From positions 1 to 44,298 of the forward strand of contig JAPLTU010000031.1 in NCBI GenBank assembly GCA_026397965.1: a stretch of DNA of 44,298 nt. The letters run 5' to 3'. Each line of letters opens with the position of its first letter. Position 1 is the stretch's first letter. This DNA comes from Verrucomicrobiota bacterium (GTDB lineage: Bacteria; Verrucomicrobiota; Verrucomicrobiia; Opitutales; UBA953). The notes beneath the pieces were generated by a model. That model searched no databases. It was given only the letters and a program-made list of their open reading frames with translations, and was not told where the DNA came from. The position numbers were made by a program, and so were the translations under genes. Positions 1 to 44,298 of this stretch are shown here, piece after piece.

Positions 1-888
1 CGCCAGTCCATCGCCGCCCTCAAGGCCGGTAAGCACGTGGCCTGCACCGTCCCGATGGCCACGTCCATCGCCGAGTGCGAAGAGATCGTGAAGTTGGTCA
101 AGGCCACGGGCCTGCGCTACATGATGATGGAGACGGTCGTCTACGCGCGCGAATTCCTCTTCGTGAAGGAGATGTACGACAACGGTGAACTCGGTCGTCT
201 GCAGTTCCTCCAAGCCTCCCACCAACAGGATATGGAAGGCTGGCCTGGCTACTGGCCTGGCCTCCCACCCATGTACTACGCCACGCACTGCGTCGGGCCC
301 ATGCTCGCCCTGACCCAAGCTGACGCCGAGTATGTCTCGTGCTTCGGTTCCGGCCGTATCGCCGAGGACATGATCCCCATCTACAACTCGCCCTTCGCGG
401 TCGAGACGGCTCATATCAAATTCCACAAGTCCGACGTCTCCGCGCGCATCATCCGCTCGCTCTTCGACACGGCCCGCCAATACCGCGAGTCGATTGACGT
501 GTACGGTTCCAAGAAGTCCTTCGAGTGGCCGCTCGTTGAAGGCGAAGAGCCCGTCATCCACACGGCGAAGAAGGCCGAGCCAGAAATCCCGCAGAAGGTG
601 AAGGTACCTGACTACGCGCACCGTCTGCCGAAGGAAATCCAGCGTTTCACGACCAAGGGCGTCTACGGCGAAGGCGAAGACCACTTATCCTTCACGCAGG
701 GCGGCGGCCACGGTGGCTCTCACCCGCACTTGGCGAACGAGTTCATTCAAGCGCTCCTCACCGGACGCGAACCGTTCCCGAACGCGCGCCAATCCGCTAA
801 CTGGACCTGCACGGGCATCCTCGCCCACGAGTCCGCGCTGGCCGGCGGCGAAATCCGCAAGCTCCCCGCCTTTACGTTGCCGGGCTAA
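1..888 (+). CDS. Gfo/Idh/MocA family oxidoreductase, 5' end cut by window edge
   Basis: The frame is open from the first base, so the gene begins outside the window and about 295 C-terminal residues are present. The first residues, ALKAGKHVACTVPMA, match the family signature that closes the NAD(P)-binding Rossmann half (usually AL.AGKHV..EKP.A), with TVP in place of the common EKP. The rest is the substrate-binding alpha/beta half, and YATHCVGPMLAL resembles the conserved GxHxxD-type helix region. Such enzymes oxidise or reduce sugars, inositols or related alcohols with NAD(P); the substrate cannot be read from sequence. An intrinsic terminator follows 24 bp after the stop. The family call is firm; the missing usual EKP lysine suggests a divergent, possibly catalytically altered, PVC-type member. 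Confidence 0.88.
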   Translation, partial: RQSIAALKAGKHVACTVPMATSIAECEEIVKLVKATGLRYMMMETVVYAREFLFVKEMYDNGELGRLQFLQASHQQDMEGWPGYWPGLPPMYYATHCVGPMLALTQADAEYVSCFGSGRIAEDMIPIYNSPFAVETAHIKFHKSDVSARIIRSLFDTARQYRESIDVYGSKKSFEWPLVEGEEPVIHTAKKAEPEIPQKVKVPDYAHRLPKEIQRFTTKGVYGEGEDHLSFTQGGGHGGSHPHLANEFIQALLTGREPFPNARQSANWTCTGILAHESALAGGEIRKLPAFTLPG

Positions 889-911
889 GTCGTGATCAGT
901 TGAAACGACGT

Positions 912-941
912 AAAAAAGGCGGCCACCCGGCCGTCTTTTTT
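912..941 (+). terminator. Intrinsic terminator after the Gfo/Idh/MocA gene
   Basis: GGCGGCC (918-924), loop ACCC, then GGCCGTC (929-935) with one G-T pair, preceded by six A and followed by six T. The A and T tracts can extend the stem. It lies 24 bp downstream of the stop codon. Confidence 0.85.
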
Positions 942-945
942 ATTG

Positions 946-1135
946 GGCAGGGACAGCACCACGTGCTGTCCTCATTGCCTTAAGGTAGGGTTGGCACTGC
1001 GTGCCAACCTAGTTGCCTCCCTAGGTCGGTACGCAGTCCCGACCCTACCCGATACAACCGCAGCACTCTGTACCTCACCTTTGCACAGGCCTTAGGCCGA
1101 TTGGCACATTTGCACATTTCTTCCTCACCGCTTCG
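946..1135. repeat. Composite palindromic repeat array, copy 1
   Basis: Three short hairpins in a row: GGACAGCAC/CAC loop (951-971), GGTTGGCAC/TGC loop (989-1009) and, in inverse orientation, GTCGGTAC/GCA loop (1025-1043, one mismatch). They are followed by a non-palindromic 40-bp tail and by the TTGCAC-AGGCC-TTA-GGCC element (1081-1115). The 74 bp at 1013-1086 recur with one difference at 1859-1932, on the other side of the toxin-antitoxin genes. The middle and third hairpins recur together at 2448-2511. No coding sequence is seen here. Confidence 0.85.
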
Positions 1136-1161
1136 CCTAAGGCCTCTTCCCTCTTGTCACC

Positions 1162-1190
1162 GCATTACGGTAATGCAGTATTACGGCATG
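1162..1190. promoter_or_regulatory. Putative operator of the toxin-antitoxin operon
   Basis: GCATTACGGTAATGC (1162-1176) is a perfect 7-1-7 inverted repeat. The core ATTACGG recurs at 1180-1186, 16 bp further on, ending at the probable antitoxin start codon at 1188. AbrB/VapB-type antitoxins usually repress their own operon by binding such inverted repeats, so this is a plausible autoregulatory site. That is inference from position and symmetry. Confidence 0.5.
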
Positions 1191-1433
1191 ACCTACACTT
1201 TACCTGTCAGCAAGCGCGGCACACTCACGCTCCCGCCCGAACTACGCCGGCGCCTCAAGCTCGACCAGGTAGCCTCGCCTCTGGTCATCGTCGAAGAACG
1301 CGACGGCGGGCTCTTTCTTCAGTCTGCCGTGGCCATGCCTATTCGCGATATCCCCAAGGCGACCATCCGCCAGTGGGTACTCAACGATGAAGCCGACGCT
1401 AAAGCCCTCAAAGCCTTCCGCCGTAAGAAGTGA
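1188..1433 (+). CDS. AbrB/VapB-type antitoxin
   Basis: About 81 residues. The N-terminus MTYTLPVSKRGTLTLPPELR is the swapped-hairpin AbrB/SpoVT DNA-binding fold (pattern VSKRGxLTLPxxLRxxLxL), and the charged C-terminal tail (ADAKALKAFRRKK) is the part that usually wraps the toxin. Start: ATG at 1188 is preferred because it begins directly at the AbrB strand and follows the inverted repeat at 1162-1176; ATG 1173 would add five residues and lie inside that palindrome. The open frame extends further upstream to 1101, but that part resembles no family. The stop overlaps the GTG of the PIN gene (GTGA), so the two proteins are translationally coupled. Expected role: neutralise the downstream PIN ribonuclease and repress the operon. 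Confidence 0.82.
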   Translation: MTYTLPVSKRGTLTLPPELRRRLKLDQVASPLVIVEERDGGLFLQSAVAMPIRDIPKATIRQWVLNDEADAKALKAFRRKK

Positions 1434-1834
1434 GGCTATTCATGGACTCGAGCGTGCTGCTGGCGGCGGCGGGCTCGGCGACAGGGGCTTCACGTCTTCT
1501 TATCACCTCCGCTAAAGCGGAAGGCTGGGACTTGGTGACGTCTGACTACTGCCTCCGCGAAACAGGACATAACCTACCTAAACTTGGCGGCTCCGGGCTA
1601 CGCGCGTGGAGTACCATCATTCGTCCTGCCCTCACCATTCATGGCACCCACTTCGTTCTAGATCGCCCCTTGGCCTACCGTGCCGTCAAAGACCGCCCAG
1701 TGGTCATCTCGGCCTTAACACTGCACGCGGATTTCCTCCTCATCCTCGACCGCGACGACTTTCACGACCTACTTGGAGACTCCGTCTACGGCCTCCCCAT
1801 CCGCACTCCGGGTGAGTTCTTGCGCACAAGGTAG
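1430..1834 (+). CDS. PIN-domain ribonuclease toxin (VapC-like)
   Basis: 134 residues, the usual PIN toxin size. The acidic residues expected for the metal site are present in order: D6 in MRLFMDSSVLL, a Glu in LRETGHNL (about residue 44), D in VKDRPVVISAL (about 87) and D in LILDRDDF (about 103). PIN toxins cut RNA, often tRNA or rRNA, when the antitoxin is degraded. Start: GTG at 1430, overlapping the antitoxin stop; ATG at 1442 would remove the first beta-strand residues RLF, so GTG is preferred. The stop codon TAG at 1832-1834 lies inside the GGTAGGG flank of the following palindromic repeat, so the repeat may have replaced or set the natural C-terminus. Confidence 0.85.
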   Translation: MRLFMDSSVLLAAAGSATGASRLLITSAKAEGWDLVTSDYCLRETGHNLPKLGGSGLRAWSTIIRPALTIHGTHFVLDRPLAYRAVKDRPVVISALTLHADFLLILDRDDFHDLLGDSVYGLPIRTPGEFLRTR

Positions 1835-1987
1835 GGACAGCACCACGTGCGGTCCTAATTGCCTCCCTAGGTCGGTACGCAGTCCCGACCCTACCTGATA
1901 CAACCGCAGCACTCTGTACCTCACCTTTGCACTTTTGCACAGGCCGTAGGCCGATTTGCACCTTTGCACCTTTCTTCCCCTCACTCT
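1830..1987. repeat. Composite palindromic repeat array, copy 2
   Basis: Contains the GGACAGCAC-type hairpin (1835-1855, one mismatch), the inverse GTCGGTAC-type hairpin (1871-1889), the shared 40-bp tail and the TTTGCAC-AGGCC-GTA-GGCC element (about 1925-1968). Compared with copy 1 it lacks the GGTTGGCAC hairpin and has one extra TTTTGCAC unit. Together with copy 1 it forms direct repeats around the toxin-antitoxin pair. A decayed hairpin around GCACGTGGTGC (about 2010-2030) follows. Confidence 0.85.
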
Positions 1988-2027
1988 GTACTCCGTAATC
2001 AGCACTACGGCAGCACGTGGTGCGGAC

Positions 2028-2345
2028 CTAGTGCTGATTCATCGAAGAGAAGTCTGCGACCCAGAGCACATAAGCGAGGAAGGCGACCCACAGGAAGGTA
2101 GTAACGAATACGACCCACGCCCACGCGCGTAGGCCGCGCGAACCAGCCTCACCACGACTCGCCCAAAGAAACAAGGCGCTCGCCACACCGGCGATCGGCA
2201 CGGCGAGAAAGGTCTGCACCAGATGAATTGGGCGCTGACTCCAGCCAAAGCGCTCGGCCAACCAGAGCCACGGCATACAGGCCAAGCTCAGGCCCGCCGC
2301 AACTAGGAAGACCCAGCGGTAATAATCTACAGCACGGCGCATCAT
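2028..2345 (-). CDS. Small integral membrane protein of unknown function
   Basis: 105 residues with three hydrophobic segments, roughly residues 11-31 (VFLVAAGLSLACMPWLWLAE), 43-64 and 75-97, and a basic N-terminus (MMRRAVDYYRW), which suggests the N-terminus is cytoplasmic. No family motif is recognised. The gene stands alone between repeat arrays at 1830-1987 and 2400-2515. A second ATG is at codon 2, so the exact start is uncertain by one residue. The regular pattern of membrane helices and the position argue for a real gene, but function is unknown. Confidence 0.6.
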   Translation of the reverse strand: MMRRAVDYYRWVFLVAAGLSLACMPWLWLAERFGWSQRPIHLVQTFLAVPIAGVASALFLWASRGEAGSRGLRAWAWVVFVTTFLWVAFLAYVLWVADFSSMNQH

Positions 2346-2797
2346 CGCACGAACCTAGCCCAAAGCAGCACTCCCGCAATCTCCGAGGCAGCCTAACTAT
2401 CTCTCGCGAGCTACGCTCGCGGGTAGGGACACGCACTCCGCTTATGAAGGTAGGGTTGGCACTGCGTGCCAACCTAGTTGCCTGCCAGGTCGGGACACAG
2501 TCCCGACCCTACCCAACGCAGGCACGGCGAAGCCCGCGCTCCATAACCTTTCATTAATAATAATATCGAATCGGCTCAGAATCCGACTGAAACTTTCCCT
2601 GCCCCGCCCTGTCTCCCCAACAAGGATACCCCCTGTCCTCGACCCTGCCTCCCTTCCGTTCCCCGGCCCCCCTTCTTAAACTCCCTTTGCTCTCTTAAAT
2701 TTACCTCCTTTTTGCACAGGCCACCGGCCGATTTGCACTTTTGCACTGCTGCTAACTTCTTCCCCTATCCCCCATCCCCTACCCCCTTCAAACACCC
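2346..2797. repeat. Gene-free stretch with repeat array copy 3 and pyrimidine-rich leader
   Basis: Contains a stand-alone hairpin CGCGAGC/TAC/GCTCGCG (2405-2421), a decayed GGTAGGG element from 2422, the GGTTGGCAC hairpin (2454-2474) and the inverse GTCGGGAC/ACA hairpin (2489-2507); the last two match 984-1050 of copy 1. A third copy of the TTTGCAC-AGGCC-ACC-GGCC element is at 2713-2746. From about 2590 the plus strand is strongly C/T rich up to the next start codon. No convincing ORF or promoter is seen. Confidence 0.75.
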
Positions 2798-5700
2798 ATG
2801 CCCCGCTTACCCCTCCTCGCCGCCGCCTGCCTGGCCGTACTCTCCTCACCCGTCTCCACGTTCGCTGAAGCCCAGTGGATCTGGACCGCTAAGAATAACG
2901 TGACCAACCAGCAAACGTGGGCTCGCACGGTCATCGACCTCAAGGAGGTCCCCGCGAAGGCCACGTTGCTCGCCTCCGCCGACAACCACATCGAGGTGTG
3001 GGTCAATGGTCAGCCCGCCGGGAAATCCGATGAGTGGGCCGAAGCCGCCCAGACCGATGTCACCAAGTTCCTGAAGCCCGGCCGTAATACCATCTCCGTC
3101 CTCGCCCGTAATGATGGCGGGATCGCCGCCCTCGTGGTTCGCTTGGAGTCCGGCAAGGTCGTGCTCAGCGAATCCAACGCCGCTTGGCGCGTGACCAATG
3201 CAAAGCCCGACGCGAAATGGCAGACGGCGGAGTTCGACGATGCGAAGTGGGAAAAGGCCACTGTGGTGAAGCCGCTCGGCGAAGAGCCGTGGGGTAATGT
3301 CTTTGGCGGCGCTGCTGGTAAAACGGCCGGCGCTGGTAAGCGCGGTTCCGCTGGCTCCGTCGCCGCCGCTGATTCGCTGATCCTCCAGCCGGGCTTCAAG
3401 GCCGAGCTGCTCTACACCGTCCCGAAGTCCGAACAGGGTTCCTGGGTTTCACTCGCAGTCACGCCCACCGGCGATCTGGTCGCCGGCGACCAAGGGGGCG
3501 TGCTTTGGCACGTGTCCCTCAAGGACCCCGCCAAACTGACCATCACCAAAATTGATACGAAGGCCATCGGTTGCCACGGGCTGCTCTTCGCCCACGGCGC
3601 GCTCTACGCGTGCACGAGCGAAAAGGGCAAGGGTGACATCTGGCGCCTCCGCGACGTCAAGGGCGACGGCACTTACGCTGAGCAGACTTTGATTCGGTCG
3701 CTCAAGGGCTCTGGCGAACACGGCCCCCACCAACTGGTCCTCGACCGCGATGGCTCGATCCTCGTGGTCGGCGGTAACCATACTAAGTTGCCCGATGATG
3801 AAAAGCCCGGCGCACCCGTTAAGCGTTACGACGAAGATGACTTGCTGAAGAAGTTCGAAGACGCCAACGGCCACGCATCCGGCATTAAGGCTGTCGGCGG
3901 CTGGATCGCCCGCATGGACAAGGACGGCAAGGACTGGGTCCGCGTGACGGCGTCCTTCCGTAATCCCTACGATTGTTCCATCGCGCCAGACGGCGATATC
4001 TTCACCTACGATTCCGACATGGAATGGGACATGGGCGCTCCATGGTACCGCCCAACGCGTATCTACCTCTGCACGCCCGGTGGCGAGCTGGGTTGGCGCT
4101 CCGGCGCCAGCAATAATACGCTCGCGACGCTCGACATGCAGCCTGCGCTGGTCGATGTGGGCCCTGGTTCCCCCACCGGAACGGCCATGGGCACGGGTGC
4201 TAAATTCCCCGCCGCTTACCAACGCACGTTCTACGCCTGCGATTGGACTTTCGCCACGCTCTACGCGATTCACCTAACGCCGGAAGGCGGCGGCTGGAAG
4301 GCCCGCAAGGAGGTCTTTGCGGCCGGTCGTCCGTTCTCCGTGACCGATGTCGTCATCCGCCCGCAGGACGGCCACATGTACGTGACTATCGGTGGCCGCG
4401 GTGGCCAGTCCGCCCTCTACCGCATCACCTACCAAGGCACGGAATCCACAGCGCCCGCCGCTTGGTTCCCAGCGACACCGGAACAGAAGTTGCGTCGTGA
4501 ACTCGAAGCCCTCCGCGATGTCGCGCCTTCCTCCGCCGCCCTCGCCAAAGCTTGGCCACTCATGGGTCACCCTGACCTGTGGGTCCGCTTCGCCGCCCGC
4601 ATCGCGGTCGAACACCAACCCGTCGCCGCTTGGCGCGCCCAAGTGAAGCCCGACGCCAACATCGACCTCGCACTCAATGCCGCCGTAGCCCTCGCCCGTT
4701 GCGGCACCAAGGATGACCTCGCCGCCATCGTTGCCGCCGCCGAAGCTGCCGCCAAGTCTAAGGACCTGCGTCAGCAGCAGGATCGTCAGCGTATCTTCCA
4801 AGTGGCGTTCTCGCGTCATGGACGCCCTGACGACGCCACCGCAGGCCGCCTCGGCAAGGACGCCGCCATCCGCCTGCCATCAGGTAACGATGCCTACGAT
4901 CGACAGCTTGCCCAGCTCGCCATCTTCCTCGGTGAACCATCGGCCCCCGCCCGCGTGCTCCAGGCCATGAAGGTCGCCCAAGCAGGCCCAGCCGTTATCG
5001 CCGATCCAGAAATCATCGCCCGCAGCCCAGGTTATTCGACTGCGGTACGCGCATCCATGGCCGTCACGCCTGCCTCCACCCGCATCGGCTTGGCCGTCTA
5101 CCTAGCCCGTGCCACCCATGGCTGGACGCCCGAGCTCCGTAAGCAATTCTTCGGCTACCTCGATGAACTCGGCCAGGCCGAAGGCGGTCATTCGCTGAAA
5201 GGCTTCGTTCGCAACATCCGCAAAGAAGCCCTCGCCGAAGCGCCGGAAGCCGAACGCGCCGAACTGGAAAAGATCGCACCGACCACCGCACGAAAGCCGG
5301 CCGCACCGATTCCGACCGCCGCCGGCCCTGGCCGCCTTTGGACCCACGCTGAAGCGCTTAAGGCCTGGGATGGCGCCAAAGCCGGCAAGTCACTTGATTT
5401 CGAGAACGGTCAAAAAATGTTCTCCGCTGCCCTTTGTTCGCAATGCCACCGCGTCGGCGCAAATGGCGGAGCCCAAGGCCCTGACCTCAGCGGCGTCGGC
5501 TCGCGTACGGCTCCGGCCGATATCTTGACGAGCGTCATCGACCCCAGCGCCGTCGTTTCGGATCAGTATAGCAACTCGGTCATCACGCGCGTCGATGGCG
5601 GGAAAATTATCGGGCGAATTTTAAATGAAGAAGGAGATAAGCTTCAGCTCGCGGTCAATCCCTTCGACCCCTCGGTCCAGATTTCAATCAACCGATCGGA

Positions 5701-5839
5701 CATCCAGGCCATCGATCGTTCGAACGTCAGCCCCATGCCTGTCGGGCTCATCAACTCCTTGAATGCCGCAGAAGTCGCCGACCTCATGGCCTACCTCATC
5801 TCCGGCGCCAATCCGAAGGATAAGATGTACGCGAAGTAA
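2798..5839 (+). CDS. Secreted heme-binding dehydrogenase-like protein with C-terminal cytochrome c domain
   Basis: 1013 residues. Domains in order: signal peptide (1 to about 24, cleavage near TFA-EA); a jelly-roll-like N-terminal part beginning AQWIWTAKN, resembling rhamnosidase accessory domains (NHIEVWVNGQ, KPGRNTISVLARND); a beta-propeller of the PVC membrane-bound dehydrogenase type (from about residue 190, LQPGFKAELLYTVP); a helical HEAT-like region (about 560-830); and a TIGR02603-type cytochrome c domain with heme motif CSQCH at 880-884 and the likely axial Met in NVSPMPVGL near the C-terminus. Such proteins are exported and thought to pass electrons from sugar or alcohol oxidation to the respiratory chain; the substrate is unknown. 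ATG 2798 gives a good signal peptide, though no ribosome binding site is visible. A terminator follows at 5884. Confidence 0.88.
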   Translation: MPRLPLLAAACLAVLSSPVSTFAEAQWIWTAKNNVTNQQTWARTVIDLKEVPAKATLLASADNHIEVWVNGQPAGKSDEWAEAAQTDVTKFLKPGRNTISVLARNDGGIAALVVRLESGKVVLSESNAAWRVTNAKPDAKWQTAEFDDAKWEKATVVKPLGEEPWGNVFGGAAGKTAGAGKRGSAGSVAAADSLILQPGFKAELLYTVPKSEQGSWVSLAVTPTGDLVAGDQGGVLWHVSLKDPAKLTITKIDTKAIGCHGLLFAHGALYACTSEKGKGDIWRLRDVKGDGTYAEQTLIRSLKGSGEHGPHQLVLDRDGSILVVGGNHTKLPDDEKPGAPVKRYDEDDLLKKFEDANGHASGIKAVGGWIARMDKDGKDWVRVTASFRNPYDCSIAPDGDIFTYDSDMEWDMGAPWYRPTRIYLCTPGGELGWRSGASNNTLATLDMQPALVDVGPGSPTGTAMGTGAKFPAAYQRTFYACDWTFATLYAIHLTPEGGGWKARKEVFAAGRPFSVTDVVIRPQDGHMYVTIGGRGGQSALYRITYQGTESTAPAAWFPATPEQKLRRELEALRDVAPSSAALAKAWPLMGHPDLWVRFAARIAVEHQPVAAWRAQVKPDANIDLALNAAVALARCGTKDDLAAIVAAAEAAAKSKDLRQQQDRQRIFQVAFSRHGRPDDATAGRLGKDAAIRLPSGNDAYDRQLAQLAIFLGEPSAPARVLQAMKVAQAGPAVIADPEIIARSPGYSTAVRASMAVTPASTRIGLAVYLARATHGWTPELRKQFFGYLDELGQAEGGHSLKGFVRNIRKEALAEAPEAERAELEKIAPTTARKPAAPIPTAAGPGRLWTHAEALKAWDGAKAGKSLDFENGQKMFSAALCSQCHRVGANGGAQGPDLSGVGSRTAPADILTSVIDPSAVVSDQYSNSVITRVDGGKIIGRILNEEGDKLQLAVNPFDPSVQISINRSDIQAIDRSNVSPMPVGLINSLNAAEVADLMAYLISGANPKDKMYAK

Positions 5840-5856
5840 GCGCAAACCCCAGGGCT

Positions 5857-5879
5857 AGGACAGCACCTCGTCCTGTCCT
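5857..5879. repeat. Short palindromic repeat, GGACAGCAC type
   Basis: AGGACAGCAC, loop CTC, GTCCTGTCCT with one C/C mismatch. Same stem sequence as the hairpins at 951-971 and 1835-1855. It sits between the stop codon of the heme protein and its terminator. Confidence 0.75.
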
Positions 5880-5883
5880 AGGA

Positions 5884-5906
5884 GGGCGGCTTCGGCCGCC
5901 CTTTTT
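5884..5906 (+). terminator. Intrinsic terminator after the heme-binding protein gene
   Basis: GGGCGGC (5884-5890), TTCG tetraloop, GCCGCCC (5895-5901), then five T. It ends the transcript of the 2798-5839 gene. Confidence 0.93.
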
Positions 5907-5925
5907 GTTTGCACCCTCAATCGGG

Positions 5926-6077
5926 TAGGGACGGCTCTACGAGCCGTCCGTTCGCGGACAGAGCTGCGCCCCTCGGGCGACTTACTATTCTCGATCTGGC
6001 CAACGGCGGGTTGGGGACAACCCGCCCTACCCTGAGACACGCCCCGCAGGTAGGGGCAGCACCGCGTGCTGCCCTAG
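5926..6077. repeat. Cluster of GGTAGGG-flanked hairpins
   Basis: Three members with different stems: GGACGGCTC/TAC/GAGCCGTCC (5929-5949); GGCGGGTTG/GGGA/CAACCCGCC (6005-6026, inverse orientation, followed by CTACCC); and GGGCAGCAC/CGC/GTGCTGCCC (6054-6074). All stems are perfect. The two forward members carry GGTAGG directly 5'. Confidence 0.85.
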
Positions 6078-6268
6078 CAGGGCGAATCAAGGTAAGAGCA
6101 CGATGCATCATGAGGGCGCGACGCCACGACCCACCCTTCGGCCGCCCTGAGGCGGCCTGATTCATTAGATGCCTTCGGATAACCCCCATTACCCCGCTGC
6201 CCTGCAGCCCTTTGGCGTTTAATTCTTGCCCGCCCGCCATCCAGGGACTTCCTCAACAGTCCTGGATA
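6078..6268. other. Gene-free region upstream of tRNA-Ser
   Basis: Holds a perfect GCCGCC/CTGA/GGCGGC hairpin around 6140-6157 and a bulged hairpin CCAGG...CCTGG (6241-6265) immediately before the tRNA. Open frames across this region on both strands run through the repeats and look non-coding. The tRNA promoter should lie here but no -35/-10 pair is clear. Confidence 0.5.
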
Positions 6269-6356
6269 GGAGAGGTGGCAGAGTGGTCGATTGCGTCTGA
6301 TTCGAAATCAGATGTACCGCAAGGTACCGGGGGTTCGAATCCCTTCCTCTCCGCCA
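6269..6356 (+). tRNA. tRNA-Ser (anticodon CGA), CCA encoded
   Basis: 88 nt. Acceptor GGAGAGG pairs with CCTCTCC (6346-6352), followed by G73 and encoded CCA. Anticodon stem TCTGA/TCAGA encloses the loop TTCGAAA with anticodon CGA at 6303-6305, reading UCG. The long variable arm (about 6313-6329) is typical of serine tRNAs, and the T arm contains GGTTCGAATCC. The 3' end is only 35 bp from the sulfatase start codon. Confidence 0.96.
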
Positions 6357-6391
6357 GGACACTTTCATCAACCCCAAGCAAAAGAGTCACG

Positions 6392-7960
6392 ATGTCCTCC
6401 TTTAAATCCGTCCCCGTGAAATTCTTTTGGTTCCTCGGCCTGCAGGCGGTCATGACGGTCGCCTTGTTCGCCGCCGATGAAGCACGGCAGAAGGCAGCCG
6501 AATATCAAAGCAAGGGGTACAATGTCCTGTTCATCGCCGTCGATGACATGAACGACTGGGTGGGCTGCCTGGGCGGCAATCCGCAGGCCATCACCCCCAA
6601 CATGGATCGACTGGCTAAGGAAAAAGGTGTCGTCCTGAACAAGGCCTATTGCCCCTCCACGGTCTGCTGCCCAAGCCGTTCGGCCATCCTGACTGGCAAG
6701 CAGCCGGCATCGACTGGCGTCTACGGCAATCGGCAGAACCTGAAGAACGCACCGAAGGCGAAGGATGTCGTGACACTGCCGGAATACTTCGCCAAGCACG
6801 GCTATCACACTCTCTCCACGGGGAAAGTCTTCCATAAGCACCCGACCGCGAAAGGGATGGACGAAGGACAGTGGGCGTTCAAAGAGTTCGTGGACGCTGG
6901 CGGCAACAACGGCGGCATGCTCTGGTCAGAATCTCCCGCCGCCCTGAAGGAATCGGCAAGCGAAAAGGCCACGAAAGAAAAAGGTGAAGAATTCCGGTGG
7001 GGGGCGGTCGCCGCTCCCATTGAACAGACCAAAGATTATGTCTCCAGCAAATGGGCCGCCGATCAACTCAAGCGCGACTTCGACGGCAAGCCGTTTTTCC
7101 TGGCCCTCGGTATCTCCAAGCCACATTTGCCCTGGGAAGTCCCGCAGCAGTTTTTCGACCTCTATCCCTTGGATAAATTCAAGACCGTCGAGATCTTCCG
7201 CGACGACTTGAAGGACATCACGAACAAGGAGGGCAAGGAGCTGTTCTCGGCTGATCCGCGCTTCCTGGCCGCCGACAAGGCGAACATGCACAAGCAGGCC
7301 CAGCGCGCCTACCTCGCGAACATCAGTTACGCCGACCACTGCCTCGGCGTCGTCTTCGACGCCCTGGCCAAGAGCAAATACGCCGACAATACCATCATCA
7401 TGGTCTGGGGCGACCATGGCTGGCACCTCAGCGAGAAACTCAAATACGGTAAGACCGATCTCTGGGAAGAGTCGGACCGGGTTCCTTTTATCGTGAGCGT
7501 GCCGGGCGTGACCAAAGCGGGGCTGAAAAGTGAGGCCGTGGTCAACCTACTCGACATGTACCCGACGCTGATCGAGCTTTGCGGCCTGCCCGCCAACCCC
7601 GAGAACGAGGGGCGCAGTTTCGCGCCCTTGCTGAAGGATCCGACCCTGGACTGGAACCACCCCACGCTGACGACTTACAACTGCGGGAACCATTCCGTCA
7701 CCGACGGCCGATACCGCTTCACGTATTACGGCGCGAAAGGCGGCGCCGAGGAACTATACGACCATTCGGCCGACCCACTCGAGCATCAGAACCTAGCCGC
7801 TCAGCCAGAATACAAAGCGATCATGGAGAGACTGCGCCTGGTTATGCCGAAGCACAATGAACCGGATTCGCCGGTCAATAATCTGAGCCCGGAGGAGAAG
7901 AAGGAGATGGCGAAAAATGGACGGAAAGGGAAAAGAGCGGAAGCGGATACCGACAAATAA
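6392..7960 (+). CDS. Secreted sulfatase, iduronate-2-sulfatase-like
   Basis: 522 residues from ATG 6392. The open frame runs back through the tRNA, so earlier starts are excluded. A hydrophobic N-terminal segment (about residues 9-27, ending AADEA) acts as signal peptide. The metal-binding start of the fold is FIAVDDMNDW (D51, D52). The sulfatase signature CCPSRSAILTG places the nucleophile at C92, which must be oxidised to formylglycine; STGKVFHKHP and WGDHGWHLSE are further active-site blocks. The order and the VDDMNDW block match iduronate-2-sulfatase-like enzymes, which remove sulfate from polysaccharides. It probably acts in the periplasm on sulfated glycans. A formylglycine-generating enzyme is not in the window. 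The very charged C-terminus (GRKGKRAEADTDK) is unremarkable. Confidence 0.93.
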   Translation: MSSFKSVPVKFFWFLGLQAVMTVALFAADEARQKAAEYQSKGYNVLFIAVDDMNDWVGCLGGNPQAITPNMDRLAKEKGVVLNKAYCPSTVCCPSRSAILTGKQPASTGVYGNRQNLKNAPKAKDVVTLPEYFAKHGYHTLSTGKVFHKHPTAKGMDEGQWAFKEFVDAGGNNGGMLWSESPAALKESASEKATKEKGEEFRWGAVAAPIEQTKDYVSSKWAADQLKRDFDGKPFFLALGISKPHLPWEVPQQFFDLYPLDKFKTVEIFRDDLKDITNKEGKELFSADPRFLAADKANMHKQAQRAYLANISYADHCLGVVFDALAKSKYADNTIIMVWGDHGWHLSEKLKYGKTDLWEESDRVPFIVSVPGVTKAGLKSEAVVNLLDMYPTLIELCGLPANPENEGRSFAPLLKDPTLDWNHPTLTTYNCGNHSVTDGRYRFTYYGAKGGAEELYDHSADPLEHQNLAAQPEYKAIMERLRLVMPKHNEPDSPVNNLSPEEKKEMAKNGRKGKRAEADTDK

Positions 7961-8069
7961 AGTAGCGGCGGCGGACGGCGACGACAACGTCGCTGGATTC
8001 AGAGACACGTTAACACCTTGCTTGGGTCTCCGCGTTCCTATCTCCCCAGCCGGAACTCCGGCCCCTTCT

Positions 8070-9365
8070 TCACCGCATCGCCCGCACCTCGTTCGGCGTC
8101 AAATCGCCCGAACGGCCTTGCACGACCGTCGGCTTACCGATGGTGAGTTCATCGGCGTCAGGCGGAGGATTGCCGCCGCTCCGCAACCATTCGACCATCT
8201 TAGATTGTCCGCCCGAAGCAGCCACGCATCGGGCGAAGATCGGCTGCGGCTCAATCTCGGTGGAGAAGAGGTAAAGGCGTGGGCCGCGGCCGGATTTCGC
8301 CCCCGCGAACGCATTGACCAGTTCATCTTCCCAATGCTTCTCGGCGGGCTTCCGGTCGTCGGTCGGCAAACGAGAGCGGACGCTGTCACAATAGATAATC
8401 GTGGCGTCACGCGTCGAATAGCTGGCAGACTTATCGCCCTTCGGGCTGCGATATTGGGTCACGCCGTCCTGAAAGTCGGAGAAGATGACCAAGCCGTCGT
8501 AAGCGCGCTCATTGCGCATGATGTCGATCCACGCGCCCACGCAACCCGTCTTGAAATTATCATCATATTGTTTAAAGATTCGCTTACCGTTCGCGGTGAG
8601 TTTTTCCGGGTCAGTGGTCTTGGCTGGGGGCGCGCCGGTCCGTCCGGTCGTGCCTTTGTAGCGAGAACCGCCGATAATCACGTCGTCTTTCACATTGGTC
8701 CAAACTCCGGAATACATGAAGATATCAGCCGTGGGAAACTGCTTACGGATTTCGGATTCCACTCGATCAAGATAACGGGCCATCGATTTCGAGGCGTCCA
8801 TAAAGACCGCGACTTTAGTCGCGACGATATGGGCGCCCATCACGGGCTTGCCGACGAAATTACGCGTGCCGCCGACGCCCAGGCCCTTCCCGGAGCCGAT
8901 GCCGCCGCCCGAACCCCCGCCAAAGCCCTTCGAGGATGTGCCCGAAAGTTTAGAAGATAAGGCATCAGGCATCACCGCACTCACCCGCAAATCAGGTAAG
9001 GCGATTTTGGCGTCGGTGCTCTTGGTGGTAATACGAGCGACTTTTTTCGCGTGCGTCTTTTCTTTCTTCGCCTGCAAGTTGTGTTCGACGATCTTGGCCC
9101 TTTCGCCGGCAGCCCCGCCGCCCGCGCCAGTGGCGATGTATACAGCCTGACTGGCCGCTTTATCCGTAAATGCGGAGATCACCCAGAGGAAAGCGACAAT
9201 CAGCAGGAAGAAATGAATCGCGACGGAAATGATCAACCCCCGGCTGCTGATTACTCGGGTCAGCCAATATCTAAAAATTTCGCCTATGCCCAATTTGCGC
9301 AAAGAGGGCGGCGGCGGCACGTCCGTAGGTCTGGGCCGTAACAGGCTATTCTCATCAACACTCAT
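8070..9365 (-). CDS. Membrane-anchored von Willebrand factor A (VWA)-like protein
   Basis: 431 residues from ATG 9365 (MSVDENSLLRPRP); an upstream in-frame start at 9437 would add 24 residues. Order: short cytoplasmic Pro-rich segment; one transmembrane helix at about 46-68 (LIISVAIHFFLLIVAFLWVI); charged linker; Gly-rich stretch (GFGGGSGGGIGSGKG, about 145-160); VWA-like domain starting VAVFMDASKSM with the metal-ion motif D190-x-S192-x-S194. The layout resembles VWA proteins found beside ExbB/TolR-type genes in Verrucomicrobia, but no such partners are in the window. It probably binds a protein or metal on the periplasmic side. The next minus-strand gene upstream starts 230 bp away, so co-transcription is possible but not shown. 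Confidence 0.7.
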   Translation of the reverse strand: MSVDENSLLRPRPTDVPPPPSLRKLGIGEIFRYWLTRVISSRGLIISVAIHFFLLIVAFLWVISAFTDKAASQAVYIATGAGGGAAGERAKIVEHNLQAKKEKTHAKKVARITTKSTDAKIALPDLRVSAVMPDALSSKLSGTSSKGFGGGSGGGIGSGKGLGVGGTRNFVGKPVMGAHIVATKVAVFMDASKSMARYLDRVESEIRKQFPTADIFMYSGVWTNVKDDVIIGGSRYKGTTGRTGAPPAKTTDPEKLTANGKRIFKQYDDNFKTGCVGAWIDIMRNERAYDGLVIFSDFQDGVTQYRSPKGDKSASYSTRDATIIYCDSVRSRLPTDDRKPAEKHWEDELVNAFAGAKSGRGPRLYLFSTEIEPQPIFARCVAASGGQSKMVEWLRSGGNPPPDADELTIGKPTVVQGRSGDLTPNEVRAMR

Positions 9366-9596
9366 CGCGTAGTGTCCGACTTTTGCAGGGGGGCCAAAAC
9401 CCACAATCTCCATAGCCAGCCGATGCCAAACCGTCACCTGCCCGTAACTTATGAAGCGTTAACTTTAACCTTTTCTTGAAATTGCCCGCTAATCCGTTGG
9501 CACAATCGAATCGCACGCGGAGATCAAACCATCGAGACTAAATAACGGCGCGCGGACTAACGGCCGAAGCCGCTCTTTTACCCTCTGGCCGTTATC

Positions 9597-10286
9597 TCAA
9601 TCTTGACGGTCCGCCGCATCGTTCGGATTTGGCTCCACGATTACGACTTGGCAGTTCCATCCCAATTCTTTGAGGACGCGCTGCAATGCTGCCAACGTCG
9701 CGTAATCGGGCGCGGTCGCCGCGACATAGGTGTCATTCCCCGGACAAGCGCCGTCGTAGAAATCAATCGATCCGACTTCGCTGACGTCAGCGAGGCTTAC
9801 CTGAGTTCCTTGTTCGTCAAGCGCATCAAAGAGCCCCTGCAAATAGGGCACGGCCTGAGCGCCCGGGCAGCTGTGGCGATACCAATCCATCTCGTGCTCT
9901 TCTTCCCGCTCTCGCCGCTCTGAGGCTCGCTCCTCGTCCCATTCCTCCCGGGCGGCTTCAACCCTCTCCTTAAAATCTGCTTTCGATTCGTCGTCCTCCT
10001 GCTCGTGCTCCGATTCGTCAAAGGATTCATCATCGTCATCTTCGAACTTCGGAACCTCATCATATTTCGTGCCATTCAGGCAGAGCTCAAAATAGCCTGC
10101 CCCTTCAATCCAGAAGGCATTCAGAACCTGGGTACCCTTTTTTCTCTTTTTGCCCGACACGTCGGGCAGCTGTTTACCGTCCGTCGCCGCTTTCGTCTCC
10201 GCCACTCGCTTGCACCAGTCATCGGCGAAGAGGGCGAGGCCGCCCAGGGTGATGTTCTTCAGGAATTCGCGACGGTTGTAACTCAT
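9597..10286 (-). CDS. Tat-exported protein with acidic central region, function unknown
   Basis: 229 residues. The N-terminus has a twin-arginine signal, NRREFLKNITLGGLALFA. After a basic patch (GKKRKKG, about 45-51) the middle (about 80-135) is dominated by Asp, Glu and Arg, with DDDDESFDESEHEQEDDE and then an RE-rich stretch likely to form a charged helix. The C-terminal quarter (from about 180: TYVAATAPDYATLAALQ, ending QVVIVEPNPNDAAD) has an alternating pattern reminiscent of the last domain of YebC/TACO1 proteins; this is a weak visual match only. A 21-bp perfect palindrome overlaps the start codon. No known family is recognised with confidence. Confidence 0.68.
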   Translation of the reverse strand: MSYNRREFLKNITLGGLALFADDWCKRVAETKAATDGKQLPDVSGKKRKKGTQVLNAFWIEGAGYFELCLNGTKYDEVPKFEDDDDESFDESEHEQEDDESKADFKERVEAAREEWDEERASERREREEEHEMDWYRHSCPGAQAVPYLQGLFDALDEQGTQVSLADVSEVGSIDFYDGACPGNDTYVAATAPDYATLAALQRVLKELGWNCQVVIVEPNPNDAADRQD

Positions 10287-10305
10287 AGTAGAATAATTCT
10301 ACTAT
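10285..10305. promoter_or_regulatory. 21-bp perfect palindrome at the start codon of the Tat acidic protein gene
   Basis: Arms ATAGTAGAAT (10285-10294) and ATTCTACTAT (10296-10305) around a single A. It covers the leader just before, and two bases of, the minus-strand ATG at 10286. It could be a repressor operator or an RNA hairpin hiding the start. No terminator-type T tract follows on the coding strand. Confidence 0.55.
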
Positions 10306-10392
10306 TTTAGCCCGGTTTGTCTAGGGGGCCACCGGTCATAGTCTGACATAGGGGTCTTCCGGATCTGCCGCCCCCCGAAGAAGGGTAAAATA

Positions 10393-12054
10393 TTACCAGC
10401 CTGCCGCCCGGCCTTCGTGTGAGCGCGGGTCATGGGCGCCGAGGAAGGGACCGCCGGCCTCAGGCTGGCCTACCGCTTGAGTCGAACCGATGAATTCAAC
10501 TTCGTTAAGTACATGCCCTCGCCGGCGGAGATCTGCCTTCATCGCTTCCGGCATAGCCTTCTCGATGCGAAGTTCATCGGGACTCCACTGCTGATGGAAA
10601 CGTGGACGGGCCAAAGCCTGCGCCGGGGTATCACCTTCATCCAAGATATGTAGGATCGAAAGTAACGTCTGGGAAATAATTGTCGGGCCGCCGGCCGCAC
10701 CGATGGCCAAGATCGGACGCTGCCCTTCGAAGACGATCGTAGGCGACATACTGGAGAGCGGCCGCTTACCTGGCGCCGGCAGATTGGCCTCGGCTCCGAC
10801 CAGACCAAAGGCGTTGGGCGCGCCAGGCTCGGCGGCGAAATCGTCCATTTCATTATTCAACACGACACCCATCCCTGGCACGACGACCTTGGAGCCGTAG
10901 GAAGTATTGATGGTCGAAGTGCACGCTACCCAATTGCCCGCCGCATCGGCCGACGAAAAATGCGTGGTGTGCTTTTCGAAGACATGTTCATCCGCGCGCG
11001 GCGGCGTGCCGTGGTCCTTGACCTTCGTGACCTTGGTAACTTCGATCTTCGCGGCGAGGCTCTGGCCATAGTCCTTGTCGGCCAGCCCGCGCGGCACCTT
11101 GGTGAACGCCGGATCGCCCAACCAGAATGCCCGATCCGCGAAGGCGAGCTTCATGGCCTCGGCGATGACGTGGACGGAATCCTCAGACTTTACCGGCCCC
11201 TTGGCCTCGAGGATGTTCAGGATCTGCGCGACATGCACGCCGCCGGAACTGGGCGGAGGCATGCCGACGATGCGGTGCCCATGATAAGTCGTCTCGAGGG
11301 GAGTCCGCCGCTTAATCGCATACGCCGCGAAATCTGCCTCCGTGATCAGCCCGCCGTTCTCGCGCATCCACTTGGCCGTGGCCTGGGCGAACGGGCCGCG
11401 ATAAAACCAATCTGGTCCGCCAGCACCGAGCGCGCGCAACGCTTTCGCTAAGTCGGGCTGCTTGTGCATTTCGCCTTCTTGCAGAGGCGTCCCATCAGCA
11501 TGCAGAAAAATGGCGCGGGAGGCCGGGAACTTGGCGAGATTGCCGGCGACGCTCGCCAACCGCGATGCATAAGCGCGTGGCACCGGAAAGCCCTGCTCGG
11601 CGATCTTTGCCGCCGCTTCGCAATGGTAACTCCACGGTAATTTTCCGTAACGCGTCACGGCCTCGTAGAAGACGGCCACCTGTCCAGGCACCGCCACCGC
11701 CAGGGCACCCGTGCGGCTGAGTTCTGGTACGGCATGACCGTTGCGCACAAACATATCGGCGGTCGCGGTCGCGGGGGCGGTCTCCCTCCCGTCGAGGGCG
11801 ACGATTTCACCATCCGGCCGTCGGATCAACATGAAGCAACCGCCGCCGATGCCGGAATTATGACTGTCAACGACGCCCAGCACCAAGCCTGTCACCACGG
11901 CCGCGTCAACCGCGTTGCCACCCTGCCGCATCGCCTCGACCCCGGCCTCGCTTGCCAGATGATGCACGGCCGCGACCATGCCTTGGCGGCATTCTTCTGC
12001 CGCCTGGCCGCCGATGGCCAGCAGCATAATTACGAATAGGGGCAGTCGCTTCAT
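10393..12054 (-). CDS. ggt: Gamma-glutamyltransferase (glutathione hydrolase)
   Basis: 553 residues, the family's usual length. Signal peptide MKRLPLFVIMLLAIGGQAA. The large-subunit block GMVAAVHHLASEAGVEAMRQGGNAVDAAV and GIGGGCFMLIRRPDG are conserved. The autocleavage site is at KH-TTHFSSADAAGNW; T363 becomes the N-terminal nucleophile of the small subunit. Glycine-loop and oxyanion residues occur in RPLSSMSPTIV and AAGGPTIISQ. It cleaves the gamma-glutamyl bond of glutathione and related peptides in the periplasm, helping amino-acid recovery and thiol turnover. It is transcribed alone as far as can be seen; the gene downstream begins 107 bp away across a palindrome. Confidence 0.95.
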   Translation of the reverse strand: MKRLPLFVIMLLAIGGQAAEECRQGMVAAVHHLASEAGVEAMRQGGNAVDAAVVTGLVLGVVDSHNSGIGGGCFMLIRRPDGEIVALDGRETAPATATADMFVRNGHAVPELSRTGALAVAVPGQVAVFYEAVTRYGKLPWSYHCEAAAKIAEQGFPVPRAYASRLASVAGNLAKFPASRAIFLHADGTPLQEGEMHKQPDLAKALRALGAGGPDWFYRGPFAQATAKWMRENGGLITEADFAAYAIKRRTPLETTYHGHRIVGMPPPSSGGVHVAQILNILEAKGPVKSEDSVHVIAEAMKLAFADRAFWLGDPAFTKVPRGLADKDYGQSLAAKIEVTKVTKVKDHGTPPRADEHVFEKHTTHFSSADAAGNWVACTSTINTSYGSKVVVPGMGVVLNNEMDDFAAEPGAPNAFGLVGAEANLPAPGKRPLSSMSPTIVFEGQRPILAIGAAGGPTIISQTLLSILHILDEGDTPAQALARPRFHQQWSPDELRIEKAMPEAMKADLRRRGHVLNEVEFIGSTQAVGQPEAGGPFLGAHDPRSHEGRAAGW

Positions 12055-12239
12055 CTGCCCATCTTAGCCCCCCCCACCTCTTCTGCAATACTGAGGCTGA
12101 GGCTGAGGCTTCTCACCCCTCACTGCCTGCACCTCGGCCTGGCTGACTGGTCGCTAAGCCATCGTACAAAAGGACCCTGAGCCGAGACGGAAGCAAACCT
12201 TGTGAATGCGGCGAAGGCTGATACGCCTATCGGCTCGCC
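12055..12239. other. Divergent intergenic region between ggt and a DoxX-like gene
   Basis: Includes a short tandem repeat of GAGGCT (12093-12110, three units). Promoters for both flanking genes should be here, but no clear consensus elements are seen. Confidence 0.4.
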
Positions 12240-12569
12240 TTGAAAACCGCCCTCATCCTTTTCTCCGCCCTGTCCTTTCTGGGCTACGGCTTAGGCTGTT
12301 TCTTCTCAAGCTACTTCCAGCAGGAATTCCGGCGGTATCAGCTGAGTGCCCAGTGCAAGCTCGTCGGCATCCTCCAGTGTAGCGCGTCCTTTGGGCTGGT
12401 TGCAGGATTCCGCGAACCCAGGCTGGGCCAAGCGGCCGCCGCCGGGCTGGCCTTGATGATGCTAGTCGCCCTCGGTGTCCGACTACGCATCCGCGACAGT
12501 CTGCTGCAGATGCTACCTGCGCTCGGCTACCTCGGACTCAACGCCTATCTTTACTTCGCCGGCTTCTGA
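12240..12569 (+). CDS. Small DoxX-like membrane protein A
   Basis: 109 residues from a TTG start; no ATG or GTG in this frame lies nearby upstream. Four hydrophobic segments: about 4-24, 42-57, 65-80 and 88-108. The stretch KLVGILQ...GLVAGFREPRLGQAAAAGLALMM, followed by a charged turn (RLRIRDSLLQMLPAL), follows the DoxX-like pattern: Lys-containing helix, loop with P, long Ala-rich helix. Its middle and end align with the neighbouring minus-strand gene (12577-12939), so the two look like paralogs. DoxX-like proteins are inner-membrane proteins of poorly defined redox or stress-linked function. The start codon is the least certain part. Confidence 0.62.
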   Translation: MKTALILFSALSFLGYGLGCFFSSYFQQEFRRYQLSAQCKLVGILQCSASFGLVAGFREPRLGQAAAAGLALMMLVALGVRLRIRDSLLQMLPALGYLGLNAYLYFAGF

Positions 12570-12576
12570 AGCCTAC

Positions 12577-12939
12577 TCAGAGTAGGATAATAGCCACGCA
12601 CATCGCCAATACGGCGAGAGACGGAACAGCCTTGATTGCCGCGTCCTTGACCTTCAAGTGCATAACGAACGCGCCCACCATGATCAGCCCTAAGGCGAAC
12701 GCTGCCGGCTGCGCGAGTGCCGGCTTCCACAGGGAAAGCAGAAGCGCTGTCGCCAAGCCGACCTTGGTCACGCCGATGACAGCAAAGACCCAGGCGGGCA
12801 GGCCATAAACTGCGAATTCCTCGCGCAAAGTCTTTGCACCTTGGCCGCGGTACGGAGTCTGCTTATCGCGGCGCAGGACCCAAACATTCAGAATACCCAA
12901 AGAAACGATGAGGGTAAGAGCGATGTGGAGATAATTCAT
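12577..12939 (-). CDS. Small DoxX-like membrane protein B
   Basis: 120 residues. N-terminal helix (about 3-22, LHIALTLIVSLGILNVWVL), a polar loop with RRDKQTPYRGQGAKTLREEF, then three helices. VIGVTKVGLATALLLSLWKPALAQPAAFALGLIM and LKVKDAAIKAVPSLAVL correspond to equivalent blocks in the facing gene at 12240-12569 (KLVGILQ..., RLRIRDSLLQMLPALGYL). The stop codons are 7 bp apart and a perfect 7-1-7 palindrome (CCTACTC-A-GAGTAGG, 12572-12586) spans this gene's stop, a possible two-way transcription barrier though it lacks a T tract. Function is unknown beyond the DoxX-like family. Confidence 0.7.
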   Translation of the reverse strand: MNYLHIALTLIVSLGILNVWVLRRDKQTPYRGQGAKTLREEFAVYGLPAWVFAVIGVTKVGLATALLLSLWKPALAQPAAFALGLIMVGAFVMHLKVKDAAIKAVPSLAVLAMCVAIILL

Positions 12940-13024
12940 GAAGGAGAGCCGACAGTGCTGCCGACACCCCTATTGAACTACGCCCATCCCTCTTTCGCTA
13001 CCTTAATCGCCTTCGCCATGATGT

Positions 13025-14644
13025 TTAGGCGGAGCGGGCTTTCACTTCGTAAGCGTGGGCGATCATGCCGTGCTTGACGTCCTTGGTCTCGTCCTTCGGG
13101 AGGAACGAGCGGACATATTCCACTTTCACGTTCGCGGGCGTGACGCTCACGCGCACATAGCCAGCGCTGGGGAGTTTCTTGCCAGTCTCGTAACGCTCTT
13201 CGTTATAGGCGATGTAGCCGTGGTCCGAAGGCATCGGTAACTCCTGATAGATGATTCCGTCCTTCTCCTGCTGGCAGTAGAGGTGGTCGTGACCTTGGAA
13301 AAAGATGCTAACCTTGTGCTTCACCATCAACTGATGGATTGGCAGCTCCCAACCCGGGCGTTTCTCCTTGAAGGTACCGTCGCCCCGCTTGCCCTGGCCG
13401 CCCCACTCATACTGGTCGGCTTCGTCGACGCCGCCGCGGCCGGAGCCAAGGACGTGGTGGGCGAAAACGAACTTATGCTTCGCCTTACTCATCTCGAGGG
13501 TCTTCTTGAGCCAGTGGTATTGAGCGTCGCCGATGCTTCTACCCCACCAATCGCTGTTCTTCTTTTCCTCGCCGCCTTTGCCGCCGAAGGCGCTATCAAC
13601 GAGCGACGGCGAGTGCCAATAATTATCCAGCAAAATGAAGAGCGCATCGCCCCAGGTCCAGGCGCAGTAACTCTTGAGTGCGCCGATATCCTTGAATGTT
13701 TCGGCGTTACCGCTGTAGATGCCTTCGTTGCCGACGGTCGGGTAGAGCGAATTGCGGGCCTTCTGCACGCCGACCGCGACATCGTGGCGTTCATCCTTCT
13801 GCGAGAAGTTGAAGAGCGAACCCTGCTCGTGGTTGCCGTTCATCAGGAAGACCTGGCCGACCGAACCGACGAGGCCGAGGAACGGGCGCTGAAGAAGGTA
13901 AGGAATCTGGCAGTTGGCGTCAGTGATGGTACGTATGCGCTCAACCGAAAAATCGTCGCCGATGCAGATATGGAAGTCCGGCTTGTCGGCGGCCGCGGTG
14001 ACGAGCGTCCGCGCATAGAGGTCCGGATGGCTCGACTGCGGCCGCTCCGGGTGAGAGTCGCCTTGAATCGTAAAGACGAAGGAAGCGCCCGGGGTGCGCT
14101 GCGTCGCAAAGCGGGCCTCGACGCGCTGCGTGAAACTGCCAGCTCCCGGCTTACGATGGTTCAATCGGTAAAAATATTCCGTATTCGGAGCCAAGCCATC
14201 GATCACGATTTCCGTAGCCTTACCGGCGGCGAGTAACGTCATCGCCGTTTTCTTCACGTACTTGCCCTTCGCCGTCCCGATTTCAAGAAAAGCTTCGGTT
14301 GCCTCTTTGGGCACTAAACTCGCCGTGATGGCTTTGTCCGTGGCACGCCCGAAGATCAGTGAGACCTTGGCGAATTCGGCCAGGGACGCTGGTAACACAT
14401 ACTCGCCTTGGAACGAAGGGCCACGGGCTTTCGACGAATCGTCGCCGCCGCCCTTGCCCCCTTTGCCGCCTTTACCCTTCTTCTCCTGAGCAGAAAGCGG
14501 CGAAGATAAAAGCGTCCAGCCAAACGTCGCCGCCATCAGACCGAGGAACTCGCGCCGCACGAGACCGGAAAATTCTGCAACGGGTCGGTAGAACGGATTA
14601 AGGCGTTCGCCTTTGGTTTCGGAAGATGACTCGGGCAGACTCAT
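13025..14644 (-). CDS. Tat-exported metallophosphoesterase (purple acid phosphatase-like)
   Basis: About 539 residues from ATG 14644 (MSLPESSSETKG); an in-frame start at 14692 is possible. A twin-arginine signal lies about 30 residues in (VRREFLGLMAATFGWTLLSSPLSAQ). A Lys/Gly-rich linker (KKGKGGKGGKGGG) follows, then a fibronectin-like N-terminal domain ending LAPNTEYFYRLNHR, and the metallophosphoesterase domain. Metal-ligand blocks occur in order: QGDSHPE, IGDDFS, MNGNHEQ, FAHHVLG and QGHDHLY. This matches PhoD/purple-acid-type secreted phosphoesterases, which release phosphate from organic esters in the periplasm. The true substrate is not predictable. The N-terminal extension before the Tat motif is longer than usual, so the start may lie further downstream. 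Confidence 0.85.
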   Translation of the reverse strand: MSLPESSSETKGERLNPFYRPVAEFSGLVRREFLGLMAATFGWTLLSSPLSAQEKKGKGGKGGKGGGDDSSKARGPSFQGEYVLPASLAEFAKVSLIFGRATDKAITASLVPKEATEAFLEIGTAKGKYVKKTAMTLLAAGKATEIVIDGLAPNTEYFYRLNHRKPGAGSFTQRVEARFATQRTPGASFVFTIQGDSHPERPQSSHPDLYARTLVTAAADKPDFHICIGDDFSVERIRTITDANCQIPYLLQRPFLGLVGSVGQVFLMNGNHEQGSLFNFSQKDERHDVAVGVQKARNSLYPTVGNEGIYSGNAETFKDIGALKSYCAWTWGDALFILLDNYWHSPSLVDSAFGGKGGEEKKNSDWWGRSIGDAQYHWLKKTLEMSKAKHKFVFAHHVLGSGRGGVDEADQYEWGGQGKRGDGTFKEKRPGWELPIHQLMVKHKVSIFFQGHDHLYCQQEKDGIIYQELPMPSDHGYIAYNEERYETGKKLPSAGYVRVSVTPANVKVEYVRSFLPKDETKDVKHGMIAHAYEVKARSA

Positions 14645-14692
14645 AGGGGTAAGGTTAAAAATGAAACCCCACGGCAGAAAGACAAGTTTCAC

Positions 14693-14850
14693 GCATCGTG
14701 ATTCTAGGCGTTTTATTTGCTTAATCTCATCTTAAGATTAGCCAAATGCGGTGCGCTTTCGCCATCGTGTCGGTTTTATCTTAGCAAAGAGCATGCCCGA
14801 ACTAAGCCGCAAGCATTACCCACGCTTTGCTAACCGCTCGAAAACTATTC
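14693..14850. other. Intergenic region between the phosphoesterase and DUF1552 genes
   Basis: 158 bp. Contains TAATCT...AGATTA inverted arms (about 14723-14741), a possible operator or weak hairpin upstream of the minus-strand phosphoesterase gene. Nothing else is recognised. Confidence 0.35.
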
Positions 14851-16212
14851 TTAGGTTAATCGCTTCAATTCACCCGTGCTATCTCCAAACTGAACGTCGC
14901 GGATGTCCATGCGGTTTAACATGCTGACCCAGAGATTATTAATCGGCGTCTCCTTCTGGTACACGATATGCCGACCCTGCCGAATGGTACCGCAACCCCG
15001 ACCCGCAAGTAAGACGGGCAAGTCATCGTGATTATGACGGTCGCCATCGCCGTTACCGCTGCCGTAGACGATCATCGAATGGTCCAGCAGGTTGCCATCC
15101 CCTTCCTTGACTGATTTCAAGCGGGCCAGGAAATACGCCAGGTGGGTCGAGTGGAATTTATTGATGTCCTGAATCTTCGAAAGCTTCGCGGCATCGTTGC
15201 CGTGGTGCGAAAGGTTGTGGTGCCCTTCGCGGACATTGATGAAGGGGTATGATCGATTGCTGCCCTCGTTCGCAAAGACAAACGAACAGATGCGGGTGGT
15301 GTCCGTTTGGAACGCCAACACGACCAAGTCCGCCAAGAGCTTAAGGTGCTCGGCATAGCTTTCCGGAATACCTTTCGGCATCCGGGCACCGGGCGGAAGC
15401 TGGGGCTTACCCATCGTTCCGGATTTAAGGATACGTAATTCGAGCTCCCGTACCGCCGTAAAATATTCGTCGAGCTTCCGCTGGTCTTGGACACCCAGCC
15501 GGATGTTAAGTTCGCGGAAGTCGTCGCGCACCGCATCGAGGACGCTCTTTCGCTGCGATTCGCGCTGGGCTCGCTCGACCGTCGTACCGGAACCAAAAAG
15601 CCGCTCAAAGATTAGGGCGGGGTTCACTTCTTTGGGCATTGGCTGCGAAGCGGAACGCCAAGAAAGATTAGATTCGTAGATGCAACTGTAGCCCGAGTCG
15701 CAACCGCCGGCGAGTTTACTGGCGTCGGCACCGATTTCCAAAGAAGCTAAGCGGGTGCGATCGCCCATGCGCGAAGCGGCCAGCTGGTCGGCCGAGATGC
15801 CCACGCGGATATTCGCGCCGTCGGTCTTCCGTGGCTGCGCGCCGGTCAGATAGGCGCTCATCGCTCGAGCGTGGTCGCCGCCGCCGTCGCCATGGGAACG
15901 TGCCTTATCGGAGGTCAATCCGGTCAAGATCGAAAAGTCGTTCTTCAAGTCAGCCAAGGGCTCAAGAATCGGAGGCAGTTTAGAGGGCAGCACGCCATCG
16001 GAGGTGGCAGACCGATTGACGCGCCAGCCGTCCATGTTCACGCCGTTTGGCACATAAATATAGGCCATGCGATTAGGCGCGGCCTTGGCTGCCGGGGTAT
16101 TTCCAGCTGCCCAGCTCGTCTGCATCCCCATCGCCTCAAGCCACGGTAAAGCCATGGCAACGCCCATGCCCTTGAGGATGGTACGGCGCTTTATCTGCTG
16201 GTCTGATTTCAT
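14851..16212 (-). CDS. DUF1552 family Tat-exported protein
   Basis: 453 residues from ATG 16212, four bases after the stop of the upstream DUF1592 gene; an in-frame start at 16251 would overlap that gene and is less likely. A Tat signal is present (IKRRTILKGMGVAMALPWLEAM). The body is typical DUF1552, with AYIYVPNGVNMDGW near the N-terminus, the GGGDHARAMSAYLTG block, LEIGADASKLAGGCDSGYSC, and the C-terminal HNHDDLPVLLAGRGCG. The family resembles alkaline-phosphatase-fold DUF1501 proteins and nearly always follows a DUF1592/DUF1588 cytochrome gene in PVC bacteria. The pair is presumed to act together in the periplasm, but the reaction is not known. Confidence 0.93.
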   Translation of the reverse strand: MKSDQQIKRRTILKGMGVAMALPWLEAMGMQTSWAAGNTPAAKAAPNRMAYIYVPNGVNMDGWRVNRSATSDGVLPSKLPPILEPLADLKNDFSILTGLTSDKARSHGDGGGDHARAMSAYLTGAQPRKTDGANIRVGISADQLAASRMGDRTRLASLEIGADASKLAGGCDSGYSCIYESNLSWRSASQPMPKEVNPALIFERLFGSGTTVERAQRESQRKSVLDAVRDDFRELNIRLGVQDQRKLDEYFTAVRELELRILKSGTMGKPQLPPGARMPKGIPESYAEHLKLLADLVVLAFQTDTTRICSFVFANEGSNRSYPFINVREGHHNLSHHGNDAAKLSKIQDINKFHSTHLAYFLARLKSVKEGDGNLLDHSMIVYGSGNGDGDRHNHDDLPVLLAGRGCGTIRQGRHIVYQKETPINNLWVSMLNRMDIRDVQFGDSTGELKRLT

Positions 16213-16216
16213 GGGG

Positions 16217-18538
16217 CTATTTCTTCTTAATGGTTTCTGACCCGCTTTCAACCTGTGATGTTCCCCGCCGGAGGCGGAAAGGGTCGCTGAGCACGACGCC
16301 TAAGACCAAGGCGGAGATATGATTTCCACCTTTGGCCGTGGCTTCAGCGATGCGATCCAAGGCGGGCTCATCATAAAACTCCAGTCCGCGGCCCAAGCCG
16401 TAAGTCAGGAGCTTAGCCGAAAGATTGCGGACGTAGCGGGCCTGATCGTCCTTCAAGATGGCCTTCAGCTGCGTGGCCCCCTTGAAAGTACGACCGTCGG
16501 GCAACTTTCCAGAGGTATCGATCGGTCCGCCATCATCCACGGTGCGGCTCTGCCCAATCGCATCGAATTTTTCGAAGGCGAAGCCGATGGCGTCCATCCG
16601 GGTATGGCACGACGCACAGGTCGGATCGGCGCGATGCTGCTCCATCCGTTGGCGCAGCGTGCCCGCCAGTTTATGCTGCGATTCGAGCGACGCGACGGCG
16701 GGCGGCGCGGGTGGCGGAGGTGAACCAAGAATCTGCTCCAGGATCCACTTGCCACGTTTGACCGGCGAGGTGCGGTCTGGGTTCGAGGTGGCCGTCAAGA
16801 TGCTCGCCTGCGTCAGGACGCCGCCGCGTTCGCCTGCCGGAAGCTGAATGCGCAGGAATTCTCCCTGATCGCGACCGCGGCTGAATGCGGTGACGTTAAT
16901 TTTATAAAGAGACGCGAGGGAGCGATTAACGTAAGTGAAATCAGCATCGATGATATCTAAGATATTGCGATCGTCGCGGACGATCTCGGTCAAGAAAAGT
17001 TCCGTCTCGCGCACCATCGACGCTCGCAGGTTTTCGTTGAACAGCGGGAACTGCGACGTGTCCGGCGAGACGGTCGCAAGCCGGCGAATCTGGAGCCATT
17101 GCAGGCCAAAGCCAGTCACGAAGTATTGCGAGCGCGGATCACGCAACATGCGCTTGGCCTGCGCCTCAAGGGCGCCGCTTAATTTCTTGTTGGCCGCGAG
17201 GGCAAATAACTCTTCGTCGGGGAGCGAACCCCAGAGGAAATAACTGAGCCGGGAGGCCAGAGCAAATTCGCCCACGGGATGGGCGTCTTTGGCCGTCGGT
17301 TGCTCATCCTGCTCCGCCCGGAAGATGAACTTCGGCGAGGCGAGGACGACGGCGATCATCGCGCGCGCGCCGGCCTCCCAGGAGCCACCGGCTTTTTCGG
17401 CCTCGTTAAAAATGCGCTCATACCGCTGCGTTTCGGCGACGGTGGCCGGACGACGGAAGGCCCGGCTGACAAACCAATTGACGATGAACTGTGCCCTGGC
17501 CGCCGCCGGCTTGCCTTCGACCAAGACGCTTAGGCGGCGCTGCAGATCCGTCCGCGTATCGAGCGGCCCAAGCAGCCGCAAACGTAAGCCAGATAAGGTC
17601 CGCGTCGCGGTCGCCGGCTTTTCGGGAGCATTCAACCACGTCAACGTGAAGTTATGTTTTCCTTGTTTGATCGTGGCCTTAACTTCGGCCGTTTCAGATT
17701 TTACCGCGGTCTTGAAACCATAAACTCCGACCTCTGCGCCATCGATCAGAAAAGAAACCTTAGGCGGCGGATCGCCGGCGCTCCCGGTCGCGCGCAAACG
17801 CACAGAGATCAAGTAGTCTCCGTCGCGCGGGACCTCCATGGCTCCCGACATCGAAGCCGTGGGGTTGAAATACCGTTGCTGTTGGACGTTCTTTCCCCGC
17901 GGAAGCATGTCCACCATCGCGAAGCCCGTGCCATCAGGTTCATTAGGGCCCGTCGGCATCGCCTTGCCGGCGACTAAATCTGCCGCGGCGATGTATCGTT
18001 CGAGGTGGACGGGAGAAAATGACAGCACGTCGCCGATATTATCGAAGCCATAGCCGGTATCGTCCGCCGGGAAATCCATCGAGAAATTTCCCTCCACCAG
18101 ACAGAGGTCTCGAATAGTATTATTATATTCCGGGCGGTTTAGCCGCCGAATCGTCACTGAGCCGGGGTCGACCTTAGTCCGGAGTTGCGCGCGATAAACC
18201 AAACCGTGCACCTCGCGCTGCAGCTGTTCGATTTCGGCTAGCGAGGGCCGAACTTTTTTTTTGGCCGGTGGCATTTCGCCAACGTTGACCTGATTGAGCA
18301 CTTCGCGCCAAAGTCGTTGCTGCGAGAACATCCGGCTGTCGTCCTTGATCTCTTCGAAATTGATCTCCCCCTTGGCCAAGTCATTCCCGTGACATTCATA
18401 ACAGTACTTATCCAGGAAGGGTTTGACGCCTTTTTGAAAGTCCTGGCCGGAGACCAAGCTACTCCCAAACACCCACGCCACCAGCCAACCCAGCTGGAGA
18501 GCGGGTCGCCATTGGAGGCCTTGAGCGGGGCATATCAT
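16217..18538 (-). CDS. DUF1592-type PVC cytochrome c protein (DUF1587/1595/1592/1588/1585)
   Basis: 773 residues with a short N-terminal hydrophobic export segment (about 14-31). The first heme motif is CYECH (46-50) in a PVC cytochrome domain, followed by DUF1587 (VTIRRLNRPEYNNTIRDLC), a carbohydrate-binding-like beta domain (about 210-320, DYLISVRLRATG), DUF1595, DUF1592 (SRLSYFLWGSLPDEEL), DUF1588 with a second heme motif CASCH (641-645, then TRMDAIGFAFEKFDAIG) and DUF1585 at the end (LLTYGLGRGLEFYDEPALD). Two heme sites imply electron transfer, probably in extracellular or periplasmic polymer degradation together with the DUF1552 protein encoded just downstream. The ATG at 18538 gives a slightly unusual signal peptide and could be revised. 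Confidence 0.93.
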   Translation of the reverse strand: MICPAQGLQWRPALQLGWLVAWVFGSSLVSGQDFQKGVKPFLDKYCYECHGNDLAKGEINFEEIKDDSRMFSQQRLWREVLNQVNVGEMPPAKKKVRPSLAEIEQLQREVHGLVYRAQLRTKVDPGSVTIRRLNRPEYNNTIRDLCLVEGNFSMDFPADDTGYGFDNIGDVLSFSPVHLERYIAAADLVAGKAMPTGPNEPDGTGFAMVDMLPRGKNVQQQRYFNPTASMSGAMEVPRDGDYLISVRLRATGSAGDPPPKVSFLIDGAEVGVYGFKTAVKSETAEVKATIKQGKHNFTLTWLNAPEKPATATRTLSGLRLRLLGPLDTRTDLQRRLSVLVEGKPAAARAQFIVNWFVSRAFRRPATVAETQRYERIFNEAEKAGGSWEAGARAMIAVVLASPKFIFRAEQDEQPTAKDAHPVGEFALASRLSYFLWGSLPDEELFALAANKKLSGALEAQAKRMLRDPRSQYFVTGFGLQWLQIRRLATVSPDTSQFPLFNENLRASMVRETELFLTEIVRDDRNILDIIDADFTYVNRSLASLYKINVTAFSRGRDQGEFLRIQLPAGERGGVLTQASILTATSNPDRTSPVKRGKWILEQILGSPPPPAPPAVASLESQHKLAGTLRQRMEQHRADPTCASCHTRMDAIGFAFEKFDAIGQSRTVDDGGPIDTSGKLPDGRTFKGATQLKAILKDDQARYVRNLSAKLLTYGLGRGLEFYDEPALDRIAEATAKGGNHISALVLGVVLSDPFRLRRGTSQVESGSETIKKK

Positions 18539-18832
18539 AGCAAATTAAAGACAGAACAGGCGGGCGAAGGTTGCAATCACCAGAGGGTGATTTATCTAAA
18601 AGACCCAAATTTGGTTTTTATTATGCAAGTATCTATCTATTAACTATTTATGAATTAATTTGTTTTAATTTTGGCCAGTTAAGTCGCTTTTTCATATTTT
18701 CGAGCCCGTTTTCGGCTCACTTCCCTTCATTTAAACTGCTATTAGCTCCGTTAAAGCCAAGAATGGACAAGAAGTTGCGAAACCTAACACTGGGTTTGGT
18801 GTTCTAAACAATGCCACCCCGCCTCTTTCCTC
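18539..18832. promoter_or_regulatory. AT-rich divergent promoter region upstream of the type II secretion plus operon
   Basis: The 18585-18700 part is much richer in A and T than the surroundings (for example TCTATCTATTAACTATTT and AATTAATTTGTTTTAATTTT), with a CCAAATTTGG palindrome near 18605. It separates the minus-strand DUF1592 gene from the plus-strand secretion operon, so both promoters probably lie here. No pair of -35/-10 boxes is convincing enough to place. Confidence 0.5.
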
Positions 18833-19474
18833 ATGCCCCACCCTCAAAGCCAGCCATTTCTTAGCCTGATCGCGGGAGTTACCGTTTTAACCGCGGCCAC
18901 CACCCTCCATGCCATTGACCTTGATGGGCTGGTAAAGAATTCCCCCTTTGGTGAATCCAGAGGCAGCGCCGTCGCCAATGCTAAGCCCGGCACCCTCGAA
19001 TTCCGGGGAATGTATGCGGATAATGGCGTCACTTATTTCAGTATTTATAATTCTGTTACCAAACAATCCAACTGGGTGCCCCAAGGGGAAGCCCAAGGTG
19101 GATCCATTCCATTTTCGGTCAAAAGTTATGATCCAGACAACGAGTCCGTCGTCATCGATAACGGCGGTCAAGCGGTCAGCCTGCAATTACACCAAGCCAC
19201 GGTGGTCCCTTACTCCGGCGCATCAGCGGCCGTGGCGGCCGCAGCTCCAGCCGGCGGCACCGCCGCTGCGGGAGGATTTAATAACGGCCAACCACCCTCC
19301 GCGGAACAGATCCAGGCCTTTAGGGATGAGATGCGCCGTCGCTTTGGCGATCGCGGTCAAGGTGGTCCAGGCGGCGAAGTGGTGGCCGCGCCTGTCGCCA
19401 AATCCTCGAAGGCCTCCAAGGCCGAAGCAGCGGCGGCAACGCCTAAGGTTAAGACTTCTAAAAATAAACAGTAA
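18833..19474 (+). CDS. Exported protein, first gene of the type II secretion operon; possible GspC/PilP-like role
   Basis: 213 residues. Signal peptide to about residue 27 (TLHA-ID). A folded part (about 50-128) reads LEFRGMYADNGVTYFSIYN...NWVPQGE...VVIDNGGQAVSLQLHQATVV, a beta-rich pattern like the periplasmic HR/PilP domain of GspC (feature of unit, gap, product stored behind G, then L.L). The C-terminal third is low complexity: Ala/Gly-rich, then a DEMRRRFGDRGQGGPGG patch, then a Lys/Ala/Ser tail (KASKAEAAAATPKVKTSKNK). It sits 18 bp before gspG. A canonical gspC is absent from the window, so this protein may link the secretin to the inner-membrane platform. That is inference from position and weak pattern. 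It lacks the N-terminal transmembrane anchor of GspC. Confidence 0.6.
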   Translation: MPHPQSQPFLSLIAGVTVLTAATTLHAIDLDGLVKNSPFGESRGSAVANAKPGTLEFRGMYADNGVTYFSIYNSVTKQSNWVPQGEAQGGSIPFSVKSYDPDNESVVIDNGGQAVSLQLHQATVVPYSGASAAVAAAAPAGGTAAAGGFNNGQPPSAEQIQAFRDEMRRRFGDRGQGGPGGEVVAAPVAKSSKASKAEAAAATPKVKTSKNKQ

Positions 19475-19492
19475 TCTTCTTATCCACTTTTC

Positions 19493-19939
19493 ATGAATAC
19501 TCCTAAGACGCCCGCCGTGCGCCACCTGCGCAAAGGCTTTACTCTGCTCGAAATCCTCATCGCCGTCGCCATCGTCGGCATGCTGGTCGGCCTTGCGGTC
19601 ACGAACACCGACAAAATCTTGGGTCAAAGCCAAGAGGGTGTGGCCAAATTATTCGTCAACGAATCGCTGAAGACCTCCTTGGTGCGTTACCGCATCGACA
19701 TGGGCGACTATCCTTCAAGCGATGAAGGCATCAAATCGTTGATCGTTGCGCCCGAAGGCAAGGCCGATCGCTGGCGCGGCCCTTACATGGAAGCCAAAGG
19801 CGGCCGCAATCCCGTCGACCCTTGGAACGAAGAGTATCAATACCGCTACCCCGGTGCGCATAACACCGAAAGTTATGATTTGTTTTCGAAAGGCCGGGAC
19901 AAACAGCCAGACACTGCGGACGATATCGGCAACTGGTGA
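19493..19939 (+). CDS. gspG: Type II secretion major pseudopilin GspG
   Basis: 148 residues. Class III prepilin leader ends RKG-FTLLE: cleavage after G15, mature F1 and E5 (E20). The hydrophobic helix continues ILIAVAIVGMLVGLAV. The family's core YRIDMGDYPSSDEGIKSLI...GPYM...PVDPWNEEYQYRYPG is present, as is the C-terminal acidic loop (KGRDKQPDTADDIGNW) that binds calcium in known GspG proteins. It forms the shaft of the pseudopilus that pushes substrates through the secretin. The stop overlaps the GTG start of gspH by 4 bp. Confidence 0.96.
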   Translation: MNTPKTPAVRHLRKGFTLLEILIAVAIVGMLVGLAVTNTDKILGQSQEGVAKLFVNESLKTSLVRYRIDMGDYPSSDEGIKSLIVAPEGKADRWRGPYMEAKGGRNPVDPWNEEYQYRYPGAHNTESYDLFSKGRDKQPDTADDIGNW

Positions 19940-20457
19940 AGGAGTCCCTTCAGTCACCCACCGGTGCGCCGGCTCGAAGCGGCTTCACCCTCCTGGAAAC
20001 GCTGCTTGTGATTGGCCTGATGAGCATGCTCGCGGCCGTCTTGATCGGCGGCTCCGCGTCGCTGCTTAAAGGCACGGCCCGCTCCGACCCGGAAGACGCT
20101 CTCTTGGCGTTGATGCAAAAACTTCGGCGCGAGGCCGTGGAACAAGCGCAGACCATCGAGCTTATTCAAGTCAGAAAAACCGAAGGTGAAGAAGGCGCTG
20201 ATTTCACCTGGGGCGAGGACCATGAAGAGACCTTGCCGATCCAGGCTGGAGTCTCCGTCAAAATCATCGGCCCCGAAGTCGGCGGAGCCATTTTAATAGG
20301 CGGACTGGAGACCGAAAGCTCCGTCGCCCGCTTACGTTTTTATCCGGATGGCACGTGTGACCGCGTCCGGCTCGAAATTGTCCGGAGTGAAAATCGCCGG
20401 ATCACGCCAATCGACCCCCTTACCTGTGCCCCGCTGCCGGCGGTAGATGCCAAATGA
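19936..20457 (+). CDS. gspH: Type II secretion minor pseudopilin GspH
   Basis: 173 residues from GTG 19936, overlapping the gspG stop (GTGA). The prepilin motif is RSG-FTLLE, with cleavage after G16 and Glu at mature position 5; Ser stands before the Gly instead of the usual Lys/Arg. After the helix comes LMQKLRREAVEQAQ and a beta-rich C-terminal domain containing VARLRFYPDGTCDRVRLEI, the GspH/FimT-like block. It is a minor pseudopilin linking the tip complex to the GspG shaft. Assignment as H is from order and the FYPDG block. Confidence 0.88.
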   Translation: MKESLQSPTGAPARSGFTLLETLLVIGLMSMLAAVLIGGSASLLKGTARSDPEDALLALMQKLRREAVEQAQTIELIQVRKTEGEEGADFTWGEDHEETLPIQAGVSVKIIGPEVGGAILIGGLETESSVARLRFYPDGTCDRVRLEIVRSENRRITPIDPLTCAPLPAVDAK

Positions 20458-21146
20458 AGACCCGAGGCTTTACCCTTATCGAGGTCCTTGTCAGCCTCGC
20501 GATCTTTGCCCTCGCGGCGGTCGGATTAGGTTCAGCGTATTCCAACGTCTTACTCGGACGGATGGCTTTAAGGCAAAACTCTACCGAACTGGAAGATATG
20601 GCGCGGGCCCGAGCGGCCCTCATGGAGTCGGCCAACTTCGAAGACGCCGAAGGCGGTGGCGACATCCATTTGCCGGGAAATCGCGCGGCACGCTGGAAAT
20701 CAAAAATTGAACCCACCGCCGTCAGCGATCTGTTTAGCGTCGTCTTGTCCGTCGAAATCCAAGCGGAAGAAAATGGCGAATATTCGCCCGAGAAGACGGA
20801 GGCCCGCCTGCTGTTACGCCCGACGTGGTCGGTGCCGGCCGATCGCACTAAGATTCGCGACGAGGCCAAGCAAAAACTCGAACGCGAACGCGGTTACACC
20901 GAGTCCAACGGTAATTCCAGTTTTGTCAGTAAAGCGACTTCACCTAAAGGCACTACCACCGCCGCCGGAGGCAAGGGCAACACGCCCCCAGGCAAGGGCA
21001 CGAACAACGGCAAAGGCAGTAACAACGGCAAAGGTACAAATAACGGCAGCGGCAAAGGTAATAGCAACACCGGCGGGAAAAATGGCGGAGCAACGCCACC
21101 ACCGGCCCCCAAGGGCGCAGGCGCTGCACCCAAATCTGTCCAATGA
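20454..21146 (+). CDS. gspI: Type II secretion minor pseudopilin GspI with Gly/Asn/Lys-rich tail
   Basis: 230 residues, roughly twice the usual GspI length. The leader is very short, MKTRG-FTLIEVLVSLAIFAL, as is typical for GspI, with Glu at mature position 5. The pseudopilin body ends near residue 125. From about 160 the sequence is low complexity: repeated KGTNNGKGSNNGKG units, then Gly/Pro/Ala. This tail is probably disordered and outside the known family fold. Starts by ATGA overlap with gspH and its stop overlaps gspJ. GspI forms the pseudopilus tip with GspJ and GspK. Confidence 0.88.
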   Translation: MKTRGFTLIEVLVSLAIFALAAVGLGSAYSNVLLGRMALRQNSTELEDMARARAALMESANFEDAEGGGDIHLPGNRAARWKSKIEPTAVSDLFSVVLSVEIQAEENGEYSPEKTEARLLLRPTWSVPADRTKIRDEAKQKLERERGYTESNGNSSFVSKATSPKGTTTAAGGKGNTPPGKGTNNGKGSNNGKGTNNGSGKGNSNTGGKNGGATPPPAPKGAGAAPKSVQ

Positions 21147-21793
21147 GTGCCGCTTCGCCTCAGTCTCGCCGCGGTTTCACGCTCCTGGAGACGCTCGTTT
21201 CCTTGGCTCTCTTGGGCGTACTGATGGTCACGCTGAATACTTTCTTATTTTCGATGAGCGAACTCTGGGGCGATCGCCGAGATCAGCGGCTCTTCGATCA
21301 ACACGTGAAAGCGGGCACGCGACTCTTAAGGGAGACCTTCGACGCCGCCACGATTGGCCCCGGGGCGACCGGCGTCGTCATCAAAGATACGCGCTCCGGC
21401 AACGGCACCACCGAACCTCGACTGGCTTTCTTGCTCGCCGACGCCGGGCGTCTGGCCGATTGGCCTGCGACGCCTCTTCCCGACGTAGATTTCTCGCTCT
21501 ACGTGGAAGCCGAGAAAGGCCTCGTGCTCCAGTGGCAATCGCGCTTGGAAATCGAACGTGATACCAATGACCTCCACGAAACCGTCATTTCGCCGTTCGT
21601 CACTGCGATTCATTACGAATATTATGACGCGACCTTAAAGACTTGGAGCGTCGAAGACGAGCCGAAGCAAAACGACGGCAGTACGGCCTGGTTGCAACCG
21701 GCGCGCGTCCATCTCGATTTCGCCCGCGGATCCCTCAAATCGACGTCGGTCATTGACATGCCCATCAAGCGTTCCGGCGCTTCACGACCATGA
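21143..21793 (+). CDS. gspJ: Type II secretion minor pseudopilin GspJ
   Basis: 216 residues. The prepilin leader ends SRRG-FTLLETLVSLALLGVLM, with cleavage after G11 and Glu at mature position 5. The GspJ body includes RLLRETFDAATIGP, a beta-strand region (PRLAFLLADAGRLADWP), and the C-terminal IHYEYYD...W block, which matches the final strands of GspJ. It overlaps gspI and gspK by 4 bp on either side. Role: pseudopilus tip with GspI and GspK. Confidence 0.9.
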   Translation: MSAASPQSRRGFTLLETLVSLALLGVLMVTLNTFLFSMSELWGDRRDQRLFDQHVKAGTRLLRETFDAATIGPGATGVVIKDTRSGNGTTEPRLAFLLADAGRLADWPATPLPDVDFSLYVEAEKGLVLQWQSRLEIERDTNDLHETVISPFVTAIHYEYYDATLKTWSVEDEPKQNDGSTAWLQPARVHLDFARGSLKSTSVIDMPIKRSGASRP

Positions 21794-23019
21794 AGCAACG
21801 TCGTCGCGGTTCCGTCATCGTGGTGGTCTTGGTGCTGATCACCTTGGCATCCCTGCTCTTGGGGCGATTCATGGAAGACAATTCCCTTGAGCTCTCCATG
21901 ATCACCCACGAAGCCGATAAGCGTCGGCTCCGGGCTGATGCCCAATCGGAGCTGGAACTTGCCATCGCCGTCATCGCCGAGATTCGCTCCATCGACCTGA
22001 ATAAGATTCATGCCGTCTCCCAGGGCTTTGAGGATCCCCACGCTTACGCCGGCTTCCCGCCCCGCGAAGGCCTTGAAGTGACTTTTGAGTTCGAGGACGA
22101 AAGTTCGAAGCTCTCTCTCAGCACGACGGACAAGAACGGGCTGATTCAGCTTCTTTACTCGCTCGGCCAAGAACAGCGCGATGCGGAACGGGTGGCGGAC
22201 GCTATCGTCGCCTGGACCAGTAAAAAATATGAGTCCATCGAGGAAGAGGCGACCGATGCCGCTTACGAGCGCGCCGCCTTATCCCACCGCCCCGCCCGTC
22301 GGCCGATTCGCAACTTCGAAGAATTCCGCACCATCGGCGTGGCTAAAGAATTCTTCTTCGACGAAGAAGGTCGGCCCACCCCGCTATTCGAAGCCTTCAA
22401 GGGGTGCGTGAGCCTCTACACGTTCGACCGTTGTAATATTAATACCGCTTCCGATGCCGTCATCCTCTCCCAAGGCCTTGACGACAAGCAGTTGGCCATC
22501 ATCCGCGAACGGCAAGCGACGGACAGCAAGCGGATCGTGGGGACTCCCCCTTATTTCCGCGTAACCAGCGAAGTTCGGCAGATGGTGGGCGGAAATGCCC
22601 CCCTCCAGCGTTTCGACGACGAAATTCAGATTCTTTGGGTACGCGCGACCGTCAAGGAAGGCCTCGCCCAGTGCCGGACCAGCGCCTTGGTCGCTATCCG
22701 CTCCGACATCACGTTCACCGCGCCCGTGGCCGACCCCGAAACCTCCCCCTCGATCGACATCAAAGGCAGCACGAAGGCCCCAATTATCCCAAAAACATCG
22801 GGAACCTCGACAGCCTCCGCAGGGTCGACTACATCAACGACTAAAGCAGCCGCTACCTCCACGACCACCCCCGGAGTCGAACCCCCGACATCCCTTGGCA
22901 AATCCACGCTCGGCGGCCGAGCCTCCAGCAAGACCATCAATTATCCCTTTCAAATCCTCGCCTGGAACGAAGACAACGGCCCAGCGAAAAAACCCCCGAC
23001 CCCTCCGCCCCCTAAATGA
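21790..23019 (+). CDS. gspK: Type II secretion minor pseudopilin GspK
   Basis: 409 residues. The leader RRRG-SVIVVVLVLITLASLLL has the cleavage Gly at 7 but no Glu at mature position 5, which is the known exception for GspK. The large globular part contains KLSLSTTDKNGLIQLL and the helix-hairpin-helix-like segment CNINTASDAVILSQGLDDKQ (starting near residue 214), both GspK features. The C-terminal 90 residues are Thr/Ser/Pro-rich (GTSTASAGSTTSTTKAAATS, PPTPPPPK) and probably flexible. GspK caps the pseudopilus. Overlaps gspJ and gspL by 4 bp. Confidence 0.92.
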   Translation: MKQRRRGSVIVVVLVLITLASLLLGRFMEDNSLELSMITHEADKRRLRADAQSELELAIAVIAEIRSIDLNKIHAVSQGFEDPHAYAGFPPREGLEVTFEFEDESSKLSLSTTDKNGLIQLLYSLGQEQRDAERVADAIVAWTSKKYESIEEEATDAAYERAALSHRPARRPIRNFEEFRTIGVAKEFFFDEEGRPTPLFEAFKGCVSLYTFDRCNINTASDAVILSQGLDDKQLAIIRERQATDSKRIVGTPPYFRVTSEVRQMVGGNAPLQRFDDEIQILWVRATVKEGLAQCRTSALVAIRSDITFTAPVADPETSPSIDIKGSTKAPIIPKTSGTSTASAGSTTSTTKAAATSTTTPGVEPPTSLGKSTLGGRASSKTINYPFQILAWNEDNGPAKKPPTPPPPK

Positions 23020-24146
23020 GTTCATTCATCACTCGCTGGTTTTCTAACGCTCAGCCGCAAACCGCGGCGGCGCTCCTTCCGGGTAATCGTTTCTTCGTCC
23101 GCCGGATCAACGTCGAAAGCGCGACGGCGGAAGAGCAGGTAAACCTCGGGCTCGAAGCGATCTCGCCCTTCCCGCTTGAACAAATGCTTGTGGGCCACGT
23201 GCTTTCCGCCGACGGCACCCAAGCCTTGGCCTATGCCGCCCACCGACGTCGCTTCACGCCCGAAGAGAGCTTTGCTTGGCCGGACGATTGCCAAGTCATC
23301 CCCGAGTTCGTCGCCCTGTGTGGCATCCGCCCGAATGGTGCCGGCATCATCGTCCACCAGGGCGATGAACGCCTCATCGCGCTAGCCTGGGGCGAAGGAG
23401 ATATGCTTCCCGCCGCTATCGTCGTGGCAGAAACCGTAGATAGCGATCAGGCCTCGATTGTCCGCGAAGCGGCTGCCCGGGCCGATCTCCCCGCCGATAC
23501 GGCCGTGACCGCGATTTCCGGAGCGCTTTTCGGCGAAACCATCGAAGGCCAGTTATCCCTTAAGGCCGAAGGCAACGCGCCGATGCTGATTTCCAAGAAG
23601 GCCCTCGATGCCGCTGACATTCGCGACCGCGATTTCCTGGCCCAACGCCGCAAAAAAGAAAGTACTAATATGCTGATCTGGAACGCGACCCGTCTCGGCC
23701 TGGCGACACTCGTCGTTTCTTTCATCCTCGAACTGGTTGCGATGGGCATAAGCCTGCGCAGCAATAAACTGCAGGCCAAGACCGAGAGCCAGCAGCCCCT
23801 CGTCGCCGAAATTGAAGCGGCCCAAGCCATCTCGGCCCGCATCGTCGATCTCGGGGTGAGACGCCCGCTCTCCCTCGAGATGCTCGCTTTGGCGAATGAA
23901 CACCGCCCGAGTACCCTCGATTTCCAACGCATCACCTGCAAGAATAACACCCTCCTCGAAGTGGAAGCTCGTACCACGAACGCGGGCGACATCGGCATCT
24001 TCGAACATGCCCTATCTGGGCTTCCAGAAGTCGCTTCCGCTGCCAGCCGCGATATTCGCGCCCGCGAATCATCGACGTCCTTCACCATCGCCATCACTTT
24101 CAAACCCGAAGTCCTTCGCAAATCTGCGGCCACCCCAAAACAATGA
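23016..24146 (+). CDS. gspL: Type II secretion inner-membrane protein GspL-like
   Basis: 376 residues. The N-terminal ~215 residues form a degenerate PilM/GspL actin-like cytoplasmic domain (LGLEAISPFPLEQMLVGHVL is the typical helix-strand turn). A single transmembrane helix lies at about 222-246 (RLGLATLVVSFILELVAMGI), followed by a coiled-coil-prone and ferredoxin-like PilN-type periplasmic domain (STLDFQRITCKNNTLLEVEARTTNAGDI). GspL recruits the GspE ATPase to the membrane and pairs with GspM. Position between gspK and gspM supports the call; sequence conservation in this family is low. Confidence 0.8.
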   Translation: MSSFITRWFSNAQPQTAAALLPGNRFFVRRINVESATAEEQVNLGLEAISPFPLEQMLVGHVLSADGTQALAYAAHRRRFTPEESFAWPDDCQVIPEFVALCGIRPNGAGIIVHQGDERLIALAWGEGDMLPAAIVVAETVDSDQASIVREAAARADLPADTAVTAISGALFGETIEGQLSLKAEGNAPMLISKKALDAADIRDRDFLAQRRKKESTNMLIWNATRLGLATLVVSFILELVAMGISLRSNKLQAKTESQQPLVAEIEAAQAISARIVDLGVRRPLSLEMLALANEHRPSTLDFQRITCKNNTLLEVEARTTNAGDIGIFEHALSGLPEVASAASRDIRARESSTSFTIAITFKPEVLRKSAATPKQ

Positions 24147-24688
24147 AACACCTCTTTTTCTCCCTCAAGATGCGCGAGCGCGTGATGGCACTCGCCGCCT
24201 TGGCCGTGGGCGCCTTCCTTTGGTCAACGGGCGCCTGGGCGCGCACCCGGGGCGGCTGGGATAACTGGCAGGCCCTTGAAGCTGAAGCCAAAATCCAATC
24301 CTCTTGGATGGCTAAAGAGAAAGAAATCCGAGACGCGGCGACGGCAGCCGTCCAAGGCCTTGATGCCGGTCACGGTTTTGATGAAGCTCACCTCGTCGCC
24401 GAAGCCGTTGCCGCCGCCAAAGAAGCCGGCCTGACCGCCAACACCGAAGCGCCTAAGACCCAGAAGGCCGGTCGCTTCGCCGTCCACTCCCTCCAGATGA
24501 GCTGCCGCCGGGCCGATATGGCAAGCGTGGTCAAATTTTACGAGAACATCAGCGAGCGAGCACCGTATGTGGCGATCAGCCAACTTACTTTACAATCTGA
24601 GCGCGGTACGACCGGAACGGTGACCGCCACCCTGCGCCTGGATGCACTGGAACTGATTTCTCCCCCGACGTCCGCTCCGGCTAAATAA
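24143..24688 (+). CDS. gspM: Type II secretion inner-membrane protein GspM-like
   Basis: 181 residues. Cytoplasmic start with MRERVMAL, one transmembrane helix (about 14-32, ALAALAVGAFLWSTGAWA), a helical segment, then a small ferredoxin-like periplasmic domain (FAVHSLQMSCRRADMASVVKFYENI...YVAISQLTLQS). This is the GspM/PilO layout. Overlaps gspL by 4 bp and is the last gene of the plus operon. The stop is 2 bp from the stop of the convergent gspF. Confidence 0.78.
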   Translation: MKHLFFSLKMRERVMALAALAVGAFLWSTGAWARTRGGWDNWQALEAEAKIQSSWMAKEKEIRDAATAAVQGLDAGHGFDEAHLVAEAVAAAKEAGLTANTEAPKTQKAGRFAVHSLQMSCRRADMASVVKFYENISERAPYVAISQLTLQSERGTTGTVTATLRLDALELISPPTSAPAK

Positions 24689-24690
24689 GC

Positions 24691-25923
24691 CTAGAAGCGG
24701 AAACTTGAGCTGACTTCGAAAACGGCCGCCACGATCGCGAACGCGATGAAGGCAACAAAGGAGAAGGCGGCGACCAAGACAGAGGCGGAAATAGTCTGGG
24801 AAATTGCGCCCAACCAACGATCGAGCTCGGCGCGATAAGAGCGCGAAATATCGCGCAAGCCGGGCGCGAGGTTTCCGGTCTGTTCGGCGACGGCGACCCG
24901 GTCCAAAAGAAGCCGAGGGAAATACCCCGTGCGGGCCAAGGCCTTGGAAAGGCTGTCCCCTTCCAAAACGCGGTCAGTCGCTTCGCGTAACTGTTGCCGA
25001 AGGGCACGATTAGGCGCCGTCTTTTCCGCCAGCCGTAAGGCTTCGGCGGTCGTGATACCATTCTCCAGCAAGACCGCCAAGGTGTGACAGAAATTAAGGA
25101 CTGAAACCCGCATCACAAACGACCCGGCGATGGGTACGCGCAACAGCAAGCCGTCGGAAGCAATCTTACCCGCATCTGTCCGGCGCCAGCGATAGACTCC
25201 GATAACCGTGATCACCAAGAGGCCGGCGAAGATCGGCCCGGCCACGACGAAGACGTCGGCGAAGGTAATTAAGAGCTTCGTGGACAGTGGCAGCTTACCG
25301 CCCAAGGAATTAAGTAAGGTCTGCAAGCGCGGCAAAAGAAACAGGACGAAGAAAATCACGACCCCGATGGCGATGACGCAGATGAAAATCGGGTAAGCCA
25401 TGGCGCCGATTAGTTTGCGGCGGAATTCTTTTTGTTCGTTGAAGTGAGAGATCAGCCGCTCCAACACGTCGCGAATATTACCAGTGGCCTCACCCGCGGA
25501 AATCAGATTGAGCGTTTGTCCGTCAAAGACCTTTGGGAAAGCTCCCATCGCCGCCGAGAGGCTTTGGCCTTCGCCTAGTTTGGCCCAGATACCGGAACAA
25601 AGCGTCCGCAGTCGGGATTTTTGCAGACGCAGTGACAGCAACCGCAATGATTCGCCGGCCGACATCCCGCTACGCACCAAGTCGGCCATGGATTCTAAAA
25701 ACGGCAGACACTCGGCTTCGGTCGGCTCCTGGTCGGGCGTAAGTTTTGAGCCATCCTTGGATGCTTCTTTTGCCCGCACCGCCGCACCGGCCTCTTCCAC
25801 TTTCAGAGGTCGGATATTACGTGACTGCAAGCGCCGCAAGGCCTCGCGGCGATTCGGGGCTTCGATTGTCCCCTCGGCCGCCGCTCCCTGGGCATCGCGT
25901 GCGGTATAGTTAAAGACGGCCAT
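24691..25923 (-). CDS. gspF: Type II secretion platform protein GspF
   Basis: 410 residues, the usual length. Begins MAVFNYTARDAQGAAAEGTIEAPNRREALRRL, the standard GspF N-terminus. Two cytoplasmic four-helix domains (repeated motifs F...L..LI..GE..G.L and F...L.RVAV.EQTGNL) alternate with transmembrane segments near 170-195, 220-245 and 375-402. It is the polytopic inner-membrane platform beneath the pseudopilus. It starts 5 bp after the gspE stop, so the D-E-F genes are one transcription unit. Confidence 0.95.
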   Translation of the reverse strand: MAVFNYTARDAQGAAAEGTIEAPNRREALRRLQSRNIRPLKVEEAGAAVRAKEASKDGSKLTPDQEPTEAECLPFLESMADLVRSGMSAGESLRLLSLRLQKSRLRTLCSGIWAKLGEGQSLSAAMGAFPKVFDGQTLNLISAGEATGNIRDVLERLISHFNEQKEFRRKLIGAMAYPIFICVIAIGVVIFFVLFLLPRLQTLLNSLGGKLPLSTKLLITFADVFVVAGPIFAGLLVITVIGVYRWRRTDAGKIASDGLLLRVPIAGSFVMRVSVLNFCHTLAVLLENGITTAEALRLAEKTAPNRALRQQLREATDRVLEGDSLSKALARTGYFPRLLLDRVAVAEQTGNLAPGLRDISRSYRAELDRWLGAISQTISASVLVAAFSFVAFIAFAIVAAVFEVSSSFRF

Positions 25924-25928
25924 CGGGC

Positions 25929-27614
25929 TTATTCGTTCGAACTTAAGTTGCGCACGAGCTCATCGATGGTCGTGTGACCTTGGACAACCTTGATCCAGCC
26001 CGCCCGAGCCAATGGCCGCATCCCTTGGGAAATCGCTTTCTCCGTGAGTTCGCGATTACTGACGCGACTGACGATCAAATCATGCAACGGCTTAGGGTGG
26101 AAAATTTCGAAGACACCGACGCGGCCGCGATAGCCCGTATGGCGGCACTTACGGCAACCGACCGGTTCGCGCAGGGTAGTGACTTCTGCCAACTCTTTTT
26201 CCCCCATGCCCAAAGCTTCGAGCGCCGGCAAGAGACGCTCGCGAACGACTGGTACCGTCTTGGCACAATCGCTACAGACTCGACGAACGAGACGTTGGGC
26301 GATGACCAATTCGACGGCCGAGGCGACTAAGAAGGGCTCTACCCCCATGTCGACCAGACGCGTGATGGCGCCAGGTGCGTCGTTGGTGTGCAAAGTCGAG
26401 AAGACGAGGTGACCCGTCAACGAGGCCCGGATGGAAATTTCGGCGGTCTCTAAGTCGCGAATTTCTCCGACCATGATGACGTCCGGATCTTGACGCAGCG
26501 TGCTCCGCAAGGCGTTCGCAAACGTCAGGCCAATTTCGGCCTTGGTCTGCACCTGGTTCGCGCCAGGCACTTCGTATTCGATGGGATCTTCAATTGTCAC
26601 GATACGGAGTTCGGGCGAATTGATTTCCTGCAAGAAGGCGTTCAACGTCGTCGACTTACCCGAACCGGTAGGGCCGGTGACGAGGATGATGCCGTGCGGA
26701 TAATCGAGCACCTTGCGCACGGCGGACTGCTCATCGGGGTTCATGCCGATGCGGTCCATGTTATAAGCCTCCTTACGTTGATTCAGGAGACGAAGCGAAA
26801 CGGATTCGGCGTAGATGGTAGGAATCGTCGAGACGCGAATATCGAGGACGTTCTTGCCGTCGCGGAAATTGATCCGGCCGTCTTGCGGTAGACGACGTTC
26901 GGAAATGTTCAGTCGCGCCATGATTTTTAGGCGTGAGATAATGGCGTCCTGAAAGCGCGAAAGGTTATCCGGTAAAGGTACCGCGAGCAGGATACCGTCG
27001 ACGCGATAACGGATGCGCAACGCCCCTTCTTGGGGTTCGAAGTGTACGTCCGTCGCGCCTTCGGCGACGGCTTGAGAAAGGACTTCCGTGACGAAGCGGA
27101 CGACGGCGGCGTCTTGGTCCGCTTCGACGTCGGCGCCGGCCGCTTGTAATTCGGGAAGGTCTTCGCCTTCGTCATCCAGGCTGCCTGAACCCACACCGTA
27201 GTTTTCGTTGATCAACTGACTGACGCGCTCGGGCGGAGCCAGATACCACTTCGGGCGGCGGGGTGTAAAAGTTGCGACCCAATCAGCCGTGTCGGCATCC
27301 GGAGGAAGCGAAGTAACCAAACGCAGGCGACCTTCTTCACCGCCGGGCATGGTGACCGGTACCACTTGGGCTTCGGAAGCAATCCGGGCGGGTAAGATTT
27401 TTAAACCTTCCAGATCGATGGCTGGCTCATCCAGGACTTCGAAGCCCGTCAGCTTCGCCAATTCGGCGAGCAGTCCGGCTTCATTGAGATTAAGCGCTTG
27501 GGCCAAGAACTTAAAGCGGGCCTCACGAGGCGATTCCGCGAACGCGGCGCGAGCCTCGTCGGTCAGTCTTTCGGCGAGCGCCGAAGGCAGTCCGTGCCGG
27601 TCAACAGTCAGCAT
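25929..27614 (-). CDS. gspE: Type II secretion assembly ATPase GspE
   Basis: 561 residues. An N-terminal T2SSE_N-type domain (KILPARIASEAQVVPVT) precedes the ATPase core. Walker A is GPTGSGKST (314-322), the Asp box RIVTIEDPIEYEVPG follows, Walker B is in DPDVIMVGEIRDLETAEI, and the His box is HLVFSTLHTNDAPGAI. The zinc-binding tetracysteine module is present (VCSDCAK about 50 residues before VGCRKCRHTGYRGR). It hydrolyses ATP in the cytoplasm to power pseudopilus growth. It begins one base after the gspD stop. Confidence 0.97.
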   Translation of the reverse strand: MLTVDRHGLPSALAERLTDEARAAFAESPREARFKFLAQALNLNEAGLLAELAKLTGFEVLDEPAIDLEGLKILPARIASEAQVVPVTMPGGEEGRLRLVTSLPPDADTADWVATFTPRRPKWYLAPPERVSQLINENYGVGSGSLDDEGEDLPELQAAGADVEADQDAAVVRFVTEVLSQAVAEGATDVHFEPQEGALRIRYRVDGILLAVPLPDNLSRFQDAIISRLKIMARLNISERRLPQDGRINFRDGKNVLDIRVSTIPTIYAESVSLRLLNQRKEAYNMDRIGMNPDEQSAVRKVLDYPHGIILVTGPTGSGKSTTLNAFLQEINSPELRIVTIEDPIEYEVPGANQVQTKAEIGLTFANALRSTLRQDPDVIMVGEIRDLETAEISIRASLTGHLVFSTLHTNDAPGAITRLVDMGVEPFLVASAVELVIAQRLVRRVCSDCAKTVPVVRERLLPALEALGMGEKELAEVTTLREPVGCRKCRHTGYRGRVGVFEIFHPKPLHDLIVSRVSNRELTEKAISQGMRPLARAGWIKVVQGHTTIDELVRNLSSNE

Positions 27615-27615
27615 G

Positions 27616-29760
27616 TTACTTCTTTGCGGGTGCGACTACCGGTTGACCAGGGATCCGGTCCAGTACCTGACGGGCTTCAGGTCCGAGGCTCGACGCATCG
27701 ACGCGATTGAGTCCGTCGATGTTATCGACAGCCGTGTTCGTCAAAACATATGGGCGCAGGAACATCACCAGTTCCGTGCGAGTTTCGTCGCTTTGGCTTC
27801 CGCCAAACAGATCGCTCAAGAACGGGATCGGGCCGAGTCGGCTGGTGGATTTGATTTTCTGCCGGCGCTGCAAGCCGCCCAGGACGATGATTTCTCCACT
27901 CATCGCGCTAACGAAGGAATCCGTCGTACGGCGGCCGATGATGGGCTGGCTGTTACCGTCGACCATGACGTGGTCCACGATGTCTTCCACGGATTGGCTG
28001 ACTTGTAATTGGACGGCGCCGTCTTTGCCGATTAACGGCAGGACTTTCAGTTGAATGCCGATATCGCGCATGGAAACCGTCGAGCTGGTCGTCAAGCCGG
28101 TCGTGCTGCTGGTGTTGGCTGTCGAAGTCACGCCGGTGATGACCGGGAGAGATTGGCCGACGAAGATTGTCGCCTCTTTATTATGCGTGGTGGTGATGGC
28201 TGGGCAGGACAAAATCCGGGCGTCGTTTTTGACGGGCGTGGTGGCGAGTCCGATGATGCCAGTCAAGTTGCCGCTGGTATTGATGGTCGCCTGTCCGCCA
28301 GAGATGCCACCTAAACTTGAGCCGGGGGCGCCTGCGGCCGAAAGGAACGTGCCGCCAATGCTCGTAAGCTTACCATTGGTTACCGTCATGTTCAGCGAGG
28401 AGATCCCGCTGGTATCGCTGTCCGTCAAGGTCACTTCGGCGATGACTACTTCGACGCGCACTTGAGGGAGTAAGCCGTCGACTTTGTCGATCAAGTCGCG
28501 AAGCAGGCGCAAGTCATCCTTCGTTCCGGAAACGATAATCGAGTTACTGCGAATGTCCGGTAGCACCGTCACCGTATTACTAAATTCATCGGCCCCTGCT
28601 TGGGCGGCACCAGCGGCAGAAGGAGCCGCCACCGCGACGGGAATCGCCGCGACGGGCGTAGCCGCACGGGCGCTCGGTGAGCCCTTTGTGGTCCCGCTTG
28701 CCTTGGTCGCGGCGGCGACCTGGCCAGTGACTAACTGCGTCAGCATCGTGGCGACCTGGGTTGCGTCCGAGTGGCGGAGCGCGATGACGTCGGTCTTGGT
28801 GTTGGGCGCCGAAGCGGAATCCAGGGTGTTAATGAGCTTATCAAAGAATTCATGCTGGTCGGCCGAGCCCATGAGGATGATGCGGTTCGTCCGTTCATCG
28901 GCGGTAAAGCTGGTGCCGGTGCTCAAACGGAAAGGCGCTCCACCCGTGGCGGCAGGCGTGCGCAGCAAGGCGGTCAGCTTATTGACCAAATCGGTGGCGA
29001 CGGCGTTCGTCAAAGAATATGTCTTGGTGGCGATGACATCGAGCTGCGGGCGATCCAGTTGCAGCACCAAGTTTTCAACTTTCTGGAGATTAGTAATCGA
29101 GTCGGTAACGAGCAGGGCGTTATTGCGCGCGAAGTAAATTGGCGGAGAAGCGAGCGTGCTATTTAGCATGCCCGAGATTTGGAGGACCATTTCCTGCCCG
29201 CTGGCGTGTTTGAGCGTGAAAATCTTGGAAGCGATGCGGCCACTGGGCGGCATTTTGAGTGTGCTCTCCATGAGCAACGTCGGCGACTCCGCCTTGGCGA
29301 CGAGGTTGGGGACGACCTTGAGGAATTTATCGCCCTGCTGGATGACCGCAATGCCGTTAAGGTTAAGCAAGGTCTCGATCGCGAGGAGGGCATCGTCGCG
29401 CGTAATCGAGGCGGGCAGCGAAAGCGTGTAGACGTTCGCGGGGAGCGCCTGTGGACGAAGCACCGACTTGCCGGTCCAGCGCTGCAAAAGCTCTAACATT
29501 TGGGCGACGGTTTCATCGCGCAGAATGACTGGCCCGACCTTATCGGAGCCTAAGAGTTCGGGAGTTGGTACCGCTGCGGCGACGGCGACGACCGCAGGGG
29601 CGGTAGTGGTAGCGGCGGCAGGGGCGGCCTGGCCAAAGAAGGTGGAGGGGAGAACGGTGCCCAATAAACATAGGCAGTAAAAGGGCAGGTAGGCCCGGCG
29701 TTCACGTGGGGTCGGAATAGGGCAATTCACTGGAGGTAGGGTACAAGGGGATAACACCAA
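27616..29760 (-). CDS. gspD: Type II secretion secretin GspD
   Basis: 714 residues. An N-terminal export segment (about 20-45, LPFYCLCLLGTVLPSTFFGQA), an N0-like domain (ILRDETVAQMLELLQRWTG), N1-N3 ring domains separated by an Ala/Ser/Thr-rich insert (about 340-385), and the secretin beta-barrel domain starting QVRVEVVIAEVTL (about 437) with the signature VLGGLQRRQKIKSTSRLGPIPFLSDLFGG near the C-terminus. It forms the outer-membrane gate. The first possible start is TTG 29760; GTG 29757 and GTG 29730 are alternatives, and none has a clear ribosome binding site, so the N-terminus may be up to 10 residues shorter. Confidence 0.95.
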   Translation of the reverse strand: MVLSPCTLPPVNCPIPTPRERRAYLPFYCLCLLGTVLPSTFFGQAAPAAATTTAPAVVAVAAAVPTPELLGSDKVGPVILRDETVAQMLELLQRWTGKSVLRPQALPANVYTLSLPASITRDDALLAIETLLNLNGIAVIQQGDKFLKVVPNLVAKAESPTLLMESTLKMPPSGRIASKIFTLKHASGQEMVLQISGMLNSTLASPPIYFARNNALLVTDSITNLQKVENLVLQLDRPQLDVIATKTYSLTNAVATDLVNKLTALLRTPAATGGAPFRLSTGTSFTADERTNRIILMGSADQHEFFDKLINTLDSASAPNTKTDVIALRHSDATQVATMLTQLVTGQVAAATKASGTTKGSPSARAATPVAAIPVAVAAPSAAGAAQAGADEFSNTVTVLPDIRSNSIIVSGTKDDLRLLRDLIDKVDGLLPQVRVEVVIAEVTLTDSDTSGISSLNMTVTNGKLTSIGGTFLSAAGAPGSSLGGISGGQATINTSGNLTGIIGLATTPVKNDARILSCPAITTTHNKEATIFVGQSLPVITGVTSTANTSSTTGLTTSSTVSMRDIGIQLKVLPLIGKDGAVQLQVSQSVEDIVDHVMVDGNSQPIIGRRTTDSFVSAMSGEIIVLGGLQRRQKIKSTSRLGPIPFLSDLFGGSQSDETRTELVMFLRPYVLTNTAVDNIDGLNRVDASSLGPEARQVLDRIPGQPVVAPAKK

Positions 29761-29931
29761 ACTTGAAGAATAGTTCGATTAGTTTTAACGAATTTAACGA
29801 AATTCTTCTTATTAGCCTGATCGCTAATCTCAGAACCGCCATAATCCTTCGCCTATGGTGAACAATTATTCACCTTTTTCTTGCATGGATGGCCGATTTA
29901 CTTCAATTCAGGGTCATAAACCCAATTTCTC
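29761..29931. other. Divergent intergenic region between gspD and a hypothetical gene
   Basis: 171 bp, AT-rich near gspD (repeated TTTAACGAA-like motifs at about 29785-29805). Likely holds the gspD promoter; no consensus elements can be placed with confidence. Confidence 0.4.
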
Positions 29932-30462
29932 GTGCGCGAAGATATCCCCGAATGGCTTGGTAAGCCACCTCTCCGTGGCACTGAAAAGTGGGACGCATGG
30001 CTAGCGAAATGGCGCCAGTACGCCCGGGTTGAATTACGCGATACCGCCGCCGATGACCCAGACTTTGATTTTGGCCTACTGACGGTAGACGAAAGGTGGC
30101 GCGTGGCCCTACAAATCGAAGTGCGGTCGCACATCACCGCTGGCCGAGCGGGTGCACCGCCACCCATGGAGCTGGGTAAACGAATCAGTGATCTGCATCA
30201 CGCCTCCGTCGTGGCCTGGATGGTCGGCCGCTCCGTCCTTTCTCCCCTACCCGACGCCCGCGACCAACAAGTCGCCGAGTGGAGTGCCGGGCGCGAAAAC
30301 CCTCGCCGCCGCCGGATCGCGCACGGGATACGCTACGGTTTCATCGCCGGCCTCGGTGGCGATGCCGCCTCCCCCTCTTGGTCGTCGCCAGATTATGTCG
30401 CAGCCTATGAAGCCGCTTGGGCGGCCGGTAATGAGTTGGCCGTCGAAAATGACCCTCGCTGA
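29932..30462 (+). CDS. Hypothetical protein
   Basis: 176 residues from GTG 29932. The sequence is hydrophilic, rich in Trp and charged residues, with no signal peptide or membrane segment. The first half has WLAKWRQYARVEL and a helix-forming stretch around VDERWRVALQIEVRSHI. The last 45 residues (AHGIRYGFIAGLGGDAASPS...YVAAYEAAWAAGNELA) show small residue/aromatic spacing that loosely recalls ribosome modulation factor-like modules, but this is a weak impression. It is followed by rmuC 53 bp downstream. The opposite-strand frame (29898-30167) is shorter and looks like noise. Confidence 0.55.
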   Translation: MREDIPEWLGKPPLRGTEKWDAWLAKWRQYARVELRDTAADDPDFDFGLLTVDERWRVALQIEVRSHITAGRAGAPPPMELGKRISDLHHASVVAWMVGRSVLSPLPDARDQQVAEWSAGRENPRRRRIAHGIRYGFIAGLGGDAASPSWSSPDYVAAYEAAWAAGNELAVENDPR

Positions 30463-30515
30463 TAAGTTGCGGAAACACGTCGGCCGGGTAGTCTGAGTCT
30501 TTCTACAATAAATTC

Positions 30516-31871
30516 ATGGAATCTCTTACGCCCTACCTGTTGGTCGCCGTCCTCGCCGTAGTGATCTACGTCTCATTCTTCAAATCCACCGAACCGGCCA
30601 TCGGCGACAAGGATAGCGGGCTGCTGGTCGATGAGCTCCGCCGCCAACTCGCCGCCGCCCAGGCCACGGCTGAAAGCGAGCGCGTCGCCAAGACCGACGC
30701 CCTATCTCGAGTGGCCGCCGCGGAAGCCGCCCGGAATGCGGCTTACCAGCAACTCACCGAAGCCCAGCAAGGGAACGAACGCGCCGTCAATCAACTCCGC
30801 GAAGACAATCGTAAAGCCCAGGCCGAAGCCACCACGCGGCATGAACGCGATCTCGCTGAGCTCAAGATCTCCTTTTCTAAGATGAGCACGGACGTGCTTA
30901 AAGGCATGACGCCAGACGTCACCAAGGAAGTCGCCAGCCAAGTCACGCCGCTCATCGCCCAGATCAACACCGCGCTGGGCAACTATCGCCAGACCATGGA
31001 ACAAAGCCTGTCGAGCCAGGGCGATGCGCTCGCCGCTGTTCGGAATCAGATGCAGACTATCAGCGAGACCACGGCCGCCCTCGCGACCAGCACGACGGAC
31101 TTCACCTCCGTGCTGAAATCTTCGCAACATCGCGGCAAGTGGGGCGAACAGACACTCCGTAATGTCGTCGAAGCCGCCGGCTTGAGCCCGCATTGCGACT
31201 TCGCCGAGCAGGTTTCGCAGGACGACTCCCGCCCTGACCTCATCGTGAAGCTCCCGGGCAATCGCTGCATCATCATCGACTCCAAGGTGCCAGAGTTTGA
31301 TGTCGCACTCGCCGACCAAGCCGCGCCAAATCGCCGCGAACTGGTCGCCTCCCATGCGCTCAAGTTGAAGAAGACCATCCGTGACCTCGCCGCCAAAAAC
31401 TATGCGGCGGCCATGGAAAAACAAGGCGTGACCCCGTTCGACAAAGTCGTGCTCTTCCTGCCGGCCGAATCACTCCTGAGTACCGCGCTCGAAGGAGATA
31501 ACGACCTGATCATGGACGCCGGACGCGCGGGTATCCTCATCGCGACTCCCGCCACGCTCATTGGCTTCCTCGGAGCGATCAATCTCGCTTGGCAACAGCA
31601 CACCCAAGCGGCGAACGCGGGCAAGATCGCCGCGGAAGCGACGGAGCTCTTTGATCGGTTGGTCAAATTTGCCGAACATTTTACCAAGGTCCGCAAAGGC
31701 CTGCTTGCCGCCTCCGAAAGCCTCGATGCCGCCATCGGCAGTTACGAGACCCGTATCCGCCCGCAAGGTGAACGCGTCCGGGAACTCGGCGGGGCAGCCA
31801 GTCGCGATGAGCTGGCCGAGATTGCACCAGTGAACGCAAATATCCGCCGCCTTGAAAATTCAGCCGAATAA
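30516..31871 (+). CDS. rmuC: DNA recombination protein RmuC
   Basis: 451 residues. An N-terminal transmembrane helix (about 5-22, PYLLVAVLAVVIYVSFF) is followed by a long coiled coil (about 35-120, many AAQATAESERVA-type heptads). The RmuC nuclease-like core follows, with SSQHRGKWGEQTLRNVVEAAGL, DLIVKLPGNRCIIIDSKVPEFD and the late block ILIATPATLIGFLGAINLAWQQ. RmuC limits rearrangements at inverted repeats. The core carries the PD-(D/E)XK-like residues D and SK (IIIDSK). Convergent with tRNA-Ala 11 bp downstream. Confidence 0.95.
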   Translation: MESLTPYLLVAVLAVVIYVSFFKSTEPAIGDKDSGLLVDELRRQLAAAQATAESERVAKTDALSRVAAAEAARNAAYQQLTEAQQGNERAVNQLREDNRKAQAEATTRHERDLAELKISFSKMSTDVLKGMTPDVTKEVASQVTPLIAQINTALGNYRQTMEQSLSSQGDALAAVRNQMQTISETTAALATSTTDFTSVLKSSQHRGKWGEQTLRNVVEAAGLSPHCDFAEQVSQDDSRPDLIVKLPGNRCIIIDSKVPEFDVALADQAAPNRRELVASHALKLKKTIRDLAAKNYAAAMEKQGVTPFDKVVLFLPAESLLSTALEGDNDLIMDAGRAGILIATPATLIGFLGAINLAWQQHTQAANAGKIAAEATELFDRLVKFAEHFTKVRKGLLAASESLDAAIGSYETRIRPQGERVRELGGAASRDELAEIAPVNANIRRLENSAE

Positions 31872-31882
31872 GCCTGCCCTCC

Positions 31883-31958
31883 TGGTGGAGCCGATGAGGT
31901 TCGAACTCACGGCCTCGTCGTTGCGAACGACGCGCTCTACCAACTGAGCTACGGCCCC
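31883..31958 (-). tRNA. tRNA-Ala (anticodon CGC), CCA encoded
   Basis: 76 nt. Acceptor GGGGCCG pairs with CGGCTCC, including the G3-U70 pair that identifies alanine tRNAs. The anticodon loop on the minus strand is TTCGCAA within stem CGTCG/CGACG, giving anticodon CGC, which reads GCG. A73 and CCA are encoded (31883-31886). Confidence 0.96.
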
Positions 31959-32067
31959 AGCAGCAGGGTGGAAAGATAGCCAAAAGTCCCCTTTCCGACG
32001 GTCAAGGTTAGATGCCGACTCTCCTTGCTTTGGTTTAATTCCCGCATAGGTTTTTCGTCCTAATCCC

Positions 32068-32727
32068 ATGCGCGTAGCCAAAGAAACTGTCGTCGGTATC
32101 GAATACACCCTGAAAGACGACCAGGGCAACATCATCGATGCCTCCGGCGATCGCGGTCCGATGGAATACCTCCACGGCGCCCAAAATATCATCCCCGGCC
32201 TCGAACAAGGCATCGAAGGCTTGGAAGTCGGCGACACCAAAAATGTCCTCGTCCCGCCCAACCTCGGCTACGGCGAATACAGCGATAAATTACTGCAACG
32301 TGTCCCGATCGAACATTTTGGCGCCAACACGCCGCAGGTCGGCATGCGCTTCCACGCCGAAACCAACCTCGGCATGCGCGTCCTGACGATCAAGCAGATC
32401 GAAGGCACCGAAGTCGTCCTCGACGGCAATCATGCCCTCGCCGGCAAGACGCTGCATTTCGACATCAAAGTCGCTTCTGTCCGCGCGGCTGAGCTGACCG
32501 AACTTTCCCACGGCCATCCTCACCAGTCCGGAGGTTTCTGTGGTGGCGGCGGATGCTGTAGCGGCGAAGCCTCTGAGGGCGGTTGCTGCAGCTCTGGCGA
32601 AAGCTCCGAGGGTGGCTGTTGCTCTTCTGAAGAAGGTGCCTCGGCCAGTTGCTGTGGCTCCGAGCAACCTGCGGCCGAAGCCAAGAGCGGCGGCTGCGGC
32701 AACGGCGGTTGCGGCTGCGGCAACTGA
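32068..32727 (+). CDS. slyD: SlyD-like FKBP-type peptidyl-prolyl isomerase with cysteine-rich tail
   Basis: 219 residues. The FKBP half starts with VVGIEYTLKDDQGNIIDAS and contains PGLEQGIEGLEVGDTKNVLVPPNLGYGEYS; the inserted-in-flap (IF) chaperone domain follows (about 74-125); the last FKBP strand is GKTLHFDIKVASV. This is the SlyD arrangement. Instead of the His-rich tail of E. coli SlyD, residues from about 150 carry HGHPH and then 12 cysteines, mostly as repeated GGCC and SCC units separated by Ser/Glu/Gly, ending GGCGNGGCGCGN. SlyD tails bind nickel and other metals; a Cys-rich one suggests softer metals or zinc. A terminator follows at 32744. Confidence 0.93.
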   Translation: MRVAKETVVGIEYTLKDDQGNIIDASGDRGPMEYLHGAQNIIPGLEQGIEGLEVGDTKNVLVPPNLGYGEYSDKLLQRVPIEHFGANTPQVGMRFHAETNLGMRVLTIKQIEGTEVVLDGNHALAGKTLHFDIKVASVRAAELTELSHGHPHQSGGFCGGGGCCSGEASEGGCCSSGESSEGGCCSSEEGASASCCGSEQPAAEAKSGGCGNGGCGCGN

Positions 32728-32743
32728 ACCCTGACTCATACCA

Positions 32744-32773
32744 AAAAAGGCCGCCAGATTTGGCGGCCTTTTT
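32744..32773. terminator. Bidirectional intrinsic terminator
   Basis: A 13-bp perfect stem AAAAAGGCCGCCA / TGGCGGCCTTTTT around loop GATT. It has an A tract on one side and T tract on the other, so it can end both slyD (plus) and the minus-strand gene at 32795-33337. Confidence 0.95.
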
Positions 32774-32794
32774 ATATACAACCCGGGTTCGCTG

Positions 32795-33337
32795 TTAATT
32801 GGAAACGGTTATTTTTGGTCTCGTCGACGGCGTGGTCGTCGTTCTGTTAGCCTGGTTAAGATAGTTTTTTACAATCAACTCTAAATCCCTATCGAGGTCT
32901 AGGCAGTTCTTAGTCGCATCTAAAATCTTCTGCGTTGTGTTTAAATCGGGCCGCTTAAACGGGGCGACCGACGGCACCTGCAGCGCGGCCAAAATGTCCA
33001 TTTGTGCTTTCAGCTTTTGAACAAGAAAGTAGGCCCCGGGGCCGCTTTGCCAATAGCGATCGCCCCAATAGGACCTGGAGTTCCATCGACTATAAAGTCC
33101 GGCTTCAAAGCTAAGCACGGTCTGCTGGAAAGCAGAAAGCTCTTTGCCGAATTGTTCGAATTCAAGCTGCGCCTCCGCGGTAGCTTTCTCTGGATTAGGA
33201 TAAATCTTGGCATTACACGCGGCGAACTTGGACTGCAGTTCACGCCGTTTTACCGTTAGCCCATCTGACTCAGCCTGTGCGAGTAAGGAAACACTGAACC
33301 CGATGGCGACTAGGCAGCTGATGGCGATTGTTTTCAT
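32795..33337 (-). CDS. Exported protein of unknown function
   Basis: 180 residues from ATG 33337 (MKTIAISCLVAIGFSVSLLAQ-AE), which gives a clean signal peptide; an in-frame ATG at 33373 would bury it. The mature part is mostly helical, with KRRELQSKFAACNAKIYPNPEKATAEAQLEFEQ-type heptads, a Tyr/Trp-rich patch (SRWNSRSYWGDRYWQSGPGAYF, residues about 82-103) and a Thr/Arg-rich C-terminus. No known family is recognised. It lies 56 bp after the Sel1-like gene in the same direction, so the two may share a transcript. Expected location is periplasm or outer envelope. Confidence 0.65.
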   Translation of the reverse strand: MKTIAISCLVAIGFSVSLLAQAESDGLTVKRRELQSKFAACNAKIYPNPEKATAEAQLEFEQFGKELSAFQQTVLSFEAGLYSRWNSRSYWGDRYWQSGPGAYFLVQKLKAQMDILAALQVPSVAPFKRPDLNTTQKILDATKNCLDLDRDLELIVKNYLNQANRTTTTPSTRPKITVSN

Positions 33338-33393
33338 TTCTAATAAGTTGCTTCTGTAAAAATTTTGTGTCAATCTACTAATTAACTACTAGG

Positions 33394-34815
33394 CTACCCC
33401 TCTTCGAGCGAGTTAACCGCATCAAAGTCCGCCAAGGTCTGTGCCGAGGCCCGGAAAACCTTAAGCAAGCGGAGGTAAAACTCTCGAGCCGCTGGAGTTC
33501 GGTATTTTTGTTCAATCGACCTTATTGCCATGGCGTCCGTTTCGTCAGCACCTAAGGAATTGGCCAAGGAGTAGAACACGAAGGCAGCGGATCTATTTTG
33601 GGGTACATGCAGTCCTTTCTCACTGAACAAACCAAGGCATTGCAATCCGTCAGCCTGTCCGCGTCTTGCTGCCTCTATAAAAGAAGCATAGGCTGCCGAC
33701 AACTCGGGCAACCCGGCATGCCTGCCCGTTAGTTGACGCATTCCGATTTCATAACTATTCTTCGCGATCAACCGATCCGGGTATTTGATCGATTCAGCGA
33801 TTTCATCCCGAATCACCGCATCTATGCCTTCTGGGGTAAAAATAGCCTCGTGGGAAGTTCCGGACTGCATCTCTTTCAAGATTTTTTTGGCAAACCATCT
33901 TCCCGTCAGGAGTTCTTTTGGCCCGAAATTTTTCGCTGCCATTTGTTCATAGGCCGTCTCGGAACCCAGTCGCTGGCTGACGATATCAAGGGCGATAGAC
34001 ATGGGCCGGTCTTGCACCAACCCCTGGCCGCCAGCCTCATACATTCTGGCGAGCAAGGCCGCCGCTTTGAAATCTTTCGTTAGGGCTTTTTTCGCGTACC
34101 ACTCGACTGCTGACCTTGCGTCTTGCTTGGTGCCTGCGCCTGTAGCGTAACATTCAGCCAATTCAAGATACGCAGAGCTATCTCCGGCCTTTGCCTTAGC
34201 CATGAGTTGCATAAAGTGACCTTGGGCGGGCTTAGGCGCCCGCTGGGGCGGCTCTCCTGAATAGGTAAGCTTATAAATAATAATGGCTTCGATCTTTCCT
34301 GTCCCGCCGCACCTTGTGTGTGCTATGGCCGTCTGATCCAGGGTATATGTCGGCAGCGGAGCGGTGTACCGATAATAATCATAGGGATAATAACCCGAAT
34401 CGTAATACCTGTATCCCGTATAGGGATTAGTGTAATAAGTGGAATGCGGGCCCGGAATCCGGCCCGTTCCGCTGCACTCGCCGCAGCGTATTTGCTCATG
34501 CACGGTCAACTCCGTCTGATTGCTTTTTATATAATGAAGGAAGGCCGTCTGCGCCTCTTTCGTATCAGGGCAGAAATTACCCCCTTGTGATAGCTCAAAT
34601 TCTCCGTCGGCATTCAGCTTGTAGCTGTTTCTGAACTCCTGCCAAATCTTGGATAATTTAAGCTGGTCCGCCGGATCATAGGCTTTCAAAGCCGCAAGAT
34701 TGACGACCTCGGTTGCGGAGACTGGCGTCATGTCCGTCCGGCTTCCGCTTGTCTTGGCCAGGGCAGGTTCAAATGTCATCATCATAAGCACTAAACATAT
34801 CATTCTTAATGTCAT
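33394..34815 (-). CDS. Exported protein with zinc-finger-like CxGxG motifs and Sel1-like repeats
   Basis: 473 residues from ATG 34815 (MTLRMICLVLMMMTFEPALA-KT), giving a signal peptide. The segment near residue 120 reads CGECSGTGRIPG, a DnaJ-type CxxCxGxG knuckle; the second knuckle, near 180, is TRCGGTGKIE and lacks the first Cys of the usual pair, so the zinc site may be incomplete. Between them is a Tyr-rich linker (YYTNPYTGYRYYDSGYYPYD). From about 215 come Sel1-like helical repeats (SSAYLELAECYATGAGTKQD, FKAAALLARMYEAGGQG, ADGLQCLGLFSEKGLHVPQN). Sel1 repeats mediate protein-protein contacts. The exact job is unknown. Confidence 0.75.
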   Translation of the reverse strand: MTLRMICLVLMMMTFEPALAKTSGSRTDMTPVSATEVVNLAALKAYDPADQLKLSKIWQEFRNSYKLNADGEFELSQGGNFCPDTKEAQTAFLHYIKSNQTELTVHEQIRCGECSGTGRIPGPHSTYYTNPYTGYRYYDSGYYPYDYYRYTAPLPTYTLDQTAIAHTRCGGTGKIEAIIIYKLTYSGEPPQRAPKPAQGHFMQLMAKAKAGDSSAYLELAECYATGAGTKQDARSAVEWYAKKALTKDFKAAALLARMYEAGGQGLVQDRPMSIALDIVSQRLGSETAYEQMAAKNFGPKELLTGRWFAKKILKEMQSGTSHEAIFTPEGIDAVIRDEIAESIKYPDRLIAKNSYEIGMRQLTGRHAGLPELSAAYASFIEAARRGQADGLQCLGLFSEKGLHVPQNRSAAFVFYSLANSLGADETDAMAIRSIEQKYRTPAAREFYLRLLKVFRASAQTLADFDAVNSLEEG

Positions 34816-34995
34816 TATTCGATAATGACTGCGGCGGCCTTGAAGGGTCAAGCCATTCTGTTCTTATAGATTTTATAAAATTACTTGGCCTTTTGTCCTG
34901 TGCTTTCTCCGCCTTTAGCTCGGCCCTTTTCCTTGGTTTGAGCGCGTTGACCTTGCGCTATCCTTACCCGTGGGCTTACCTCATCCGTAAGCCCC

Positions 34996-36312
34996 ATGAA
35001 AGAAATCCCCGCCCCCATCCATGCGAGTGACCTCTCCCCACGGGAGACGGCCGTTTCCATCGGGATTATCGGGGTGCTGTTCTTCATCTTCGGTTTCGTG
35101 TCGTGGGTGAACGCAATCCTGATTCCCTATTTCAAGATCGCCTGCGAGCTGACGCACTTCGAGGCCTATTTGGTCACGTTTGCTTTCTACATCTCGTACC
35201 TGCTTTTCTCCGTCCCGGCTTCCTTCCTCCTGAAGCGCACGGGCTTTAAGCGCGGGATGATGATCGGTTTCTGGATCATGTCCGCCGGCGCGTTCCTCTT
35301 CGTGCCCGCCGCGCTCACGCGCACCTACGGCATCTTCTTGGGTGGGCTCTTCACGCTGGGCGCGGGTTTGGCCATCTTGCAAACCGCCGCAAATCCCTAC
35401 ATCACGGTGCTCGGGCCGAAGCAGACGGCGGCGCGGCGCATCAGTATCATGGGGATCTGTAATAAGGGCGCGGGCATTTTGGCTCCGTTACTTTTCGCGG
35501 CGGTCATTCTGCGCGCGACTGATACCGACCTCTTTCAGCAGTTAGGCACCATGTCACCAGTCGCCAAGGCTGCCGCGTTGGACGAACTCATTCGCCGAGT
35601 GGCCCTACCCTACGCCTTTGTCGGCGGCGCCCTATTGATTTTGGGATTCTTGGTGCGCTTCTCGCCGCTTCCGGAAATCGATACCGAACACGAGACGGCG
35701 GAGGTCGCCGAAGCCAATGCGGACAAGACCAGCATCTTCCAATTCCCGCACCTGATCCTCGGAGCCTTCGGCATCTTCCTGCATGTCGGTGCTTCGGTGA
35801 TCACCGTCGATACGATCATTCCCTACGCCCAATCGATGGGCTTGCCACTTTTGGAGGCCAAAGTTTTCCCAGCCTTCACGCTCACCGCCATGATTTCCGG
35901 CTACCTGATGGGCATCGCCTTCATTCCGCGGATCATCTCGCAAGTCACGGCCCTTCGCCTCTGTACCGCGCTGGGCGTAATGCTTTCGCTGATGATTGTA
36001 TTCGTTCGGTTGCCCGTCACAGTTCTGGGCCATCACACCGACCTTTCGCTTTGGTTTGTCGTTCTTTTGGGATTCGCGAACTCGCTCACTTGGGCGGGGA
36101 TTTGGCCGCTCGCGCTCGATGGGTTGGGGAAGTTTACGAAACTCGGCGCCTCCATCATGATCATGGGGTTGTGCGGCAACGCCATGATGCCGCTCGGGTA
36201 CGGCTGGATCGCCGATCACTTCGGCGTCCGCCAAGCCTATTGGGTGATCGTTCCCTGTTACGCTTACCTGGTCTATTATGCCTCAATCGGGCATAAGAAG
36301 CGGAAGTGGTAA
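34996..36312 (+). CDS. Sugar:proton symporter of the FucP/GluP (FHS) family
   Basis: 438 residues with 12 predicted membrane helices. Family blocks include IFGFVSWVNAILIPYFKIACELTHFEA, FYISYLLFSVPASFLLKRTGFKRG, GAGLAILQTAANPYITVLGP and the NKGAGILAPLLFA helix, all typical of L-fucose/glucose/galactose permeases. Uptake of a neutral hexose or deoxyhexose with protons is expected; which sugar is unclear. The gene stands alone, divergent from the Sel1-like gene. Confidence 0.9.
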   Translation: MKEIPAPIHASDLSPRETAVSIGIIGVLFFIFGFVSWVNAILIPYFKIACELTHFEAYLVTFAFYISYLLFSVPASFLLKRTGFKRGMMIGFWIMSAGAFLFVPAALTRTYGIFLGGLFTLGAGLAILQTAANPYITVLGPKQTAARRISIMGICNKGAGILAPLLFAAVILRATDTDLFQQLGTMSPVAKAAALDELIRRVALPYAFVGGALLILGFLVRFSPLPEIDTEHETAEVAEANADKTSIFQFPHLILGAFGIFLHVGASVITVDTIIPYAQSMGLPLLEAKVFPAFTLTAMISGYLMGIAFIPRIISQVTALRLCTALGVMLSLMIVFVRLPVTVLGHHTDLSLWFVVLLGFANSLTWAGIWPLALDGLGKFTKLGASIMIMGLCGNAMMPLGYGWIADHFGVRQAYWVIVPCYAYLVYYASIGHKKRKW

Positions 36313-36647
36313 CGCGATACGCGGCGTAAGCGCCGCGAGGTGACACGGGGCAAGGTGACACGGTGACACGAGGAGTCACTAGAGGCTCGGTGGACCATAA
36401 TAGAGAGCCACGAACTCAAAGGGAAACCGGAGTCCGGGAGGGATGCCGGGGCGATTCAATTTCGGGTGACGGGTGACGGGCACGGGCTCCGGGAGTTCAG
36501 GCGTCGGCCGTTCGGGAGCCGGCCGCAGGATTCCAATAGCCGAGGGCTGAAATGCCGATTCCCGAGGGGCTGATTCCCCGGGGGCCGTCACCTGTCACCC
36601 TATTGGTCTTAACTAAGTTTGTGGACTTCTTATGTGCGCTAGCGAAC
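36313..36647. repeat. Gene-free stretch with GTGAC repeats
   Basis: After a hairpin GCGGCG/TAAG/CGCCGC (36321-36336), the motif GGTGACAC occurs three times between 36339 and 36370, GGGTGACGGGTGACGGG occurs at 36464-36480, and inverted copies (GTCACCTGTCACCC) at 36587-36600. A 70-codon minus-strand frame (36379-36591) is Pro-rich and shows no family signal, so no gene is called. Confidence 0.6.
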
Positions 36648-36673
36648 GGATGCGATGTCATCGCATCCCTACC
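36648..36673. repeat. GGTAGGG-family hairpin at the 3' end of the OsmC-like gene
   Basis: GGATGCGAT, loop GTC, ATCGCATCC, then CTACC. Read on the minus strand it is GGTAGGG followed by a perfect stem with a new sequence. The CTA at 36669-36671 is the TAG stop codon of the OsmC-like gene. Confidence 0.8.
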
Positions 36674-37076
36674 AAATCCAAACCAGTACGATTTCGACGT
36701 CGGGGTGGAGAGATTGTTTCACCGGGCAGGCCTTGGCGGCGCGGATGAGGCGTTCGCGCAATTCTTCGGCGATACCAGCGGGCATGTGGATTGCGGCTTC
36801 GAGCTTGGCAATACGGCGGGGCGGCTGCGCGGTCATGTGCTTCTCGATCTCAACGCGCAGGCCGCGGAAATCTAGATTCAGCCCTTTGGCCTGGATGCCG
36901 AGAATCGTCATGATGCACGTGGCGAGAGAAGTCGCCGTGAGATCGGTCGGCGAAAATGATTCTCCCTTGCCTTGATTATCCACCGGGGCGTCCGTGATAA
37001 GTACCGTACCGGAAGGACCATGGGTCGCCCGGACCCGGAGATCGCCGAGGTATTCGCAGGAGATTTTTACGCTCAT
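36669..37076 (-). CDS. OsmC-like peroxide-defence protein
   Basis: 135 residues, usual length. The two redox cysteines expected in OsmC/Ohr proteins are present: C54 in LTATSLATCIMTILG and C117 in AAKACPVKQSLH. The fold signature FSPTDLTATSLATC is also present. Members reduce organic hydroperoxides using C54. The C-terminus (IVLVWIW) ends directly in a palindromic repeat that supplies the stop. The upstream ferredoxin gene ends 96 bp away with its own terminator, so this gene probably has its own promoter. Confidence 0.9.
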   Translation of the reverse strand: MSVKISCEYLGDLRVRATHGPSGTVLITDAPVDNQGKGESFSPTDLTATSLATCIMTILGIQAKGLNLDFRGLRVEIEKHMTAQPPRRIAKLEAAIHMPAGIAEELRERLIRAAKACPVKQSLHPDVEIVLVWIW

Positions 37077-37125
37077 GGAGTTAACTTATACCCTGCAGGA
37101 ACGGAGAGCCAGCCGAAGCCGATAC

Positions 37126-37149
37126 AAAAAAGCCCCGCGAACGGGGCTT
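37126..37149 (-). terminator. Intrinsic terminator of the ferredoxin gene
   Basis: On the minus strand AAGCCCCG, TTCG tetraloop, CGGGGCTT, followed by TTTT (stem 37130-37149, A tract at 37126-37131 on the plus strand). Confidence 0.95.
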
Positions 37150-37172
37150 GGAGTAACTTCCTGAGCGGAAGT

Positions 37173-37406
37173 TTATTCGCCGTCTTTACCGATGGCGTCG
37201 ACCGGACAGCCTTCGAGGGCTTCCATGCACTTATCGATGTCTTCTTGGGCCGTAGGCTGGGCAAAAACGTAAGAGTACCCGCCGTCGTCTTGGCGCATGA
37301 AGAACTTAGGGGCGGTCTCGCGGCAAAGGTCGCAATCGATACACTGGGTATCGACGTAAAACTTACCGGTGACGCCTTCGGGATGTTTGTCGTTCTTATC
37401 AGCCAT
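37173..37406 (-). CDS. Small 4Fe-4S ferredoxin
   Basis: 77 residues. Cluster ligands are C22, C25 and C28 (CIDCDLC) and C67 in EGCPVDAIG; an extra C60 lies near the C-terminal pair. A single [4Fe-4S] cluster is expected (the middle residue is Cys, not Asp). Residues 35-55 are variable and acidic. It carries electrons in the cytoplasm; partner unknown. Ends with an intrinsic terminator 24 bp after the stop. Confidence 0.92.
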   Translation of the reverse strand: MADKNDKHPEGVTGKFYVDTQCIDCDLCRETAPKFFMRQDDGGYSYVFAQPTAQEDIDKCMEALEGCPVDAIGKDGE

Positions 37407-37453
37407 GGGAGATTTATAAGTGAGTGAGGAAAGGCGGGTGTCAAGAATGCGCG

Positions 37454-37903
37454 TCAGTTGCCAGGGAGCATGACGATCAGCCGATGGCCGGAAAGGCCCT
37501 GCCGACCGGCTAAAAAGCCCGCCGATAAGTGCTCAGGCGTGGCGTAGGTCACCTCGATCGTGACATCGGGCTTTAAGTTAGGGCGCAAGCCGGGTCCATC
37601 ATGCCCGTCGGTCGGCAACAAAGGCTTCACGGTCACGGTCTCGACCGTGAGCTCGAATTCTTGCAAGATCGCCAAGCGCACTCGGCGGTGGGTTTTTTCG
37701 TCGACGCCATCCCAGCAGAAAAGATTCTCCATCGCTTGAATGTCTCGCGTCACGTAGGCGTGCATCAGGTTGTCGGCTAAATTTTGACGGGATCGCTGAT
37801 TCCACCCGGACCAAGCGGCGACCAAGATGAGCCCGAGGGCTAATCCGACTAAAGCGGCAAATAGCCGTCGTAACCATGGACTTTGGGAAAGGAAGCGCAG
37901 CAC
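37454..37903 (-). CDS. Single-pass membrane-anchored protein, unknown function
   Basis: 149 residues. A basic N-terminus (LRFLSQSPWLRR) and one transmembrane helix (about 14-32, LFAALVGLALGLILVAAW), then a soluble part outside the membrane with a helix (QNLADNLMHAYVTRDIQAMENLFCWDGVDEKT) and beta-strands (LTVETVTVKPLLP, DVTIEVTYATPEH). The pattern fits a small SnoaL/NTF2-like fold, but this is a guess. Its start is 54 bp from purM on the other strand. No family is recognised. Confidence 0.62.
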   Translation of the reverse strand: MLRFLSQSPWLRRLFAALVGLALGLILVAAWSGWNQRSRQNLADNLMHAYVTRDIQAMENLFCWDGVDEKTHRRVRLAILQEFELTVETVTVKPLLPTDGHDGPGLRPNLKPDVTIEVTYATPEHLSAGFLAGRQGLSGHRLIVMLPGN

Positions 37904-37957
37904 GAGGGAGAAGGGCGTTGACCCAATAGCAGGTCAGGAGATAAGCAGGCAAGAGTC

Positions 37958-39166
37958 ATGGCGTCCGAAAGCAAGCCCTCCTCCGATTCAGGCCGTTATG
38001 CGGCCCGAGGCGTCTCCGCTTCTAAAAGCGAAGTCCACGCCGCCGTAGACCGCCTCGACCCTGGCCTCTACCCCCGCGCCTTTTGCAAAATCGTCGAAGA
38101 CCGGCTCACCGGCGACCCGGAGCAGTGCGTGGTCACACACTCCGACGGTTCCGGCACCAAGGCGCTTTTGGCCTACCTCTGGTGGAAAGAAACGGGTGAT
38201 GCGAAAGTCTTCCGCGGCATCGCCCAAGACAGTATCGTGATGAACATCGATGACCTGCTGTGCGTTGGTGTCACGCAAGGGGTGATTCTCTCTTCGACTA
38301 TCAATCGCAACGCCCGGGCCATCCCCGGCGAAATCTTGGCGCACCTCATCCAAGGCACGGAAGAAGTCCTCGAGATGCTTCGCGAGCAAGGTTTCGGTAT
38401 CAGTTCTGGCGGTGGCGAAACAGCTGACGTAGGTGACCTGACCCCGACTTTGACGGTCGATTCTACGGCCACGGCCATGCTGAAGCGTAAAGACGTCGTC
38501 GATGCGGCGCGCGTCGTTCCTGGGCTTGTCATCGTCGGCATCGCATCGGGCGGACGCTGCAAATATGAGGTCGGAGAAAATAGCGGCATCGGCTCCAATG
38601 GTCTGACCAGCGCCCGGCACGAACTTCTGTCCAAGTACTACGCAGAGAAATATCCCGAGACTTACGACAAGTCGACCCCAGCGGAGCTGGCCTACTGTGG
38701 CCCCTATAAATTAACCGACCCCCTGCCGGGATTATCCCTGACCGTCGGCCAAGCCCTCCTCTCCCCCACCCGCACCTACGCACCTTACGCGATCCGCCTG
38801 CTCAAGGCCCTCGGCCCCGCTGGCGTCAAAGGGTTGGTACATTGCTCCGGGGGCGGGCAGACGAAGTGCCGCCGCTTTGGCAGCCAAGTTCACTTCATTA
38901 AGGATAACCTATTCCCCACCCCGCCCATTTTTGCGGAAATTGCCCGGGTCAGCGGCACGGACGAGAAAGAGATGCATCAGGTTTATAATATGGGTCACCG
39001 GCTGGAGGTCTTCCTGGACCCCAAAGACTTGCCAGTCGCCCTCGAGATTGCCACCAGCTTGGGCCTGGAAGCCAAGGTCATCGGCCGCACCGAGCCTTCG
39101 ACCCTACCGAGCGGCGCCAACCACGTCACCGTGGTAAAAAACGGCCAGACGCTGTCTTACGCTTAA
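37958..39166 (+). CDS. purM: Phosphoribosylformylglycinamidine cyclo-ligase (AIR synthase)
   Basis: 402 residues, longer than the E. coli form by about 55 residues, as in the Bacteroidetes/Verrucomicrobia variant. The N-terminal block contains [15 protein letters not shown]; the ATP-binding glycine-rich stretch includes [16 protein letters not shown] and the DDLLCVG metal site. [15 protein letters not shown] and [27 protein letters not shown] follow, and the C-terminal [17 protein letters not shown] closes the family signature. It makes 5-aminoimidazole ribonucleotide from FGAM with ATP, step 5 of purine synthesis. It is the only purine gene seen here. Confidence 0.95.
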
Positions 39167-39194
39167 CTGTTAATTGAGCGTAAAAGGCGACGGG

Positions 39195-39270
39195 TGGTCG
39201 GGCAGACAGGACTTGAACCTGCAACACCCTGCTCCCAAAGCAGGGACTCTACCAATTGAGATACTGCCCG
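39195..39270 (-). tRNA. tRNA-Pro (anticodon UGG), CCA encoded
   Basis: 76 nt. Acceptor CGGGCAG (start at 39270) pairs with CTGCCCG; A73 and CCA (39195-39197) are encoded. The anticodon loop TTTGGGA in stem CCTGC/GCAGG gives UGG, reading CCA and related proline codons. T arm GGTTCAAGTCC. Confidence 0.95.
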
Positions 39271-39357
39271 AAACCCGTTAGGCAGAATGATTTTGTGTTG
39301 CCGTCCTTGTCAATCCGCTAATCTCCAAGTGTTCTAACCCGCAAAACTCCTCACACT

Positions 39358-39867
39358 ATGGAAAACGACAGCATCTCCTCATCCTCATCCGAATCTAAGC
39401 TCCCGCTCATTGTGGGAATCGTAGGTTTCGCACTCGGCGCCGCCGGTCTCGTCCTTGGCATCAAAGCCAAAGGTGAAGCCGCCAACGCCAACCTCGCCGC
39501 CGTGGCTGCCCAACAGGCCGCCTCTGAAGTGGGCGCCGCCCTCGCCGGCAAGGCTTCGGCCGCCGACCTCCAGGCCGTCGCTGCCGATCTCGGTGCTGTC
39601 AAGCAAAGCGTCGACACAAATAACAAAACTTATAGCGACGCTATCGCCGCCCTCCAAGCTGCGGCTAAAAAGCCCGCGGCTGTTGCCTCCGAAAAAGGTG
39701 GCAAGGCTTCGGCCCCTGCCGGCCCTGGAGAATATGTCGTCGTCAAAGGTGACAACTTAGGCGGCATCGCCAAGAAAGCCGGTATCTCCCTCAAGGCTCT
39801 CCAGGATCTGAATCCTAACGCCAAGGCAACCCAGCTGCAAATCGGTCAGAAGTTAAAAACTAAGTAA
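39358..39867 (+). CDS. LysM-domain membrane protein
   Basis: 169 residues. After a Ser-rich start (SISSSSSESK) comes one transmembrane segment (about 17-34, LIVGIVGFALGAAGLVLGIK), an Ala-rich coiled-coil region (about 38-105), a Lys/Ala linker, and a C-terminal LysM domain (about 124-169, YVVVKGDNLGGIAKKAGISLKALQDLNP...LQIGQKLKTK). LysM binds N-acetylglucosamine in peptidoglycan, so it probably ties the inner membrane to the cell wall. The NUDIX gene starts 9 bp later, and a terminator-like hairpin lies 94 bp after this stop. Confidence 0.85.
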   Translation: MENDSISSSSSESKLPLIVGIVGFALGAAGLVLGIKAKGEAANANLAAVAAQQAASEVGAALAGKASAADLQAVAADLGAVKQSVDTNNKTYSDAIAALQAAAKKPAAVASEKGGKASAPAGPGEYVVVKGDNLGGIAKKAGISLKALQDLNPNAKATQLQIGQKLKTK

Positions 39868-39876
39868 GGTTCGCAC

Positions 39877-40434
39877 ATGTCGGCGCCCGCACGCTGGTCC
39901 GTCCAGCATGAAGCGCTCCTCGCCGACTGTAAGGTTTTCCGGGTTTTCAAAGAACACTGTAATCACCCTCTCGATCACCGAGAGGGTGATTTTTTTGTGA
40001 TCCATGCCAGCGACTGGGTCTTGGCCTTGCCGATCACGCCGGATGGAAAAATCGTGATGGTGCGCCAATACCGTTTCGGTATCCGCGATCTTTCGACCGA
40101 GCCGCCGGGTGGCGTGCAGGAAACGAAAGAGGATCCGCTGCTGACCGCCGCCCGCGAAACCGAAGAAGAAACCGGTTACGTCGGCGGCCACGCCACGCTC
40201 CTCGGCGTCTGCTCGCCGAACCCCGCCATCCAATCAAATCGCTGTTATTTCGTGCTTTTAGAGGGGGTAACGCCCTCGGGTAAAACCGCTCCCGATGAAC
40301 ATGAGGAGATTGAAGTGCTCTTACTCTCGCCGAAACTGGCTCTCGCCGAAGCGGCCAAGAATCCGGCCCAGCACTCCCTCGCTTTCCTCGCCCTGCACCA
40401 ACTCCGCGACGCCCGTCCACAACTTTTCCTATGA
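39877..40434 (+). CDS. NUDIX hydrolase (ADP-ribose pyrophosphatase-like)
   Basis: 185 residues. The NUDIX box is complete: GVQETKEDPLLTAARETEEETGY (about residues 84-106), fitting G-x5-E-x7-R-E-x-x-E-E-x-G-x. DWVLALPITPDGKIVMVRQYRFG precedes it, as in ADP-ribose/NDP-sugar pyrophosphatases. It splits a nucleoside diphosphate linked to another moiety into nucleotide and phosphate ester; the substrate cannot be fixed. Codons for CNHPLDHREGDFF (39958-39996) form a perfect terminator-like hairpin. Stop overlaps the pfkB start (ATGA), so the kinase is coupled to it. Confidence 0.92.
   Translation: MSAPARWSVQHEALLADCKVFRVFKEHCNHPLDHREGDFFVIHASDWVLALPITPDGKIVMVRQYRFGIRDLSTEPPGGVQETKEDPLLTAARETEEETGYVGGHATLLGVCSPNPAIQSNRCYFVLLEGVTPSGKTAPDEHEEIEVLLLSPKLALAEAAKNPAQHSLAFLALHQLRDARPQLFL
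39961..39996 (+). terminator. Terminator-like hairpin inside the NUDIX coding sequence
   Basis: AATCACCCTCTCG (39961-39973), loop ATCAC, CGAGAGGGTGATT (39979-39991), with seven T in a row (39990-39996). Thirteen perfect base pairs plus a T tract is a textbook intrinsic terminator, here 94 bp beyond the LysM stop and in frame inside the NUDIX gene. It could stop LysM transcripts or attenuate NUDIX-PfkB expression. Confidence 0.6.
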
Positions 40435-41375
40435 TCACTCCTCGCCGAATTAATTTCAAAGGTCGCACACCGGAGCCCGTCCTCGTCGTCGGCTCCGTGG
40501 CTTACGACAGCATCATCACGCCGCACGCGACCGGCAAACGCATCTTGGGTGGTAGCGCCGCTTACGCCTGCTTGGCTGCGAGTTATTTTGCCCCACCCCG
40601 CATCGTTGGCGTGGTCGGCCATGACTTCTTGGAACGTGATCGCAAAAAATTGGCTAAGCGCGGGATCGATCTCGATGGCCTGCTCACCGACTCTACTGGG
40701 CGCACTTTCTCCTGGAGCGGACGCTATCACGAAAATTACAATCGTCGCGACACGGAGGACTTGCAGCTGAATGTCTTCGAGCACTTCAAGCCTCGCTTGA
40801 CGGAAACGCACCGCGCTTCGCCGTTCGTCATGCTCGGCAATATCCGCCCCGACCTGCAACTCAACGTCCTCGACCAACTAACGAGCCCACGTTTTGTCTT
40901 GGCCGATACCATCGACATCTGGATCGAGACCCAACGCGAACGTCTGGCCGAAGTCATGCGCCGCGCGGACTTGCTCGTGATCAATGATACGGAGTCCACT
41001 AAGCTTACCGGTGAAGCGAATGTCATCATCGCTGGACGAAAATTACGCGAACACGGCTGTCGCACGGTCATCATCAAAAAAGGCGAACATGGAGCAGTCT
41101 TGTTCCACGAAGAAGGCCTCTTCACCCTGCCGGCCTACCCGGTTACCGAGCTTCGCGACCCCACCGGGGCCGGCGACAGTTTTGCCGGGGCCCTCCTGGG
41201 CTACCTGGCCGCGACCGGGTCGACCGACTTTGCCGCCCTACGCCAAGCCATGATCTATGGCACCGCGGTCGCCAGCCTGACCGTCGAGGCCTTCTCGACC
41301 GACCGCCTCGCCAAAGCCGGCTGCACCGAGATTAGGGCCCGCCGGAAGGCACTCCTGCAGATGATGAAGGCCTAA
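40431..41375 (+). CDS. PfkB-family carbohydrate kinase
   Basis: 314 residues. The first PfkB signature is represented by GGSAAYACLAASYF (about 41-54) and the second by DPTGAGDSFAGALLGYLAATG (from about 244), where the Asp of GAGD is the catalytic base. It phosphorylates a sugar, nucleoside or similar alcohol with ATP in the cytoplasm; the N-terminal VLVVGSVAYDSIITP is typical of ribokinase/adenosine-kinase-like members. Coupled to the NUDIX gene by a 4-bp overlap. Its TAA stop overlaps the stop of the convergent minus-strand gene. Confidence 0.92.
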   Translation: MITPRRINFKGRTPEPVLVVGSVAYDSIITPHATGKRILGGSAAYACLAASYFAPPRIVGVVGHDFLERDRKKLAKRGIDLDGLLTDSTGRTFSWSGRYHENYNRRDTEDLQLNVFEHFKPRLTETHRASPFVMLGNIRPDLQLNVLDQLTSPRFVLADTIDIWIETQRERLAEVMRRADLLVINDTESTKLTGEANVIIAGRKLREHGCRTVIIKKGEHGAVLFHEEGLFTLPAYPVTELRDPTGAGDSFAGALLGYLAATGSTDFAALRQAMIYGTAVASLTVEAFSTDRLAKAGCTEIRARRKALLQMMKA

Positions 41376-41572
41376 CGCCGACGGCCCAAGAGCCGCCAAA
41401 GGACGAAAAGCAAGATGGAGGTGAAGCCCAGGTCGCCGACCACAATCGGCCAAACCGGGGGCAGGCGGTTAGCCCAGACCGCAAAGACGAGCAACCCGGC
41501 TTGGGCGATCACCGCCGCGGCCAGCCACGGCAAGAGCCGGCGGAGCTTTACCAAGGGGTCAGGCTTGTCCAT
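41372..41572 (-). CDS. Small two-helix membrane protein
   Basis: 66 residues. Begins MDKPDPLVKLRRLLPW and has two hydrophobic helices, about 16-34 (WLAAAVIAQAGLLVFAVWA) and 41-60 (VWPIVVGDLGFTSILLFVLW), ending in a basic RRLLGRRR tail, so both ends probably face the cytoplasm. It overlaps coaX by 14 bp at its start and pfkB by 3 bp at its stop. It is the last member of the nadC-birA-coaX operon. Function unknown. Confidence 0.55.
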   Translation of the reverse strand: MDKPDPLVKLRRLLPWLAAAVIAQAGLLVFAVWANRLPPVWPIVVGDLGFTSILLFVLWRLLGRRR

Positions 41573-42323
41573 GGGCGAAATGCCTCCGATGAGCCTCGGC
41601 CAAGCCTATTAAGGTCAGGTGAGGCTCATGCCGGACTCGAGCTTGCCAGGCGGCGGGGAGGTAAATCGCCGCACCTCCCGTAACAATGACGCTGGGGGCA
41701 GGCGACCCCGTCCGGACAAGTTCAGCACAAACGCCATCCAGCAAGGCGCCGATCATTCCCGCAAAGCCCAAGGCGCAACCCGCCCGCATGGCATCGACCG
41801 TAGATTTACCGATAGCAGGGCCGCCCAACAGTGTGGACGGATCCAGCTCGGGGAGCAGGGCCGTACGCTCGTGTAAGTATTTCGTCATGACCCCAAGCCC
41901 TGGGGCGATGATCCCGCCGGCGTAACCCTTATCGGTGAGGATATCCACCGTCGTCGCGGTGCCCATCCCGATGACGACGGCGGGCACCCCCGAGACCAGT
42001 TGCGCCCCGACGCAATCGGCTAAGCGGTCTTGGCCAACTTCCGCCGGGCGGGGATAATCAAAACCAAGTCCCTTGATGGTCGCATGGTTTAATTGATAAA
42101 AGGGCAACCCGCTGGTCTCCAAAATCGGCAGCACCATCCGGGTCGCATTAGGTACCACGCTCGCCAAGGCGATGCCGCTGACCGGGAACGCGGCCAGCCA
42201 TTTCCGGACTTGGTCAGGATCCAGCGAAGCTGTGACGAGCTCGCCCTGCTCAAGCACTTCGCGCCCGCGGAGGACACCCCAATGGGTGTGCGTATTTCCA
42301 ATATCGAGGCAAAGCGTGGGCAC
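41559..42323 (-). CDS. coaX: Type III pantothenate kinase
   Basis: 254 residues. CoaX motifs are clear: DIGNTHTHWG (6-15, phosphate-binding), ASVVPNA, the pantothenate-binding FDYPRPAEVGQDRLAD, GMGTATTVDIL and GGIIAPGLGVM. It phosphorylates pantothenate with ATP, the first step of coenzyme A synthesis, and needs a monovalent cation. It is 45 bp downstream of birA and overlaps the next small gene. Confidence 0.96.
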   Translation of the reverse strand: MPTLCLDIGNTHTHWGVLRGREVLEQGELVTASLDPDQVRKWLAAFPVSGIALASVVPNATRMVLPILETSGLPFYQLNHATIKGLGFDYPRPAEVGQDRLADCVGAQLVSGVPAVVIGMGTATTVDILTDKGYAGGIIAPGLGVMTKYLHERTALLPELDPSTLLGGPAIGKSTVDAMRAGCALGFAGMIGALLDGVCAELVRTGSPAPSVIVTGGAAIYLPAAWQARVRHEPHLTLIGLAEAHRRHFAHGQA

Positions 42324-42368
42324 GACGAGAGATTTAGCGAAGGCTGCGGTGAGGGCAAGGTTGCTTGG

Positions 42369-43358
42369 TTATCGCTTACGTAAGGTGACCTCGCCCGATG
42401 AGACGATCGTCCGGCGCTTACCACCCGTCCGCAGGATCAGGGAGCCATCGGCATCGATTGAATCGACGATGCCAGCAATCGGCTTGCCTCGCAAGGTGAC
42501 TCGCACCGACTTGCCCGTCAGAATGTCATGGGCTTGCCAACGCGCGCGGAAGGTCCGACTCCAAGAGCCTTCTTCAAAATCTTTCCATGCCAGCAAGAGC
42601 GCGGCGATGACCGCGGCGGCCTCCCGATTAACATCCAAGGTCTTGCCTAAGGCCCATTCGATCGAGCCTGCCGTCGTACAGATCTCGGCGGGAAAATCCT
42701 TGGGTGCTCCGGTGAAATTCAGGCCCAAGCCAAAAACTAATTCACGAACCGAGTCCGCATCCAACCGGGCTTCCGTCAGCATGCCCGCGACCTTCCGGCC
42801 GTCGGGGAGCTGCAAATCATTAGGCCATTTCAAACCCAGACGTAAGCCCAAGCGCGCTTCGATGTGCGCGCAAAGTGCCAAGCCCATCCAAAGGGTGAAG
42901 GGCTTTAAGCGGTCCGGCGGAATGAAAGGGCGAAAAGCGAGCGAGAGGTATAAGTTGCCCGGCAGTGTGCTATGCCAACGCCGTCCGAGGCGACCCCGGC
43001 CGGCGCTTTGAGCGCAAGCCAGCACTCCGAACGGCGCCTCTTGGCCGGTAGCGAGACGTCGCTCCGCTTCAGAGTTCGTGCTATCCACCGTCGGTAATAA
43101 CTCCACTTCCGTCCGGACTTTCAAAAGCCGGAGATGGGCGTCAAGCAAAGCGCCGTGCAAGGTACGGGGAACTTCCGTCAGGCGATAGCCTTTGCGCGTC
43201 GAGGCCTCGAAAGAAAATCCGACGCCGCGCAAGCGCTCCAGCCGGCTCCAGATCGCGACACGCGACATGCCTAATTCTTTTGCCAGCTTATCGCCGCTGA
43301 CCGGCGCATCACCTGCCTTGAGAAAGGCCAAAAGAATACTGCTATCAAGGGAGGACAT
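42369..43358 (-). CDS. birA: Biotin--[acetyl-CoA-carboxylase] ligase with DNA-binding domain
   Basis: 329 residues from ATG 43358, 4 bp after the nadC stop; a longer in-frame start (43448) would overlap nadC by 86 bp. The N-terminal winged helix (about 1-60, LLAFLKAG...SGDKLAKELGMSRVAIWSRLERLRG) marks the bifunctional type that also represses biotin genes. Ligase motifs include STNSEAERR, the biotin-binding GRGRLGRRWHS (about 113-123), KWPNDL and the C-terminal SH3-like domain (GIVDSIDADGSLILRTGGKRRTI). It makes biotinyl-AMP and transfers biotin to carboxylase carrier protein. Confidence 0.95.
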   Translation of the reverse strand: MSSLDSSILLAFLKAGDAPVSGDKLAKELGMSRVAIWSRLERLRGVGFSFEASTRKGYRLTEVPRTLHGALLDAHLRLLKVRTEVELLPTVDSTNSEAERRLATGQEAPFGVLACAQSAGRGRLGRRWHSTLPGNLYLSLAFRPFIPPDRLKPFTLWMGLALCAHIEARLGLRLGLKWPNDLQLPDGRKVAGMLTEARLDADSVRELVFGLGLNFTGAPKDFPAEICTTAGSIEWALGKTLDVNREAAAVIAALLLAWKDFEEGSWSRTFRARWQAHDILTGKSVRVTLRGKPIAGIVDSIDADGSLILRTGGKRRTIVSSGEVTLRKR

Positions 43359-43362
43359 GGCG

Positions 43363-44289
43363 TTAATCCCAGTCGAGGCCGAGATCGACCCAAGGCGCGG
43401 CGTGCGTGAGGGCGCCACTCGAAACGAAGTCTGGGGCGATTTCGCCAATCGACGGAAGGGTCGAGAGATTCACGCCCCCACTCACTTCGCACCAAGCCTT
43501 ACCGCGGATCATCGCCACGCCCTCGCGCATTTGGGCGAGGGAGAAATTATCGAGAAGGATGACGTCCGCTCCCGCCTCTAAGACCGGCGTAATTTGGTCG
43601 AGGCAATCGACTTCTACTTCGACCAACAGATCCGGCCGCGCTTCCCGCGCCCGCCGTACAAGTGCGGTAATGCGGGCCGAGGATGAGGCATCTCCCGCGG
43701 CTAGGTGATTATCCTTGATCATAATCCGGTCGAATAACCCGAGCCGGTGATTGAAGCCGCCCCCCTGGCCTACCGCATATTTTTCTAACATGCGGAAACC
43801 CGGCGTCGTCTTGCGCGTGTCCAGCAGGCGAGTCGTGGCCGAGCCCAGTGCCCGGACGTGCTCATGCGTAGTCGTCGCGACCCCGCTTAGGCGTTGTAAA
43901 AAATTTAGGAGAATACGTTCGGCCGAAAGCAAGTTGGCCGCAGGTCCTTCGACTTCGGCGACCACCGTACCAGCCGTCACCCCAGAGCCTTCGCCGACCA
44001 AGGCGCGTCCCGTGCACTCGGCGCCATAAGCCTGAAAAACGAGGGGGATCATCCCCAAGCCGGCGATGACCATCGGGCGCCTGGCTACGATACGCGCGCG
44101 CGGTCGGCCCGGCGCAGCCAGCAGCGAGGCAGAGGGGTCTCCGGCCCGCAGTGGACGATGCCGCAAACCGGCTCCGGCCAGATCCTCATCTCGGGCTAAT
44201 CCCGCGAAAGCAATCAGCCAAGGAGTGTCCAGATCGTCCCAGCGAAGACGGCGGATAAGTCGATCGGTCTGGCCCGGGTCGCGCGGCAT
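43363..44289 (-). CDS. nadC: Nicotinate-nucleotide pyrophosphorylase (carboxylating)
   Basis: 308 residues. Family blocks: AERILLNFLQRLSGVATTT, LDTRKTTPGFRMLEKYAVGQGGGFNHRLGL (from about 157) with the quinolinate-binding Arg and Lys, DRIMIKDNHL, EVEVDCLDQ, DVILLDNFS and CEVSGGVNL. It converts quinolinate and PRPP to nicotinate mononucleotide, CO2 and pyrophosphate in NAD synthesis. The ATG at 44289 is 9 bp from the window edge, so an earlier start cannot be excluded. First seen gene of the nadC-birA-coaX operon. Confidence 0.95.
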   Translation of the reverse strand: MPRDPGQTDRLIRRLRWDDLDTPWLIAFAGLARDEDLAGAGLRHRPLRAGDPSASLLAAPGRPRARIVARRPMVIAGLGMIPLVFQAYGAECTGRALVGEGSGVTAGTVVAEVEGPAANLLSAERILLNFLQRLSGVATTTHEHVRALGSATTRLLDTRKTTPGFRMLEKYAVGQGGGFNHRLGLFDRIMIKDNHLAAGDASSSARITALVRRAREARPDLLVEVEVDCLDQITPVLEAGADVILLDNFSLAQMREGVAMIRGKAWCEVSGGVNLSTLPSIGEIAPDFVSSGALTHAAPWVDLGLDWD

Positions 44290-44298
44290 GGGTTCACC

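Follow-up and report, generated by a model that had tools for sequence, protein, structure and literature searches.

The locus raises a simple question: what is the C-terminal tail of a SlyD chaperone for when it carries twelve cysteines and no histidine? In the window (the whole 44,298-nt stretch of DNA analysed here), the open reading frame at 32068–32727 on the forward strand translates to a 219-residue SlyD. Its gene lies on contig C11 of a 2.18-Mb genome in 89 contigs, and a search of that genome returned this one SlyD match only. The first 152 residues (32068–32523, + strand) form a core without cysteine, consisting of an FKBP prolyl-isomerase domain and an insert-in-flap chaperone domain. 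The FKBP fold with its flap insertion is seen by Pfam (FKBP_C, 4.5e-12, with no other Pfam domain found), by AlphaFold2 (core pLDDT mostly above 90) and by Foldseek, which gave T. thermophilus SlyD 4odm as best match (2.5e-18, probability 1.00, 40% identity). Phmmer aligned the core with E. coli SlyD 2k8i at 5e-36, so that by sequence and fold together the E. coli and T. thermophilus SlyDs are the best solved relatives. Together with an NCBIfam match to PRK10737, these searches bear out a sequence-only reading of the same DNA, which had called the protein a SlyD-like isomerase. The PRK10737 match (135.9 bits, E 1.6e-39, over residues 1–187) misses the 174-bit cut-off of that E. coli-type equivalog, and the protein is, as classified from its sequence, SlyD-type and outside the E. 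coli equivalog.

Two features of the core are relevant to function. Residues Y13, D24, L35, I42, Y68 and F131, which we take to be those of the isomerase pocket, are invariant in 36 aligned sequences including the present SlyD and are matched in E. coli SlyD; with its pocket conserved, the protein is predicted to be an isomerase. At the end of the core, residues 148–152 (32509–32523, + strand) read HGHPH in the translation, and by alignment this motif is the equivalent of the HGHXaaH Ni/Zn site described for T. thermophilus SlyD in the accessible text of PMC7055735. H148, G149, H150 and H152 are at least 90% conserved in the same 36 sequences. A tail start at 32520, as had been proposed, would fall inside this conserved motif, and the tail proper begins at 32524.

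The tail (residues 153–219, 32524–32724, + strand) contains 12 Cys, 21 Gly, 13 Ser, 8 Glu and no His, the Gly, Ser and Glu serving as linkers, and AlphaFold2 gives pLDDT values below 50 for residues 159–219, which are thus predicted to be unstructured. The earlier description of a 12-cysteine tail in GGCC repeats holds for the cysteine count and for three GGCC motifs; only 8 of the 12 cysteines are paired, in four CC pairs of which three are GGCC, and four further cysteines stand outside them. The GGCC-Ser-Glu units and the SCC pair that follows them occupy 32548–32655 (+ strand), with GGCC matches at 32548, 32578 and 32611, and the genus alignment shows that the number of units differs between relatives. 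The tail ends in a terminal element, GGCGNGGCGCGN (32689–32724, + strand), whose pattern GGCGxxGCGC[SG] is retained by almost every tail in the genus; the exceptions are L044, which has none of it apart from CGCSH, and L050, which has GNCG. This element resembles the end of the E. coli SlyD tail (GKGNGG...) in the phmmer alignment to 2kfw, which is shown to residue 192 of 196. At the position of the tail's first cysteine (Cys157, 32536–32538) the present species, alone among the aligned genus tails, has phenylalanine, and it has a cysteine where its nearest kin have Gly164 (32557–32559), the total staying at 12.

By composition, the tail stands well apart from its surroundings. Seven neighbouring proteins contain 25 cysteines in 2591 residues, and at that frequency 12 or more cysteines in 67 residues would be expected with P ~2e-12. 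When the tail itself was shuffled, three GGCC motifs were reached in 0.03% of shuffles and four CC pairs in 10%, so that the CC pairing alone is unremarkable. Searching the genome of origin for the GGCC pattern gave five matches, three of them in slyD. The other two were rejected as further tailed proteins, the fourth (on contig C43) because it falls in an antisense frame of 44 codons with a longer ORF on the other strand, the fifth (on C3) because the other strand carries an ORF of 656 codons. The reversed pattern used as a control gave seven matches, which means that the pattern is weak and that other cysteine arrays could be missed by it.

Conservation is a stronger test of the tail than chance composition. 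The genus relatives are mostly Opitutae/Opitutales metagenome bins, several of them lake-named; two bins (L077 and L087) carry, apparently in error, the names Akkermansia muciniphila and Polynucleobacter meluiroseus. Complete tails came from 50 of 55 genus genomes, no SlyD match being present in G033, G035, G044, G053 and G054 (completeness 63–87%). The comparison across relatives that had been suggested came out in favour of a real feature, with 8–14 Cys and 0–2 His in 49 of the 50 tails. Overall, genus tails span 15–78 residues and 4–14 Cys, with a variable number of GGCC-Ser-Glu units. The shortest, 15 residues with 4 Cys, belongs to G040, a 99% complete genome without an HMA match, which indicates that the long cysteine array is not indispensable. 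Selenocysteine in that tail was considered and rejected: the likeliest reading of its in-frame TGA is a normal stop codon that closes a short tail with CGCSH at its end. The tail lies at a largely syntenic locus and is orthologous throughout the genus.

Variable unit number in a Gly/Ser-rich, low-complexity sequence could also be explained by slippage of a GC-rich repeat, in which case the tail would be an expansion without function. We therefore looked at codons inside close groups of genomes, with Cys codons scored apart from other tail codons. In a 15-genome group whose alignment is nearly ungapped, Cys codons are close to saturation at synonymous sites (pS 0.78) and show only 14 nonsynonymous differences in 3355 site comparisons (pN 0.004; other tail codons, 0.037), all of which fit one C-to-G change in L018 (11 Cys). 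The tail dN/dS in this group is 0.056, not above the 0.075 of the core. The four remaining groups do have tail values (0.13–0.18) above core values (0.02–0.11), as slippage would have it; their Cys codons show no nonsynonymous change in groups C and D, four in A, and 57 in group E, whose alignment is gappy. As pair counts are non-independent and the aligner favours placing C over C, the ungapped group is the most trustworthy. There, Cys codons swap freely between TGC and TGT and the residue almost never changes, a pattern of synonymous variation shared by the well-aligned groups, from which we conclude that the tail cysteines are under purifying selection. Tandem Repeats Finder, moreover, detected nothing across the GGCC units, its sole array being one of 15 bp x 2.4 at 32686–32721, and the GGCC pattern recurs in a second family (f11; see below). 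Neutral slippage is thus rejected on the codon evidence and on the Tandem Repeats Finder result; it is largely refuted and we give it very little credence. The codon pattern points instead to selection that preserves the cysteine tail as an array of ligands rich in thiols.

How the tail relates to other SlyD tails could be seen within the order, where 163 genomes have a SlyD match and tails were read from 126 (127 SlyDs), taking the best match per genome except in G227, a family f11 genome with two SlyDs (L166 and L185), both with short 4-Cys tails. Two genomes were dropped before tails were counted: G022, whose contig ends within the tail, and G248, whose tail is masked. Among sister genera in the family, g2 tails are His-rich (8–23 His), g5 tails are mixed, and g4 tails are rich in Cys, with Asp and in some cases His. 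In family f11 a GGCC array appears with a different linker (GGCCNDEP); in f14, for which 27 genomes were selected, tails are either short, of the form CC...CGC, or lacking; f8, f19, f20 and the few f22 members read have short tails, His tails or no tails; and the G017 tail combines 12 Cys with 6 His. Cys-dominated tails are common in the order, which shows a His-to-Cys continuum. The view that known SlyD tails are His-rich was overstated in this respect, and also with regard to the E. coli tail (13 His, 6 Cys) and the H. pylori tail (5 His, 5 Cys), going by the part of PMC7840056 that was available. On a core-only tree of the 127 SlyDs, the Cys-rich label needs at least 12 changes on starred branches alone, a soft count given that the borders between tail classes are arbitrary. 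Cys-rich tails were likely gained in parallel within the order, and the f11 array apparently arose independently. Outside the order, 14 of 20 SlyD-like proteins (selected from 19 phylum genomes) have no tail cysteine and six have 1–5; short Cys tails are also found in Treponema vincentii and a deltaproteobacterial bin.

The E. coli-type role of SlyD, nickel delivery to [NiFe]-hydrogenase via HypA and HypB, was considered in an order sample of 275 genomes at least 80% complete, 48 of them in the family, with E. coli positive as control. Neither [NiFe]-hydrogenase nor HypA was found in any of the 48 family genomes, the genome of origin included; the enzyme and the partner HypA that a hydrogenase-maturation nickel metallochaperone would work with are thus not among the genes detected. 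On this gene content, and not on any correlation with tails, the E. coli-type role is unlikely in the genus. Tails with at least three Cys do occur in 93 of 111 SlyDs from hydrogenase-negative genomes versus none of 16 hydrogenase-positive genomes (92 of 108 versus none of 14 in a smaller set, before five tails were added), an anti-association that looks strong in the raw counts but comes down to five independent pairs on supported branches and has neither power nor significance once kinship is allowed for. A genome was called positive here if it had a match over the Pfam cut-off; 18 of 22 such genomes have a SlyD match, and 16 tails were counted, G099 and G163 being left out. Weak, split hydrogenase matches (E ~1e-14 to 1e-19; for example in G136, G197, G215, G241, G116 and G172) may represent hydrogenase-like complexes.

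Nickel held by the tail could be destined for urease instead. Thiolates bind nickel too, Ni(II) included, and the genome of origin carries genes for urease gamma, alpha, UreE, UreF, UreG and UreD in one stretch. In addition, H. pylori SlyD has been found in complex with UreA and HypB (PMC7840056, accessible portion). Urease alpha, however, is over cut-off in just 5 of 30 sampled genus genomes, again including that of origin, and a G3E GTPase in 9 of 55 (UreG-like in eight, with the P-loop seen). The five urease-positive genomes have tails of 10–12 Cys and the urease-negative ones have 8–14 in 23 of 24 cases and 4 in the last, so tails do not follow the enzyme; furthermore, the urease cluster has its own UreE, and HypA was found in none of the family genomes, as noted. 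We regard a nickel store feeding urease as improbable. A COG0523-type zinc chaperone was likewise rejected as a client, given that G3E proteins are present in nine genomes only and no CxCC motif was seen in the frames examined. Nickel superoxide dismutase gave no match in the 55 genomes, and the control sequences gave none either.

The gene's surroundings do not point to any particular metal. A tRNA-Ala(CGC) gene (31883–31958, - strand, by ARAGORN) lies upstream and is divergent from slyD, and it was found ~110–146 bp upstream in 10 of 12 relatives scanned (not in L109 or L116). Downstream, an intrinsic terminator read directly from the sequence (32744–32774, + strand) has an 8-bp GC stem GGCCGCCA/TGGCGGCC, a 4-nt loop and a T run; it is absent from the list of a consensus scanner. 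With the divergent tRNA gene on one side and the terminator on the other, slyD is probably transcribed alone. Across 51 relatives' loci, some shortened by contig ends, the commonest neighbours besides the tRNA gene are the small unknown ORF at 29932–30462 (44 loci), a secretin gene (40, by Pfam Secretin), rmuC (39) and an osmC-like gene (39, by Pfam). No metal gene adjoining slyD was found in these loci, and visual inspection of the aligned upstream regions revealed no recognisable metal operator. Two further neighbours are rarely shared: a small protein at 32795–33373 (-), without a Pfam match and present in 3 of the 51 loci, weakly matches FapA amyloid chaperone models (E 0.0009, far below cut-off), and a Sel1-repeat protein (Pfam) at 33394–34851 (-), matched in 1 of 51, has in its first half, by eye, a DnaJ-like zinc motif pattern, CGECSGTG...CGGTGK.

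We then considered what a thiol-rich tail could mean in these cells. The glutathione synthetase domain was found in none of 55 genus genomes (controls positive in 9 of 14), and HMA domains are over cut-off in nine of the 55, the genome of origin not among them. With no glutathione synthetase found and HMA domains rare, protein thiols could matter more. HMA domains are present in 8 of 10 genus genomes with nine or fewer tail Cys versus 1 of 40 with ten or more, as if HMA domain and Cys tail stood in for each other as soft-metal handlers; this association was noticed post hoc, amounts to about one evolutionary contrast and has no power (three independent pairs on supported branches). Four HMA loci were inspected. 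Two encode HMA fused to a MauE-type membrane domain (L268 991–1704 (-) and L271 290–994 (-), both genus members with shorter, 8–9 Cys SlyD tails), and in the other two an HMA protein lies beside a small membrane-protein-like ORF, of which the one scanned had no Pfam match.

The same gene content would suit a tail whose main role is that of a thiol redox switch or a reserve of disulfides, in which oxidation would form CC disulfides, release any zinc bound there and cross-link SlyD or alter its holdase activity, in a manner like that of the unrelated Hsp33. In its favour are the vicinal CC pairs of the flexible tail, the negative search for glutathione synthetase in the genus, an OsmC-like gene that lies nearby downstream in 39 of 51 loci, and the finding that H. 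pylori SlyD, once purified, multimerises in a tail-dependent manner when conditions are non-reducing (PMC7840056, from the text accessible). On the other hand, osmC is on the opposite strand and is not co-transcribed with slyD, and sister-genus tails grade into mixed His/Cys/Asp compositions, which fit metal ligands better. A primarily redox role is in our view unlikely, if less so than the urease route.

We favour, with some confidence, a tail that acts as a thiolate buffer or metallochaperone tail for soft metals, Zn or Cu(I), on SlyD; soft-metal binding is indicated by a tail that is selected, disordered, thiol-rich and attached to a SlyD core. Such a SlyD would be a prolyl isomerase and holdase with a disordered C-terminal tail that is an almost pure array of Cys thiolates, whose CC pairs and terminal CxC motifs would bind soft or thiophilic ions. 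The likeliest are Zn(II), favoured by its abundance in cells, and Cu(I), favoured by its chemistry. The bound metal would constitute a buffer, or a store for hand-over, next to the chaperone domain, and the metal or oxidation state could modulate folding activity. We infer metal binding itself, the identity of the metal and its coupling to activity. The link between metal state and folding activity, raised in the sequence-only reading as a prediction, is in part established knowledge, since nickel reversibly inhibits the E. coli SlyD isomerase (PMC7055735, available text), and the proposal here extends that effect.

A bolder version is more speculative, and we would not bet on it. It would recast SlyD, in small-genomed Opitutales with no glutathione synthetase or hydrogenase found and with HMA rare, as a thiolate buffer for metal and redox state that is tethered to a chaperone, in which the Zn/Cu(I) load or disulfide state of a metallothionein-like tail directly sets isomerase and holdase activity, the swap from imidazole to thiol having happened in parallel in a second family and the tail being longest where HMA is missing. 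The metal tail of SlyD is commonly attributed to nickel supply for hydrogenase. Either way, the lineage keeps and selects a SlyD tail with no hydrogenase route found, sulfur replacing imidazole ligands. The order offers a natural series on one core (His-rich, mixed, Cys-only and no tail), which makes testable what a SlyD tail does once nickel delivery is removed, and whether chaperones also serve to buffer soft metals in bacteria where no glutathione synthetase is detected. Tail cysteines, tail variability and metal control of isomerase activity are already known for SlyD; no description of a His-free Cys tail was found in the literature searched, subscription papers being mostly outside its coverage.

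Among known systems, metallothioneins are small, stand-alone, disordered proteins rich in cysteine, with CC and CxC motifs. The present tail shares the disorder, the cysteines and both motifs, and differs in being the C-terminal third of a 219-residue isomerase/chaperone. Hsp33 is a redox-regulated chaperone with its own fold and a C-terminal Zn-Cys4 switch; FKBP_C is the only domain that Pfam finds in the present protein, and any resemblance to Hsp33 would be in working only. H. pylori HspA, a GroES with a His/Cys tail, also joins a general chaperone to a C-terminal tail of metal ligands (PMC7840056, accessible part), yet it is an unrelated chaperone and sequesters nickel. Among SlyDs proper, tails range from 2 to 50 residues, as far as the available text of PMC7055735 goes, compared with 67 here. 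T. thermophilus SlyD (4odm, 3cgm) has the closest solved fold and the HGHxH site but no extended Cys/His tail (same source). H. pylori SlyD (2kr7) has a tail that contains cysteine, mixed with histidine (PMC7840056, as available), and binds ~2.4 Ni or 3.3 Zn (the accessible text of PMC7840056 and PMC7055735); it differs in having only five Cys and in belonging to an organism with HypA/HypB and hydrogenase. E. coli SlyD (2k8i, 2kfw) comes nearest in overall design, sharing the FKBP and insert-in-flap core, the HGHxH site and a C-terminal tail that is disordered, contains CC motifs and finishes in a Gly-rich stretch. The difference lies in its tail chemistry and its task, which are 13 His with 6 Cys and delivery of nickel to hydrogenase (PMC7840056 and PMC7055735, both as accessible), where the present tail sets 12 Cys and no His.
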